Assembly: GCF_018274385.1 (NCBI RefSeq)
Contig: NZ_JAAFYZ010000077.1
Span: 1-40,935, forward strand
Origin: Catenulispora pinistramenti
GTDB lineage: Bacteria; Actinomycetota; Actinomycetes; Streptomycetales; Catenulisporaceae
Direction of reading: 5' to 3'
Length of the DNA stretch: 40,935 bases
Below the pieces are notes generated by a model. It had not been told where the DNA came from. It saw only the letters and a list, made by a program, of their open reading frames with translations, and did not search any database. How positions within the stretch are numbered: position 1 is the stretch's first letter; each line of letters starts with the position of its first letter. Positions 1 to 40,935 of the stretch are shown here, in pieces. The translations under genes were made by a program, and so were the position numbers.

Positions 1-20
1 CAGATGTGTATAAGCGACAG
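1..20. other. Nextera transposase adapter remnant
   Basis: Bases 2-20 match the 19-bp Tn5 mosaic end used in Illumina Nextera libraries at 18 of 19 positions (C instead of A at window base 15). The C at base 1 also fits the read-1 adapter. The match stops exactly where the reading frame of the first gene becomes normal. This is library sequence, not genome, and marks a contig end. Confidence 0.9.
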
Positions 21-1153
21 GCGGGGGCCAGGGCCGGGACGGCGGGGTTGACGCCGTTGGCGGCGGTGAGCGGGCCCGCGGCGGCGCCCTTCGGGTCGCG
101 GAATCCGGCTTTTTGCAGGGTGCTGATGCCGGAGGCGCTGTGCAGCAGGGTCTGGAAGTCGGCCGCGGCCTTGGCGTGGGCGGCGTCGAGGCTGGAGCTG
201 ATGGTGTAGGGGTAGTCCATCATCATCGTGCCCATGCCGGGGTCGGACGGGTAGAGCGCGACCAGCGGGGTGGCCGGGCCGGCGGCGTTGTAGGCGGCGA
301 TCTTCTGTTCGGTGGCGGGGAAGGCGGCGATGCCGCCGGAGCCGGCGGCGGTGGCGCCCTTGGTCGGCAGGTCGGCGAGCAGGGAGGTCATGGAGCTGGA
401 GACTGTGGTGCTCATGACGCGGTAGACCTGGGTGAGGTTCTGCAGGGCTTGCTGCTGCTGGGTTTTGTCGGTGCCGGCCGGGGCGAGCACGGCCGAGCGC
501 AGCATGGTGATCGCGGCGAGACCGGGTCCTGAGGTGGTCGGGTCGGGCACGGCGGTCTGGAGTTTGGTGCTCTTGAAGTTGGCGAGCAGGTCCGTCCAGC
601 CGAACGGCTTGGCGGGCCAGCCGTCGGCGGCGGCGACCGGCTTGGGCATCCCGATCACCAGCGGGCTGGTGGCGATCGGCGCGGGATCGGCGGCCAACGA
701 CTTCACGCCAGCGGTGCGGGCCAGATCGAGCCACATGCCGCTGTCCGGGATCCACACGTCCGGGGCGCTGGTGACGTCGCCGCCCTTGGCGGTGCCGGTC
801 AGGAACGCCTCGACCGCGGAGGCTTCGGCGCTGGTGACGTTGACGTGCAGGCAGGGGTCGGTCATGGCGTCGGCGACGGCCTTGACCGCGGTGGAGACGT
901 CGGGGTTGGCGTCGACGTTCAGCGTGGTCGGCGTCTTGCAGGACGGGCCGGAGGCCTGTGCGGTGTGGACGCTCGTGCTGCCGGTGCTGGAGGTGTGCTT
1001 CTTGGTGTAGAGCACGTATCCGCCGCCGGCCGCGAGCACGATCGCCGCTCCCAGGGCGACGAGCCCGGTCGGGAACGACGATCCGCCGGAGCCGCCGCCC
1101 CGGCCGCGGGGGGTGTTGTCGGGGCCTTCATAGGACCGATGCCTGCCTGCCAC
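21..1153 (-). CDS. membrane-anchored extracellular substrate-binding protein, C-terminus cut off
   Basis: About 377 residues are visible and the frame is open to the contig edge, so the C-terminus is missing. It starts at GTG 1153 with MAGRHRSYEGPDN, then a Gly/Arg-rich stretch, one membrane segment (GLVALGAAIVLAAGGGYVLY) and a Ser/Thr-rich linker. After that comes a periplasmic-binding-protein-like domain with motifs such as NVDANPDVSTAVKAVAD, DVWIPDSGMWLDLAR and PLVIGMPKPVA. In actinomycetes this layout is typical of proteins whose N-terminal solute-binding domain is followed by a von Willebrand A domain; that second half would lie outside the window. An AAAGGGAT purine stretch lies upstream of the GTG. 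The ligand is unknown. It is divergent from the ligase-like gene at 1277. Confidence 0.75.
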
Positions 1154-1276
1154 GGGTGGTCACGATCCCTTTCGTCGCTGAATGTCCGACAGTAATCTGA
1201 GTTGGAGTGTCGGCCGGATGGTGTGGTGGGCGTCCCGCGTAGGTGCCGCGGGCGGAGATGGCAAAGGGGCGCGCCT

Positions 1277-2764
1277 GTGGGCGAGCGTGTGGTCGCGACC
1301 GAGTTCACCGGGGCCGATCGGACGCGGTTCCGGGAGCGGCTGCGTGCGGGCTTCGAGGTGTTCCGCCGCATGCTGGCCGAGGACCGGTTCGAACGCGGCC
1401 GCACCCTGATGGGTGTGGAGCTGGAGCTGGACCTGGTCGGTCCGACCGGCCGGCCGGTGATGGTGAACCAGGACGTGCTCTCGCGGATCGCCAGCCGCGA
1501 TTTCCAGACCGAGCTGGGTCAGTTCAATCTGGAGGTGAACATCGCCCCGCACAAGCTGGTGGGGACGGTGTTCTCCGAGCTGGCCGAGGAGTTGCGGACG
1601 TCGCTGGCCTACGCCGACCGGCAGGCGCGCGCCGCCGGTGCCCGGATCCTGATGATCGGGATTCTGCCGACGCTGGACGAGGCGCACATGATCGTCGAGA
1701 ACTTCTCGGACGAGGATCGCTATTTCTTGTTGAACGACGAGATCGTGCAGGTGCGGGGCGAGGATTTCCTGGTGCAGATCGATGGGGTGGAGCGGTTGCG
1801 CACCACGTTCGCGTCGATCATGCCGGAGGCGTGTAATACCTCGGTGCAGTTTCATCTGCAGGTGTCGCCGGAGACGTTCGCCGGGGCGTGGAACGCGGCG
1901 CAGGCGATCGCCGGGGTGCAGGTGGCGTTGGGGGCGAACTCGCCGTTCTTGTTCGGTCGGGAGTTGTGGGCGGAGACCCGGATCCCGTTGTTCGAGCAGG
2001 CGACTGATTTCCGGGTGGAGGAGTTGGCGGCGCAGGGGGTGCGGCCGCGGGTGTGGTTCGGGGAGCGCTGGATTTCCTCGCCGCTGGATTTGTTCGAGGA
2101 GAATCTGCGGTATTTCACGGCTTTGTTGCCGGTGTGTTCTGACGAGGATCCGGAGAAGGTGTTGGCTGAGGGCGGGATTCCGCATCTGCCGGAGCTGCGG
2201 TTGCACAACGGCACTGTGTATCGGTGGAACCGGCCGGTGTATGACGTGGCGCGGGGCAAGCCGCATCTGCGGGTGGAGAACCGGGTGTTGCCGGCCGGGC
2301 CGACGGTGGTCGATGTGTTGGCGAACGCCGCGTTCTTCTATGGGTGTGTGAAGGCGATGATGGACGATCCCGATCCGGTGTGGGGTCATCTGGCCTTCGC
2401 TGATGCCGCGCGGAATCTGCACGATGCGGCGCGTTTCGGTCTGGCCGCGGAGTTGGAGTGGCGCCGGGATCGCTATAGCGGTCCGGTTTCGGTGCCGGAG
2501 CTGGTGTTGTCGGAGTTGTTGCCGACGGCGCGTCGTGGTCTGGACGCGCTCGGTATCGATCGGCATGACCGGGACGAGTTCTTGGGGATCATCGAGGGTC
2601 GTTGCCGGACCGGTCGTAACGGGGCGACGTGGTTGTCGGGGGAGTTCCATCGGCTGGTGGATGACGAGGGTCTGGATCGGGCGTCGGCGCTGGAGCGGTT
2701 GACGATCGAGTATTCGGATCTGATGCTCGGCGGCGCGCCGGCGCACACGTGGGCGCTGGGCTGA
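1277..2764 (+). CDS. glutamate-cysteine ligase family 2 (GCS2) protein
   Basis: A 495-residue cytoplasmic enzyme of the GCS2 carboxylate-amine ligase family. The characteristic GVELELD strand is near residue 47, followed by RIASRDFQTELGQFNLEVNI, a GANSPFLFGRELW segment, GERW and the nucleotide/substrate-site segment RVENRVLPAGPT. The length is normal for the roughly 500-residue actinobacterial branch. I chose GTG 1277 because AAAGGGG sits 7-8 bases upstream and the protein then begins MGERVVA like its relatives; the frame stays open upstream to 1202. The family joins an amino acid to the gamma-carboxyl of glutamate, but actinomycetes make mycothiol rather than glutathione, so the true product is uncertain. 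It is monocistronic and divergent from the binding-protein gene. Confidence 0.88.
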   Translation: MGERVVATEFTGADRTRFRERLRAGFEVFRRMLAEDRFERGRTLMGVELELDLVGPTGRPVMVNQDVLSRIASRDFQTELGQFNLEVNIAPHKLVGTVFSELAEELRTSLAYADRQARAAGARILMIGILPTLDEAHMIVENFSDEDRYFLLNDEIVQVRGEDFLVQIDGVERLRTTFASIMPEACNTSVQFHLQVSPETFAGAWNAAQAIAGVQVALGANSPFLFGRELWAETRIPLFEQATDFRVEELAAQGVRPRVWFGERWISSPLDLFEENLRYFTALLPVCSDEDPEKVLAEGGIPHLPELRLHNGTVYRWNRPVYDVARGKPHLRVENRVLPAGPTVVDVLANAAFFYGCVKAMMDDPDPVWGHLAFADAARNLHDAARFGLAAELEWRRDRYSGPVSVPELVLSELLPTARRGLDALGIDRHDRDEFLGIIEGRCRTGRNGATWLSGEFHRLVDDEGLDRASALERLTIEYSDLMLGGAPAHTWALG

Positions 2765-3072
2765 GCCCGCGTTCCCGTCCGTGTTCCGCCGCCGGTTCAT
2801 CCGACGTCCGCCTTTCGCCGTTTCCTGTGGTCAAGGGGTGTGTCCGACGCTTATGTCCCGCTGCTGCGGAACAGTAGTTCTGGTGTGAACGGGTGGACAA
2901 GAGAAAACCCGGGTTTACCTGGCGTCCGCTCCCACTTCGTTACCGGAAGGTGATCGAGGGTCCGGCGTGCCGACCGGTGCCGACCCGTTCAGCGCTTCGG
3001 CTGCGATGATGCGTTACGGCAGTGCCGGGCGGCGAACGGTGTCCGGGCGGTGGACGAGGGTGAGGAGCCGGC
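2765..3072. other. intergenic region, no gene seen
   Basis: 308 bases separate the ligase-like gene from the CPBP gene. I see no convincing ORF, RNA or terminator. A 12-base direct repeat (ggtggacgaggg) at the right end partly lies in the start region of the next gene. The promoter of that gene is presumably here. Confidence 0.4.
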
Positions 3073-3876
3073 GTGGCGGTGGTGGACGAGGGTGTGGTGC
3101 CCATGGGGGGCGGTCCGGTGCCGGAGGCGCGGTGGCGGACGCTGCTGCGGTTCGAGGTGCTGGTGGTGCTGGCCCTGTCGTTCGGCCAGTCCGCGGTGTA
3201 CTCGTTCGTGTCGATCATCGCCAAGCTGACCGCGAAGCAGGCGCTGAACAAGCAGGCGGCCGGGCTGAACGCCTCGGAGTCGCCGCGGCCGTGGCTGGAC
3301 TTCACGTATCAGGTGCTGGATCTGGGGTTCAGCGTGGTGATCGTGGCGCTGGTGGCGTATCTGCTGATGCGGGAGAACGCCTCGCTGCGCACGCTCGGGT
3401 TCGACTTCGCCGGCCGCTGGCGGGACTGGGCCCGCGGGGCGGTGGTCGCGGCCGGGATCGGCGGGGCCGGGCTGGCGTTGTATGTGGTCGCGCACGCGAT
3501 GAACCTCAACGCGACCGTGATCCCGACCACGCTGCCGGACGTGTGGTGGCGGGTGCCGATCCTGGTGCTGGACGCGTTCCGTAACGGGGTCACCGAGGAG
3601 GTCGTGGTCCTGGGTTACCTGCTGCGCCGGTTCGAGCAGCTGGGGTTCTCCCGGACCCGTTCGGAGATCATGTCCTCGTTGGTGCGTGGGTCGTATCACC
3701 TTTATCAGGGTTTCGGCGGGTTCGTCGGGAACTTCGTCATGGGCCTGATCTTCTGCCGGGCCTACCGGCGCTGGGGCCGGGTGATGCCGCTGGTGGTGGC
3801 GCACGGGCTGATCGACAGCGTGACGTTCGTGGGCTGGATCTACGTGGCGCCGCACATTTCGTGGCTACCGAAGTGA
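3073..3876 (+). CDS. CPBP (CAAX/Abi) family intramembrane protease homologue
   Basis: 267 residues with about seven hydrophobic segments. The CPBP signature is present: TEEVVVLGYL (Glu175-Glu176), SYH with His209, and HGLID with His244, which together form the intramembrane zinc-type site in the family. The Arg of the usual EExxxR motif is Leu here, a variant I recall from actinobacterial members. GTG 3073 is preceded by GAGGAG five bases upstream. Relatives cleave prenylated proteins in eukaryotes and act in bacteriocin self-immunity in some bacteria; no substrate can be named here. It lies 48 bp upstream of the VOC gene on the same strand and may be co-transcribed with it. Confidence 0.85.
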   Translation: MAVVDEGVVPMGGGPVPEARWRTLLRFEVLVVLALSFGQSAVYSFVSIIAKLTAKQALNKQAAGLNASESPRPWLDFTYQVLDLGFSVVIVALVAYLLMRENASLRTLGFDFAGRWRDWARGAVVAAGIGGAGLALYVVAHAMNLNATVIPTTLPDVWWRVPILVLDAFRNGVTEEVVVLGYLLRRFEQLGFSRTRSEIMSSLVRGSYHLYQGFGGFVGNFVMGLIFCRAYRRWGRVMPLVVAHGLIDSVTFVGWIYVAPHISWLPK

Positions 3877-3924
3877 GGCCGGTGCGGCTAATCTGACGCA
3901 CCGTCAGAAGAGGGAGGGTGTCCG

Positions 3925-4305
3925 GTGGCGGACGAGACGGCCGGCAAGAAGGCAGATGAGACGGCGGGCGAGAAGGCTTTGAGCTTGGCCTCGGTGTTCC
4001 CGGCGGCCCGGCTGGCCGACGGCGTGCAGTTCCTGGCCGCGGTGCTGGGGATCGAGCCGACATTCGTGGACGGCGAGCGCTGGGCCCAGTTCGACCTGGG
4101 CGGCGCGCGGCTGGCGCTGGCCTCCGGCGCCGAGTCCTCGGGCGCGGCGCGGGTGATGGTGAAGGTCGCCGACGCCGCGGCCACCGCCGAGCGGCTGGGC
4201 GCGGCCGGCTATGACGTCGCCGGCCCGGTCGCCGGTCCGCATGAGGTGCGGTTCTCGGTGACCGGGCCGGATGGGTGGTCGGTGGTCGTGTACCAGCCTG
4301 TGTGA
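3925..4305 (+). CDS. VOC (glyoxalase-like) family protein
   Basis: 126 residues. After a charged N-terminal tail with an internal duplication (ADETAGKK / ADETAGEK) comes one vicinal-oxygen-chelate unit: FPAARLADGVQFLAAVLG, WAQFDLGGARLALA, a middle MVKVADAAATAERL and the closing VTGPDGWSVVVYQPV. Single-domain VOC proteins dimerise to make the metal or ligand site. The usual metal-binding His/Glu positions are not all obvious, so it could be a binding protein (drug resistance or antitoxin-like) rather than an enzyme. GTG 3925 has AGGGAGG eight bases upstream. The convergent neighbour begins at 4381. Confidence 0.75.
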   Translation: MADETAGKKADETAGEKALSLASVFPAARLADGVQFLAAVLGIEPTFVDGERWAQFDLGGARLALASGAESSGAARVMVKVADAAATAERLGAAGYDVAGPVAGPHEVRFSVTGPDGWSVVVYQPV

Positions 4306-4380
4306 GGCCGGCACCGGGCTCTGTGAGTCGGGTACCGGCCTCTGTGAGGCTCGCCGGTGGTGTCGCTGGTGCGTCGAGCT

Positions 4381-5193
4381 CTAAGCCGCCGGGAAGGCTG
4401 GCGCTTGTACTACCTGCACCGCCGGGGCGGTCTCGACGCCGCTGTCCGGCAGCGGCTTCACCAGGTGCGGCTCCACGGTCACCACGGCCGGCGGCGGGGT
4501 CTCCAGCACCGGCTCCAGGGCCGCGGTGGCGGCGCGGTCCAGGTAGCGCTGCAGCCGGGCCTCCAGGTTGGCCTTGGCCGCCGGCCACTCGGCGCGGACG
4601 ATCGAGAACAGGGCGCTGTCGCGCACGCCGCCGTCGGCGGCCGGGAAGTGCGCGCGCTTGATGCCCTCGAACTGCGCGCCCAGGGCGCTGATCGCGGCCC
4701 GGCTGCGGGTGTTGCGCACGTCGGTCTTCAGGCTGACCCGGTGCACGTCCCAGGTCTCGAAGGCGTAGGTGAGCATCATCAGCTTGGCCTCGGTGTTGAT
4801 CCCGGTGCGCTGGGCCGACGGGTGCAGCCAGGTGGAGCCGATCTCGGCGGCGTCCGGGCGGCCGTCGGGGTTGACGTGCCCGTGCCGCGGCGGCCACACC
4901 CCGGCCCGCCAGTATTCGAGTTCTCGTAGGCGCGAGGTGCCCACGATGCGTTCCTGGCCGGTCAGCGGGTCGATCGCGAAGGTGGTGAACGGGACGGCGA
5001 CCCCGGCGGCGAGATCCGAGGCCGCCAGCGTCACATACCGCACGACTGCGTCGTGGTCGCGCGGCACGTAGGTGAAGTCGTAAGTGGACCGGTCGGCGGT
5101 GGCCGCGAACAGCAGGCCTTCGATGTGGTCCGGTCGCATGGGCTCCAGGCGGCACAGGCGGCCTCGGAGCATGACGGGGGAACGCATGCGCAT
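4381..5193 (-). CDS. GNAT family N-acetyltransferase (RimJ/RimL-like)
   Basis: 270 residues from ATG 5193. The acetyltransferase domain begins MLRGRLCRLEPMRPDHIEGL and includes the acceptor-site strand EIGSTWLHPSAQRTGINTEA, a relaxed form of the acetyl-CoA binding loop, then KLMMLTYAFETW and the motif NTRSRAAISALGAQFEG typical of the RimJ/RimL group. These enzymes acetylate protein N-termini, amino acids or antibiotics. After about residue 215 a Pro/Val/Ala-rich tail of some 50 residues looks disordered. The frame is open upstream to 5352, but that extension is Arg/Pro-rich and lacks family similarity, so I set the start at 5193. No clear Shine-Dalgarno sequence is visible. Confidence 0.8.
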   Translation of the reverse strand: MRMRSPVMLRGRLCRLEPMRPDHIEGLLFAATADRSTYDFTYVPRDHDAVVRYVTLAASDLAAGVAVPFTTFAIDPLTGQERIVGTSRLRELEYWRAGVWPPRHGHVNPDGRPDAAEIGSTWLHPSAQRTGINTEAKLMMLTYAFETWDVHRVSLKTDVRNTRSRAAISALGAQFEGIKRAHFPAADGGVRDSALFSIVRAEWPAAKANLEARLQRYLDRAATAALEPVLETPPPAVVTVEPHLVKPLPDSGVETAPAVQVVQAPAFPAA

Positions 5194-5707
5194 ATCATCC
5201 ACGACCCGACGGCCCTCGGCGCGCGACACGACAAGTTGGCACTCTTGCGGGGTAATGACGCAGGTCAGGACGCTGGTTCGGGGCGCCTTGGAGGGGGCGC
5301 GCAGAGGTTCGGCGCGCCTGGGCGGGCACCGGCCGGCGCCGGTGCGTGACATCGGGGTTTCCCCTACGGGTCCGGCCGATGTCCGAGGTGTGACTCACCG
5401 GTGCCCGGCGGCCCGGGAGCCGCGCGCGAGCCGCTTGGACGCCGCCGGGAACGCGTTCGGAGAGCGCGCCGCGGAAAACGCCCCAAAACGGCCCCGCCGA
5501 AGGGCCGCGGGCCGGTTTCACAGGTCTCGCGCGGGACTCGGTCCGGAGATGATCCGGTGTGGTGACTGGCGTGCGGCGGGGGTAGTGCCGGATACTCCCG
5601 TTGTCGTGCCGGTTGTCGGCCGGTGTGATTTTCTTTGGTGGGTCCTCGGCGAGGGTCGCCGGGTGGGGACATGGCTCGGAACGGGCTCGAAATTGGGAGA
5701 GGCAAGC
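5194..5707. other. 514-bp divergent intergenic region
   Basis: This lies between the acetyltransferase and TPR-protein starts, so it must hold both promoters. A perfect 7-bp inverted repeat with a 4-base loop (caccggc cggc gccggtg) lies near 5330-5347, but it is common in DNA this GC-rich. I see no ORF with normal codon character and no RNA gene. Confidence 0.4.
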
Positions 5708-6856
5708 GTGGCCGAGGTAGAGCAGCAGATCGGCGGGGCGGATGAGGCCGACGGGCTCCAGGTCGGTGGCGCCGATGCGGTGACGGAGCTGGAGACGCAG
5801 GCACCGGCGGCGGCGTTCGACGCCGACCCCGTGGTGGCCGCGGGGTTCGTGGCGTTCGAGGCCGGGGACCTGGCGGCGGCCGAGCGGGTCTTCGCCCCGG
5901 CCGCGGCCGGCGGCGGCCGGGCGGCGATGTTCGGACTGGGCCTGGTGTATCAGGCCCGTGACGACTTCGACCAGGCGGTGCGCTGGTACGCGGCGGCGGC
6001 CGAGCTCGGCGAGGCCGAGGCGGCGAACAACCTGGGCACGTTGCTGGCGGTGCGCGGCGAGAACGACGCGGCGGTGGCCTGGCTCAGCCAGGCGGTCGCG
6101 CTGGGTTCCTCGGAGGCCGCGGTGAACCTGGGCCGGATGAACCACTGGGACAACCCGGCCGAGGCCGAGTTCTGGTACCGGCGCGGCGCCGAGGCCGAGG
6201 TCGGCTCGGCGATGGCGAACATCGGCGTGCTGGCCCAGCGCCGCGGCGACCTGGCCCAGGCCGCCGAGTGGTACCGCAAGGCGGTCCAGGCCGGCGAGGT
6301 CCGCGCGGTCAACAACCTGGGCAACGTGCTGCTGATGCAGGGCGAGGTCGAGGAGGCCATGGAGTGCTTCCGGCTCGGCGCCGAGGACGGCGACGGGCAC
6401 GCACAGGTCAACTTCGCCCTGCTGTCCCTGGCCCGCGGCGAGGTCGAGGAGGCGCTGGCCGCCGCCGAGCGCGGCCGCGAATCCGACGCCCCCGGCGCCG
6501 AGGTCGTCTACGGCCAGGTGCTGCTGGCCACCGGCGACCAGCAGGGCGCCGCCGAGGCGTTCCAGCGCGCGATGAGCGCCGGGGACCCCTCCGGCGCCTA
6601 CGCCCTGGGCGTGGTCGCCGCCCAGACCGGCGCCCTGATCGACGCCGAGCGGCTGTTCCTGGCCGCCGCCAACGCCGGACACGTGCCGGCGATGTGGAAC
6701 TCGGCGGTGCTGCTCCAGCAGAGCGGCAAGCCCGAGGAGGCACTGCCGTGGTTCGAGGCCGCCGCGGCCGCCGGGCACCCCGAGGCGCAGGCCGTGCTGT
6801 CCGGGGCGATCTCGGTGCAGCCCGGCGGCGACGCCGGCGGCGTGGCCACCGCCTGA
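5708..6856 (+). CDS. TPR/Sel1-like repeat protein
   Basis: 382 residues made almost entirely of about 34-36 residue helix-turn-helix repeats. Recurrent blocks include AAMFGLGLVYQARDDFDQAVRWY, AANNLGTLLAVRGENDAAVAWL, AMANIGVLAQRRGDLAQAAEWY and AVNNLGNVLLMQGEVEEAMECF. The N-x-L-G and A-x-x-W-Y/F spacing fits tetratricopeptide or Sel1 repeats, about nine units from residue 60 to the end. Such solenoids are protein-interaction scaffolds; no catalytic domain is present. There is no signal peptide, so it is probably cytoplasmic. GTG 5708 is supported by GGGAGAGGC just upstream; the frame is open much further upstream but the extension looks like non-coding GC-rich sequence. A strong terminator follows at 6898. 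Confidence 0.85.
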   Translation: MAEVEQQIGGADEADGLQVGGADAVTELETQAPAAAFDADPVVAAGFVAFEAGDLAAAERVFAPAAAGGGRAAMFGLGLVYQARDDFDQAVRWYAAAAELGEAEAANNLGTLLAVRGENDAAVAWLSQAVALGSSEAAVNLGRMNHWDNPAEAEFWYRRGAEAEVGSAMANIGVLAQRRGDLAQAAEWYRKAVQAGEVRAVNNLGNVLLMQGEVEEAMECFRLGAEDGDGHAQVNFALLSLARGEVEEALAAAERGRESDAPGAEVVYGQVLLATGDQQGAAEAFQRAMSAGDPSGAYALGVVAAQTGALIDAERLFLAAANAGHVPAMWNSAVLLQQSGKPEEALPWFEAAAAAGHPEAQAVLSGAISVQPGGDAGGVATA

Positions 6857-6897
6857 GTCAGGCGGCTTAGCCGGCCACGGTGTGGTCAACACACTGC

Positions 6898-6935
6898 AAG
6901 GGCCGGTGCGCGCGAACCCGCGCGCACCGGCCCTT
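6898..6935. terminator. bidirectional hairpin terminator between convergent genes
   Basis: A perfect 17-bp inverted repeat (arms 6898-6914 and 6919-6935) encloses a 4-base loop, aacc. It sits between the convergent TPR and PlsC genes and can serve both strands. There is no U-tract, as is usual in actinomycete hairpin terminators. Confidence 0.85.
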
Positions 6936-6970
6936 CGGCTCATGCCGGCCCTTCAGGCCTGTACCGGAGC

Positions 6971-7660
6971 CTAAGCGGCGGCCTTGCCTTCCTTCACATC
7001 CGAGGCATAGACGTGCCGGTACTCCTGCCCCGACAGCTTCTGGATCTCCTCGATCACCTCGTCGGTGATCGCCCGCCGCACCAGCGCCGGCTTGCCCAGC
7101 GCCTTGGCCTCGGCCAGGTCCAGCGGCGCCCCGATCCGCAGCGTCACCCGGCTCAGCCGCGGCAGCTTCTTGCCCGGCGGCTGCACCCGGTCGGTCCCGA
7201 TGATCCCGATCGGGATGATCGGCGCCCCCGAACGCAACGCGATCTCCGCGATGCCGGTACGCCCCCGATACAGCCTGCCATCAGGGGAGCGGGTGCCCTC
7301 CGGGTAGATGCCGAACAGCCCCCCGGCCTCCACCACCGCCACCGCCCCCTCCAACGCCGCCTGCGTGGCGTTGCGGGTGCCGGAACGGTCCACCGGCACC
7401 GCACCGGCGAACCGGGCGTAGAAGTACTTGTTCCACATGCCCTTCAGGCCGGTGGTGTTGAAGTACTCCGCCTTGGCGATGAACGTGACGTGCCGGGGCA
7501 CCACGACCGGGATGAAGAAGGAGTCTGAGAACGACAGGTGGTTGGCCGCCAGAATGGCGCCGCCGGTCGCGGGGATGTTCTCCAGGCCCTCGACCCGGGG
7601 CCGGTAGACCAGCTTCACGAGGGGTTCGACGATGAATTTCGCCGCCTGGTACACGGACAT
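6971..7660 (-). CDS. 1-acyl-sn-glycerol-3-phosphate acyltransferase (PlsC family)
   Basis: 229 residues. It has the four acyltransferase blocks of the LPLAT superfamily: NHLSFSD (residues 40-46, catalytic His and Asp), the GAVPVDR region near 87-92, YPEGTRS (119-125, substrate phosphate binding) and the PIIPIGIIGTDRV block. The enzyme would transfer an acyl group to lysophosphatidic acid at the inner face of the membrane in phospholipid synthesis; actinobacterial paralogues may instead acylate other lipids or mannosides. A hydrophobic N-terminal segment could anchor it. The start is ATG 7660. It is convergent with the TPR gene across the terminator and lies downstream of the thioesterase gene on the same strand. 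Confidence 0.92.
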   Translation of the reverse strand: MSVYQAAKFIVEPLVKLVYRPRVEGLENIPATGGAILAANHLSFSDSFFIPVVVPRHVTFIAKAEYFNTTGLKGMWNKYFYARFAGAVPVDRSGTRNATQAALEGAVAVVEAGGLFGIYPEGTRSPDGRLYRGRTGIAEIALRSGAPIIPIGIIGTDRVQPPGKKLPRLSRVTLRIGAPLDLAEAKALGKPALVRRAITDEVIEEIQKLSGQEYRHVYASDVKEGKAAA

Positions 7661-7842
7661 CTGCGCGCTGACCTCATTCTTCTTCGGGCGGCGGGTCGGG
7701 GGAGGACGCCGTCGAGACTAGCGGATCACCTTAGGGGTAACGTGCCGGCCGGCGGTGCGGTCCGGTGGCGCGCGGCCGCACGGGGGCGGCGGTGGTCGAT
7801 GCGGGCCGGTTCAGGGCCGGTCCGCGGCCGGCTCCAGTCGGC

Positions 7843-8676
7843 TCAGGGGGCGGGGTGGACCCGGAGCAGCCCTTCCTGCACGACGGTCGCGATCAGCGCC
7901 CCCTCGCGCGTGAACAGCCGCCCGGTGGCCAGGCCGCGGGCGCCGGAGGCCGAGGGGGAGGCCTGGTCGTAGAGCAGCCACTCGTCGGCGCGGGCCGGGC
8001 GGTGGAACCAGATCGCGTGGTCCAGCGAGGCGATCTGCACCTCCTTGTGCGGCAGCAGCTTGTGCCGGATCAAGGTGGTGGACAGCAAGGTGAGGTCCGA
8101 GACGTAGGCCAGGACCGCGGTGTGCAGGTGCGGGTCGTCCGGCAGCGGCGCGGAGGTGCGCAGCCACACCTGGCGCCGTTCCGGGCCGGTGTCCGGGACC
8201 CGGCGGATGTCGAAGGCGGTCCAGCGCCGGTAGAGGATGTTCCACAGCGCGTCCTCGCCGTCGTCGGCGGGGCTGGGCGGGATCGCCGGCAGCGTCTCGG
8301 GGTCCGGGGCGTCCGGGCGCGGGTCGGCGTGGTCCAGGCCGGGCTCGGGGATCTGGTAGGAGGCCGACATGACGAAGATGTTGCGGCCGTGCTGGCGGGC
8401 CACGACCCGGCGGGTGGAGAACGAGCGTCCGGTGCGGGAGCGGTCGACCTCGTAGACGATCGGCGCGGCGGGGTCGCCGGGCAGCAGGAAGTAGCCGTGC
8501 AGGGAGTGCACGCTGCGGTCCGGCTCGACGGTGGCGGTGGCCGCGGACAGGGCCTGGCCCAGGACCTGGCCGCCGAAGACGCGCTGCACGTCGGTGTCGG
8601 GGGAGGCGCCGCGGAACAGGTCGTCCTCGATCCTCTCCAGTTCGAGCAGGTCCATCAGGGACTCGAAGGTGGCCAA
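7843..8676 (-). CDS. tesB: acyl-CoA thioesterase II
   Basis: 277 residues with a double hot-dog fold of the TesB type: VFGGQVLGQAL (34-44), SLHGYFLLPGD, then the second half with YVSDLTLL (the Asp near 194 corresponds to the catalytic Asp), SLDHAIWFH (217-225) and a C-terminal Gln near 267. It hydrolyses medium- to long-chain acyl-CoA to fatty acid and CoA. I chose the TTG at 8676 because AGGAG sits 7-8 bases upstream and the family N-terminus (ATFESLMDLLELERIEDDLF) starts right there; a GTG at 8745 has no ribosome binding site and would add a Pro/Arg-rich tail. It lies next to the PlsC gene on the same strand, in keeping with acyl-lipid metabolism. Confidence 0.92.
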   Translation of the reverse strand: MATFESLMDLLELERIEDDLFRGASPDTDVQRVFGGQVLGQALSAATATVEPDRSVHSLHGYFLLPGDPAAPIVYEVDRSRTGRSFSTRRVVARQHGRNIFVMSASYQIPEPGLDHADPRPDAPDPETLPAIPPSPADDGEDALWNILYRRWTAFDIRRVPDTGPERRQVWLRTSAPLPDDPHLHTAVLAYVSDLTLLSTTLIRHKLLPHKEVQIASLDHAIWFHRPARADEWLLYDQASPSASGARGLATGRLFTREGALIATVVQEGLLRVHPAP

Positions 8677-8769
8677 GGGGCGACTCCTGGTGCGGGGGCG
8701 GGGCGGTGCCAGGCCGGGCGCGGCGTGTGGCTCGATTTTAGGCACCGCGGCGGTGCGGCGTCGGCGTGG

Positions 8770-9453
8770 CTACTCGGTGAGGTCGGTCACTGGCGGCCCG
8801 AACACCGGCAGCAGGTCCACGATCGGCTCCGGGTCGCCGCTCCAGCCGGCGGCGAGCATCTGCGCCCGGGAGCGGCGGCCGACGATGATCCGGGAGAGTT
8901 CGAAGTCGGAGGTGGTCAGTGCCGCGACCGGCTCGCCGTCGGCCGGGCCGAGCCGCCAGCTGCCGGCGGCGCAGGCCAGCTGCACCGGCGGGTGCCCGCC
9001 CTGGGCCCAGCCGCCGCGCTTGAACTTGGTCATCAGGGTCGCGACGAACGCGGTCTCGGGCGTGTCGCGGGCCTCGCGCCGGCCGAGCGCGCCGCGGATG
9101 TCGTGGCCGTGGTGGAAGGCGTCGAACACGGCGAACACGGTGCGCCGGCCGGCCGGGTCGTCCAGGACGGCCTCGGCGGTGGCGCTGTTGGCGGTCCATT
9201 CGGCGCAGATCTCGGCCAGGGAGCGGTTCCGGCGGGCGGCGACGTGTTCGGCGGTCCAGGCCGGGTCGTCCGGGTAGGCCATGGCGCCGGTGACGAAGTT
9301 GTAGCTGATCCCGGCCAGGTGGGCGTAGGTGTCCTTCACGCTCCAGCCCGGAAGCGCGGGCACGGCGGTGCCGGCCTGTTCGGCGGTGAGGCCTTCGGCC
9401 AGTTCGGTGAGCTGGGAGCGGATGACGCGGTAGTGCACTCCGGCGGTGGTCAT
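8770..9453 (-). CDS. maleylpyruvate isomerase (mycothiol-dependent, DinB-like) family protein
   Basis: 227 residues. The N-terminal four-helix DinB-like domain has LPGWSVKDTYAHLAG with His45 and the metal-binding cluster FHHGHDIRG (His114-His117, Asp118). A C-terminal SCP2-like section (SWRLGPADGEP, TSDFELSRIIVGRRS) follows. The family includes mycothiol-dependent maleylpyruvate isomerase and many uncharacterised thiol transferases, so the substrate is open. The start is ATG 9453; the frame is open upstream to 9495 but the extra residues are not family-like. It is divergent from the PEBP gene with 86 bp between. Confidence 0.85.
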   Translation of the reverse strand: MTTAGVHYRVIRSQLTELAEGLTAEQAGTAVPALPGWSVKDTYAHLAGISYNFVTGAMAYPDDPAWTAEHVAARRNRSLAEICAEWTANSATAEAVLDDPAGRRTVFAVFDAFHHGHDIRGALGRREARDTPETAFVATLMTKFKRGGWAQGGHPPVQLACAAGSWRLGPADGEPVAALTTSDFELSRIIVGRRSRAQMLAAGWSGDPEPIVDLLPVFGPPVTDLTE

Positions 9454-9539
9454 GGCAGCGGGCCGCCCTTTCTGTAGGGTTGGGGAGGGTCGCACGATCC
9501 ATCAATAGTCGACGATGTGGTTGGACGGGAGTGGTGCGC

Positions 9540-10079
9540 GTGTCGTCCCCCTATGACACCTCAGAGAAGGTGCCGTCATTCGCGGTGGCCTCCTCGGAAT
9601 TCAAGGCCGGGGAACGCCTGGCGCCCGAACACGGCTCGGCGATCTTCGAGGTCCCCGGCGGCCGGGAGATCTCCCCGCAGCTGTCCTGGGGTCCGGTGCC
9701 GGAGGGCACGAAGAGCATCGCGGTGACGATGTTCGACCCCGACGCCCCGATCCCGTCCGGGTTCTGGCACTGGGGCCTGGCCGACCTGCCGGCCGACACC
9801 ACCGAGCTGCCGGCCGGCGTCGGCGTCGGCGACGACGCGCTGCCCGGCTCGGCGTTCCACGTCCCGAACGAGATCGGGATGCACCAGTACGTGGGCTTCG
9901 GCCCGCCGCCCGGCACCGGCCGGCACCGCTACTTCTTCGCGGTCCACGCACTCGACGTGGAGTCGGTCCGGGACCTCGGCGTCACCCCCGACACCACCCC
10001 CGCGGTGCTGCACTTCATGATGCGCGGGCACGAGCTGGGTCGGGGTGTGCTGCAGGGCTGGGCCAGCGCTGACGAGTAA
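9540..10079 (+). CDS. YbhB/YbcL family PEBP (Raf kinase inhibitor-like) protein
   Basis: 179 residues in a single phosphatidylethanolamine-binding-protein fold. The ligand-pocket motifs are present: MFDPDAP, FWHWGLADLP, and GPPPGTGRHRYFFAVHAL. Bacterial members bind small anionic ligands and have no settled role. It appears cytosolic, with no signal peptide. Three in-frame GTG codons (9531, 9534, 9540) lie together; the third fits best with GGGAG eight bases upstream. The gene is followed by a tandem repeat and a hairpin. Confidence 0.88.
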   Translation: MSSPYDTSEKVPSFAVASSEFKAGERLAPEHGSAIFEVPGGREISPQLSWGPVPEGTKSIAVTMFDPDAPIPSGFWHWGLADLPADTTELPAGVGVGDDALPGSAFHVPNEIGMHQYVGFGPPPGTGRHRYFFAVHALDVESVRDLGVTPDTTPAVLHFMMRGHELGRGVLQGWASADE

Positions 10080-10120
10080 GGGCTGGACGGCTCTGGTGGC
10101 GCGATCGGCGCGATAGACGA

Positions 10121-10165
10121 GTTCGGCGAGATCGGCGAGATCGGCGAGATCGGCGAGTTCGGCGG
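10121..10165. repeat. 9-bp tandem repeat, five units
   Basis: Five adjacent 9-base units, gttcggcga, three perfect gatcggcga copies, and gttcggcgg. They lie in the non-coding gap between the convergent PEBP and reductase genes. No function is evident. Confidence 0.9.
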
Positions 10166-10170
10166 CGGCT

Positions 10171-10194
10171 GGCCGGGGCGCGGGTGCCCCGGCC
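10171..10194. terminator. hairpin between convergent genes
   Basis: A perfect 9-bp GC inverted repeat (ggccggggc / gccccggcc) with a 6-base loop. Its place between two convergent genes suggests a bidirectional terminator. Confidence 0.55.
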
Positions 10195-10290
10195 GAGGCT
10201 TGCTTGAGGGTCGGCAGCGCTGCGGCCATGCCGGTGCCCGGCGCCGCAGCCAGGCTTCCGCTCGGCGCCACAGCTATGCCTTGCCTGCGC

Positions 10291-11520
10291 TCAGCGCCGC
10301 GGCCCCGTCACCGGCCCGGGCGAACCGCTCGGCGGCGCCGTCAGCGTCCGGAAGCTGATCCCGGCCCGCTTCAGCCGCTCGATCAGCGCGTCCCCCATCG
10401 CGGCGGCCGTGGTCAGCTGCCCGGAGGTCTTCGGCAGGTCGTCGAAGGCCAGGCACAGCGCCGATTCCGACAGCATCTTCGCGGTCTCGCCGTAGCCGGG
10501 GTCGCCGCCGGAGACCTCGGTGATCAGGGTGCGTCCACCGGCCTCGGCGCGCAGCCGCAGCGTGAACCAGCTCCCGGCGCGCCGGGCCGCATCCGGGCCC
10601 TGACCCGGCTTGACCGCCTTGCCGACCGCCTGCCGCAGCGGCTTGGCCTGTGCGGCGACCGCCAAGGCGGCCATCGCGGCCAGCCCCCCGAGTGCGATCG
10701 GCAGCCGGCGTGCCGCGGCGAAGTGCCCGTAGCGGAAGTCGGGCCCGTACTCCGGCAGCGCGGCGGCACTGCGCAGCACCACCTGGTTGTCGATCACCGG
10801 CAGCGGCGTCACCCAGGCGTGCGCGGTCTTGTCGTGCCGCGGCGGCCCGGCCAGCACCCCGAAGCGCCGGCCCGGCTGCTTCGGTTCGGCGGCGCGTCGG
10901 GCCTTGGCGGTACGGGCCATCGCCTTGGGCCGGGACATCGCCATCATCGCCGAGGCCAGCGTCCCGCCGGAGAACGTGCCCCGGGCCCGGACGAACCCTG
11001 ACACCCGCACCGGCCCGCTCTGCGCGCCGAGCTCGCGCATCGTGTAGAGGACGCCGAGGTCGCTCGGGATGCTGTCGAAGCCGCAGCAGTGCACCAGGCG
11101 CGCGCCGGTCTCGACGGCCCGGGCGTGGTGCTTGAGGTACATGGCGTCGACGAACTCCGGCTCGCCGGTCAGGTCCACGTAGTCGCAGCCGGCCTCGGCG
11201 CATGCGGCCACCAGCGGCTCGCCGTAGTGCAGGTAGGGCCCGACGGTGCTGATCACGACGCGGGTCCGCTCGGCGAGCTCGCGCAGTGAGACGCGGTCCC
11301 CGGCATCGGCGATCAGCAGCGGCAGGTCCTTCAGCTCCGGCCGGTCCGCGGCCAGCCGGTCCCGTACGGCCCGCAGTTTCGTCGCCGACCGCCCGGCCAG
11401 CGCCCAGCGGGTGCCGGCCGGGGCGTGGTCGGCGAGGTAGTCGGCGACCAGGGCTCCGGTGAAGCCGGTGGCGCCGAACAGCACCAGGTCGAGGGGCTTG
11501 CCAGCGGTCGGGTCGGGCAT
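10291..11520 (-). CDS. saccharopine dehydrogenase family NAD(P)-binding reductase (trans-acting enoyl reductase-like)
   Basis: 409 residues. The Rossmann motif FGATGFTG is at 15-22, followed by ALAGRSATKLRAVRDRL, then VVISTVGPYLHYGEPLVAAC and DYVDLTGEPEFVDAM, and CCGFDSIPSDLG. These are hallmarks of the branch that includes the mycobacterial trans-acting enoyl reductases for lipid (phthiocerol/glycolipid) synthesis and human SCCPDH. A hydrophobic stretch near 270-290 (LGGLAAMAALAVAAQ) suggests membrane contact. The substrate is probably a lipid-linked enoyl or ketone, not saccharopine. The start ATG at 11520 lies 16 bp from a TetR-type operator, so fatty-acid-like regulation is likely. Confidence 0.85.
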   Translation of the reverse strand: MPDPTAGKPLDLVLFGATGFTGALVADYLADHAPAGTRWALAGRSATKLRAVRDRLAADRPELKDLPLLIADAGDRVSLRELAERTRVVISTVGPYLHYGEPLVAACAEAGCDYVDLTGEPEFVDAMYLKHHARAVETGARLVHCCGFDSIPSDLGVLYTMRELGAQSGPVRVSGFVRARGTFSGGTLASAMMAMSRPKAMARTAKARRAAEPKQPGRRFGVLAGPPRHDKTAHAWVTPLPVIDNQVVLRSAAALPEYGPDFRYGHFAAARRLPIALGGLAAMAALAVAAQAKPLRQAVGKAVKPGQGPDAARRAGSWFTLRLRAEAGGRTLITEVSGGDPGYGETAKMLSESALCLAFDDLPKTSGQLTTAAAMGDALIERLKRAGISFRTLTAPPSGSPGPVTGPRR

Positions 11521-11536
11521 CGCACGCCTTCCTTAC

Positions 11537-11548
11537 TACCGGTCGGTA
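11537..11548. promoter_or_regulatory. TetR-type operator upstream of the reductase gene
   Basis: A perfect inverted repeat, taccg-gt-cggta, begins 17 bp before the reductase ATG. Palindromes of this kind (TACCGNNCGGTA) are common binding sites of actinobacterial TetR-family repressors of lipid genes. The cognate regulator is not adjacent. Confidence 0.5.
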
Positions 11549-11682
11549 ACTATGTGGGCTCCACCCTAGGACGCCGTCGGCCGCGCAGCCAGAGCGGCGT
11601 GGCCGACGATTTGATCCCGGCTCCGGCTCCGGCTGTTCGGCGACCTCGCTCCGGGGCCCTCCGGCCGTACCGGCCGCACCCC

Positions 11683-12606
11683 TCAGCGCCTGCGCGAGGC
11701 CAGCACCTGCCCGCTGACCAGCGCCCCCAGCGCCACCGCGAACCCCGCGGCCTGCGGGGCCGTCAGCGACTGGTGCAGCACCACGAACCCGGCGACCGTG
11801 GCCACCATCGGGTTGGCCAGGCTCAGCAGCGACAGGGAGGTCGGCGCCAGCCGTTCGATGCCGCGGAACCACAGGGTGTAGGCGACGGCGGTGCCGACGA
11901 TGCCGATATAGGCGAAGCCGGCGACGTTCTTGGCGCTCAGTGTGTCCGGCAGGCCTTCGGAGGCCAGCGTCATCGGCAGCAGGAGCAGGCCGCCGAATAC
12001 CAGCTGCCAGGTCGCCAGCACCATCGGCGTGGCGCCTTCCGGGCGGCCCCACTTGCGGCCCAGTACCACCGCCAGCGCCATCAGCGCGGTGGCCACCAGC
12101 ATCGCCAGCACGCCGAGCGGGTCCAGGCGGGCCTTGCCGGTCAGCGTCATCAGCGCCACGCCGACGGTGCCCACGGCCGCCGCGCCCAGCACGGCGCTGT
12201 GTGGCCGCTGCCGCAGGATCAGGATGCTGAAGCCGGCGACCAGCAGCGGCTGCACCGAGCCGAGGGTGGAGGCCAGGCCGCCGGGCAGGCGGTAGGCGGC
12301 GAAGAACAGCAGCGGGAAGAAGGCCCCGAAGTTCAAGGTGCCCAGTACCGCGGTCTTCCACCACCAGCTGCCCTTCGGGAGCCGCCGGACGAACGCCAGC
12401 AGGATCAGCCCGGCCGGCAGTGCCCGCATCGTCGCGGCGAGCATCGGCCGGTGGTCGGGGAGCAGTTCGGAGGTGACGACGTAGGTGGTGCCCCAACTGG
12501 CCGGGGCGATGACCGACAGCAGCAGGTCGCGGGCGGTGCCGGTGGGGTGGGTGTGGGCGTGCGCGGCGCTTGGCGCGACGGGCGAGGCGGTCGTGCTGGC
12601 GGTCAT
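11683..12606 (-). CDS. EamA/DMT family transporter
   Basis: 307 residues with about ten hydrophobic helices in two EamA repeats. Features include SWGTTYVVTSELLPD, a first repeat ending around LILRQRPHSAVLG, and a second repeat with ATWQLVFGGLLLLP and the closing FVVLHQSLTAPQAAGFAVALGA. It is a drug/metabolite exporter in the inner membrane, related to the YdcZ/RhaT-like EamA carriers. ATG 12606 follows GGGGAG eight bases upstream; a longer frame to 12660 is not needed. It is divergent from a MarR gene and shares a 123-bp control region with a dyad, so it is probably repressed by that MarR protein and induced by its ligand. Confidence 0.92.
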   Translation of the reverse strand: MTASTTASPVAPSAAHAHTHPTGTARDLLLSVIAPASWGTTYVVTSELLPDHRPMLAATMRALPAGLILLAFVRRLPKGSWWWKTAVLGTLNFGAFFPLLFFAAYRLPGGLASTLGSVQPLLVAGFSILILRQRPHSAVLGAAAVGTVGVALMTLTGKARLDPLGVLAMLVATALMALAVVLGRKWGRPEGATPMVLATWQLVFGGLLLLPMTLASEGLPDTLSAKNVAGFAYIGIVGTAVAYTLWFRGIERLAPTSLSLLSLANPMVATVAGFVVLHQSLTAPQAAGFAVALGALVSGQVLASRRR

Positions 12607-12646
12607 CGGAACTCTCCCCTGGTTTTCCCCGCCGACTTCTCTTAAT

Positions 12647-12661
12647 GTTGAGACTGTCAAC
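12647..12661. promoter_or_regulatory. putative MarR operator
   Basis: An inverted repeat, gttga-gactg-tcaac, lies midway in the divergent EamA/MarR promoter region. Partial matches extend the symmetry outward (cttctc / gagaggaag). Position and symmetry fit a MarR dimer site. Confidence 0.6.
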
Positions 12662-12729
12662 GCTGAGAGGAAGCTAGCACATTCCCTCCCGGCACGATCT
12701 TCGTCATCCCCGCAAAAGGAGCGAGCCCG

Positions 12730-13254
12730 ATGGCCGAGACCGGCGCGATGGCCGACACCGACGCGGTGGACGCGATCATCGCGATGTGGGCCCGGGAACG
12801 CCCGGAGCTCGACGCCGCGCCGATGGGCATCGTCGGCCGCATCAGCCGGCTGTCACGGCTGCTGGACCGCGAGCTCAAGGACTTCTTCGCCGGCCACGGC
12901 CTGGAGTTCTGGGAATTCGACGTGCTGGCCACGCTGCGCCGCTCCGGCGCGCCCTACGAGCTCTCGCCCGGCGCGCTGCTGAAGACCGCGATGGTGACCT
13001 CCGGCGCCATCACCAACCGCGCGGACCGTATGGAGGCCAAGGGACTGGTGCGGCGGCTGCGCGATCCCGGCGACCGGCGGGGCGTGCGGATCCGGCTCAC
13101 CCCGGCCGGGCTGGAGCTGATCGAGGAGCTGATGCCCAAGCACGTCGCCAACGAGCGGCGGCTGCTGGCCGCACTGGACGCCGACGCCCAGGGCACCCTG
13201 ACCGACCTGCTGCGCACCCTGGCCGCCGGACTCGGCGACACCTCCCTGCGATGA
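12730..13254 (+). CDS. MarR family transcriptional regulator
   Basis: 174 residues with a winged helix at about 50-135: EFDVLATLRRSGAPYELSPG, LLKTAMVTSGAITNRADRME (recognition helix), and the wing GLVRRLRDPGDRRGVRIRLT with the Asp-Arg-Arg motif of MarR proteins. ATG 12730 is preceded by AAAGGAG with an 8-base spacer. The divergent EamA exporter is the obvious target; this is the classic regulator-exporter pair. Confidence 0.93.
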   Translation: MAETGAMADTDAVDAIIAMWARERPELDAAPMGIVGRISRLSRLLDRELKDFFAGHGLEFWEFDVLATLRRSGAPYELSPGALLKTAMVTSGAITNRADRMEAKGLVRRLRDPGDRRGVRIRLTPAGLELIEELMPKHVANERRLLAALDADAQGTLTDLLRTLAAGLGDTSLR

Positions 13255-13282
13255 GCCCGTAACCCTTTTGCGATAATGGGGT

Positions 13283-13693
13283 ATGAGCACCTGGCAAGAG
13301 CGATTCGCCTCCGGCATCGACAAGCAGGTCAACTACGCCGAGAAGACCGGAGCCTTCGAAGACAACCCCCTGGTCGGCAAGCCGCTGCCCGGAGACGGCC
13401 AGCCTTACCGCGAAGACTGGTGGATCACGCAGAAGGTCGCGGCCGAACGCGTCGGCGTCCACGGGCTGCCGGTGCCGCTGGCGCTGCGGCGCGAAGCCCA
13501 GGACCTTCGCAAGGGCCTGGTCGGCGAGCGGCCGGCCGCCTCCGAGGCCGCGCTGCGGGCCGCGATCACGGACTACGACGAACGCTCCGACGCCGCCCGG
13601 CGCACCCCGCAGTCCGGGCCGTCGGTCGTGATCCCGCGGGTCGACGCGGACCAGGCCGTCGCGGCCTGGCGGCAGGCGCGCGAAGCGAAGTGA
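13283..13693 (+). CDS. DUF1992 (DnaJ-homologue subfamily C member 28-like) protein
   Basis: 136 residues. The conserved core runs from about residue 5 to 75: QERFASGIDKQVNYAEKTGAF, a Gly-Lys-Pro-Leu-Pro motif (GKPLPGDGQPYREDWW) and ALRREAQDLRKGL. This is the DUF1992 fold found widely in bacteria and linked by name to a human DnaJ-like protein, without a J domain here. The function is unknown. The start is ATG 13283. Its TGA overlaps the GTG start of the tyrosine recombinase by four bases (GTGA), so the two are likely translationally coupled. Confidence 0.82.
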   Translation: MSTWQERFASGIDKQVNYAEKTGAFEDNPLVGKPLPGDGQPYREDWWITQKVAAERVGVHGLPVPLALRREAQDLRKGLVGERPAASEAALRAAITDYDERSDAARRTPQSGPSVVIPRVDADQAVAAWRQAREAK

Positions 13694-14664
13694 GCGATCC
13701 GGACCGCCCCGAGCCCGGTACGGCCGTCGTCGTCTCCGTGGTGCCCGGCGCGCTGGCCGCCGCCGGGCCCGAGGGCCCCGGCCCCACCGCGGAACAAGTC
13801 GCGTCGCTGTTCCTGCTCACCTACAAACCCACGACGGCCTCGGCCTACGCCGTCGACCTGAAGCAGTGGTTCGGCTGGTGCGCGCTGTTCGACGTCGACC
13901 CCTTCGACGCGATCCGCGCACACGTCGACGCCTGGACCGTGCACCTGGCCAACGACGCCGGCGCACGCCCGGCCACCCTGGCGCGCAAGATCAGCGCCGT
14001 GCGGAACTTCTACCTCTACGCCCTGGACTCCGGCTACACCGGCCACAGCCCGGTCCCGGCCAAGGACAAGGCGCTGCACCTGCCGAAGGTCTCGCGCAAA
14101 TCGCAGACCCTGGGCCCGGACCGGGACGAGTCGCAGGCGCTGCTCACGGCCGCCGCCGCGCGCGGAGCCCGGGACGAGGCGGTCGTCGCGGTCCTGCTCT
14201 ACCAGGGGCTGCGGGTCTCGGAGCTGTGCGGGATCGACGTGGCGGACCTGTCCACCCAGCGCGGCCACCGCGTGGTGCGGCTGCGGCGCAAGGGCGGGGA
14301 GGAACAGGACCAGGCGATCGCGCCGCCGGCCGCCGGGTGCCTGGACACGTGGCTGGCCGAACGCGGCGGCGGGGCCGACGGGCCGGTGTTCGTCGGGCCC
14401 GACGGCGCGCGCCTGACCCGCTACCAGGTCGAGTGGATCGTGGAGAGCTGTGCCCGGGCCGCCGGGATCGACAAGAAGATCAGCCCGCACTCGCTGCGGC
14501 ACGCGTGTACGACGCTGTTGCTGGACGCCGGGGTGCCGCTGCGCGACATCCAGGTGTATATGGGACATGCCAACTCCGCCACCACGGAGCGCTACGACCT
14601 CGGGCGTCAACATCTTGACAAGTCGCCCGCGTACGCGCTGTCCGGGGTGTTCACCCCCCACTGA
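13690..14664 (+). CDS. tyrosine recombinase (XerC/XerD-like integrase)
   Basis: 324 residues. An N-terminal SAM-like core-binding domain (about 32-125: TAEQVASLFLLTYKPTTASA, LARKISAVRNFYLYAL) is followed by a full catalytic domain. All active-site residues are visible: Arg175 in GLRVSEL, Lys201 in RRKGG, His267 and Arg270 in PHSLRHAC, His293 in MGHANS, and Tyr302 in TTERYD. It should be active in cutting and rejoining DNA. The GTG at 13690 overlaps the stop of the DUF1992 gene. No att site or neighbouring phage genes are visible, so it may be a chromosomal recombinase rather than part of a recent element. It is not obviously XerC or XerD proper. Confidence 0.9.
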   Translation: MSDPDRPEPGTAVVVSVVPGALAAAGPEGPGPTAEQVASLFLLTYKPTTASAYAVDLKQWFGWCALFDVDPFDAIRAHVDAWTVHLANDAGARPATLARKISAVRNFYLYALDSGYTGHSPVPAKDKALHLPKVSRKSQTLGPDRDESQALLTAAAARGARDEAVVAVLLYQGLRVSELCGIDVADLSTQRGHRVVRLRRKGGEEQDQAIAPPAAGCLDTWLAERGGGADGPVFVGPDGARLTRYQVEWIVESCARAAGIDKKISPHSLRHACTTLLLDAGVPLRDIQVYMGHANSATTERYDLGRQHLDKSPAYALSGVFTPH

Positions 14665-14674
14665 GAACGTGATC

Positions 14675-15460
14675 ATGAACGAAGATGTCGTCACCCGGCT
14701 GCGGGCCGCCGGCTGTGTGTTCGCCGAGGACGAGGCGGAACTGCTGGCGTTGGCCGTGAAGGACGCCACCGAGCCTTCGCGGCTGCTGGAGACGCTGGTG
14801 CGGCGGCGCTGCGCCGGGGAGCCGCTGGAGCACGTGGTCGGCTGGGCCGAGTTCTGCGGGCTGCGGATCGCCGTCGGCCCCGGGGTGTTCGTGCCCCGGC
14901 GGCGCTCGGAGTATCTGGTGGAGCTCGCCCTGGAACTCGGCCGCGCCGCCCGGGTGGCCGTCGACCTGTGCTGCGGGTCGGCGCCGTTCGCGACGGTGCT
15001 GGCCTCGCGGCTGGCGAACGTCGAGGTGCACGCCGCCGACCTGGACGCCGCGCAGCTGGCCTACGCGCGGCAGAACCTCGCCGGCCGCGGCCACATCCAT
15101 GAAGGCGACCTGTATGAGGCGCTGCCGCAGCGGCTGCGGGGGAGCGTGGACCTGCTGGTGGTGAACGCGCCGTATGTGCCGACCGACGCCATCGCGACAC
15201 TGCCCGCCGAGGCCCGGGACTTCGAGCCGCTGGAGAGCCTGGACGGCGGCGCCGACGGGCTGGCGGTGCACCGGCGGATCGCGGAAGGGGCGCCGCAGTG
15301 GCTGGCCCCGCGCGGGCATCTGCTGATCGAGACCACTGAGGTGCAGGCCGAGACGATGCTGGCGGCGTTCGGGCAGGCCGGGCTGAAGGCGTGGATAGCG
15401 CAGGACCAGGAGCTTGAGGCGACGGTGGTGGTCGGGCGGCAGCCGGGATCAGCGGACTGA
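14675..15460 (+). CDS. putative protein N(5)-glutamine methyltransferase (PrmC-related)
   Basis: 261 residues. The N-terminal helical part (EPLEHVVGWAEFCGLRIAVG) resembles the PrmC/HemK substrate domain. It is followed by VFVPRRRSEYLVELA and the SAM-binding motif VDLCCGSAPFATVLA at about 99-113, with VEVHAADLDAAQLAYAR next. The active-site tetrapeptide of PrmC is NPPY; here it is NAPYVPTDAI, which is the pattern of an actinobacterial PrmC-related branch. It would transfer methyl from SAM to a glutamine side chain of an unknown protein; the release factors are the PrmC substrate. ATG 14675 lies 10 bp after the recombinase stop; a GTG at 14669 is also possible. Confidence 0.83.
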   Translation: MNEDVVTRLRAAGCVFAEDEAELLALAVKDATEPSRLLETLVRRRCAGEPLEHVVGWAEFCGLRIAVGPGVFVPRRRSEYLVELALELGRAARVAVDLCCGSAPFATVLASRLANVEVHAADLDAAQLAYARQNLAGRGHIHEGDLYEALPQRLRGSVDLLVVNAPYVPTDAIATLPAEARDFEPLESLDGGADGLAVHRRIAEGAPQWLAPRGHLLIETTEVQAETMLAAFGQAGLKAWIAQDQELEATVVVGRQPGSAD

Positions 15461-15486
15461 GAAGGGCTGAGAAGGGCTGAGAAGGG
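15457..15486. repeat. 10-bp tandem repeat, three units
   Basis: Three perfect copies of ctgagaaggg, starting at the stop codon of the methyltransferase gene. Confidence 0.9.
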
Positions 15487-15503
15487 CTGCGACGAGCTCA
15501 GGG

Positions 15504-15543
15504 GAACTGCGTAGACCCGAGAAGAACTGCGTAGACCCGAGAA
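15504..15543. repeat. 20-bp tandem repeat, two units
   Basis: Two perfect adjacent copies of a 20-base unit, beginning gaactgcgtag and ending acccgagaa. It lies in the short gap before the SDR gene and shares the gagaa word with the 10-bp repeat just upstream. Confidence 0.9.
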
Positions 15544-15564
15544 GGGCCGACAAGAGCTGCGAAG

Positions 15565-16257
15565 ATGAGAACCATGATCGCCCTCGTCACCGGTGCCAAC
15601 CGGGGCCTCGGCCGCGAGACCGCGCGCCAGCTGCTCGCCGCCGGCCACACCGTCGTCATCGCCGCCCGCTCCGAGGACGCCGCCCGCGACACCGCCGCCG
15701 CACTCGGGCCGGGCGCCGTTCCGGTGCGGCTGGACGTCACCAGCGCCCAGGACATCGCGGCCGCCGCCGAGCAGCTGCGCGACCGGTTCGGGCACCTGGA
15801 CGTGCTGGTCAACAACGCCGCCATCCACTACGACACCTGGCAGCACGCGGTCGGCGCCGACCTGGCGGTGGTCCGCGAGGCCGCCGAGACCAACGTCTTC
15901 GGACCATGGCAGCTCATCCAGGCCCTGCTGCCGCTGCTGCGGGCCGGCAGCCACCAGCGGATCGTCAACGTCTCCAGCGGCGCCGGCTCGCTCACCGAGA
16001 TGACCAGCGGCTCCACCCCCGCCTACAGCCTCACCAAAGCCGCGCTCAACGCCCTGACCCGCATGCTCGCCGCGGACCTGCGGCCCGAGGGGATCCTGGT
16101 CAACGCGGTCTGCCCCGGCTGGGTCGCCACCGACATGGGCGGCCCCGGCGGCCGGCCGGTCCACGACGGCGCCGCCGGCATCGTCTGGGCCGCCCTGCTG
16201 CCCGACAACGGGCCGACCGGGGGCTTCTTCCGGGACGGCCAGGCCATCGACTGGTAG
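15565..16257 (+). CDS. short-chain dehydrogenase/reductase (SDR)
   Basis: 230 residues of classical SDR fold. The cofactor motif TGANRGLG is at 9-16, IAARS follows strand 2, LDVTSAQD marks the adenine site, and NNAA lies near 87-90. The catalytic Ser is in VNVSSGAG, with Tyr and Lys in YSLTK. PGWVATDMGG follows, then a family ending GGFFRDGQAIDW. It probably uses NADP(H), given the Arg after strand 2. The substrate is unknown; the branch resembles carbonyl reductases. The start is ATG 15565, with ATG 15574 as an alternative. Confidence 0.9.
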   Translation: MRTMIALVTGANRGLGRETARQLLAAGHTVVIAARSEDAARDTAAALGPGAVPVRLDVTSAQDIAAAAEQLRDRFGHLDVLVNNAAIHYDTWQHAVGADLAVVREAAETNVFGPWQLIQALLPLLRAGSHQRIVNVSSGAGSLTEMTSGSTPAYSLTKAALNALTRMLAADLRPEGILVNAVCPGWVATDMGGPGGRPVHDGAAGIVWAALLPDNGPTGGFFRDGQAIDW

Positions 16258-16272
16258 CGCGACCGGCCGGTC

Positions 16273-16392
16273 CAGGGGCACATCGCCGCGGTACTGATGT
16301 CGGCCGACGAACATCTGACCCTGCCGGAGGTCAGCAGGATTCTGCGGCACTCGGATGCGACGGTCACCAGCGTGTACCTGCAGCCGCGTCGG
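16273..16392 (+). pseudogene. C-terminal remnant of a tyrosine recombinase
   Basis: About 40 codons in one frame read GHIAAVLMSADEH, LPEVSRILRHSDATVTS and VYLQPR. This is the end of a phage-type integrase catalytic domain (HxxA, then LPxVSxxLxHSDxxxTxxVY). The upstream domains are absent and the distal part runs into unrelated sequence. It is a relic of a past integration next to the ABC exporter genes. Confidence 0.6.
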
Positions 16393-16483
16393 CAATCGCC
16401 GGATCCGAGGGCATACATCCCCGGGATGAGACGGTCGGGAGGCTCCACCCGGGGACTGATGTTCCGCGTGCGCCTGGAGCACC

Positions 16484-17206
16484 ATGCTGCGCTGTATGAG
16501 TACTGAAGACGACACCGCCGGGCGGACCGTCGTGCGCTTGGACGCGGTGCGCAAAGAATACGGCGCCACCATCGCGTTGGACGGGGTGTCGCTGGAGATC
16601 CGTTCCGGTGAGGCGGTCGCGGTGATGGGGCCGTCCGGTTGCGGCAAGTCAACGCTGCTCAACATGATCGCGGGCCTGGACCGTCCGACATCGGGGACGG
16701 TCGTCGTCGACGGCGAGGAGTTGGGGCGGCACGACGAGAAGGCGCTCGCGCGGCTTCGGCGCCGGCGGATCAGGATGATCTTCCAGTTCTTCAACCTTCT
16801 GGACGATTTGTCGGTGCTGGACAACGTCGCGCTGGCCGCACGGCTGATCGGTGTGCCGGCCGCACAGGCGCGCAGGCGTGCCGTGGAGTTGCTCGACGAA
16901 TTGGGCATCGCCGATCGGCAGAGCCGGTATCCGGCGCTGCTCTCCGGCGGTGAGCGACAACGGGTCGGTGTGGCCAGGGCCCTGATGAACCATCCCGTGC
17001 TGCTGCTCGCCGACGAGCCGACCGGCGCCTTGGACAGCAAGGCCGGCGAGCAGGTCATGGGGATCCTGATGGACCTGCACCGGGCCGGCCAGACGGTGGT
17101 GCTGGTGACGCACGATCGGGATCTCGCGTCGCGGCATGCGAACAGGCTCATCGAAGTCGCCGACGGCCGGGTGGTCGGCGAACGCCGTTTGAAGCCGACG
17201 CAATGA
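16484..17206 (+). CDS. ABC transporter ATP-binding protein (LolD/MacB type)
   Basis: 240 residues. The Walker A is GPSGCGKST (near 48-56), the Q-loop FQFFNLLDDLSV, the signature LSGGERQRVGVARAL, the Walker B LLLADEPTGALD, and the switch His is in VTHDRD. The NLLDDLSVLDNV and ADEPTGALD patterns are those of the MacB/LolD exporter group. It powers the large permease downstream, whose ATG overlaps its TGA by four bases. ATG 16484 has GGAG five bases upstream; ATG 16496 is an alternative. Confidence 0.95.
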   Translation: MLRCMSTEDDTAGRTVVRLDAVRKEYGATIALDGVSLEIRSGEAVAVMGPSGCGKSTLLNMIAGLDRPTSGTVVVDGEELGRHDEKALARLRRRRIRMIFQFFNLLDDLSVLDNVALAARLIGVPAAQARRRAVELLDELGIADRQSRYPALLSGGERQRVGVARALMNHPVLLLADEPTGALDSKAGEQVMGILMDLHRAGQTVVLVTHDRDLASRHANRLIEVADGRVVGERRLKPTQ

Positions 17207-19524
17207 GCCGCGGTATGGGCGCGGTATGGCTGGCATCGCGGGCCGCGGTGAAGCGCCGCAGACTCCAAAGCGTGGTCATCGGCCTCGTCGTTCTGTTCTC
17301 CACGGCGACGTTCGTCGTCGCGTTGGGACTGCTGGCGGCCTCTTCAGCACCCTTCACCAATGCCTATGCCAGGGGGCACGGCGCACACGTCGTCGCGGAC
17401 TTCGACATGACCGCCGTCTCCGGGGCGCAGCTGGCCCGGGCGGCGGAACAACCCGGCGTGGAAGCTGTCGCCGGGCCCTTTGGCAAAGCGGTCCTCACCA
17501 TCACCGAGAACAAGGCGGGCTTCCCGTTCGGACCATTGACGGTGGTGGGCCGGGCCGATCCGGCAGGCCCCGTGGACCGGCTCGACCTGTGGGCGGGCCG
17601 TTGGGCCACCGGTCCTGGCGAGATCGTCATGAACCGGCCGTCGGGCCAGGGCCTGGTGCCGCGGGCTCTGGGCGACACGTTCCAAGTTCCCGGGGGCCCG
17701 CTGCTCACCATCGTCGGTTTCGCCGACAGCGTGAGCCAGTCTGCCGGCGCCTGGGTATCGCCGGGGCAGATCGGCGCTTTGCACCCGAGTGAGCAACAGA
17801 TGCTCTACCGGTTCAAGGACTCCTCGACCGACGCCGAGATCCGCAGCGGACTGGCCTCCGTCACGGCCGGCCTGCCGCCGGGCGCGCTGGTCGAGTCGCA
17901 GTCCTACCTGGTCCTGAAGCGAGCCTTCGCCGCCGGACCCGGAGCGTATGTCCCGTTCCTGATGGTCTTCGGCGTTCTCGGGATCGTCGTGGCCGTCCTC
18001 ATCGTCGCCAACGTCGTCAGCGGCGCGGTCGTCACCGGGTTCCGGCACATCGGGGTCCTCAAAGCCCTGGGATTCACACCGAACCAAGTGGCCGCGGTCT
18101 ACCTGACGATGATCTCGGTCCCCGCGATCGCCGGGTGCGCGCTGGGGGTCGTGCTCGGCAACATCCTGGCGAAACCGCTGCTGAGCGGCGCATTTCAGGG
18201 ACTCGACGTGCCCAACGCCGGCGTCGGCCGCGCAGTGGACGTCACCTGCCTGCTCGGGGTGCCGGTTCTAGTCGCCGTCGCCGCACTCGGCCCCGCATTG
18301 CGGGCGCGCGGACTGTCGGCGGTCGAGGCGATCAGCGCGGGCAGCACACCGCGTGCCGGTCGCGCACTCCGGGCTCAGCGCTGGCTGGCCGGGACACGGC
18401 TGCCCCGCCCGATCAGCCTCGGCCTGGGACTGCCGATAGTCCGCCCCGCGCGAGTGGCCCTGACGATGGCGGCCATCGTTCTCGGCGTGATCACAGTGAC
18501 CTTCGCGACCGGCCTGACCAACACGATGGTCGCCTACGGGAAGGCCCAGGAGGCCAACGGAGCCGTCCAAGTCACCGTGCGAGCAGCCGACCCCGGCGAC
18601 GGCCAGACCGCACGGCGGCTCGGCGACAGCGAAACGGAAGGACTGCTGCGTTCGCTGCCCGGCGCCGTCCATGTGACCGCAGGAAGCTACGCCGACATCT
18701 ACCTCGGATCCTCGCAGACCACGGACGCCGAATTCCTCCGCGGCGATTCCTCGACCTTGGGCTACCTGATGGTCAAGGGACACTGGATGAACGGAGCAGG
18801 CCAGATCGTCGCCCGATCCGACTTCCTGCACCAGCGCGGCCTGGCCGTCGGCGACCAGACCACCCTGGACCTGGGCGGAAAGCGGACACAGGTGAGAATC
18901 GTCGGCGAGTTCCTGGCCGGCGGCTTCTCTGTATTCTGCGACTGGGCGACGCTGACGGAACTGGCACCAGACCAGCAGGCCACCGACTACGAGATCCAAC
19001 TCGCCCCCGGCACCAACACCGATGCCTATATCGCCGCCTTCACAAAAGCTGCCGGCACCGGACTCAACGCGACCGCGGACACGAACCAGACAAGCGTCGG
19101 CACCGTGGTCATCACCAGCTTCGCATCGATCTTCACCCTGATGCTGGGCCTGATCGCGGCCATGGGCGTCTTCAACACCGTGGTCCTCAACACCAGGGAA
19201 CGCCGAAGGAACCTGGGCATGCTCAAATCCATCGGGATGACGCCGCGCCAGGTGACCTTCATGATGATCACGTCCATGGTGCCGCTGGGCGTGATCGGCG
19301 GGCTGCTCGGGCTCCCCGTCGGCATCATCGCGCACCGCCTGATCGTGCCGGCCAGCGCCCGCGCAGCGGGCATCGACATGCCAGCATCCATGATGCACGT
19401 CTGGCACGCGCCAATGCTCAGCGTGCTAGCGCTCGCGGGCGTCCTGATCGCAGTGCTCGGCGCATTCATCCCGGCACGCGCCGCGGCCCGCCTCACGGTC
19501 GCGGAAGTGCTGCGGAGCGAGTGA
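17203..19524 (+). CDS. FtsX-like ABC transporter permease (MacB family, two repeats)
   Basis: 773 residues with two FtsX/MacB core units. A first membrane helix at about 22-48 (VVIGLVVLFSTATFVVALGL) is followed by an extracytoplasmic domain to about 240. Then come three helices (FLMVFGVLGIVVAVLIVANVV and the TPNQVAAVYLTMIS region). A second unit begins near 400 (ALTMAAIVLGVITVTFATGL), with another external domain and a final helix bundle containing RERRRNLGMLKSIGMTPRQV, the coupling-helix motif, and the ending PARAAARLTVAEVLRSE. Such exporters move antimicrobial peptides, lipids or macrolides or act in peptide sensing. It forms one operon with the ATPase. No two-component system is adjacent. 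Confidence 0.93.
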   Translation: MSRGMGAVWLASRAAVKRRRLQSVVIGLVVLFSTATFVVALGLLAASSAPFTNAYARGHGAHVVADFDMTAVSGAQLARAAEQPGVEAVAGPFGKAVLTITENKAGFPFGPLTVVGRADPAGPVDRLDLWAGRWATGPGEIVMNRPSGQGLVPRALGDTFQVPGGPLLTIVGFADSVSQSAGAWVSPGQIGALHPSEQQMLYRFKDSSTDAEIRSGLASVTAGLPPGALVESQSYLVLKRAFAAGPGAYVPFLMVFGVLGIVVAVLIVANVVSGAVVTGFRHIGVLKALGFTPNQVAAVYLTMISVPAIAGCALGVVLGNILAKPLLSGAFQGLDVPNAGVGRAVDVTCLLGVPVLVAVAALGPALRARGLSAVEAISAGSTPRAGRALRAQRWLAGTRLPRPISLGLGLPIVRPARVALTMAAIVLGVITVTFATGLTNTMVAYGKAQEANGAVQVTVRAADPGDGQTARRLGDSETEGLLRSLPGAVHVTAGSYADIYLGSSQTTDAEFLRGDSSTLGYLMVKGHWMNGAGQIVARSDFLHQRGLAVGDQTTLDLGGKRTQVRIVGEFLAGGFSVFCDWATLTELAPDQQATDYEIQLAPGTNTDAYIAAFTKAAGTGLNATADTNQTSVGTVVITSFASIFTLMLGLIAAMGVFNTVVLNTRERRRNLGMLKSIGMTPRQVTFMMITSMVPLGVIGGLLGLPVGIIAHRLIVPASARAAGIDMPASMMHVWHAPMLSVLALAGVLIAVLGAFIPARAAARLTVAEVLRSE

Positions 19525-19710
19525 TCCGGGAGTCAGGCATCGGGCCGCCGACGGCACGTTCACGTTGCGGCCGACATCCCCATCCTCACCGGCCGGACAG
19601 CCGCCCTGCGGCAACTCGTCCAGCAGACCCCGGCACCGTCGCACGCATGCTCGGCTTCACCTCGGCGTGGTTTCGGCGCCGTGCTCGGCACGGCGGCGAC
19701 CGCGGGACGG

Positions 19711-20562
19711 TCAATCCCCGTCCGGCCGCCACACCCACCGCAGCGCGTCCGGCAGCAGCACCCCGCCGTGATTCGGGCTGTGGGCGCCGTCGCCGAGCAC
19801 CAGCCGGAAGTCGTAGCCCGCCTCGGCCAGCGCCGCGGCGGTCCGCAGATTCTCCGCCAGCCAGTTGCGGGTCGGCTGATCCCAGTTGAGATCGCGGTGC
19901 CCGGCCTGCATGAAGATCCGCAGCGGCTTGCGTTCGGTCACCGGGATCAGCGCCGGATAGGGATTGCCGCCCGGCATCTGCACGAAGCTGGCCAGGTAGC
20001 AGATCACCCGACGGAACCGGTCCGGACGCAGCCACGCGGCCGTGAACGCCCCGTCGCCGCCCGCGCTGCCGCCGCAGATGCCCCAGCGCTCGGGATCGTC
20101 GGCGATCCGATAGCGCGCCGCGACCCGCGGGACGATCTCGGTGGTCAGGAACGTCACCAGGCGCTCGTCGAAGGCGTCGTACTCGACGTTGCGGTTCTTC
20201 GGCCGCGCCGAGCCCTCGAAGACGCCGGGATCCACGAACACCCCGACGGTCATCGGGATGTCGCCGGCGTGGACCAGGTTGTCCAGCACGATGCCGCCAC
20301 GCACCTCCCCGGCCGGGTCGAGGTACCACCAGCCGTCCAGGAACACCATCAGGTTCGCCGGCCGCGGGTGTGCGGGATCGTATCCGGCCGGCACGTGGAC
20401 CCAGAACTTGCGCGACGTCCCCGGATAGACCGCGCTCTCGCGCCACTGGAACTCGACCGTGCTGCCCGGCGGCACTTCCGGCCGCCGCACCGAATCCGGG
20501 CCGTGCGCGTAGCTGACCGGGACGTCGAGGGGCAGTGGGCGGAAGGGGACCTCAGCAGTCAT
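19711..20562 (-). CDS. alpha/beta-hydrolase esterase (enterochelin esterase D-like)
   Basis: 283 residues. Features are an N-terminal beta domain (STVEFQWRESAVYPGTSRKFWV), VFLDGWWYLDP around the oxyanion region, the nucleophile elbow GGSAGG near 155, the acid region FMQAGHRDLNWDQPTRN, and a C-terminal His in GDGAHSPNHGG. This matches the esterase family of Fes/IroE and mycolyl-transferase-like hydrolases. It has no signal peptide from ATG 20562. In-frame sequence further upstream (to 20673) lies in the palindromic repeat and is not family-like. Ferri-siderophore or ester hydrolysis is likely; the exact substrate is unknown. Confidence 0.85.
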   Translation of the reverse strand: MTAEVPFRPLPLDVPVSYAHGPDSVRRPEVPPGSTVEFQWRESAVYPGTSRKFWVHVPAGYDPAHPRPANLMVFLDGWWYLDPAGEVRGGIVLDNLVHAGDIPMTVGVFVDPGVFEGSARPKNRNVEYDAFDERLVTFLTTEIVPRVAARYRIADDPERWGICGGSAGGDGAFTAAWLRPDRFRRVICYLASFVQMPGGNPYPALIPVTERKPLRIFMQAGHRDLNWDQPTRNWLAENLRTAAALAEAGYDFRLVLGDGAHSPNHGGVLLPDALRWVWRPDGD

Positions 20563-20572
20563 GGCGTGCACC

Positions 20573-20693
20573 CTAGGAGACTGCTGAAGATCTTGCTCGG
20601 CGCGCCGGTTTCGCCACCTTTTACCCCGAAAAGCCGATCTGGGCAAACCGGAGCAAGTGGGGCGCGTTTTCAAGATTTTCAGAACGCTCCTAG
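20573..20693. repeat. 121-bp palindromic MITE-like element
   Basis: The two ends are imperfect inverted repeats of about 34 bp, both starting ctaggag and sharing ctgaa and atcttg blocks (left arm 20573-20606, right arm 20659-20693). A second pair nests inside: cttgctc plus ccggttt on the left, and aaaccggagcaag on the right at 20645-20657. CTAG at both extremes may be a target duplication. It holds no ORF and can fold on itself along nearly its whole length. It sits 10 bp upstream of the esterase start. Confidence 0.65.
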
Positions 20694-20737
20694 GCGCGGG
20701 CCGAGAACGGGCCTAAGGGTTTTGCGGGTTCTGTACG

Positions 20738-20772
20738 CCAGTGGGGCCGCCCATCACGGGCGGCCCCACTGG
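20738..20772 (-). terminator. hairpin terminator of the small-protein gene
   Basis: A perfect 15-bp inverted repeat (arms 20738-20752 and 20758-20772) with loop atcac. It lies 30 bp downstream of the 40-residue gene on the minus strand. Confidence 0.85.
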
Positions 20773-20802
20773 ATGTCGTTCGGATGTCGTTGTCGGCTGG
20801 GC

Positions 20803-20925
20803 TCAGGCGCCCTTGCGGCGGCCCTTCTTGGCCAGGCGCGCCAGGCGGGCGTCGGCGGCCTGCTTGTGGAGCTCGGCCAGACGGGCGTTGGCGGCGGCGA
20901 GTTCGTAGGTCGAGGCGAAGTTCAT
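20803..20925 (-). CDS. 40-residue basic small protein, function unknown
   Basis: The sequence begins MNFASTYELAAANARLAELH and ends with a basic tail (ARLAKKGRRKGA). It is predicted to be one long amphipathic helix with an Arg/Lys-rich end. ATG 20925 has a textbook AAGGAG seven bases upstream. A sigma-70-like promoter (20972-21001) precedes it and a strong hairpin terminator (20738-20772) follows, so a monocistronic mRNA of about 240 nt is expected. The basic tail suggests nucleic-acid or membrane contact; this is inference only. The frame is open far upstream but only this part has a proper start. Confidence 0.75.
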   Translation of the reverse strand: MNFASTYELAAANARLAELHKQAADARLARLAKKGRRKGA

Positions 20926-20971
20926 CGTTGACTCCTTGGATCCTTTTGATCGCATCGGCTGTATGCCTTTG

Positions 20972-21001
20972 ATTGTAAGGGAGCCCGGCCTCGGAGTCCA
21001 A
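20972..21001 (-). promoter_or_regulatory. sigma-70-like promoter of the small-protein gene
   Basis: On the minus strand TTGGAC (20996-21001) and TACAAT (20972-20977) are separated by 18 bp, in the most AT-rich stretch of this area. The expected transcript start is about 40 nt before the ATG. Confidence 0.6.
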
Positions 21002-21121
21002 TCGATTAAAGGCGAAAATGGGTTGCGCACCTGCGGATACTGTTCTGGCGTGACACTCCGGTGACGGCGGCGCGACGGCGGTGGGAACAACGGTGGGAAA
21101 CCGGGCGAAAGGTCGACCAAG

Positions 21122-21616
21122 ATGAGTGGTCCAGCGGCCGAAGCGGGGGACAACGCGCGGGTCGGCGGACCGGCCCCGGACATCCGTCTGCGGCCGGTCG
21201 GCCCGGCCGACGTCCCGCTGTTCTTCGAGTACCAGCGCGACCCGCTCGCGGCCCGGCTGGCCGGGACCGCCCCGGCCGCCCGCCGGGACCACGAGCAGCT
21301 GTGGCACGACATCCGGACCGACCCGGCGACCCTGGCCCGCACGGTCGTCGTCGACGGCGCCGTGGCCGGATCCATCACCTGCTGGCCGCAATGGGAACAG
21401 CGCCAGGTCGGCTACTGGTTCGGCCGCGACCACTGGGGCCGCGGCGTCGCCACCACCGCGCTGGCGCTGTTCCTGTGCGAGCTGACCATCAGGCCGGTGC
21501 ACGCCTACGTCGCCGGACACAACGCCGCCTCGGCGCGGGTGCTGGAGAAGTGCGGGTTCCGGCGGGACGGGCTTGAGAGGGACGGGGCTGTGCTCGGCTA
21601 CATCCTCGAAGCTTGA
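21122..21616 (+). CDS. GNAT family N-acetyltransferase (RimJ/RimL type)
   Basis: 164 residues. The order is IRLRPVGPADVPLFFEYQRD, a strand with VVVDGAVAGSITCWP, the acetyl-CoA loop region VGYWFGRDHWGRGVATTAL (Gly-Arg-Gly-Val-Ala core) and the closing HNAASARVLEKCGFRRDGLE. It is a cytoplasmic acyltransferase with unknown acceptor; the YWFGRDHWGRG form is usual in protein or small-molecule acetylating enzymes of the RimL group. ATG 21122 starts after an AAAGGT stretch. It converges with the epimerase gene, with a single base between the two stop codons. Confidence 0.9.
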   Translation: MSGPAAEAGDNARVGGPAPDIRLRPVGPADVPLFFEYQRDPLAARLAGTAPAARRDHEQLWHDIRTDPATLARTVVVDGAVAGSITCWPQWEQRQVGYWFGRDHWGRGVATTALALFLCELTIRPVHAYVAGHNAASARVLEKCGFRRDGLERDGAVLGYILEA

Positions 21617-21617
21617 G

Positions 21618-22607
21618 CTACTTACTTTCTGCCGACCCGGCCCCGGCCCCGGCCTCAGCCAGCGCCTTCGCCTCTTCCTCCTCGGTGAACCCGAACTTCA
21701 GCGGCGGCAGCCCGCGCTCCCGATCCCACGCCAGCACATCGGCGACCGTGGTCTCGAACGGCGTCTGCGGCATCCCCGCCGCCACGGCGCGCGCCGGATC
21801 CCGCTGCATGCGGTTCCATTCGTCCTCGTCGCGGATCAGCGGGAAGAAGGTGCCCTGCGCGTTCTGCTCCGGCACCGGCACGATCTCCACCTCGGTCCCG
21901 GCGGCCCGCGCGCAAATCTGGATCACCTCGGCTAGGGTCACCGGCGTGCCGGGGCCGACCGCGTTGAACGCGCCGCCGCGCCCGTCCTCGATCAGGCGCA
22001 CCATCAGCCGGGCGGCGTCGCGGGAGTCGACGACCTGGACCGGCTGCTCGGGGCGGCCCGGCAGGGCCAGTCGGCCGCCGCGGGTGGCGCGGCGCACGTA
22101 GTAGGTCAGGCCGTTCTGCGGGTCGTGGGGGCCGGCGACCTTGCCCAGGCGCACGATGCCGGCGCGCTCGCCGAAGCGGGCCTGGACGTCGTCCTCGCAC
22201 GCGACCTTCAGCCGGCCGTAGGTCTCCTCGAACAACTCCTCGGTGTCACGGACCGGCGGGCGCCGCGGCGTGTCCTCGGTCGAGCCGGGCCCGACGCCGC
22301 TGCGCTCGTAGACGGCGTGGCTGGAGACGAACACGTAGCGGCCGACGCGCTCGCCGAGGGCGTCCATCGCCTTGTTGACGTGTCGGGGCACGTAGGCGGA
22401 GGAGTCCACGACCGCGTCCCAGGTGCCGGTCGCCAACGCGGAGTAGTCATCGGTGTCCCGGTCGCCGACGAGGCGCGGAACCTGCGGGAACAAGGCGGCG
22501 CCGGAGCGGCCGCGGGTGAAGACGGTCACGTGATGGCCGCGGGACAGGGCGTCCTCGACCACGGCCCGGCCGACGAAGCCGGTGCCGCCCAACATCAGAA
22601 TGCGCAT
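21618..22607 (-). CDS. NAD-dependent epimerase/dehydratase family protein
   Basis: 329 residues of the extended SDR fold. The cofactor motif GGTGFVG follows the first strand, and VFTRGRSG marks strand 2. VVDSSAYVPRHVNKAMDALG, YVFVSSHAVYE and YGRLKVACE supply the Ser and Tyr-x-x-x-Lys catalytic set (Tyr in TYGRLK). Later come PGRPEQPVQVVDSRDAARL and FNAVGPGTPVTLAEV, typical of nucleoside-diphosphate-sugar epimerases and related reductases. The Ala/Glu-rich C-terminus is probably disordered. ATG 22607 begins at the first strand; the frame extends to 22643 without similarity. Confidence 0.88.
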   Translation of the reverse strand: MRILMLGGTGFVGRAVVEDALSRGHHVTVFTRGRSGAALFPQVPRLVGDRDTDDYSALATGTWDAVVDSSAYVPRHVNKAMDALGERVGRYVFVSSHAVYERSGVGPGSTEDTPRRPPVRDTEELFEETYGRLKVACEDDVQARFGERAGIVRLGKVAGPHDPQNGLTYYVRRATRGGRLALPGRPEQPVQVVDSRDAARLMVRLIEDGRGGAFNAVGPGTPVTLAEVIQICARAAGTEVEIVPVPEQNAQGTFFPLIRDEDEWNRMQRDPARAVAAGMPQTPFETTVADVLAWDRERGLPPLKFGFTEEEEAKALAEAGAGAGSAESK

Positions 22608-22696
22608 TCTGGCCAGCCTAGTGCGGGGCCGGTCGCGGGCCACCTGGTTTACCGGCTGCCCGATGACCGTCCCGCGCCGGGTGTTGACGCCCGGAT

Positions 22697-22718
22697 ATGT
22701 GAAGCAATACTTTCACAT
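22697..22718. promoter_or_regulatory. ArsR-type operator at the start of the ArsR-MFS operon
   Basis: Arms atgtgaa (22697-22703) and ttcacat (22712-22718) form a perfect 7-bp dyad with an 8-bp spacer, ending two bases before the ATG. A -35-like TTGACG lies at 22684-22689 and AATACT at 22706-22711, so the dyad covers the -10 region and would block transcription when bound. Confidence 0.7.
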
Positions 22719-22720
22719 CC

Positions 22721-23356
22721 ATGGCTCAGGAGCGCGAGCAGCGCAACCGACTCGGCGATCTGGTCGTCACCGATCCCCGGATGATGCGGGCCCTGGCCCA
22801 TCCGGCCCGGCTGGCGATCATGGACATCCTGCGGCGGGAAGGCCCGTCCAGCGCGACGGAACTGGCGCCGCGGGTGGGGATCAGCCCGTCCGCGGCCAGC
22901 TGGCACCTGCGGCACCTGGCCGGCTTCGGCCTGGTCCGCGACGGCGCGCCGCACCCCGACGGCCGGGCCCGGCGCTGGGAGTCGGCGGTGCGCGGCTTCC
23001 GCTTCGACCTCCCCGCCGACGGCGCCGACCCCGAGCGGCGCAGTGCGGCCCGAGCCCTGGCCCGGGAGATGATGGTGCACGGTCAGGCGCGGCTGGCGCA
23101 GTGGCTGACCGACGTCGAGCCCGGCCTGGAAGGCGAGTGGGAGCAGGCCGTCGGGGTGTCGAACACCCGGGTCGTGGTGGACACCGCGGAGCTGGCGGCG
23201 ATCCTGGACGGGATCGAGGAGGTGCTGGCGCCGTATGTGAACCGCGATCCCGGGGAGCGGCCGCCGGGGAGCCGGAGCGTGCGGCTGCTGCGCTACGCGT
23301 TGCCCGAGGCGCGGGATATCGATGCCGAGCCGGACAGCGCGGGCGGTGGAGCATGA
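22721..23356 (+). CDS. ArsR family (HTH_20) transcriptional regulator
   Basis: 211 residues. The winged helix is at about 20-85: RMMRALAHPARLAIMDILRR, then SATELAPRVGISPSAASWHL (recognition helix), and RHLAGFGLVRDGAPHPDGR for the wing. The C-terminal half is a helical sensor domain with no obvious metal-binding Cys, so it probably senses a drug rather than a metal. The operator overlaps the promoter and there is no Shine-Dalgarno sequence, so the mRNA may be leaderless or almost so. Its TGA overlaps the ATG of the MFS gene (ATGA at 23353), indicating a translationally coupled regulator-efflux operon. Confidence 0.92.
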   Translation: MAQEREQRNRLGDLVVTDPRMMRALAHPARLAIMDILRREGPSSATELAPRVGISPSAASWHLRHLAGFGLVRDGAPHPDGRARRWESAVRGFRFDLPADGADPERRSAARALAREMMVHGQARLAQWLTDVEPGLEGEWEQAVGVSNTRVVVDTAELAAILDGIEEVLAPYVNRDPGERPPGSRSVRLLRYALPEARDIDAEPDSAGGGA

Positions 23357-24978
23357 CCGCCAACGCCAACGCCAACGCCGACGCCGAGGCCGAGGCCGAG
23401 GCCAGCGCCAATGCCCATGTCGATACCGAAGCCGATGCCCGTGCCGGTTCGCCAAGCGATGCCGGCGAGGAACCGATACCCGGCACCGGATCACCGGCTT
23501 CCGACCCGTGGGCCAGCACATCACAGGCATCTGACTCGCTGGCAACTGAATCACCGGCATCCGATCCGCGGGCCGGCACATCACAGGCTTCTGACTCGCT
23601 GGCAACTGATTCACCGGTAGCTGACTCGCAGGCAGGTGACTCGCCGCAGGCAGGTGACTCGCCGGCAGCTGATTCGCAGCCCCCTGAACCACCGCATCCC
23701 GACCCCGATCCCCGCTTCCGCCGCTTCTGGATCGGCGACAGCGTCTCCCAGCTGGGCGACCGCATCACCGAGCTGGCCCTGCCCTACATCGCCGCCAAGA
23801 TCCTCAAAGCCTCCACCGCTGAGGCCTCCGTGCTGGCCGCCGTGACCTGGACCCCGAACCTGATCGGGGTGTTCATGGGCGCCTGGGTGGATCGGCAGCG
23901 GCGCAAGCGCCGCCTGATGATCGGCGCCGATCTGGCGCGCGCCGCGATCCTGCTGAGTCTGCCGATCGCCGCTGCTTTCCATACCGTGACGCTCGGTCAG
24001 CTCTATCTGATCGCGTTGCTGTGCGGCGTCGCGGCGGTGCTGTTCAACACCTCGTACTCGTCCTTCTTCGTGCGCCTGGTGCCGCGTTCGCAGTATGTGG
24101 CGGCCAACAGCAAGCTCTCCAGCAGCCGCTCCGCGTCCTTCATGGTCGGCCCGGCGCTCGGCGGCGCGTTGATCGCGGCGACCTCCGCGGCGTTCGCCGT
24201 CGCCGCCGACGCGGTGTCGTTCCTGTTCTCGGCGTTCATGATCGGCCGGGTGCAGGTGGTGGAGCCGGAACCGGAGGCGGCTGAATTGTCGGTGGCGCGC
24301 CGGGCTAAGGAGGGCATCGCCTATATCGCCCGCCAGCCGGTCCTGCGGGCCACCCTGGCCTGCGCCACCACGATCAACTTCTTCACCTTCATCGCCAACT
24401 CCAGCCTGCTGATCCTGTTCGCGACCCGGATGCTGCACCTGTCCGCCGGCGCCATCGGCCTGGCCCTGGGTCTCGGCGCGAGCGGCGCGGTGCTGGGCGC
24501 GGTGCTCGCGCCGCGGATCGCGCGTCTGGTCGGGGTCGGTCGCTGTGTCGCGATCGGTGCCGTGCTGTTCCCGGCGCCGATCGCCATCGCCGCCGTCGCG
24601 GGCGGCTCGGTGTGGTGGTGCGCGATGGCACTGGGGGCGGCGGAGTTCTTGTGCGGGGTGGGCGTGATGCTGTTCGACATCCCCCTGAACTCCCTTCAGG
24701 CCGCCATCGTCGAAGAAGGCGTCCGCAGCCGGGTCGCAGGTGCCTACAGCACGGTCAACTACGGCATCCGCCCGCTCGGCGCCCTGGCCGGCGGGGCGCT
24801 GGCCGGCACGATCGGGCTGCGTCCGACGCTGGTGGTCGCGGCGGTCGGCGGGGCGATGTCGGTGTTCTGGCTGTTCGCCGGGCCGGTGCTGCGGATACGT
24901 TCGCTGGAGGAGGATCCTGCGTTGGACGAGGCTCCGGCTCCGGCTCCGGCGTCACAGATCGCGGCCGTCAGCCAATGA
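23353..24978 (+). CDS. MFS transporter with a long repetitive N-terminal extension
   Basis: 541 residues. Residues 1-115 are low complexity: an Asn/Ala/Glu dipeptide tract, then Ser/Ala/Asp-rich repeats of 20 residues (SPASDPRAGTSQASDSLATD and variants). From about 120 begins a 12-helix carrier of the EntS/MFS_3 type: RRFWIGDSVSQLGDRITELA, then ILAAVTW-like helix 2, GAWVDRQRRKRRLMIGAD (motif A region), SSSRSASFMVGPALGGALI, and a C-half ending GALAGGALAGTIGLRPTLVV. It is most likely a drug efflux pump repressed by the ArsR gene before it. The extension could be cytoplasmic and disordered. The last 27 bases overlap the convergent TetR gene. Confidence 0.9.
   Translation: MTANANANADAEAEAEASANAHVDTEADARAGSPSDAGEEPIPGTGSPASDPWASTSQASDSLATESPASDPRAGTSQASDSLATDSPVADSQAGDSPQAGDSPAADSQPPEPPHPDPDPRFRRFWIGDSVSQLGDRITELALPYIAAKILKASTAEASVLAAVTWTPNLIGVFMGAWVDRQRRKRRLMIGADLARAAILLSLPIAAAFHTVTLGQLYLIALLCGVAAVLFNTSYSSFFVRLVPRSQYVAANSKLSSSRSASFMVGPALGGALIAATSAAFAVAADAVSFLFSAFMIGRVQVVEPEPEAAELSVARRAKEGIAYIARQPVLRATLACATTINFFTFIANSSLLILFATRMLHLSAGAIGLALGLGASGAVLGAVLAPRIARLVGVGRCVAIGAVLFPAPIAIAAVAGGSVWWCAMALGAAEFLCGVGVMLFDIPLNSLQAAIVEEGVRSRVAGAYSTVNYGIRPLGALAGGALAGTIGLRPTLVVAAVGGAMSVFWLFAGPVLRIRSLEEDPALDEAPAPAPASQIAAVSQ
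23491..23640 (+). repeat. 60-bp in-frame coding repeat in the MFS gene
   Basis: Two nearly identical 60-base units (23491-23550 and 23551-23610) and a diverged partial third (23611-23640) encode 20-residue repeats. All begin tcaccgg and contain ctgactcgc. Upstream (23357-23410) is a GCC-AAC / GCC-GAG microsatellite. Slippage could change the length. Confidence 0.85.
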
Positions 24979-25542
24979 CTGGATCGCCGGGCGCAGCAGC
25001 CGGATGACTTCCTGCGGTTCGGCGTCGGCGAGCGCGTCGGCTTTCATCAGATGCCGCGACACCGTGATCCCGAGCAGCACGGCACTGATGATCGCCGCCC
25101 GCAGGTCCGCGTCCGGCGCCGGGATCGCCTGCGCGATCTGCGCCTGGTAGCGGATCGCGGCGGTGCCGACGGCGTCGGCGGCCTCGGGGGTGGTCAGCAT
25201 CGAGCGCAGGATGCTCAGGGACGCGACCGGCTCGTTGGCCAGGCGGTCGGCGAGTCCGGCCAGGATGTGCTCGCCGGCCTGGCCCGGGGCGGCGTCGATC
25301 TCGGGCAGGGGGGCGGCGTCGACCACGCGTTGGAACAGCGCCTGCTTGGACCCGAAGTAGTGCATGACCAGGCCGGCGTCCACATTCGCAGCCGTGGCCA
25401 CGGCCCGGATCGTGGTGCGCTCGTAGCCGACGTCGAAGAACGAGCGGGTCGCGGCTTCCAGGATGCGGGCCTCGGTGCGGCTGCGCTGCTGCGCGCGGGA
25501 GCCGGGTTCGGGCGCGGGTACGGGTGCGGATTCGGGCGTCAT
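24952..25542 (-). CDS. TetR family transcriptional regulator
   Basis: 196 residues. The N-terminal helix-turn-helix is typical: RTEARILEAATRSFFDVGYE, then TTIRAVATAANVDAGLVMHYF and GSKQALFQRVV. The C-terminal ligand domain (about 75-190) resembles the QacR/TetR_C group found in actinobacterial regulators. ATG 25542 lies just after a TAGAAT box on the minus strand (25549-25554), so transcription may start at the ATG (leaderless). Two copies of one dyad lie between it and the NTF2-like gene, indicating autoregulation plus control of that gene. Confidence 0.93.
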   Translation of the reverse strand: MTPESAPVPAPEPGSRAQQRSRTEARILEAATRSFFDVGYERTTIRAVATAANVDAGLVMHYFGSKQALFQRVVDAAPLPEIDAAPGQAGEHILAGLADRLANEPVASLSILRSMLTTPEAADAVGTAAIRYQAQIAQAIPAPDADLRAAIISAVLLGITVSRHLMKADALADAEPQEVIRLLRPAIQSLADGRDL

Positions 25543-25544
25543 CA

Positions 25545-25570
25545 GTTCATTCTACGAGCGTTGACCGAAC
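25545..25570. promoter_or_regulatory. TetR operator copy 1
   Basis: This 26-bp segment matches the core of copy 2 (25591-25616) at 21 of 26 bases, sharing gttcatt, agcgttga and gaac. It covers the TAGAAT box of the TetR gene and the -35 box of the forward promoter. Confidence 0.75.
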
Positions 25571-25589
25571 CCGCGATGCCGCCTAGGCT
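25561..25589 (+). promoter_or_regulatory. promoter of the NTF2-like gene
   Basis: TTGACC (25561-25566) and TAGGCT (25584-25589) are spaced 17 bp, and lie between the two operator copies so that each end is overlapped. Confidence 0.6.
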
Positions 25590-25620
25590 CGTTCATTGAA
25601 CAAGCGTTGAATGAACGAGC
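25587..25620. promoter_or_regulatory. TetR operator copy 2 (34-bp palindrome)
   Basis: Arms of 15 bp (gctcgttcattgaac and gttgaatgaacgagc) match with a single mismatch pair around a 4-base centre, aagc. It overlaps the -10 box and expected transcript start of the NTF2-like gene. Confidence 0.85.
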
Positions 25621-25635
25621 CCCAAGGAGCGCCTC

Positions 25636-26043
25636 ATGTCCTTCGCCACGCCCGCCGACCTCCTGGACCGCCGCCGCCAAGTCATCCTCGACGGCGACGC
25701 CGACGGCTTCGCCGCCCTGTTCGCCCCCGACGCCGTGATCGAGATGCCGTTCGAGGGGACGCCGGAAGCGCCCCTGCGCCTGGCCGGCCGAGAGGCCATC
25801 GGCGAATACGCGCGCCGCATGGCGGCCTCGCCGCTGCGCATCGACGACTTCGACGTGACCGCGGTCCACCAGACTCAGGACCCTGAGGTGATCGTGGTGG
25901 AGGTGAACACCAAGGGCTCCATCACCACCACCGGCAAGCCGTTCAGTGTGATGTCGGTGCAGATCCTGCGGATCCGCGACGGCCGCATCGCGCTGTTCCG
26001 CGCCTACGGCGACCCCCGCCTCGCGGCGCAGCTGCGCAGCTAG
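25636..26043 (+). CDS. nuclear transport factor 2 (SnoaL-like) family protein
   Basis: 135 residues forming one cone-shaped NTF2-like domain: LLDRRRQVILDGDADGFAAL, FAPDAVIEMPF, GREAIGEYARRM, and the closing strands VMSVQILRIRDGRIALFRAY. The fold hosts isomerases, hydrolases, ester cyclases or simple ligand binders, and the sequence does not tell which. ATG 25636 follows AAGGAG at good spacing. It is divergent from the TetR gene, shares its operators and is presumably induced by the TetR ligand, perhaps to bind or modify it. Confidence 0.88.
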   Translation: MSFATPADLLDRRRQVILDGDADGFAALFAPDAVIEMPFEGTPEAPLRLAGREAIGEYARRMAASPLRIDDFDVTAVHQTQDPEVIVVEVNTKGSITTTGKPFSVMSVQILRIRDGRIALFRAYGDPRLAAQLRS

Positions 26044-26091
26044 CGCCGCCTCCCGCGGAACCCGGCCGCACGGCGTGTGGCGGCTCGGCCG

Positions 26092-27543
26092 CTAAGCGTC
26101 CCGGAGCCCGTGGTAGCGCTCCCGCAGCCACGGCACCGGCTCGGCCTCGGCCTTCTCCGCCTGGCAGACGTCCCACGCCGGCGGCGCCGCCGACCCGTTC
26201 AAGGCCCACGCCGCCTGCTTCGCCGCGCCGTCGGCGACGTAGTCCCCGGCGCGCGGCACCAGCACCGGGCGGCCGAGGACCGCCGGTGCGATCGTGCGCA
26301 CCGCCTCGGAGCGGGCCGCGCCGCCGACCAGCAGGATCCGCTCCACCGGCACGCCGACCGCGCTCAGCGCGTCCAGGCCGTCGGCCAGTCCGCACAGCAT
26401 GCCCTCGATGTAGGCGCGCGCCAGGTGGGCCGGGGTGGAGTTGGTCAGGCGCAGGCCGTGCAGGGTGCCGGTGGCGTCCGGGCGGTTCGGGGTGCGCTCG
26501 CCTTCCAGATACGGGATCAGCGTCAGGCCGTCGGCGCCGGCCGGGGCGGACAGTGCCAGCCGGGACAGCTCGCCGAGGCTGACGCCGAGCAGTGCCGCGG
26601 CCGCGTCCAGGACCCGTGCGGCGTTGAGCGTGCAGACCAGCGGCAGGTGGCCTCCGGTGGCGTCGGCGAAGCCGGCCACCGCGCCGGTCGGGTCGGCGGT
26701 GGGGGCGTCGTAGCAGGCGAACACCGTGCCGGAGGTGCCTATCGACACCACCACGTCGCCCGGGCCCGCGCCCAGGCCGAGTGCGGCGGCGGCGTTGTCG
26801 CCGGATCCGGCGGCGACCAGCAGCGGGTTCAGCTCGGCCGCGCCGAGCCGGATGCGCGGGGAGTCCGCCGGGGCGAATCCGGCCGACGGCTCCAGGATCC
26901 GGGCCGTCTCGGCCGGGCCGAGCACCTTCGGCAGCAGCGGCTGGCGGCCGAGGGCCAGCTGGACCAGATCGGGCCGGTAGGCGTCGGCGGCGGGGGAGTA
27001 GTAGCCGGTGCCGGAGGCGTCGCTGCGGTCGGTGGTCAGCATCCTGATATCGCGGCCGCCGCCGAGTTTCCAGGTCAGCCAGTCGTGCGGCAGGCAGACC
27101 GCGGCGGTGGCCCGGGCGCGCGCCGGTTCGTTCCCGGCCAGCCAGCGCAGTTTGGCGACGGTCAGGGCCGCGACCGGCACGGTGCCGACCGCGTCCGCCC
27201 ACGCCGCGGGTCCCCCGAGTTCGGCGACGAGGTCGGCGGCGGCCCGGGCCGAGCGGGTGTCGTTCCACAGCAGGGCCGGGCGCACCACCGCGCCCTCGTC
27301 GTCCAGGCAGACCATGCCGTGCTGCTGCCCGGCGATCGAGACCGCGGCGACGTCCTCCAGCCCGCCGGCCGCGGCGACCGCCTGGCCCAGCGCCTCCCAC
27401 CAGGCCGAGGGGTGCACCTCGGTGCCGTCGGGATGCGGTGCGGCGCCGGCCCGCAGCCGTTCCCCGGTGGCGGCGTCGCGGATCACGACCTGGCACCACC
27501 GGGTCGCCGAGTCGATGCCCGCGACCAGGGCGTTACCGATCAT
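26092..27543 (-). CDS. xylB: xylulokinase
   Basis: 483 residues of the FGGY carbohydrate-kinase family. The first ATPase half has [31 protein letters not shown] and LLWNDTRS, the xylulokinase-type sugar-site segments. [27 protein letters not shown] and, in the second half, [15 protein letters not shown] and [16 protein letters not shown] are the FGGY signatures. It phosphorylates D-xylulose to xylulose 5-phosphate for the pentose phosphate pathway. The phosphate-1 loop IDSATRWCQ departs slightly from the common DxGTxxxK/R. ATG 27543 has AGGA just upstream and GGGAG further out. No xylA is beside it in this window; the next gene on the right is the broken methyltransferase. Confidence 0.93.
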
Positions 27544-27726
27544 TTCCTGGCACTCCCGGCGGGCTGCGGCGAATCATTCGACAAGTGAACCTAGCGCATC
27601 GGCTTCGGCCCGGTGCCGCACTGTCGGTCCGGCGCCGCACGAGGTATCAGGGCTCGACGATCTTCGGCTAGCCTGATCGACACGTGGGACGCCCACCACG
27701 AATTTCCTCACCGGGAGGGGTCGAAG

Positions 27727-27840
27727 ATGACCGACGAGTCGATCGGCGACGACGGTTCGCGGCTGCCGGAGTGGACGCCGCCGGCGATCGACCGCGGCAA
27801 GGCCCATCCCGCGCGGATCTATGACTACCTGCTCGGCGGG
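27727..27840 (+). pseudogene. S-adenosyl methyltransferase (DUF574) gene, 5' fragment
   Basis: Only about 38 codons remain, ending in HPARIYDYLLGG, the conserved N-terminal block of the roughly 270-residue DUF574 methyltransferases abundant in Streptomyces-like genomes. In the family the next residues are usually KDNF; here the sequence changes at 27841 to an unrelated frame that stops after nine more residues. GGGAGGGG precedes ATG 27727. The break is the left boundary of the accessory island. Confidence 0.8.
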
Positions 27841-28047
27841 TACTTCCGTAATACACAGTGCTTACCGTGAAACGCGCAGCCCAGTCAAGCTATATTGTCA
27901 ACCGTATGCATTTGGGTCACCGCTCAGGGTAGCGCTCGTGGTCACGTCAACTACAGGCTGGCCGGTGTGCTTCGCCCAGGTGCCCTCGGCCTCGCGCCGT
28001 GGCGACCGGGCAGCGACGCGCGGAGGATCTGAGAGAATGTCCGGTTG

Positions 28048-28431
28048 ATGGGTTCTATCCCCGGCGTTCCCGAAAGTGACCTCGAAGATCGGCTTGCGCG
28101 CTGGGCCCAGCTGTGTTCTGCGCCCGTCCCGCCGCCGGGGCGGCGGTTCTACTCCATCACCTACCTGCACAACGGCACGCTGTGGACCGCGACCGTCGGG
28201 GAGACGCTGCGGGGCACCAAGACAAAGACGCGCCGCTCCGCCACGGCCCCCGTCGCGGTGTCCACCCCGGTATCGGACCCGGCCACCGTGCTCGCGATCC
28301 TGCCCGGCGACCCGCTGTTCCACGTCGTCACCGACGCCGGCCCGACCGTGAAGTTCATCTCGGCGTGGGAGAACCCGTACATGGTCGGGATCCACGACAT
28401 CCAGGGCAGCACCCGCTTCGACACGGCCTGA
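28048..28431 (+). CDS. hypothetical protein, 127 residues
   Basis: I do not recognise this protein. It is compact and soluble, with no membrane segment or signal peptide. Notable strings are RRFYSITYLHNGTLWTATVG, a basic TKTKTRRSATAP, and FHVVTDAGPTVKFISAWENP. The alternation of strands suggests a small beta-rich fold. ATG 28048 follows a weak GAGAGAATG purine stretch and has a TTG just before it. It is the first gene inside the island, convergent with the zinc-ribbon nuclease gene, 107 bp apart. Its codon use looks fully coding, with strong third-position GC. Confidence 0.65.
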   Translation: MGSIPGVPESDLEDRLARWAQLCSAPVPPPGRRFYSITYLHNGTLWTATVGETLRGTKTKTRRSATAPVAVSTPVSDPATVLAILPGDPLFHVVTDAGPTVKFISAWENPYMVGIHDIQGSTRFDTA

Positions 28432-28538
28432 CCCTTCGCCCGGTGCGCGGCGCATGTCGGCGTAACCTGCTCCAGCGGCTACGTTCACCACTGCCGCGGG
28501 GGCCGCCCGGTGCCGAAGCCGGACGCGGGTGTCCAGCC

Positions 28539-30485
28539 CTACAGGTCCGGCTGTTCAGGCTGCTGCTCGAGCATGGCCTCGGCGTAGTCCAGCCAACTGT
28601 CCGAGGGCATGCGTTCACGGCTGAGCTTCGCCTTCCCCGCTTCGTCGAACCATTGGAAGACCGCCGACTCAGGGATCAGGTTGTCCTCGCCGAGCAGATC
28701 GCGCCGCCCGGCGACGTCCAGACGGTAGGAGGCGACCACGCGCGCGCTCACGGCCCCCGTGGACCCGGCATCGACGCCGACGTTGGCCGCCCAATGACGG
28801 ACGCGTTTGGCGGGCGGCCGTCCCTGACCGCTGCGCTTCCGGCGTTTTGTGGCCTGCGCCTTGCAGCCGCAGCTGTTCGTGTTGCCGCGGTGGACGTCGA
28901 TTTGGACGGCGCCAATGACGCGAGTCTTGTTCGGACACCCGCATTCGTAGTTGCGCAGTGCTCCGCGGCGGGGAATCGGGTTCTCGTACGGCGGGCCGAT
29001 CGGGGTGAGCAGGCTGTCCGTATGGGGCGGGAGGACTTTGAGCTCGCGCGGCTTCGGCGCACGCGGCGGTTTCGTGGCACGCCGGGGTACATAGGGCGTC
29101 CCTAACAGAGCCGCCTCCGTGTCGGCGGCAGCGGCATCCGAACCGCGCGCTGCGTACTCCGCTAGTCCGGGCAGTTCGTGGAGGCCAAGCTGGTGAATAC
29201 GTTTGAGGACCGCGAGCGCGACCTTCCACGCCGACCAGCCCGACCCAACACGGACGTCGTTCGAGCCGAGGACGTCGGCGTCCTCGCGCACGCGGATGAC
29301 GGTTTGCCCGGCAGCGGTCAGGCGCTGGGTCTTGCGGCGGTCGTACTCGCTGCGGTCGCGCCAGGCCGCTGGCCCGTGGGTCCTCCAGCCGTCGAACTCC
29401 ACGACCAGGGCAATGGTCTCGTCCCACATGTCGACTCGCACCACGTTGTACCGCTCGCCTGGAAGCGGTGGCACCAGCATCGGTGCCTCCAACTCCAGGG
29501 CGGGCAGGTGCGTTCGAAGTTCGTGGAAGAGGGCGACCTGCTTATCGGAGATATTCTTGCTGCACCGGGGACATCCGGAGCGCAGAGCCTTGGCCGTTCG
29601 CCGGTTGGGCGGCGCGGTCCAGGTCGGATGCTCCGGCTCCAGACACGTCCACTCGACGTCGATCTTTGACCCGACAGGGGTGTTGTCCGGCGTACGGCCT
29701 CCCGGCGCCGAGATCCACTGCTGTGCCAGCTCCGGGTACCACGAGCGCAGACAGTTGCTCGCATCGGCCTCGTCAGAGTTGCAGATCCGGCAGCCGTTGA
29801 CACCGGTCACGGTGCCGTCGGCCTTGGTCCTCAGTCCAGTGCGGCTCTTAGGAGTCTGCTCCCAGACGTGGGTGGCGAAGTACCAGACTCCCGTCGTGGG
29901 GCAGACCGCCGGCACGACGTGCCGCCACCGCACCAGTTCGTTGCTGCCGTAACTGATGGATTCCCGTGTACCAGACGAGGGGTCGAGCTCGGCGGCCAAC
30001 GGCGCGACTGCAGCCACCGACCGCTCGTAGGCGGGAAGTTCACCGGTGCTCGGGGCCGCTCCCGTGCACCGTGGACACATACTCGGGCGATCTGCACGGC
30101 TCCGGTCTTTCGGCGGTGCCGGCCAAGTGCCATGTGACGCCTCGACAGTGCACTTCCAATCGCGCGCCTTAGCGTCGCGCAGGCCGACTCGACGCGGGTC
30201 CTCGGCATCGGCCCACTGTGCAAGCAGCGACGGTACGTCGGCCACCTTCGCAACGCGGGGATCGGCCAGTCCGCGTACCGTGGCGACGATCTCCTCGCGC
30301 AAGGCAGCCGAACCGGATTCGATCCGGGCGATCTGCGCACGCAACTCGGCCAAGACCGGCAGCATCTCCGCACGCCAAGCGCGTGTGCGCTCCTGCCAGT
30401 GAGCTTTCTGGCGTTCGTAGCGGTCCGCCCGGGACATGCCGAGTAAGGCGCTCGGGAGGTCGTCCGCCCTATGCGTGATGGCCAT
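28539..30485 (-). CDS. zinc-ribbon / Vsr-like endonuclease with Lsr2-like C-terminal domain
   Basis: 648 residues from ATG 30485. Residues 1-90 are helical and charged. Cys pairs at 137/140 (CPRC), 195, 232/235 (CRIC), 245, 281 and 305/308 (CPRC) with a WxxxxxxRT core (EWTCLEPEHPTWTAPPNRRT) resemble the repeated DUF4379-type zinc ribbons. At about 320-405 follows a Vsr/DUF559-like nuclease: VDMWDETIALVVEFDGW (Asp352, Glu363, Asp365), YDRRKTQRL and GQTVIRVRED. Next is another Cys set (CGCP 515-518, CGC 539-541). Residues 560-590 (KRVRHWAANVG to ARVVASYRLD) look like the Lsr2 C-terminal DNA-binding fold, without its RGR motif. It is probably a DNA-targeting nuclease of a defence system. The frame is open up to a TTG at 30650, so the start is uncertain. 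Confidence 0.72.
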   Translation of the reverse strand: MAITHRADDLPSALLGMSRADRYERQKAHWQERTRAWRAEMLPVLAELRAQIARIESGSAALREEIVATVRGLADPRVAKVADVPSLLAQWADAEDPRRVGLRDAKARDWKCTVEASHGTWPAPPKDRSRADRPSMCPRCTGAAPSTGELPAYERSVAAVAPLAAELDPSSGTRESISYGSNELVRWRHVVPAVCPTTGVWYFATHVWEQTPKSRTGLRTKADGTVTGVNGCRICNSDEADASNCLRSWYPELAQQWISAPGGRTPDNTPVGSKIDVEWTCLEPEHPTWTAPPNRRTAKALRSGCPRCSKNISDKQVALFHELRTHLPALELEAPMLVPPLPGERYNVVRVDMWDETIALVVEFDGWRTHGPAAWRDRSEYDRRKTQRLTAAGQTVIRVREDADVLGSNDVRVGSGWSAWKVALAVLKRIHQLGLHELPGLAEYAARGSDAAAADTEAALLGTPYVPRRATKPPRAPKPRELKVLPPHTDSLLTPIGPPYENPIPRRGALRNYECGCPNKTRVIGAVQIDVHRGNTNSCGCKAQATKRRKRSGQGRPPAKRVRHWAANVGVDAGSTGAVSARVVASYRLDVAGRRDLLGEDNLIPESAVFQWFDEAGKAKLSRERMPSDSWLDYAEAMLEQQPEQPDL

Positions 30486-30974
30486 CACACCAGAGTGCCA
30501 GGCGGTACCGACACTCCTCGCAGAAGTAGCACACCTCACCGGGAAGCCGCGAGCGCCTGCGATCGCTTGCTTGTACGACTCAGGCGTGTCCAGCGCCCCG
30601 ACCTCGTCCGACGCGAAGAGGCTCAGCGCCTTCAACGTTTCGCCGACCAAGCGCGTCCCGACCAGAATCCACGGGCTCGGGGCTCAAGTCCCTGGCGGCG
30701 CTCCCATTGAAGCCCCCAGTTCAGGTACTCTGAGCTGGGATTTTCTCTTTGATCTTGATGCTTCTAGCGGATCGTCAGGAGCATGGCCCAGGGTTGGACC
30801 AGGGGTCTTGAAAGCCCGGCCTCGCCTCAGCTTCATCAACGCCCTGATCTTTCTGTCGAAATGTCGCGTGGACCAGAGATGGGCCAGGAAACGGCCTCGA
30901 AACTGTCTTTGACGTGCGGATATTGAGATTTCGCAGGCCCACTCCGCTCGCAGTCGTACTGGGGTCTGGCGAGG
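30486..30974. other. gap between nuclease and Shedu-like gene
   Basis: 489 bp upstream of the zinc-ribbon nuclease. Bases 30486-30650 could code for a 55-residue N-terminal extension of that protein from a TTG start. The rest shows a hairpin at 30715 and some AT-rich stretches but no gene I can support. The promoter of the nuclease gene is probably here. Confidence 0.4.
30715..30739 (+). terminator. hairpin with T-rich tail, orphan terminator-like
   Basis: Arms cccagttcag and ctgagctggg pair over 10 bp (one G-U) around a 5-base loop and are followed on the plus strand by ttttctcttt. This is the shape of an intrinsic terminator, but no plus-strand gene lies before it. Confidence 0.4.
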
Positions 30975-31665
30975 TTACAACCACCGGATATGACGGAACC
31001 GAACTCCTCCATCGCCGGTTTGATAGTGCCGGTGGGGATCGGCCAGCAGCTGGCCGAGCTCGGCTTTCAGGTACCTGCGCCGCACCTCAGCCATATCCTC
31101 GGCCGCGTCGAGGGCGCTGTCCCACCCCTGTACCGGAAGGTAGTCGTCGCCGTCGTTCTCGATCGTCCATGACGGCGGGACGGACACGGCGCGGTACCCG
31201 TCTTGTCGCTTGGCGACGCACGCGAGCATCGGGCCGTATTTCGCCGGCGTGAGCCGGTCGAAGGACATGAGTCGCTCGTCTTCGCGGGCGAGCTGGGCCC
31301 GCTTCTCCAGGCGTCGCTGTGACCCTGCGTAGTCATCTCTCCGGCCGTAGATCAGCACGTATCGAGGCGCCAGTTGCCGCCGTCGCAAGAGGTCGGGTAC
31401 TTCGTAGTGGTCCAGGAAGGCGAGCGGGTTGGTTCCTTCGTTAAACCAGGCACGCCACTCGGCGAGCTGGCCCTGGGCGTGGATGAAGCTGCTGTGGATC
31501 TCCGCGCGGTCGCCGTAGAACCAGGGTTTGTGCGGGGTCTCGATCTCGATCAGGACCGGGTACAGGTTGGCGCTGTCGGTGGCGATCCACATGAAGTCTG
31601 GTTCACGGTCGCTGAGGCCGGGCAGCTTCGGCTTGGAGATGACGGCCGGTGGGAATGGCCAGTGT
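30975..31665 (-). pseudogene. Shedu-like (DUF4263) nuclease gene, 3' part, cut by ISL3 element
   Basis: About 229 codons remain. The segment opens HWPFPPAVISKPKLPGLSDR, then REPDFMWIATDS and PVLIEIETPHKPWF, then FIHAQGQLAEWRAWFNEGTN, LAPRYVLIYGRRDDY and SFDRLTPAKY. This is the PD-(D/E)xK-type nuclease domain of DUF4263 proteins, to which the Shedu antiphage nuclease SduA belongs; the PDF Asp and IEIE Glu are the likely metal ligands. A start codon at 31682 would be TTG inside the IS end, so it is not a true start. Joined to 33754-33489 across the 7-bp repeat, it restores a 318-residue protein in one frame. Loss of the N-terminal domain probably inactivates it. Confidence 0.75.
31659..31665. 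repeat. left 7-bp direct repeat of the ISL3 insertion
   Basis: ccagtgt, repeated at 33482-33488. In both copies it encodes the same His-Trp pair of the split gene in the same phase, as expected of a target-site duplication. Confidence 0.75.
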
Positions 31666-33481
31666 GACGGCGGACGTGTCAAAGTCTTGTTGGGCGGACA
31701 GCAGAGTCTGGTTCTGCGGACACCAGAAGTGGTTCTGGCGCTGATCTTGTGATCGGCCGCGTCCGTGATCTTCGGGCGTAGATCACCCGCTTGCGGAGCA
31801 GATCGAACTTCGCGCGGCCATACATCTGGCGTTTCAGCATCTTGATACGGTTGACGTGGCCTTCGACGGCACCGGAGCTGAACGGCAGGGTCAGGCCGGC
31901 GGTGACGGCGGCGTGGTCTTGGACGATGCCCCTGGTGAACGGGATCAGGTCGGGCAGCTCGGCGATGCGGACCTCGGTGATCCAGGCGTTGAGTAGGTGT
32001 CCGTCGAGGTTGACCATCATTTTGGCGAAGTCTGTGACTAGCCCGGACAGGTCGTCCAGTTCCGGGCAGCGGGCCAGGATGCCTTTGAGCCGCTGTTGCT
32101 CGTCGGCGGATAGGCCCTCGGGGTGGCGGGTCAGCCAGCCGGTGGCGTCCCGGACCGTCGGCGGCACCGGGACGGCCGGGATCTTCGCGGCCTGTTTGCG
32201 GTAGGGCGCCAGGAACCGGCGCACGGTGCGGTCGGTGGCCTCATAGCCCAGGTCGCGCAGCTCGGCGGTGATGACGACGGCATCGGTGATCCCGGCGTTC
32301 CAGCGCTCGATGACGTAGGGCTTGAAGTCGTCCAGCACGCTGGGCCGGGTGACACCGCCCATGAGCTGGGACGGGTTGTCGGCGTCGGCGTAGCGGCGGA
32401 CGGTCTTGGCGTCCCAGCCGAGCTTGCGCTGGATCTTCGTCAGGGTCGCGCCCTCATCCAGCAGTTCGTGGACCATGCGGTGCCGTTCGATGGTGCGGAT
32501 AGCCAGAGGCGAGGTGGTCGCTTCGGTCGCTGCCAGGTCCAACGTCGCCGGTGCGGCGGGCCCCGCGACCGGTTCGCGCAGGCAGCCGCGGTGCCGGGCG
32601 ACCGTCTTCTCCACGGCCTCGCACAAGTTGTTCCACAAGTGCCAGCGATCAGCTACCTGGAGTGCGTCGGGGGCGCCGAGTCGGGCGGCCTCGGCGTAGG
32701 CGCCGGCCCGGTCGCGGCAGATCACCTCGACGCCGGGATGCGCGAGTAGCCACGCCGCGACCGGGCCCGCGGTGCGCTCGGGCAGCAGCTCGACCGGTCG
32801 ACGCGTGGTCATGTCGATCAGTACCGTGCCGTAGACGTGGCCCTTGCGCAGGGCGAAGTCGTCGATCCCGAGGACCTGCGGCCCGGTCGCCGACTGGCTC
32901 TCGGGCAGCGCGCGGACCCGCCGCAGCAGGGTGTGCCTGCTCACCGCGATACCGAGCTTCGCAGACAGCCGCGCTCCAGCCCGGCCGGCCAGCGCCAAGC
33001 CGATCGCGTCGAACTCGTCGAGCAGCAGCGGCGTGAACCGGGAGTGCGGGCTGGTCAGCCCCGGTATCTGCTCGGCGAACGTGACAGCCCGGCAAGCCGG
33101 GTTCTGGCAGCGGAACCGCCGTACCGTCAGACGGATCACAACGCCGACGCCCCCGATCGCGACGTCCCGCAGCTTGCGCACGTACCGGCCATGGACGCGG
33201 CCCGCGGCATCGCCGCAGTTCGGACATGCCGCCGAGTTGCTACGGGCGCGAGCGCCCAGCACTACCGACCCGACGCCGCGCTCGATCTGCTCGACGATGA
33301 CGCCGGCAAGGTGCGGCAGGAGTTCATAAGAACACTGTGATAGGCACCGCGCGATCCTCGCAGAGACCAGGCAAGATCACGAACCCGGCCAGTCACAAGA
33401 TCAGCGCCAGAACCATTTCTGATGTCCGCCAGCCTCGACATCACCCGGCCGCCCACCCCGACTTCCTCATGGCCGTTGACA
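31666..33481. mobile_element. ISL3-family insertion sequence, 1816 bp
   Basis: It is bounded by direct repeats ccagtgt. Inverted sequences lie at matching distance from both ends: 31718-31752 on the left and 33393-33427 on the right share tggttctggcgctgatct and ggaca plus cagaa. Farther out the ends are only loosely similar (agtc, tgggcgg). It contains a single transposase gene. The 7-bp duplication is one base shorter than the usual 8 bp of ISL3 elements. Confidence 0.8.
31679..33262 (-). CDS. ISL3 family transposase
   Basis: 527 residues. The N-terminal zinc finger is CPNCG...CQNPAC (13-16 and 52-57), with RLTVRRFRC between. The DDE-like core has Asp134 in LGIDDFALRKG, Asp184 in ICRDRAGAYAEAA, the VADRWHLWNNL motif, and the catalytic Glu in SSGAVEGHVNRIKMLKRQMY near the end. 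GTG 33262 is the first usable start, yet family-like residues (YELLPHLAGVIVEQIE) continue upstream in frame to about 33328 without a start codon. A GTG at 33333-33335 is one base out of frame, so a 1-nt insertion may have split the true N-terminus and weakened the enzyme. Confidence 0.88.
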   Translation of the reverse strand: MLGARARSNSAACPNCGDAAGRVHGRYVRKLRDVAIGGVGVVIRLTVRRFRCQNPACRAVTFAEQIPGLTSPHSRFTPLLLDEFDAIGLALAGRAGARLSAKLGIAVSRHTLLRRVRALPESQSATGPQVLGIDDFALRKGHVYGTVLIDMTTRRPVELLPERTAGPVAAWLLAHPGVEVICRDRAGAYAEAARLGAPDALQVADRWHLWNNLCEAVEKTVARHRGCLREPVAGPAAPATLDLAATEATTSPLAIRTIERHRMVHELLDEGATLTKIQRKLGWDAKTVRRYADADNPSQLMGGVTRPSVLDDFKPYVIERWNAGITDAVVITAELRDLGYEATDRTVRRFLAPYRKQAAKIPAVPVPPTVRDATGWLTRHPEGLSADEQQRLKGILARCPELDDLSGLVTDFAKMMVNLDGHLLNAWITEVRIAELPDLIPFTRGIVQDHAAVTAGLTLPFSSGAVEGHVNRIKMLKRQMYGRAKFDLLRKRVIYARRSRTRPITRSAPEPLLVSAEPDSAVRPTRL

Positions 33482-33488
33482 CCAGTGT
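33482..33488. repeat. right 7-bp direct repeat of the ISL3 insertion
   Basis: Second copy of ccagtgt; see 31659-31665. Confidence 0.75.
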
Positions 33489-33754
33489 CCGGAGTCGCCG
33501 TCGACGCCGGCGCTGCCCGGCAAGAGTGAGGGGTGTCGTTCCAGGAAGGTGTGCAGCAGCCGCTCGTCTTGTGAGTCGGGGCTGTCCAGGAGTTCCTGCC
33601 AGCGCTTCGTCAGGTACCGGTTGTATGTGGCCTCGTCAGGGGGGCCGTGCCGACTGTCTGGCACTCGGCGGCGTATCCGGGAAGGTGGCCGACGAACGGA
33701 TGGGCGAACGCGCTGGCAGTCTCGGGGTTCACCGGGTTCGTCACAGCAGCACAC
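33482..33754 (-). pseudogene. Shedu-like gene, 5' part
   Basis: 91 codons from GTG 33754. After an Arg/Pro-rich start come YNRYLTKRWQELLDSPDSQD and ERLLHTFLERHPSLLPGSAG, a helix pair found before the nuclease domain in DUF4263 proteins (ERxLxxFLExHPxLLPG). The reading frame continues HW and then enters the IS, stopping at 33467. It starts 20 bp after the AbiJ-like gene stop, so the two were one operon. A later GTG (VPDSRHGPP) is an alternative start. Confidence 0.72.
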
Positions 33755-33773
33755 TACGTCCGCGAGCCCGCAT

Positions 33774-35177
33774 CTACTCGGTAGGCCGGACGTTGTAGCG
33801 GTGAAAGAGGTCGGCGAAGAATCGCTGGAGCAGGACGCGGGCCGGCTCAGGGCGATGCAGTTCAGACCCGCCGAATCGGAACACCTCGTACCCGGCGAGC
33901 CTCAGGTCCCGATCACTGCGTACGTTGTCGCCGTACTTGGCGGGGCTGGGTCGTCCGTCGGCGCCCGTGTAGTGCTGTTGCCCGTCCACTTCGATGACGA
34001 TCCGGGGCCCGTGCGGAAGCAGCAGGAGGAAGTCCATGCGGAAGCGCAGCAGGGCTTCGGGGCCTCTTTCCTGAACGGTCTTCGGATCCCAGTGCAGCCA
34101 TACCTCGGGCAGTAGTGCCGGCAGGCCGAGTATCGCGTTGCCGTGGATCTCGTGGTAGAGCCGGTACAGGTTGTACTGCGGCGGGGAGTCCTTCGGGAGG
34201 CTGGCGGTAAGCCTCTGATACAGGGTCGTCTTCGCTTCGTCGTCCTCCGCGATCTGGCGGGTGTCCTTCCACCAGTTTTGAAGATCCTGCCATCGGACGC
34301 CGTCGGAGCCGATGGGCCGGTCGTAGATCAGAACATCGTCGGGGTTGCTCGCGATCTCGATGTCGTTGTCGAGGGCGTCGCGGAACCGGATGTCCGGCTT
34401 CCGCGGAGAGGCGAAGATGATGTTCTTCGGTCGGCCGCGCGGGGAGTTCAACGCCACCACGCTGAAGACGGGGTAGCCGCCGTCGCTGCCGGTCTCACGG
34501 AGCTCGACGCCAACCGGGAGCAGATGCTCGTTCATGGTGTCGGTGATGCTTCGCTGAACCGGCTCGTCAGGCACGAGATCCGGGGAGACCAGGCCCTCGA
34601 GGAACAGTGCGAACCGCCGGTCACCCGCTGCGAACGCCCCAAGCTGCTCGAAGAGGTACTCGGTCGTCCAGTCACCGGGATTGCGGAACACGTGCTGATC
34701 GATCTGGTCGCGAAGTCCTTTCGTCGCAAGGCCAGGGAAGAGCGCGGCCGAGACGATGTCCAGGCCGCCGCCGCTGACAACCCACAGGCTGTCCAGCAAC
34801 GCCATGAAGCGGTGCGCGTCGCGAACCAGGTCCGATAGATCAAGGCTGCGTGCCAGTTCGTGGCGGGCCTTCTTCGGGATCTCCGGGAAGCCGTCGGCGG
34901 CCCAGAACGTATCCTGAATGGCGAAGCGTGTCGCCAGGGTCAGGCTGAGGGACCGGAGCTCCAGGATCCGCCGGGCCAGGGGGACCACGTCGGTGTCCTG
35001 CAGGGCGGACGCCATGGCCTGTGCCCTCCTGGCCAGCGTCGGGTCTTCGACTGTTGGTTCCAGTAGGCCTAGTTCATCGCGAATCGCATCCATGGCCTTG
35101 TGGGAGTAGGCATGAAGGCCGAGAACGACATCCTTGACCAACTCGTGGAGCCTCGCCCGGTCCACACTGTCCGTCAC
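33774..35177 (-). CDS. AbiJ-like (AbiJ N-terminal domain 3) protein with C-terminal nuclease domain
   Basis: 467 residues from GTG 35177 (a GTG at 35219 is also open). The middle part (about 155-240) has the AbiJ_NTD3 pattern: QHVFRNPGDWTTEYLFEQLG, RRFALFLEGLVSPDLVPDE, MNEHLLPVGVELRE and GGYPVFSVV. Then comes a region with KNIIFASPRKPDIRFRDALD and QYNLYRLYHEIHG, and finally a nuclease-like core: FRMDFLLLLPHGP, IVIEVDGQQHY (Glu396, Asp398), YGDNVRSDRDLRLAG and YEVFRFGGSEL, as in Vsr/DUF559-type enzymes. AbiJ is an abortive-infection protein of lactococci. The likely job is phage defence by self-damaging or phage-DNA cleavage; the trigger is unknown. The Shedu-like gene follows after 20 bp. Confidence 0.75.
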   Translation of the reverse strand: MTDSVDRARLHELVKDVVLGLHAYSHKAMDAIRDELGLLEPTVEDPTLARRAQAMASALQDTDVVPLARRILELRSLSLTLATRFAIQDTFWAADGFPEIPKKARHELARSLDLSDLVRDAHRFMALLDSLWVVSGGGLDIVSAALFPGLATKGLRDQIDQHVFRNPGDWTTEYLFEQLGAFAAGDRRFALFLEGLVSPDLVPDEPVQRSITDTMNEHLLPVGVELRETGSDGGYPVFSVVALNSPRGRPKNIIFASPRKPDIRFRDALDNDIEIASNPDDVLIYDRPIGSDGVRWQDLQNWWKDTRQIAEDDEAKTTLYQRLTASLPKDSPPQYNLYRLYHEIHGNAILGLPALLPEVWLHWDPKTVQERGPEALLRFRMDFLLLLPHGPRIVIEVDGQQHYTGADGRPSPAKYGDNVRSDRDLRLAGYEVFRFGGSELHRPEPARVLLQRFFADLFHRYNVRPTE

Positions 35178-35262
35178 AGAGCCATTCTCACAGAGCGCAC
35201 GGACAAGCGTCTCCGACACCGCGACATACGACGGGTGGCGTCACGACACGCCAACTCGAACA

Positions 35263-35295
35263 GATCCGGCCTGAGCATGTGACCGCGGCCGGATC
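35263..35295. promoter_or_regulatory. inverted repeat in the divergent AbiJ-like/orphan promoter region
   Basis: Arms gatccggcc and ggccggatc are perfect complements with a 15-base loop. They lie in the 300-bp region between two divergent starts. It may be an operator or a transcript hairpin; nothing else is recognisable in the gap. Confidence 0.4.
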
Positions 35296-35477
35296 CGCTA
35301 CCGTGATCACGATGCCGGGCCGCGGAGGCCTGGAACGCCGACGCCACAAGTCACCCGGCGTGACTCGCTGGCCAGCCACAGGGGCGTGGTGCGCCCACTC
35401 CGCATCCATCGAACGCTGCACACAATTCACCGACAGGTGTGACAGATGCTGGCCGGGCAGCAGAAAGGCTGTCCGCC

Positions 35478-36422
35478 ATGCGTTCCAACAGGCGTGCTTC
35501 CGCGCTGCAGCGCAGTGCGTTCACCGGCGAGGTACCCGTCGCCGCCCGAGCCGGCACCGCCCGTGACGGCACACCCGGGCTCGACACCTGTACCGACCCC
35601 CAGCGAAGGCTCCGCGTCCTTCTGGCGCTCGGCCTGTTCAACGACTACGAGAAGGACCACGCCGACAACTCGTGGTGCTGCCCCGCAGTGTGCAGCTACA
35701 ACGTCACCTTCTCGCCCCGCCTGGACAGCCTGGTGATCATCACCGACTGTCCGCGCAACGTAGCCGGTCGCATGGTCGCCCGCGGCGAGGAACTCCGCGT
35801 TCCGGGACTGCGCTACAACCCCGACAAGGAATGCAGCCAGCACACACTGCACATCCTCGACATCGTCTCCGGCGCCGAGATGATCATCACTGACCGGGTC
35901 ACCGGCCGCGTCAAACCCGGGGCCGTGAAAAACGAGCGCTCACGGATCGCGACCGCTCGTGAACTGGGAATGCTCGCACTCACCGAAGCCGAGATGCAGG
36001 CGCTCGCGCAGATCCCGGAGATGACGCCGGCAATCGAGATCCTGCTCGCCGCCCTTGCCGTGCGGCTTGACGCCCGTGATCCGCAGGGCGGATGGGCGAT
36101 GGGGTACTGGTTCTGGGACCCGCTGGACCGCCCCGGCGCCCCGCAGACCTCCAGTCCCTATGGGTTTCGCCGAGTCCTTCGCGGCTGCGGCAACCGGTGG
36201 GAACTTCGGTGGTCGGAGTTCCCCTACGTGCAGGACGTCGCGACGATGTTGACCCACCCGATTATCGGGGTGCCCGGCTGCCAGGCACGCGACGTGTCGA
36301 ACGGCTATGACATCGCCCTGGGGAACTCCGTGCTTGCGCTTCGGTCTTGGTACCCGGCCGGGGATCGAGGCAGCAATCTGCGTCCGCAGATCACCAACGT
36401 GCGTTCCGCCCTTCTCTCCTGA
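35478..36422 (+). CDS. hypothetical Cys-rich protein, 314 residues
   Basis: I do not recognise this protein. Cys occur in clusters, CTDPQRR, WCCPAVCSYN, ITDCPRN and KECSQHTLH, which with His could bind a metal. The middle is strand-rich (SLVIITD, LHILDIVSGAEMIITDRVTG), followed by helices (ARELGMLALTEAEMQALAQI, AIEILLAALAVRLDAR) and a Trp-rich end (GWAMGYWFWDPLD, NRWELRWSEFPYVQ). There is no signal peptide or membrane helix. ATG 35478 has AGAAAGG upstream; a GTG at 35439 is also open. It is divergent from the AbiJ-like gene and ends in a strong terminator, so it is a single-gene unit. Its place suggests a defence or cargo role, which is inference. Confidence 0.7.
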   Translation: MRSNRRASALQRSAFTGEVPVAARAGTARDGTPGLDTCTDPQRRLRVLLALGLFNDYEKDHADNSWCCPAVCSYNVTFSPRLDSLVIITDCPRNVAGRMVARGEELRVPGLRYNPDKECSQHTLHILDIVSGAEMIITDRVTGRVKPGAVKNERSRIATARELGMLALTEAEMQALAQIPEMTPAIEILLAALAVRLDARDPQGGWAMGYWFWDPLDRPGAPQTSSPYGFRRVLRGCGNRWELRWSEFPYVQDVATMLTHPIIGVPGCQARDVSNGYDIALGNSVLALRSWYPAGDRGSNLRPQITNVRSALLS

Positions 36423-36434
36423 TCCCGTCGGCAC

Positions 36435-36476
36435 CGTTTCGGCGTCGGCCGCCCTGCGGCGGCCGGCGCCGAAACG
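36435..36476 (+). terminator. hairpin terminator after the orphan gene
   Basis: Arms of 19 bp (36435-36453 and 36458-36476) pair with one G-U and a 4-base loop, ctgc, 12 bp after the stop codon. Confidence 0.85.
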
Positions 36477-36771
36477 AGCCCGTCAGCCCGTCAGCAGGTG
36501 CCGGAACTGCAGATGCCCGGCGCTGCCCGCGCGATGGATCGTGTCCACGGCCAGGGACTGCACCTTGAGCATTAGTTGCGGTGGTGGGACCAGAGTCGTG
36601 GTCTCTGTCTGCGGAGATCGGTCGAGCGGACCAGCTACATGGTCGGCCAAGTCACTGGTGGGCCGGAGTGCCTGGCTCTGAATTTGAGATCTGGGATCTG
36701 ACGTCGCGTGTCGGTGAGTTTGGGCGTCGCTCGGAGGGTTGAGGACGCCGAAAGTTCGGTGAGAAGTGACG
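36477..36771. other. intergenic, possible gene debris
   Basis: 295 bp between two convergent genes. On the minus strand about 30 codons (LKVQSLAVDTIHRAGSAGHL, ending FRHLLTG at 36483) look coding but are not recognised; they may be the tail of a lost gene. Nothing else is evident. Confidence 0.3.
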
Positions 36772-37347
36772 TCACTGTGCTCCGAGTTCTGGATCATCCA
36801 GCCACGCCTGATACCAGTCGTGGAAGTCAGGGCCCGGGGTCAGCCCTTCGTCCGATGCGAAGTCATCGAACCAAACCTGGCCTCGGGCGTCGCCGGTGAC
36901 CACGAGTCGGAAGTAGGCGCCGCAGCCGTATGCGGCGAGCACGAGTGACCCGGATAGCCAGGACGGATCGTAGAGGATGTCCTCGTCGCTCAGTCCTGGC
37001 CGGTAGGGCTGGAACCGCTCGGTGTGTGGGAATGCGGTGGCCAGGAAACCGGGTCGGCGTTCTTCCGAGGGGTAGTTCGGGTTGTCCCAGTCCGTGCCGT
37101 CGTGGCGATACATCCCTAAGTAGGGGCCCGCGCCGCCGTCGCCGACCGTGGTGATGAACTTCCGATAGGCATCAGGCAGCGCGATGCCGTTGTCCCGCTC
37201 GAACCGTGTGAGGTCTTCTGCCGAAGTCGTCCGACCCAGCTGGTATCGGTGCTGTCTGGCGCCGAACTGTCGGAGTTGTGGGTCCGCGTCGGCCAGTTCG
37301 CGAAGCCGACGGCGCACCTGTTCCTGGTTCCACACGTCGTCGAGCAT
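36772..37347 (-). CDS. SMI1/KNR4 (SUKH) family protein
   Basis: 191 residues from ATG 37347. The SUKH pattern is clear: DLTRFERDNGIALPDAYRKF, then TTVGDGGAGPYLGMY, SGSLVLAAYGCGAYFRLVVT, GQVWFDD and the end FHDWYQAWLDD. Many SUKH proteins are immunity factors against polymorphic or contact-dependent toxins, though some have other binding roles. No toxin gene is beside it, so its partner may be lost or elsewhere. A TTG at 37374 is a possible earlier start. It lies downstream of the DUF6262 fragment on the same strand. Confidence 0.85.
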   Translation of the reverse strand: MLDDVWNQEQVRRRLRELADADPQLRQFGARQHRYQLGRTTSAEDLTRFERDNGIALPDAYRKFITTVGDGGAGPYLGMYRHDGTDWDNPNYPSEERRPGFLATAFPHTERFQPYRPGLSDEDILYDPSWLSGSLVLAAYGCGAYFRLVVTGDARGQVWFDDFASDEGLTPGPDFHDWYQAWLDDPELGAQ

Positions 37348-37463
37348 GACAGGCTGGCCCCAGTTGTGGAGCAATGTTTCGGCAGCCGGGTGATCATGAA
37401 AGCCTGTATGTCGTCCGCGCCGTGCTCGACGACCAGCCGATCGAAGATCAGAGTGCCCTTGCT

Positions 37464-37967
37464 TCAGTCCGAAACTGCGCTTCGCCGCTCGGCGATGACC
37501 AGGGCGGCGTGCGTCGCCGAGAGGTCACGCCGGAGTCGTAGACCTTCGATGACTGCCGTGTCGCGCTCCATTGTCACTTTCCGGTGAGCGGCCTCGAGAT
37601 CAGAGATGCGATCTTGCATAGCTCCGATGCGGTCCAGCTCGGCGCAGCCGATGGTCCCATCCATCTGGTCAGCGCGGGCTTCCGCGAACGCTTGCTGAAC
37701 GACGTGGAGCTGGCCGGCCAGCGCCTTGTTCCGCGCGAGCAGTTGCGCGTTTTCGGATTTCAGCTGCTCGGCCAGTTCCGTTTGTCCGGCTGCTGCGGCA
37801 CTGATCTTGTCCTGTCGGATCTGGGCACGTACCCGGTCTGCGTATGCCTTCACGTCGCGATGTTCGTAGAGCCAGTTCTCGTGGACGTCGGCTTGGAGGC
37901 GAATCGCAGCGTTGGACAGTTGTCGGCCGCTGCGTTCCATCTCACCGATCACAGCTTCGACCCGCCG
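37464..37967 (-). pseudogene. DUF6262 (TnpC-like) recombination accessory gene, 3' part, cut by IS256 element
   Basis: About 167 codons remain after the 9-bp repeat, reading RRVEAVIGEMERSGRQLSNA, then ENWLYEHRDVKAYADRVR, a long coiled-coil (ELAEQLKSENAQLLARNKAL) and MQDRISDLEAAHRKVTMERD. The first part is the helix-turn-helix-like core of DUF6262 proteins (SxxWLYxHxD). These small proteins lie directly after tyrosine integrases in Tn554-like elements and are thought to aid recombination. Joined to 40064-39963, the gene would code for 198 residues without any other defect. Confidence 0.8.
37959..37967. repeat. left 9-bp target duplication of the IS256 element
   Basis: gacccgccg, repeated at 39963-39971 and in the same codon phase of the interrupted gene (Arg-Arg-Val). 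Confidence 0.85.
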
Positions 37968-37992
37968 GAGCAATTGTCAAATCCTGTGGATC
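37968..37992. repeat. left terminal inverted repeat of the IS256 element
   Basis: Matches the reverse complement of 39938-39962 at 21 of 25 bases. Its inner two bases are part of the phosphatase stop codon. Confidence 0.85.
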
Positions 37993-38599
37993 ACTGGTTC
38001 GTCCCGGGCCAGGCCGGGCAGTGCCAGGTGTGGCCGTCCAGGTCGATGAGGAAGGGCTCGGCGTGCGGTAGGGGTGTTCCCCAGACCCGGCCGCCGAGGT
38101 TGCAGAGCCGGCCGAGGCCGGCCGTCAGGCTGGCGGTGTGGCCGACGACGGCGACGGTTTGGCCGGGGTGCCGGTCTGCGATGCGGCCGAAGGCGGCGGT
38201 GATGCGGGCGATGACGTCGTGCCCGGTCTCGCCGTCGGCGACGTGCTGTGCCAAGTCCTCGTTGAGGATCCAGGCGCGCAGCACCTCGGCGGTCTGCCGG
38301 CCGATCGCTGGGTCGGTGCTGCCCTCGGCGCCGCCGATGCCGACCTCTGCCAGGTCAGGCAGGGTATGGACATGGATGCCGCGGGCTGCGGCGAGCGGGG
38401 CGGCGGTCTGCTGTGTGCGCAGCGCGGTGCTGGTGTAGATCGCGCTGATCGGCTCGTCGGCCAGCGCCCGGGCCGCGGCAGCAGCCTGTGTGTGGCCGCG
38501 TTCGGTCAGCGGTGCGGCCGGGACCGTGCCGGCGACGGCGGCGGTGACATTCTCGGACTCGGCGTGGCGCAGGCACCAGATGCGGGTGTGGTCGTTCAT
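37991..38599 (-). CDS. histidine phosphatase family protein, passenger of the IS256 element
   Basis: 202 residues of the phosphoglycerate-mutase-like superfamily. The phosphohistidine motif is LRHAESEN (Arg11, His12, with Ala for the usual Gly), with TERGHTQAAAAARALADEPI and YTSTALRTQQTA (Arg61) next, and the second catalytic His154 in VVGHTASL. It is probably a phosphomonoesterase; the branch (broad-specificity, CobC-like) does not define a substrate. ATG 38599 overlaps the transposase TGA (ATGA), so translation is coupled to the transposase. The stop at 37991 lies at the edge of the inverted repeat, so the gene is wholly internal to the element. It may regulate or simply hitchhike with transposition. 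Confidence 0.88.
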   Translation of the reverse strand: MNDHTRIWCLRHAESENVTAAVAGTVPAAPLTERGHTQAAAAARALADEPISAIYTSTALRTQQTAAPLAAARGIHVHTLPDLAEVGIGGAEGSTDPAIGRQTAEVLRAWILNEDLAQHVADGETGHDVIARITAAFGRIADRHPGQTVAVVGHTASLTAGLGRLCNLGGRVWGTPLPHAEPFLIDLDGHTWHCPAWPGTNQ

Positions 38600-39849
38600 G
38601 CCGCGCCAACTTCCCGGCGCTCGACCAGGACGCCGCGCTCGAAGCGGGCTCCGGCGCGTACCAAGGCGACCAGGTGGGGTGCGTTGACGGCGCGCCAGCG
38701 GGCTTGGGCGGACTCGATGAGCTTGAACGTCATCGCCAGCGCGGCGGTGCGGGAGCCGGCACCGCGGGTGACCCGGGTGCGTAGCCGGACGGTAGCGAAG
38801 GTGGACTCGATCGGGTTGGTGGTCCGCAGGTGGATCCAGTGCTCGGCGGGGTAGTCGTAGAACGCCAGCAGCACGTCCTCGTCCTTGGTGATCTTCTCGA
38901 CGGCCTTCGGGAACTTCGCGCCGTACTGCCGCTCGAAGGCCCGGATAGCTTTCCTGGCCTGGTCCTTGTCCTCGGCGTTGTAGATGTCTGCGATGGCCGC
39001 CTTGGCCGCGGGCTGCGCCGACTTCGGCAGGGCGTCGACCACGTTCGCGGTTTTGTGAACCCAACAGCGCTGTTCGCGGGTGTCGGGGAAGACGTCGCGC
39101 AGCGCCTTCCAGAATCCCAGCGCCCCGTCACCGACGGCGAGCACCGGGGCACGCATGCCGCGGCGTTCGGCGTCGCGCAGCAGGTTCGCCCAGGACTCGC
39201 CGGATTCCCGATAGCCCTCTGCCAGGGCTATCAGCTCTTTGCTGTCATCGATCCGCACGCCGATCATCACCAGCACGCAGGCCTTGGCCTCGTCCAGGCG
39301 GACCTTCAGATGGACGCCGTCGGCCCAGACGTAGACGAAGTCCAGCTCCGACAGGTCGCGGGCCTGGAAAGCCTTGTGGTCCTCGGTCCAGGTCGCGGTC
39401 AGGCGTGTCATGGTCGCCGACGACAGCCCGGCCGTCGAGCCTAGGAACTGCTCCAACGCGGGCACGAAGTCGCCGGTGGACATGCCGTGCAGATACAGCA
39501 GCGGCAGCACCTCGGCGATCTTCGGGGTCTTGCGTGCCCAGGCCGACAGGATCGCCGAGGAGAACCGCTTCCGCTCGCCGGTCTCGGCGTCAACGCGCTT
39601 GTCGTTCACCCGCGGCGCCTTGACCTCCACCTGCCCGGCCGCCGTGGTGATCGCGCGCTGAGCGTGGTAGCCGTTGCGCACCACCAGGCGCCGTCCTGCC
39701 TCGTCCCGCTGCCCGGCAAGCTCCGCGATATAGGCGTTGACCTCGGCTTCCAGCGCTGCGGCGAGCATCCGCCGGGCGCCCTCGCGTACGATCTCATCGA
39801 TCAGGGAGCCGGATTCGGTCGTACTGTCGGCGTTGACTACCGTAAGCAT
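38596..39849 (-). CDS. IS256 (Mutator-type) family transposase
   Basis: 417 residues. Family blocks are RNGYHAQRAITTAAGQVEVK, VLPLLYLHGMSTGDF, the first catalytic Asp in FVYVWADGVHLKVRLDE, the second in VLAVGDGALGFWKALRDVFP, followed by QRCWVHKTANVVDALP (the C/H-rich signature) and TNPIESTFATVRLRT with the catalytic Glu. All DDE residues are present, so it may be active. ATG 39849 lies 89 bp inside the right inverted repeat. It is the first gene of a two-gene unit with the histidine phosphatase. Confidence 0.95.
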   Translation of the reverse strand: MLTVVNADSTTESGSLIDEIVREGARRMLAAALEAEVNAYIAELAGQRDEAGRRLVVRNGYHAQRAITTAAGQVEVKAPRVNDKRVDAETGERKRFSSAILSAWARKTPKIAEVLPLLYLHGMSTGDFVPALEQFLGSTAGLSSATMTRLTATWTEDHKAFQARDLSELDFVYVWADGVHLKVRLDEAKACVLVMIGVRIDDSKELIALAEGYRESGESWANLLRDAERRGMRAPVLAVGDGALGFWKALRDVFPDTREQRCWVHKTANVVDALPKSAQPAAKAAIADIYNAEDKDQARKAIRAFERQYGAKFPKAVEKITKDEDVLLAFYDYPAEHWIHLRTTNPIESTFATVRLRTRVTRGAGSRTAALAMTFKLIESAQARWRAVNAPHLVALVRAGARFERGVLVERREVGAA

Positions 39850-39937
39850 GGGCGTGCCCTCCCAGCCGACGTTGGCGCGTCGGCCTACTCAGTGACCTTC
39901 GAATCGATCACTCGGGAGGGTACGCCCCCACCGAGCC

Positions 39938-39962
39938 GATCCACAGGTTCTGAGCATTGCTC
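39938..39962. repeat. right terminal inverted repeat of the IS256 element
   Basis: Partner of 37968-37992. It is followed directly by the second gacccgccg copy (39963-39971). Confidence 0.85.
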
Positions 39963-40064
39963 GACCCGCCGCTGCGCCTGGCCGCTGCTGGCGCGGTTCT
40001 GGTCGATGGCTTTCATGCGTCCGCTGGTCAGGATCTCGGTGCGGGTCGACTTCTTCCCACTCAT
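39963..40064 (-). pseudogene. DUF6262 gene, 5' part
   Basis: 34 codons from ATG 40064: MSGKKSTRTEILTSGRMKAI and then DQNRASSGQAQRRV, up to the 9-bp repeat. The ATG overlaps the integrase stop (ATGA), which shows the two proteins were translationally coupled, as is usual for integrase-DUF6262 pairs. Confidence 0.78.
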
Positions 40065-40935
40065 GATGGGATCAGCTCCTGGCCAGCACTTGTGATGGAC
40101 AATTCGGCCGCGGCGAGCGGGTGGAAGGTGCGCTCGTCCACGAGCGCTCGTACGGGCCCTCGCTTCGCGCCCATCGGCTCCAGCAGTTCGCGGTCGATGC
40201 GTTCCATGGAGTCGAGCGTTTCCCAGATCATCTGCCGGTCGTCCTCGGTGATCAGGTCGCTGGAGCGGATCTCCTGCTCCAGCGTGGCGATCAGGTCGTC
40301 AAGGCGTTCGACTTCTAGCTGTACTTTGACCGCCGATGCGCTCGCGAGTCGGCCTTGGGGCATGAGGCGTGCCTGCTGTTGTGCGAGCAGCCGTGCTTTT
40401 CGGTGGCGGGTCCGATGCAGGTCCGGCAGATCGCTCACGGTGGCACGGAAGAAGAAGCAGTTCAGGCATTCGTTCCCGAACTGGCAGGCACGTCCGTGCC
40501 GTGCGACGTTGCCCTTCTCTGCGCAGCTGCCGCAGTCCATCGTGGCTCGGATGATCGGCCAGCGTCGTCGGAATCGGCAGCAGCACGACGTTCCCGTCGC
40601 CGGTGATCCGCGCCGAGCGGGCTTGTTCCAGATGTTTGAGGCCGACCCACTGGTCGGCCATGGTGGGCTTCGAGTAGACCTGTGTGCTGGCAATCTTGTC
40701 GTGGCCCATCAACTTCTGGATCGTGTCCAGCGGGACGCCGGCATCATGCAGATCCTGGCCGAAGGTGTGCCGGAGCGGTAGCTGCTTGACCCACCTGTAC
40801 TGGATCACTGAGAGGCTGCCATCCTGAATCGCTTGGTCGGGATACTGGTGTGTCAGGGTTCGTTGGTGCTTGTGCTGGTCGTGCGCGGCTGTCTGGGGTC
40901 TTGATCGTCCGTCACCGGTCGACTTCGAGGTTCGT
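40061..40935 (-). pseudogene. tyrosine integrase with C-terminal zinc motif, frameshifted and cut by the window edge
   Basis: In one frame (about 40808-40540) stand LPLRHTFGQDLHDAGV, IQKLMGHDKIASTQVYSK and KHLEQARSARITGDGN, the end of a tyrosine-recombinase catalytic domain with His-Arg...His...Tyr. In the next frame, from about 40540 to 40061, stand CGSCAEKGNVARHGRACQFG and NECLNCFFFRATVSDLPDLH, a Cys-rich zinc motif, then a coiled coil (LEVERLDDLIATLEQEI). The two belong to one protein type, as in Tn554-like integrases, so a frameshift lies near 40538-40570. Upstream of LRHTF the frame stays open to the edge but the residues do not look like a catalytic domain, so the N-terminal side may be damaged too. 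Confidence 0.65.

Follow-up and report, generated by a model that had tools for sequence, protein, structure and literature searches.

Insertion sequences (IS) of the IS256 family end in terminal inverted repeats of about 20-30 bp and duplicate 8-9 bp of the target on insertion. Excerpts of Guerillot et al. 2014 (PMC3942029) present 109 IS256-type elements of the prokaryotic Mutator superfamily, organised as plain IS, and state that IS256 and ISH6 'contain only ISs'. The same excerpts describe a circular transposition intermediate for IS256, and they characterise Pack-MULEs as non-autonomous elements with gene fragments.

Other IS do carry genes with no place in a plain IS. As excerpted here, PMC9330008 defines the transporter IS (tIS) as a single IS with one or more passenger genes inside its ends; PMC7986276 places tIS in several IS families, with one example in IS6; and PMC5649170 finds passenger genes among ISfinder proteins. 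In the literature covered, which lies outside subscription papers and ISfinder, we recognised no report of IS256 elements with varied actinomycete cargo.

Here we report an IS256-family element from Catenulispora pinistramenti that contains a whole histidine phosphatase gene. The window is the entire stretch of DNA analysed, 40,935 nucleotides of contig NZ_JAAFYZ010000077.1 in assembly GCF_018274385.1. In the slot that the phosphatase occupies, relatives of the element have different cargo, amounting to about 40 types altogether, or are cargo-free. Taking the explanation as a whole, we consider it probable that the window holds a transporter IS, an autonomous-looking IS256 element with a captured histidine phosphatase, and that the capture passed through a composite of two IS copies.

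The element and its target gene

The element spans 1995 bp (37968-39962) and is read on the minus strand, in the order left end, leader, transposase, phosphatase, right end. Its left terminal inverted repeat (IRL, 39938-39962, GAGCAATGCTCAGAACCTGTGGATC on the minus strand) lies at the transposase 5' end and its right one (IRR, 37968-37992, GATCCACAGGATTTGACAATTGCTC on the minus strand) at the cargo end. The two are 25 nt long, complementary at 21 of 25 positions (84%), and form the first listed of 19 pairs in an inverted-repeat scan of 3 kb. The IRR is conserved as IRR in related elements, and the IRL belongs to the same sequence class as theirs. A 5' leader (39850-39937, minus strand) separates the left end from the transposase start; the IRL begins 113 nt before the ATG, a distance of 112-134 nt among compared relatives with a recognisable IRL.

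A 9-bp direct repeat that has no strand, GACCCGCCG (given also as CGGCGGGTC), flanks the element at 37959-37967 and 39963-39971, the copies being identical at 9/9 positions. When the element and one repeat are removed in silico, a single open frame of 276 codons runs across the joint. The interrupted target gene (37464-40064, minus strand) is weakly DUF6262-like, with 17.7 bits to PF19776, under its cut-off of 29. It adjoins a tyrosine-recombinase gene, whose Phage_integrase match lies in 40299-40934. Because the duplication lies outside the phosphatase and the target frame is restored, the phosphatase belongs to the element: ends, transposase and phosphatase are one unit within the 9-bp duplication.

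The transposase gene (38596-39849, minus strand) encodes 417 amino acids and is open throughout. Its product, of the Mutator superfamily, scores 299 bits against the IS256 model NF033543 (cut-off 150) and 216 bits against PF00872. The motifs ADG, GDG and NPIES were located at residues 176, 240 and 345 and presumably hold the DDE catalytic triad. Transposase and ends together place the element in the IS256 family.

The phosphatase gene (37991-38599, minus strand) encodes a 202-aa His_Phos_1 protein that matches PF00300 with 133 bits (cut-off 21.7). Its ATG (38599-38597) overlaps the transposase TGA (38598-38596) in an ATGA (38596-38599, minus strand), and its own TGA (37993-37991) overlaps the IRR by 2 nt. 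The stretches LRHAES and VGHTAS, which presumably hold the catalytic residues, are kept with small changes among homologues. Among solved structures its best relatives are 1ebb/1h2e ('phosphatase'), 8s6q ('phosphoglycerate mutase'), 4ij5 (phosphoserine phosphatase 1) and 6nru (CobC). Of relatives with a named function, phosphoserine phosphatases and alpha-ribazole (CobC) phosphatases come closest. Through PF00300 the protein resembles branch 1 of the histidine phosphatases (phosphoserine phosphatase, CobC kin), but it reaches none of the NCBIfam equivalog cut-offs. We expect a putative enzyme for a small phosphoester that would be dispensable for transposition.

The preliminary description had already named an IS256-family element, with inverted and direct repeats enclosing both genes, a phosphatase start on the transposase stop and a phosphatase stop touching the inverted repeat; all of this is borne out. 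Its view of the phosphatase as integral to this element is upheld, since the gene is enclosed by the ends and was mobilised together with them. In related elements the gene is no typical part. It had also named several copies at different sites as a finding that would support the unit. None was found of the 1995-bp unit beyond the window, and it is relatives with other cargo that are multicopy. In the 11.46-Mb genome, a draft assembly of 671 contigs, the full-length DNA matches once, and so does each of the two end patterns, right and left. Among the homologues found in searches, transposase and phosphatase are adjacent and both intact in the window only; the mobility of this sole intact phosphatase element is inferred from its own duplication and the restored frame.

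Cargo and phosphatase homologues in related genomes

Transposase relatives (E 1e-100 or better) occur in 68 of 391 genomes of the order, and phosphatase relatives (E 1e-25 or better) in six, the element's own genome included. In all, 171 transposase matches reduced to 145 unique loci, 119 of them in a close group of at least 65% identity. Leaving out 27 close loci without one or both ends and 10 with a truncated transposase match, we counted 82 elements. The slot, defined as the distance from the transposase stop to the right end, measures 231-2635 nt and holds cargo in 70 of them, including a two-copy composite, L186; in the other 12 it measures 6-13 nt and is cargo-free. Eleven of the 119 close loci show no right end. 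Among the 26 distant loci (under 65%), the right end is recognisable in 20 and not in six; it lies 6-48 nt from the stop in 18 of the 20 and further away in L082 (329) and L115 (264). Relatives below 65% transposase identity are nearly all cargo-free.

The cargo of the 70 elements falls into 40 types, 27 of them seen once, a count that depends on the threshold: a 345-352-nt type is two in this clustering and one in another comparison. On the transposase tree, cargo state changes at least 49 times among the 82 elements and cargo presence at least seven times. Similar transposases go with different cargo (L019 and L073, 94.7% DNA identity) or differ in having any: L032 is without cargo and L036 with it (94.6%), and L057 is with cargo and L066 without (94.0%). 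From these comparisons, elements of this group appear to pick up and exchange cargo genes at one spot.

A Pfam scan took 50 of 56 listed cargo proteins, from 46 loci, 33 of which are among the 82. Matches at E 0.001 or better were obtained for 34 of the 50, in about 20 groups. GNAT acetyltransferases are commonest (7), followed by HAD (3), glyoxalase (3), SnoaL (3), RibD (2) and alpha/beta-hydrolase (2). Seen once each are MerR, MarR, TetR, AAA_33 kinase, shikimate-kinase-like, inositol phosphatase, HEAT, metallo-beta-lactamase fold, peptidase S51, methyltransferase, short-chain dehydrogenase, PLP enzyme, beta-lactamase fold and NUDIX. The remaining 16 proteins have no Pfam match. Anti-phage cargo was considered and dropped: ten of these 16 gave 0 PADLOC matches. 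The cargo start overlaps the transposase stop (ATGA or GTGA) in 14 of the 40 types; the best frame begins further downstream in 16 and lies on the other strand in nine. One type has no frame in its representative, L065, a shortened copy; L130, of the same cluster, has a minus-strand frame.

Does the cargo move with the element? A 9-bp duplication with at least eight matches flanks 31 of the 70 cargo-bearing elements, and two more have an exact 8-bp one; 36 have none and one could not be scored. Among 92 related elements, 37 flank pairs match at 8/9 or more, against a mean of 0.47 and a maximum of three when left and right flanks are shuffled among the 92. Five genomes contain near-identical copies of cargo-bearing elements whose flanks are unrelated. 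There are four of 1709 bp, with 1707-1709 identical positions, and two each of 2221 bp (2221 identical), 1867 bp (1864), 1925 bp (1924) and 1923 bp (1912). Cargo-free multicopy relatives exist as well.

In seven cargo families the median omega is 0.25-0.48 (NG86, which is rough at this G+C; 3-9 distinct rows each), and the compared rows contain no stop codon. The transposase has a median of 0.23, with stops in nine of 114 rows. Because omega is low and the compared rows are free of stops, these seven families are, as far as such ratios indicate, under purifying selection.

Six phosphatase homologues of 63-74% identity were found, four in the order and two in the class: L158 and L159 (same genus, family code f1), L160 and L161 (family code f2), and L178 and L179 (family code f19). 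None stands beside an intact transposase. The preliminary description had regarded a phosphatase without its transposase as evidence against the unit. Such genes do exist, but five of the six adjoin the IS right end, and because they retain it they are more plausibly decayed copies than counter-examples. L160 and L161 have a near-consensus right end, L178 a mildly changed one, and L159 and L158 a decayed one. Searches found C-terminal transposase remnants by the phosphatase in L159 and L178, a short tail was seen by eye in L160, and no remnant was found at L158 or L161. The phosphatase frame is whole in L158, L159, L160 and L178; that of L161 is missing its first nine residues and is joined to a frame upstream of it. 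L178 is compact, with a left end, leader, about 40 transposase residues, the phosphatase in a GTGA overlap and a right end; no clear target duplication was seen there.

IS marks are absent at the sixth of these homologues, L179 (63%), and at two more distant ones, L011 (Nonomuraea, 53%) and L010 (42%). A plasmid search gave one record above 50% identity, from Nonomuraea gerenzanensis (53.5%), in a stretch with no annotation and no IS ends. Among seven phosphatase sequences of at least 63% identity, the window's included, omega is 0.27-0.52. A single origin of the IS-borne phosphatases was considered and is neither favoured nor disfavoured: in a tree of nine rows none of the six inner branches is starred, and 26% of bootstrap trees contain a branch with the IS group on one side. 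At five of the six IS-marked loci the phosphatase has outlasted the transposase. To judge from these loci, it has probably travelled with the IS over a long time, and it is possible that the host keeps it for its own use.

The same question can be asked from the right end. We counted 59 occurrences of its exact pattern, spread over 42 of 197 genomes, and no control matches in the 197. Upstream lies an intact-like transposase in 19 cases, a partial or broken one in 30, and none within up to 4.3 kb in 10. Open cargo beside a broken transposase includes abhydrolase (L241, L242, L264), glyoxalase (L261), HAD (L256) and kinase (L262) genes. We take this census of cargo outliving its transposase as suggestive, because anchoring on the right end favours the sequence that adjoins it and because four of the 30 partial or broken cases (L234, L235, L271, L273) offer just 156-532 nt before the right end is reached; as a general rule, 'cargo outlives transposase' was set aside for these two reasons.

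Proposed routes of cargo capture

How does a gene come to lie between the transposase and the right end? In cargo-free elements the live right end starts 6-13 nt after the transposase stop. Several cargo-bearing elements have a decayed right end 10-12 nt after the stop. Scored with a matrix built without the cargo type under test, seven of 87 slots, in five lineages (L056, L109, L024/L067, L125/L022, L068), exceed the maximum of 13,709 background windows; L016, L044 and L139 exceed the 99.8th percentile. A 9-bp duplication lies at the distal right end in four of the seven, and also in L016. Relic proximal ends together with duplications at the distal end lead us to infer that the distal right end replaced the proximal one.

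Parts of a second IS copy, as expected of a composite step, are seen in two elements only. In L056 the live right end is immediately preceded by the C-terminal tail of a transposase. L186 consists of two direct copies around about 2 kb, with all four ends recognisable; between the copies lies a 432-aa frame, alpha/beta-hydrolase-like as named by eye. The second transposase is internally deleted, and the first may be damaged, since its frame continues through the inner right end. An 8-bp duplication, GTCCTGGT, lies outside the outermost ends only.

These arrangements suggest stages of one path, from a simple IS to a two-copy composite, then to loss of the inner ends and the second transposase, and finally to a tight overlap. 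The window's own path is read from the other elements, because the window is an end product without relics. No inner right end was found beside its transposase stop, and in its ATGA-coupled type the relic-end score is not clearly above background.

On the path we propose, two directly repeated IS copies would flank a host gene and move together as one composite, bounded by the outermost left and right ends. Decay of the first copy's inner right end would follow, and most of the second copy would be deleted, its right end being spared. The cargo start would be tightened onto the transposase stop (ATGA or GTGA), which is why we propose translational coupling of the cargo on the transposase transcript. 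Cargo may additionally be exchanged between element lineages; parallel capture instead of exchange could also lie behind repeated cargo. The phosphatase itself would have a small host phosphoester, and not the transposition complex, as its target, and would persist through a benefit to host or element. A 'selfish benefit gene', one of the guesses made in the preliminary description, fits best.

One alternative is that co-resident elements mostly obtain their cargo from one another by recombination, new capture being rare and the phosphatase unit old. The transposase 3' end and the right end, which such elements share, would be where they recombine, and similar cargo is found with distant transposases: an HAD type in L131/L033/L037 and L184, and a GNAT type in several elements, L060 among them. 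In L085, L150 and L065, moreover, the transposase frame extends into sequence that is cargo in other elements, and these fused frames suggest serial cargo replacement. The 27 singletons among 40 cargo clusters nevertheless require many captures, and we regard swapping as the main source of cargo as possible but doubtful.

Cargo might also have entered by one-ended transposition, or through a recruited cryptic downstream end, and not by way of two-copy composites. Relic inner ends as such show merely that a distal end was used, and apart from L056 and L186 the transposase-like stretches in slots resemble broken own transposases. The second-copy parts of those two elements stand against this route. 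A recent cryptic site is disfavoured because live right ends of cargo-bearing elements fit the family matrix, itself built mostly from cargo elements, as well as cargo-free ones do (median 43.5 versus 41.3). We judge this mode of entry unlikely.

The preliminary description had further suggested that the phosphatase might serve transposition or regulate it, dephosphorylating a host factor or signal. The ATGA overlap would indeed co-express it with the transposase; it lies beside this IS end over wide distances (six IS-marked loci, 63-100% identity, three family codes); and the window's nearest kin, L157, likewise carries a phosphatase-type enzyme. That enzyme, however, is inositol-monophosphatase-like and belongs to a different Pfam family, most cargo types are not phosphatases, and several such elements are multicopy. 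Because the cargo of none of the other 69 among the 70 cargo-bearing elements clusters with the phosphatase, and because 12 of the 82 relatives are cargo-free, a role in transposition is not supported. We set it aside as the main reading, cargo being different or missing in multicopy relatives, and hold it to be highly improbable; by these comparisons the phosphatase looks like cargo and not like transposition machinery. That a plain IS simply lies beside a host phosphatase, with a second right-end-like sequence there by accident, deserves almost no credence: the homologues without IS marks would allow it, but the 9-bp duplication lies outside the phosphatase, the target frame is restored, the exact right-end pattern has no control matches in 197 genomes, and the window has no right end beside its transposase stop.

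The change from IS to cargo-bearing unit is usually inferred from end products. Here related genomes display its likely stages together: the simple IS, the two-copy composite, the unit whose inner end has decayed, the streamlined overlapping unit, and the gene by a lone right end. Because the cargo often belongs to a class of small-molecule-modifying enzymes, the elements could carry accessory genes one at a time between actinomycetes. Close pairs with and without cargo, such as L036 and L032, make it directly testable whether cargo costs or helps transposition. The wider proposal, to which we give even odds, is that the sub-clade is a general gene-capturing vehicle, a whole-gene counterpart of Pack-MULEs, in which cargo turnover is normal, expression is coupled and the gene is handed to the host when the transposase dies.

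Comparison with known systems

With the IS256 family (p-MULT 1) the element shares an NF033543 score above the cut-off, imperfect inverted repeats and an 8-9 bp duplication. It differs in what lies between the ends: excerpts of PMC3942029 treat these elements as plain IS, whereas 70 of 82 members of one sub-clade carry cargo here. The same excerpts assign transposition functions only to IS256, and the element in the window has a phosphatase inside its ends. We keep the placement despite the cargo because that statement sums up the members recognised at the time and sets no criterion of descent.

The closest described organisation is the tIS, as far as the excerpts define it. As there, a passenger gene lies inside the ends of one IS and moves along with it, to which the duplication and restored frame of the window and the multicopy relatives attest. 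In contrast to described tIS, a whole sub-clade carries cargo as a rule; this cargo is highly varied and often overlaps the transposase stop, and likely capture intermediates are visible. L186 resembles a composite transposon in its two direct copies around a gene, apparently moved as one; the window, in contrast, has one IS, with one right-end and one left-end match in the assembly. Composites look like a stage that is later reduced to a single transposase and right end.

By analogy, the elements may also be compared with the Pack-MULEs of plants, which have a transposase of the same Mutator superfamily and carry cellular genes; L178 would resemble their non-autonomous form. Pack-MULEs, however, are non-autonomous and hold fragments according to the excerpts of PMC3942029, whereas the elements described here hold whole open genes, often with an intact transposase. 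In the window, the full-length transposase and the 202-aa phosphatase are both open. Passenger-bearing IS are thus known; what is new here is a tIS sub-clade within IS256, with unusually frequent cargo turnover and likely stages of capture in view.

Surroundings of the insertion site

In the window, the IS256-family element splits a gene with weak, sub-threshold similarity to DUF6262, near which lies a SMI1/KNR4 (SUKH-1) gene (36772-37374). Upstream of the interrupted gene, a Phage_integrase match marks the C-terminal part of a tyrosine recombinase (40299-40934); the IS may have struck a recombinase-type mobile element whose tail this is.

Composite and shortened relatives

At the related locus L186 (2744-6851), paired IS copies in direct orientation enclose an alpha/beta-hydrolase-like frame; an 8-bp duplication is present outside the outer ends only, and the second transposase carries an internal deletion. 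The non-autonomous form at L178 (3244-4054, about 810 bp) retains a leader, about 40 transposase residues and the phosphatase, with IS ends on both sides; no clear duplication was found at its flanks.

Cargo downstream of the transposase

In three related elements (L085, L150 and L065) the transposase frame extends at its 3' end into what other elements carry as cargo. Such run-on frames point to a possible serial replacement of cargo.

A cargo family with proteins of about 160 amino acids (L064/L061, L094, L091, L140, L145, L148 and L149) overlaps the stop codons of transposases from several branches. The two members scanned had no Pfam match. As a common cargo, this family may merit study.
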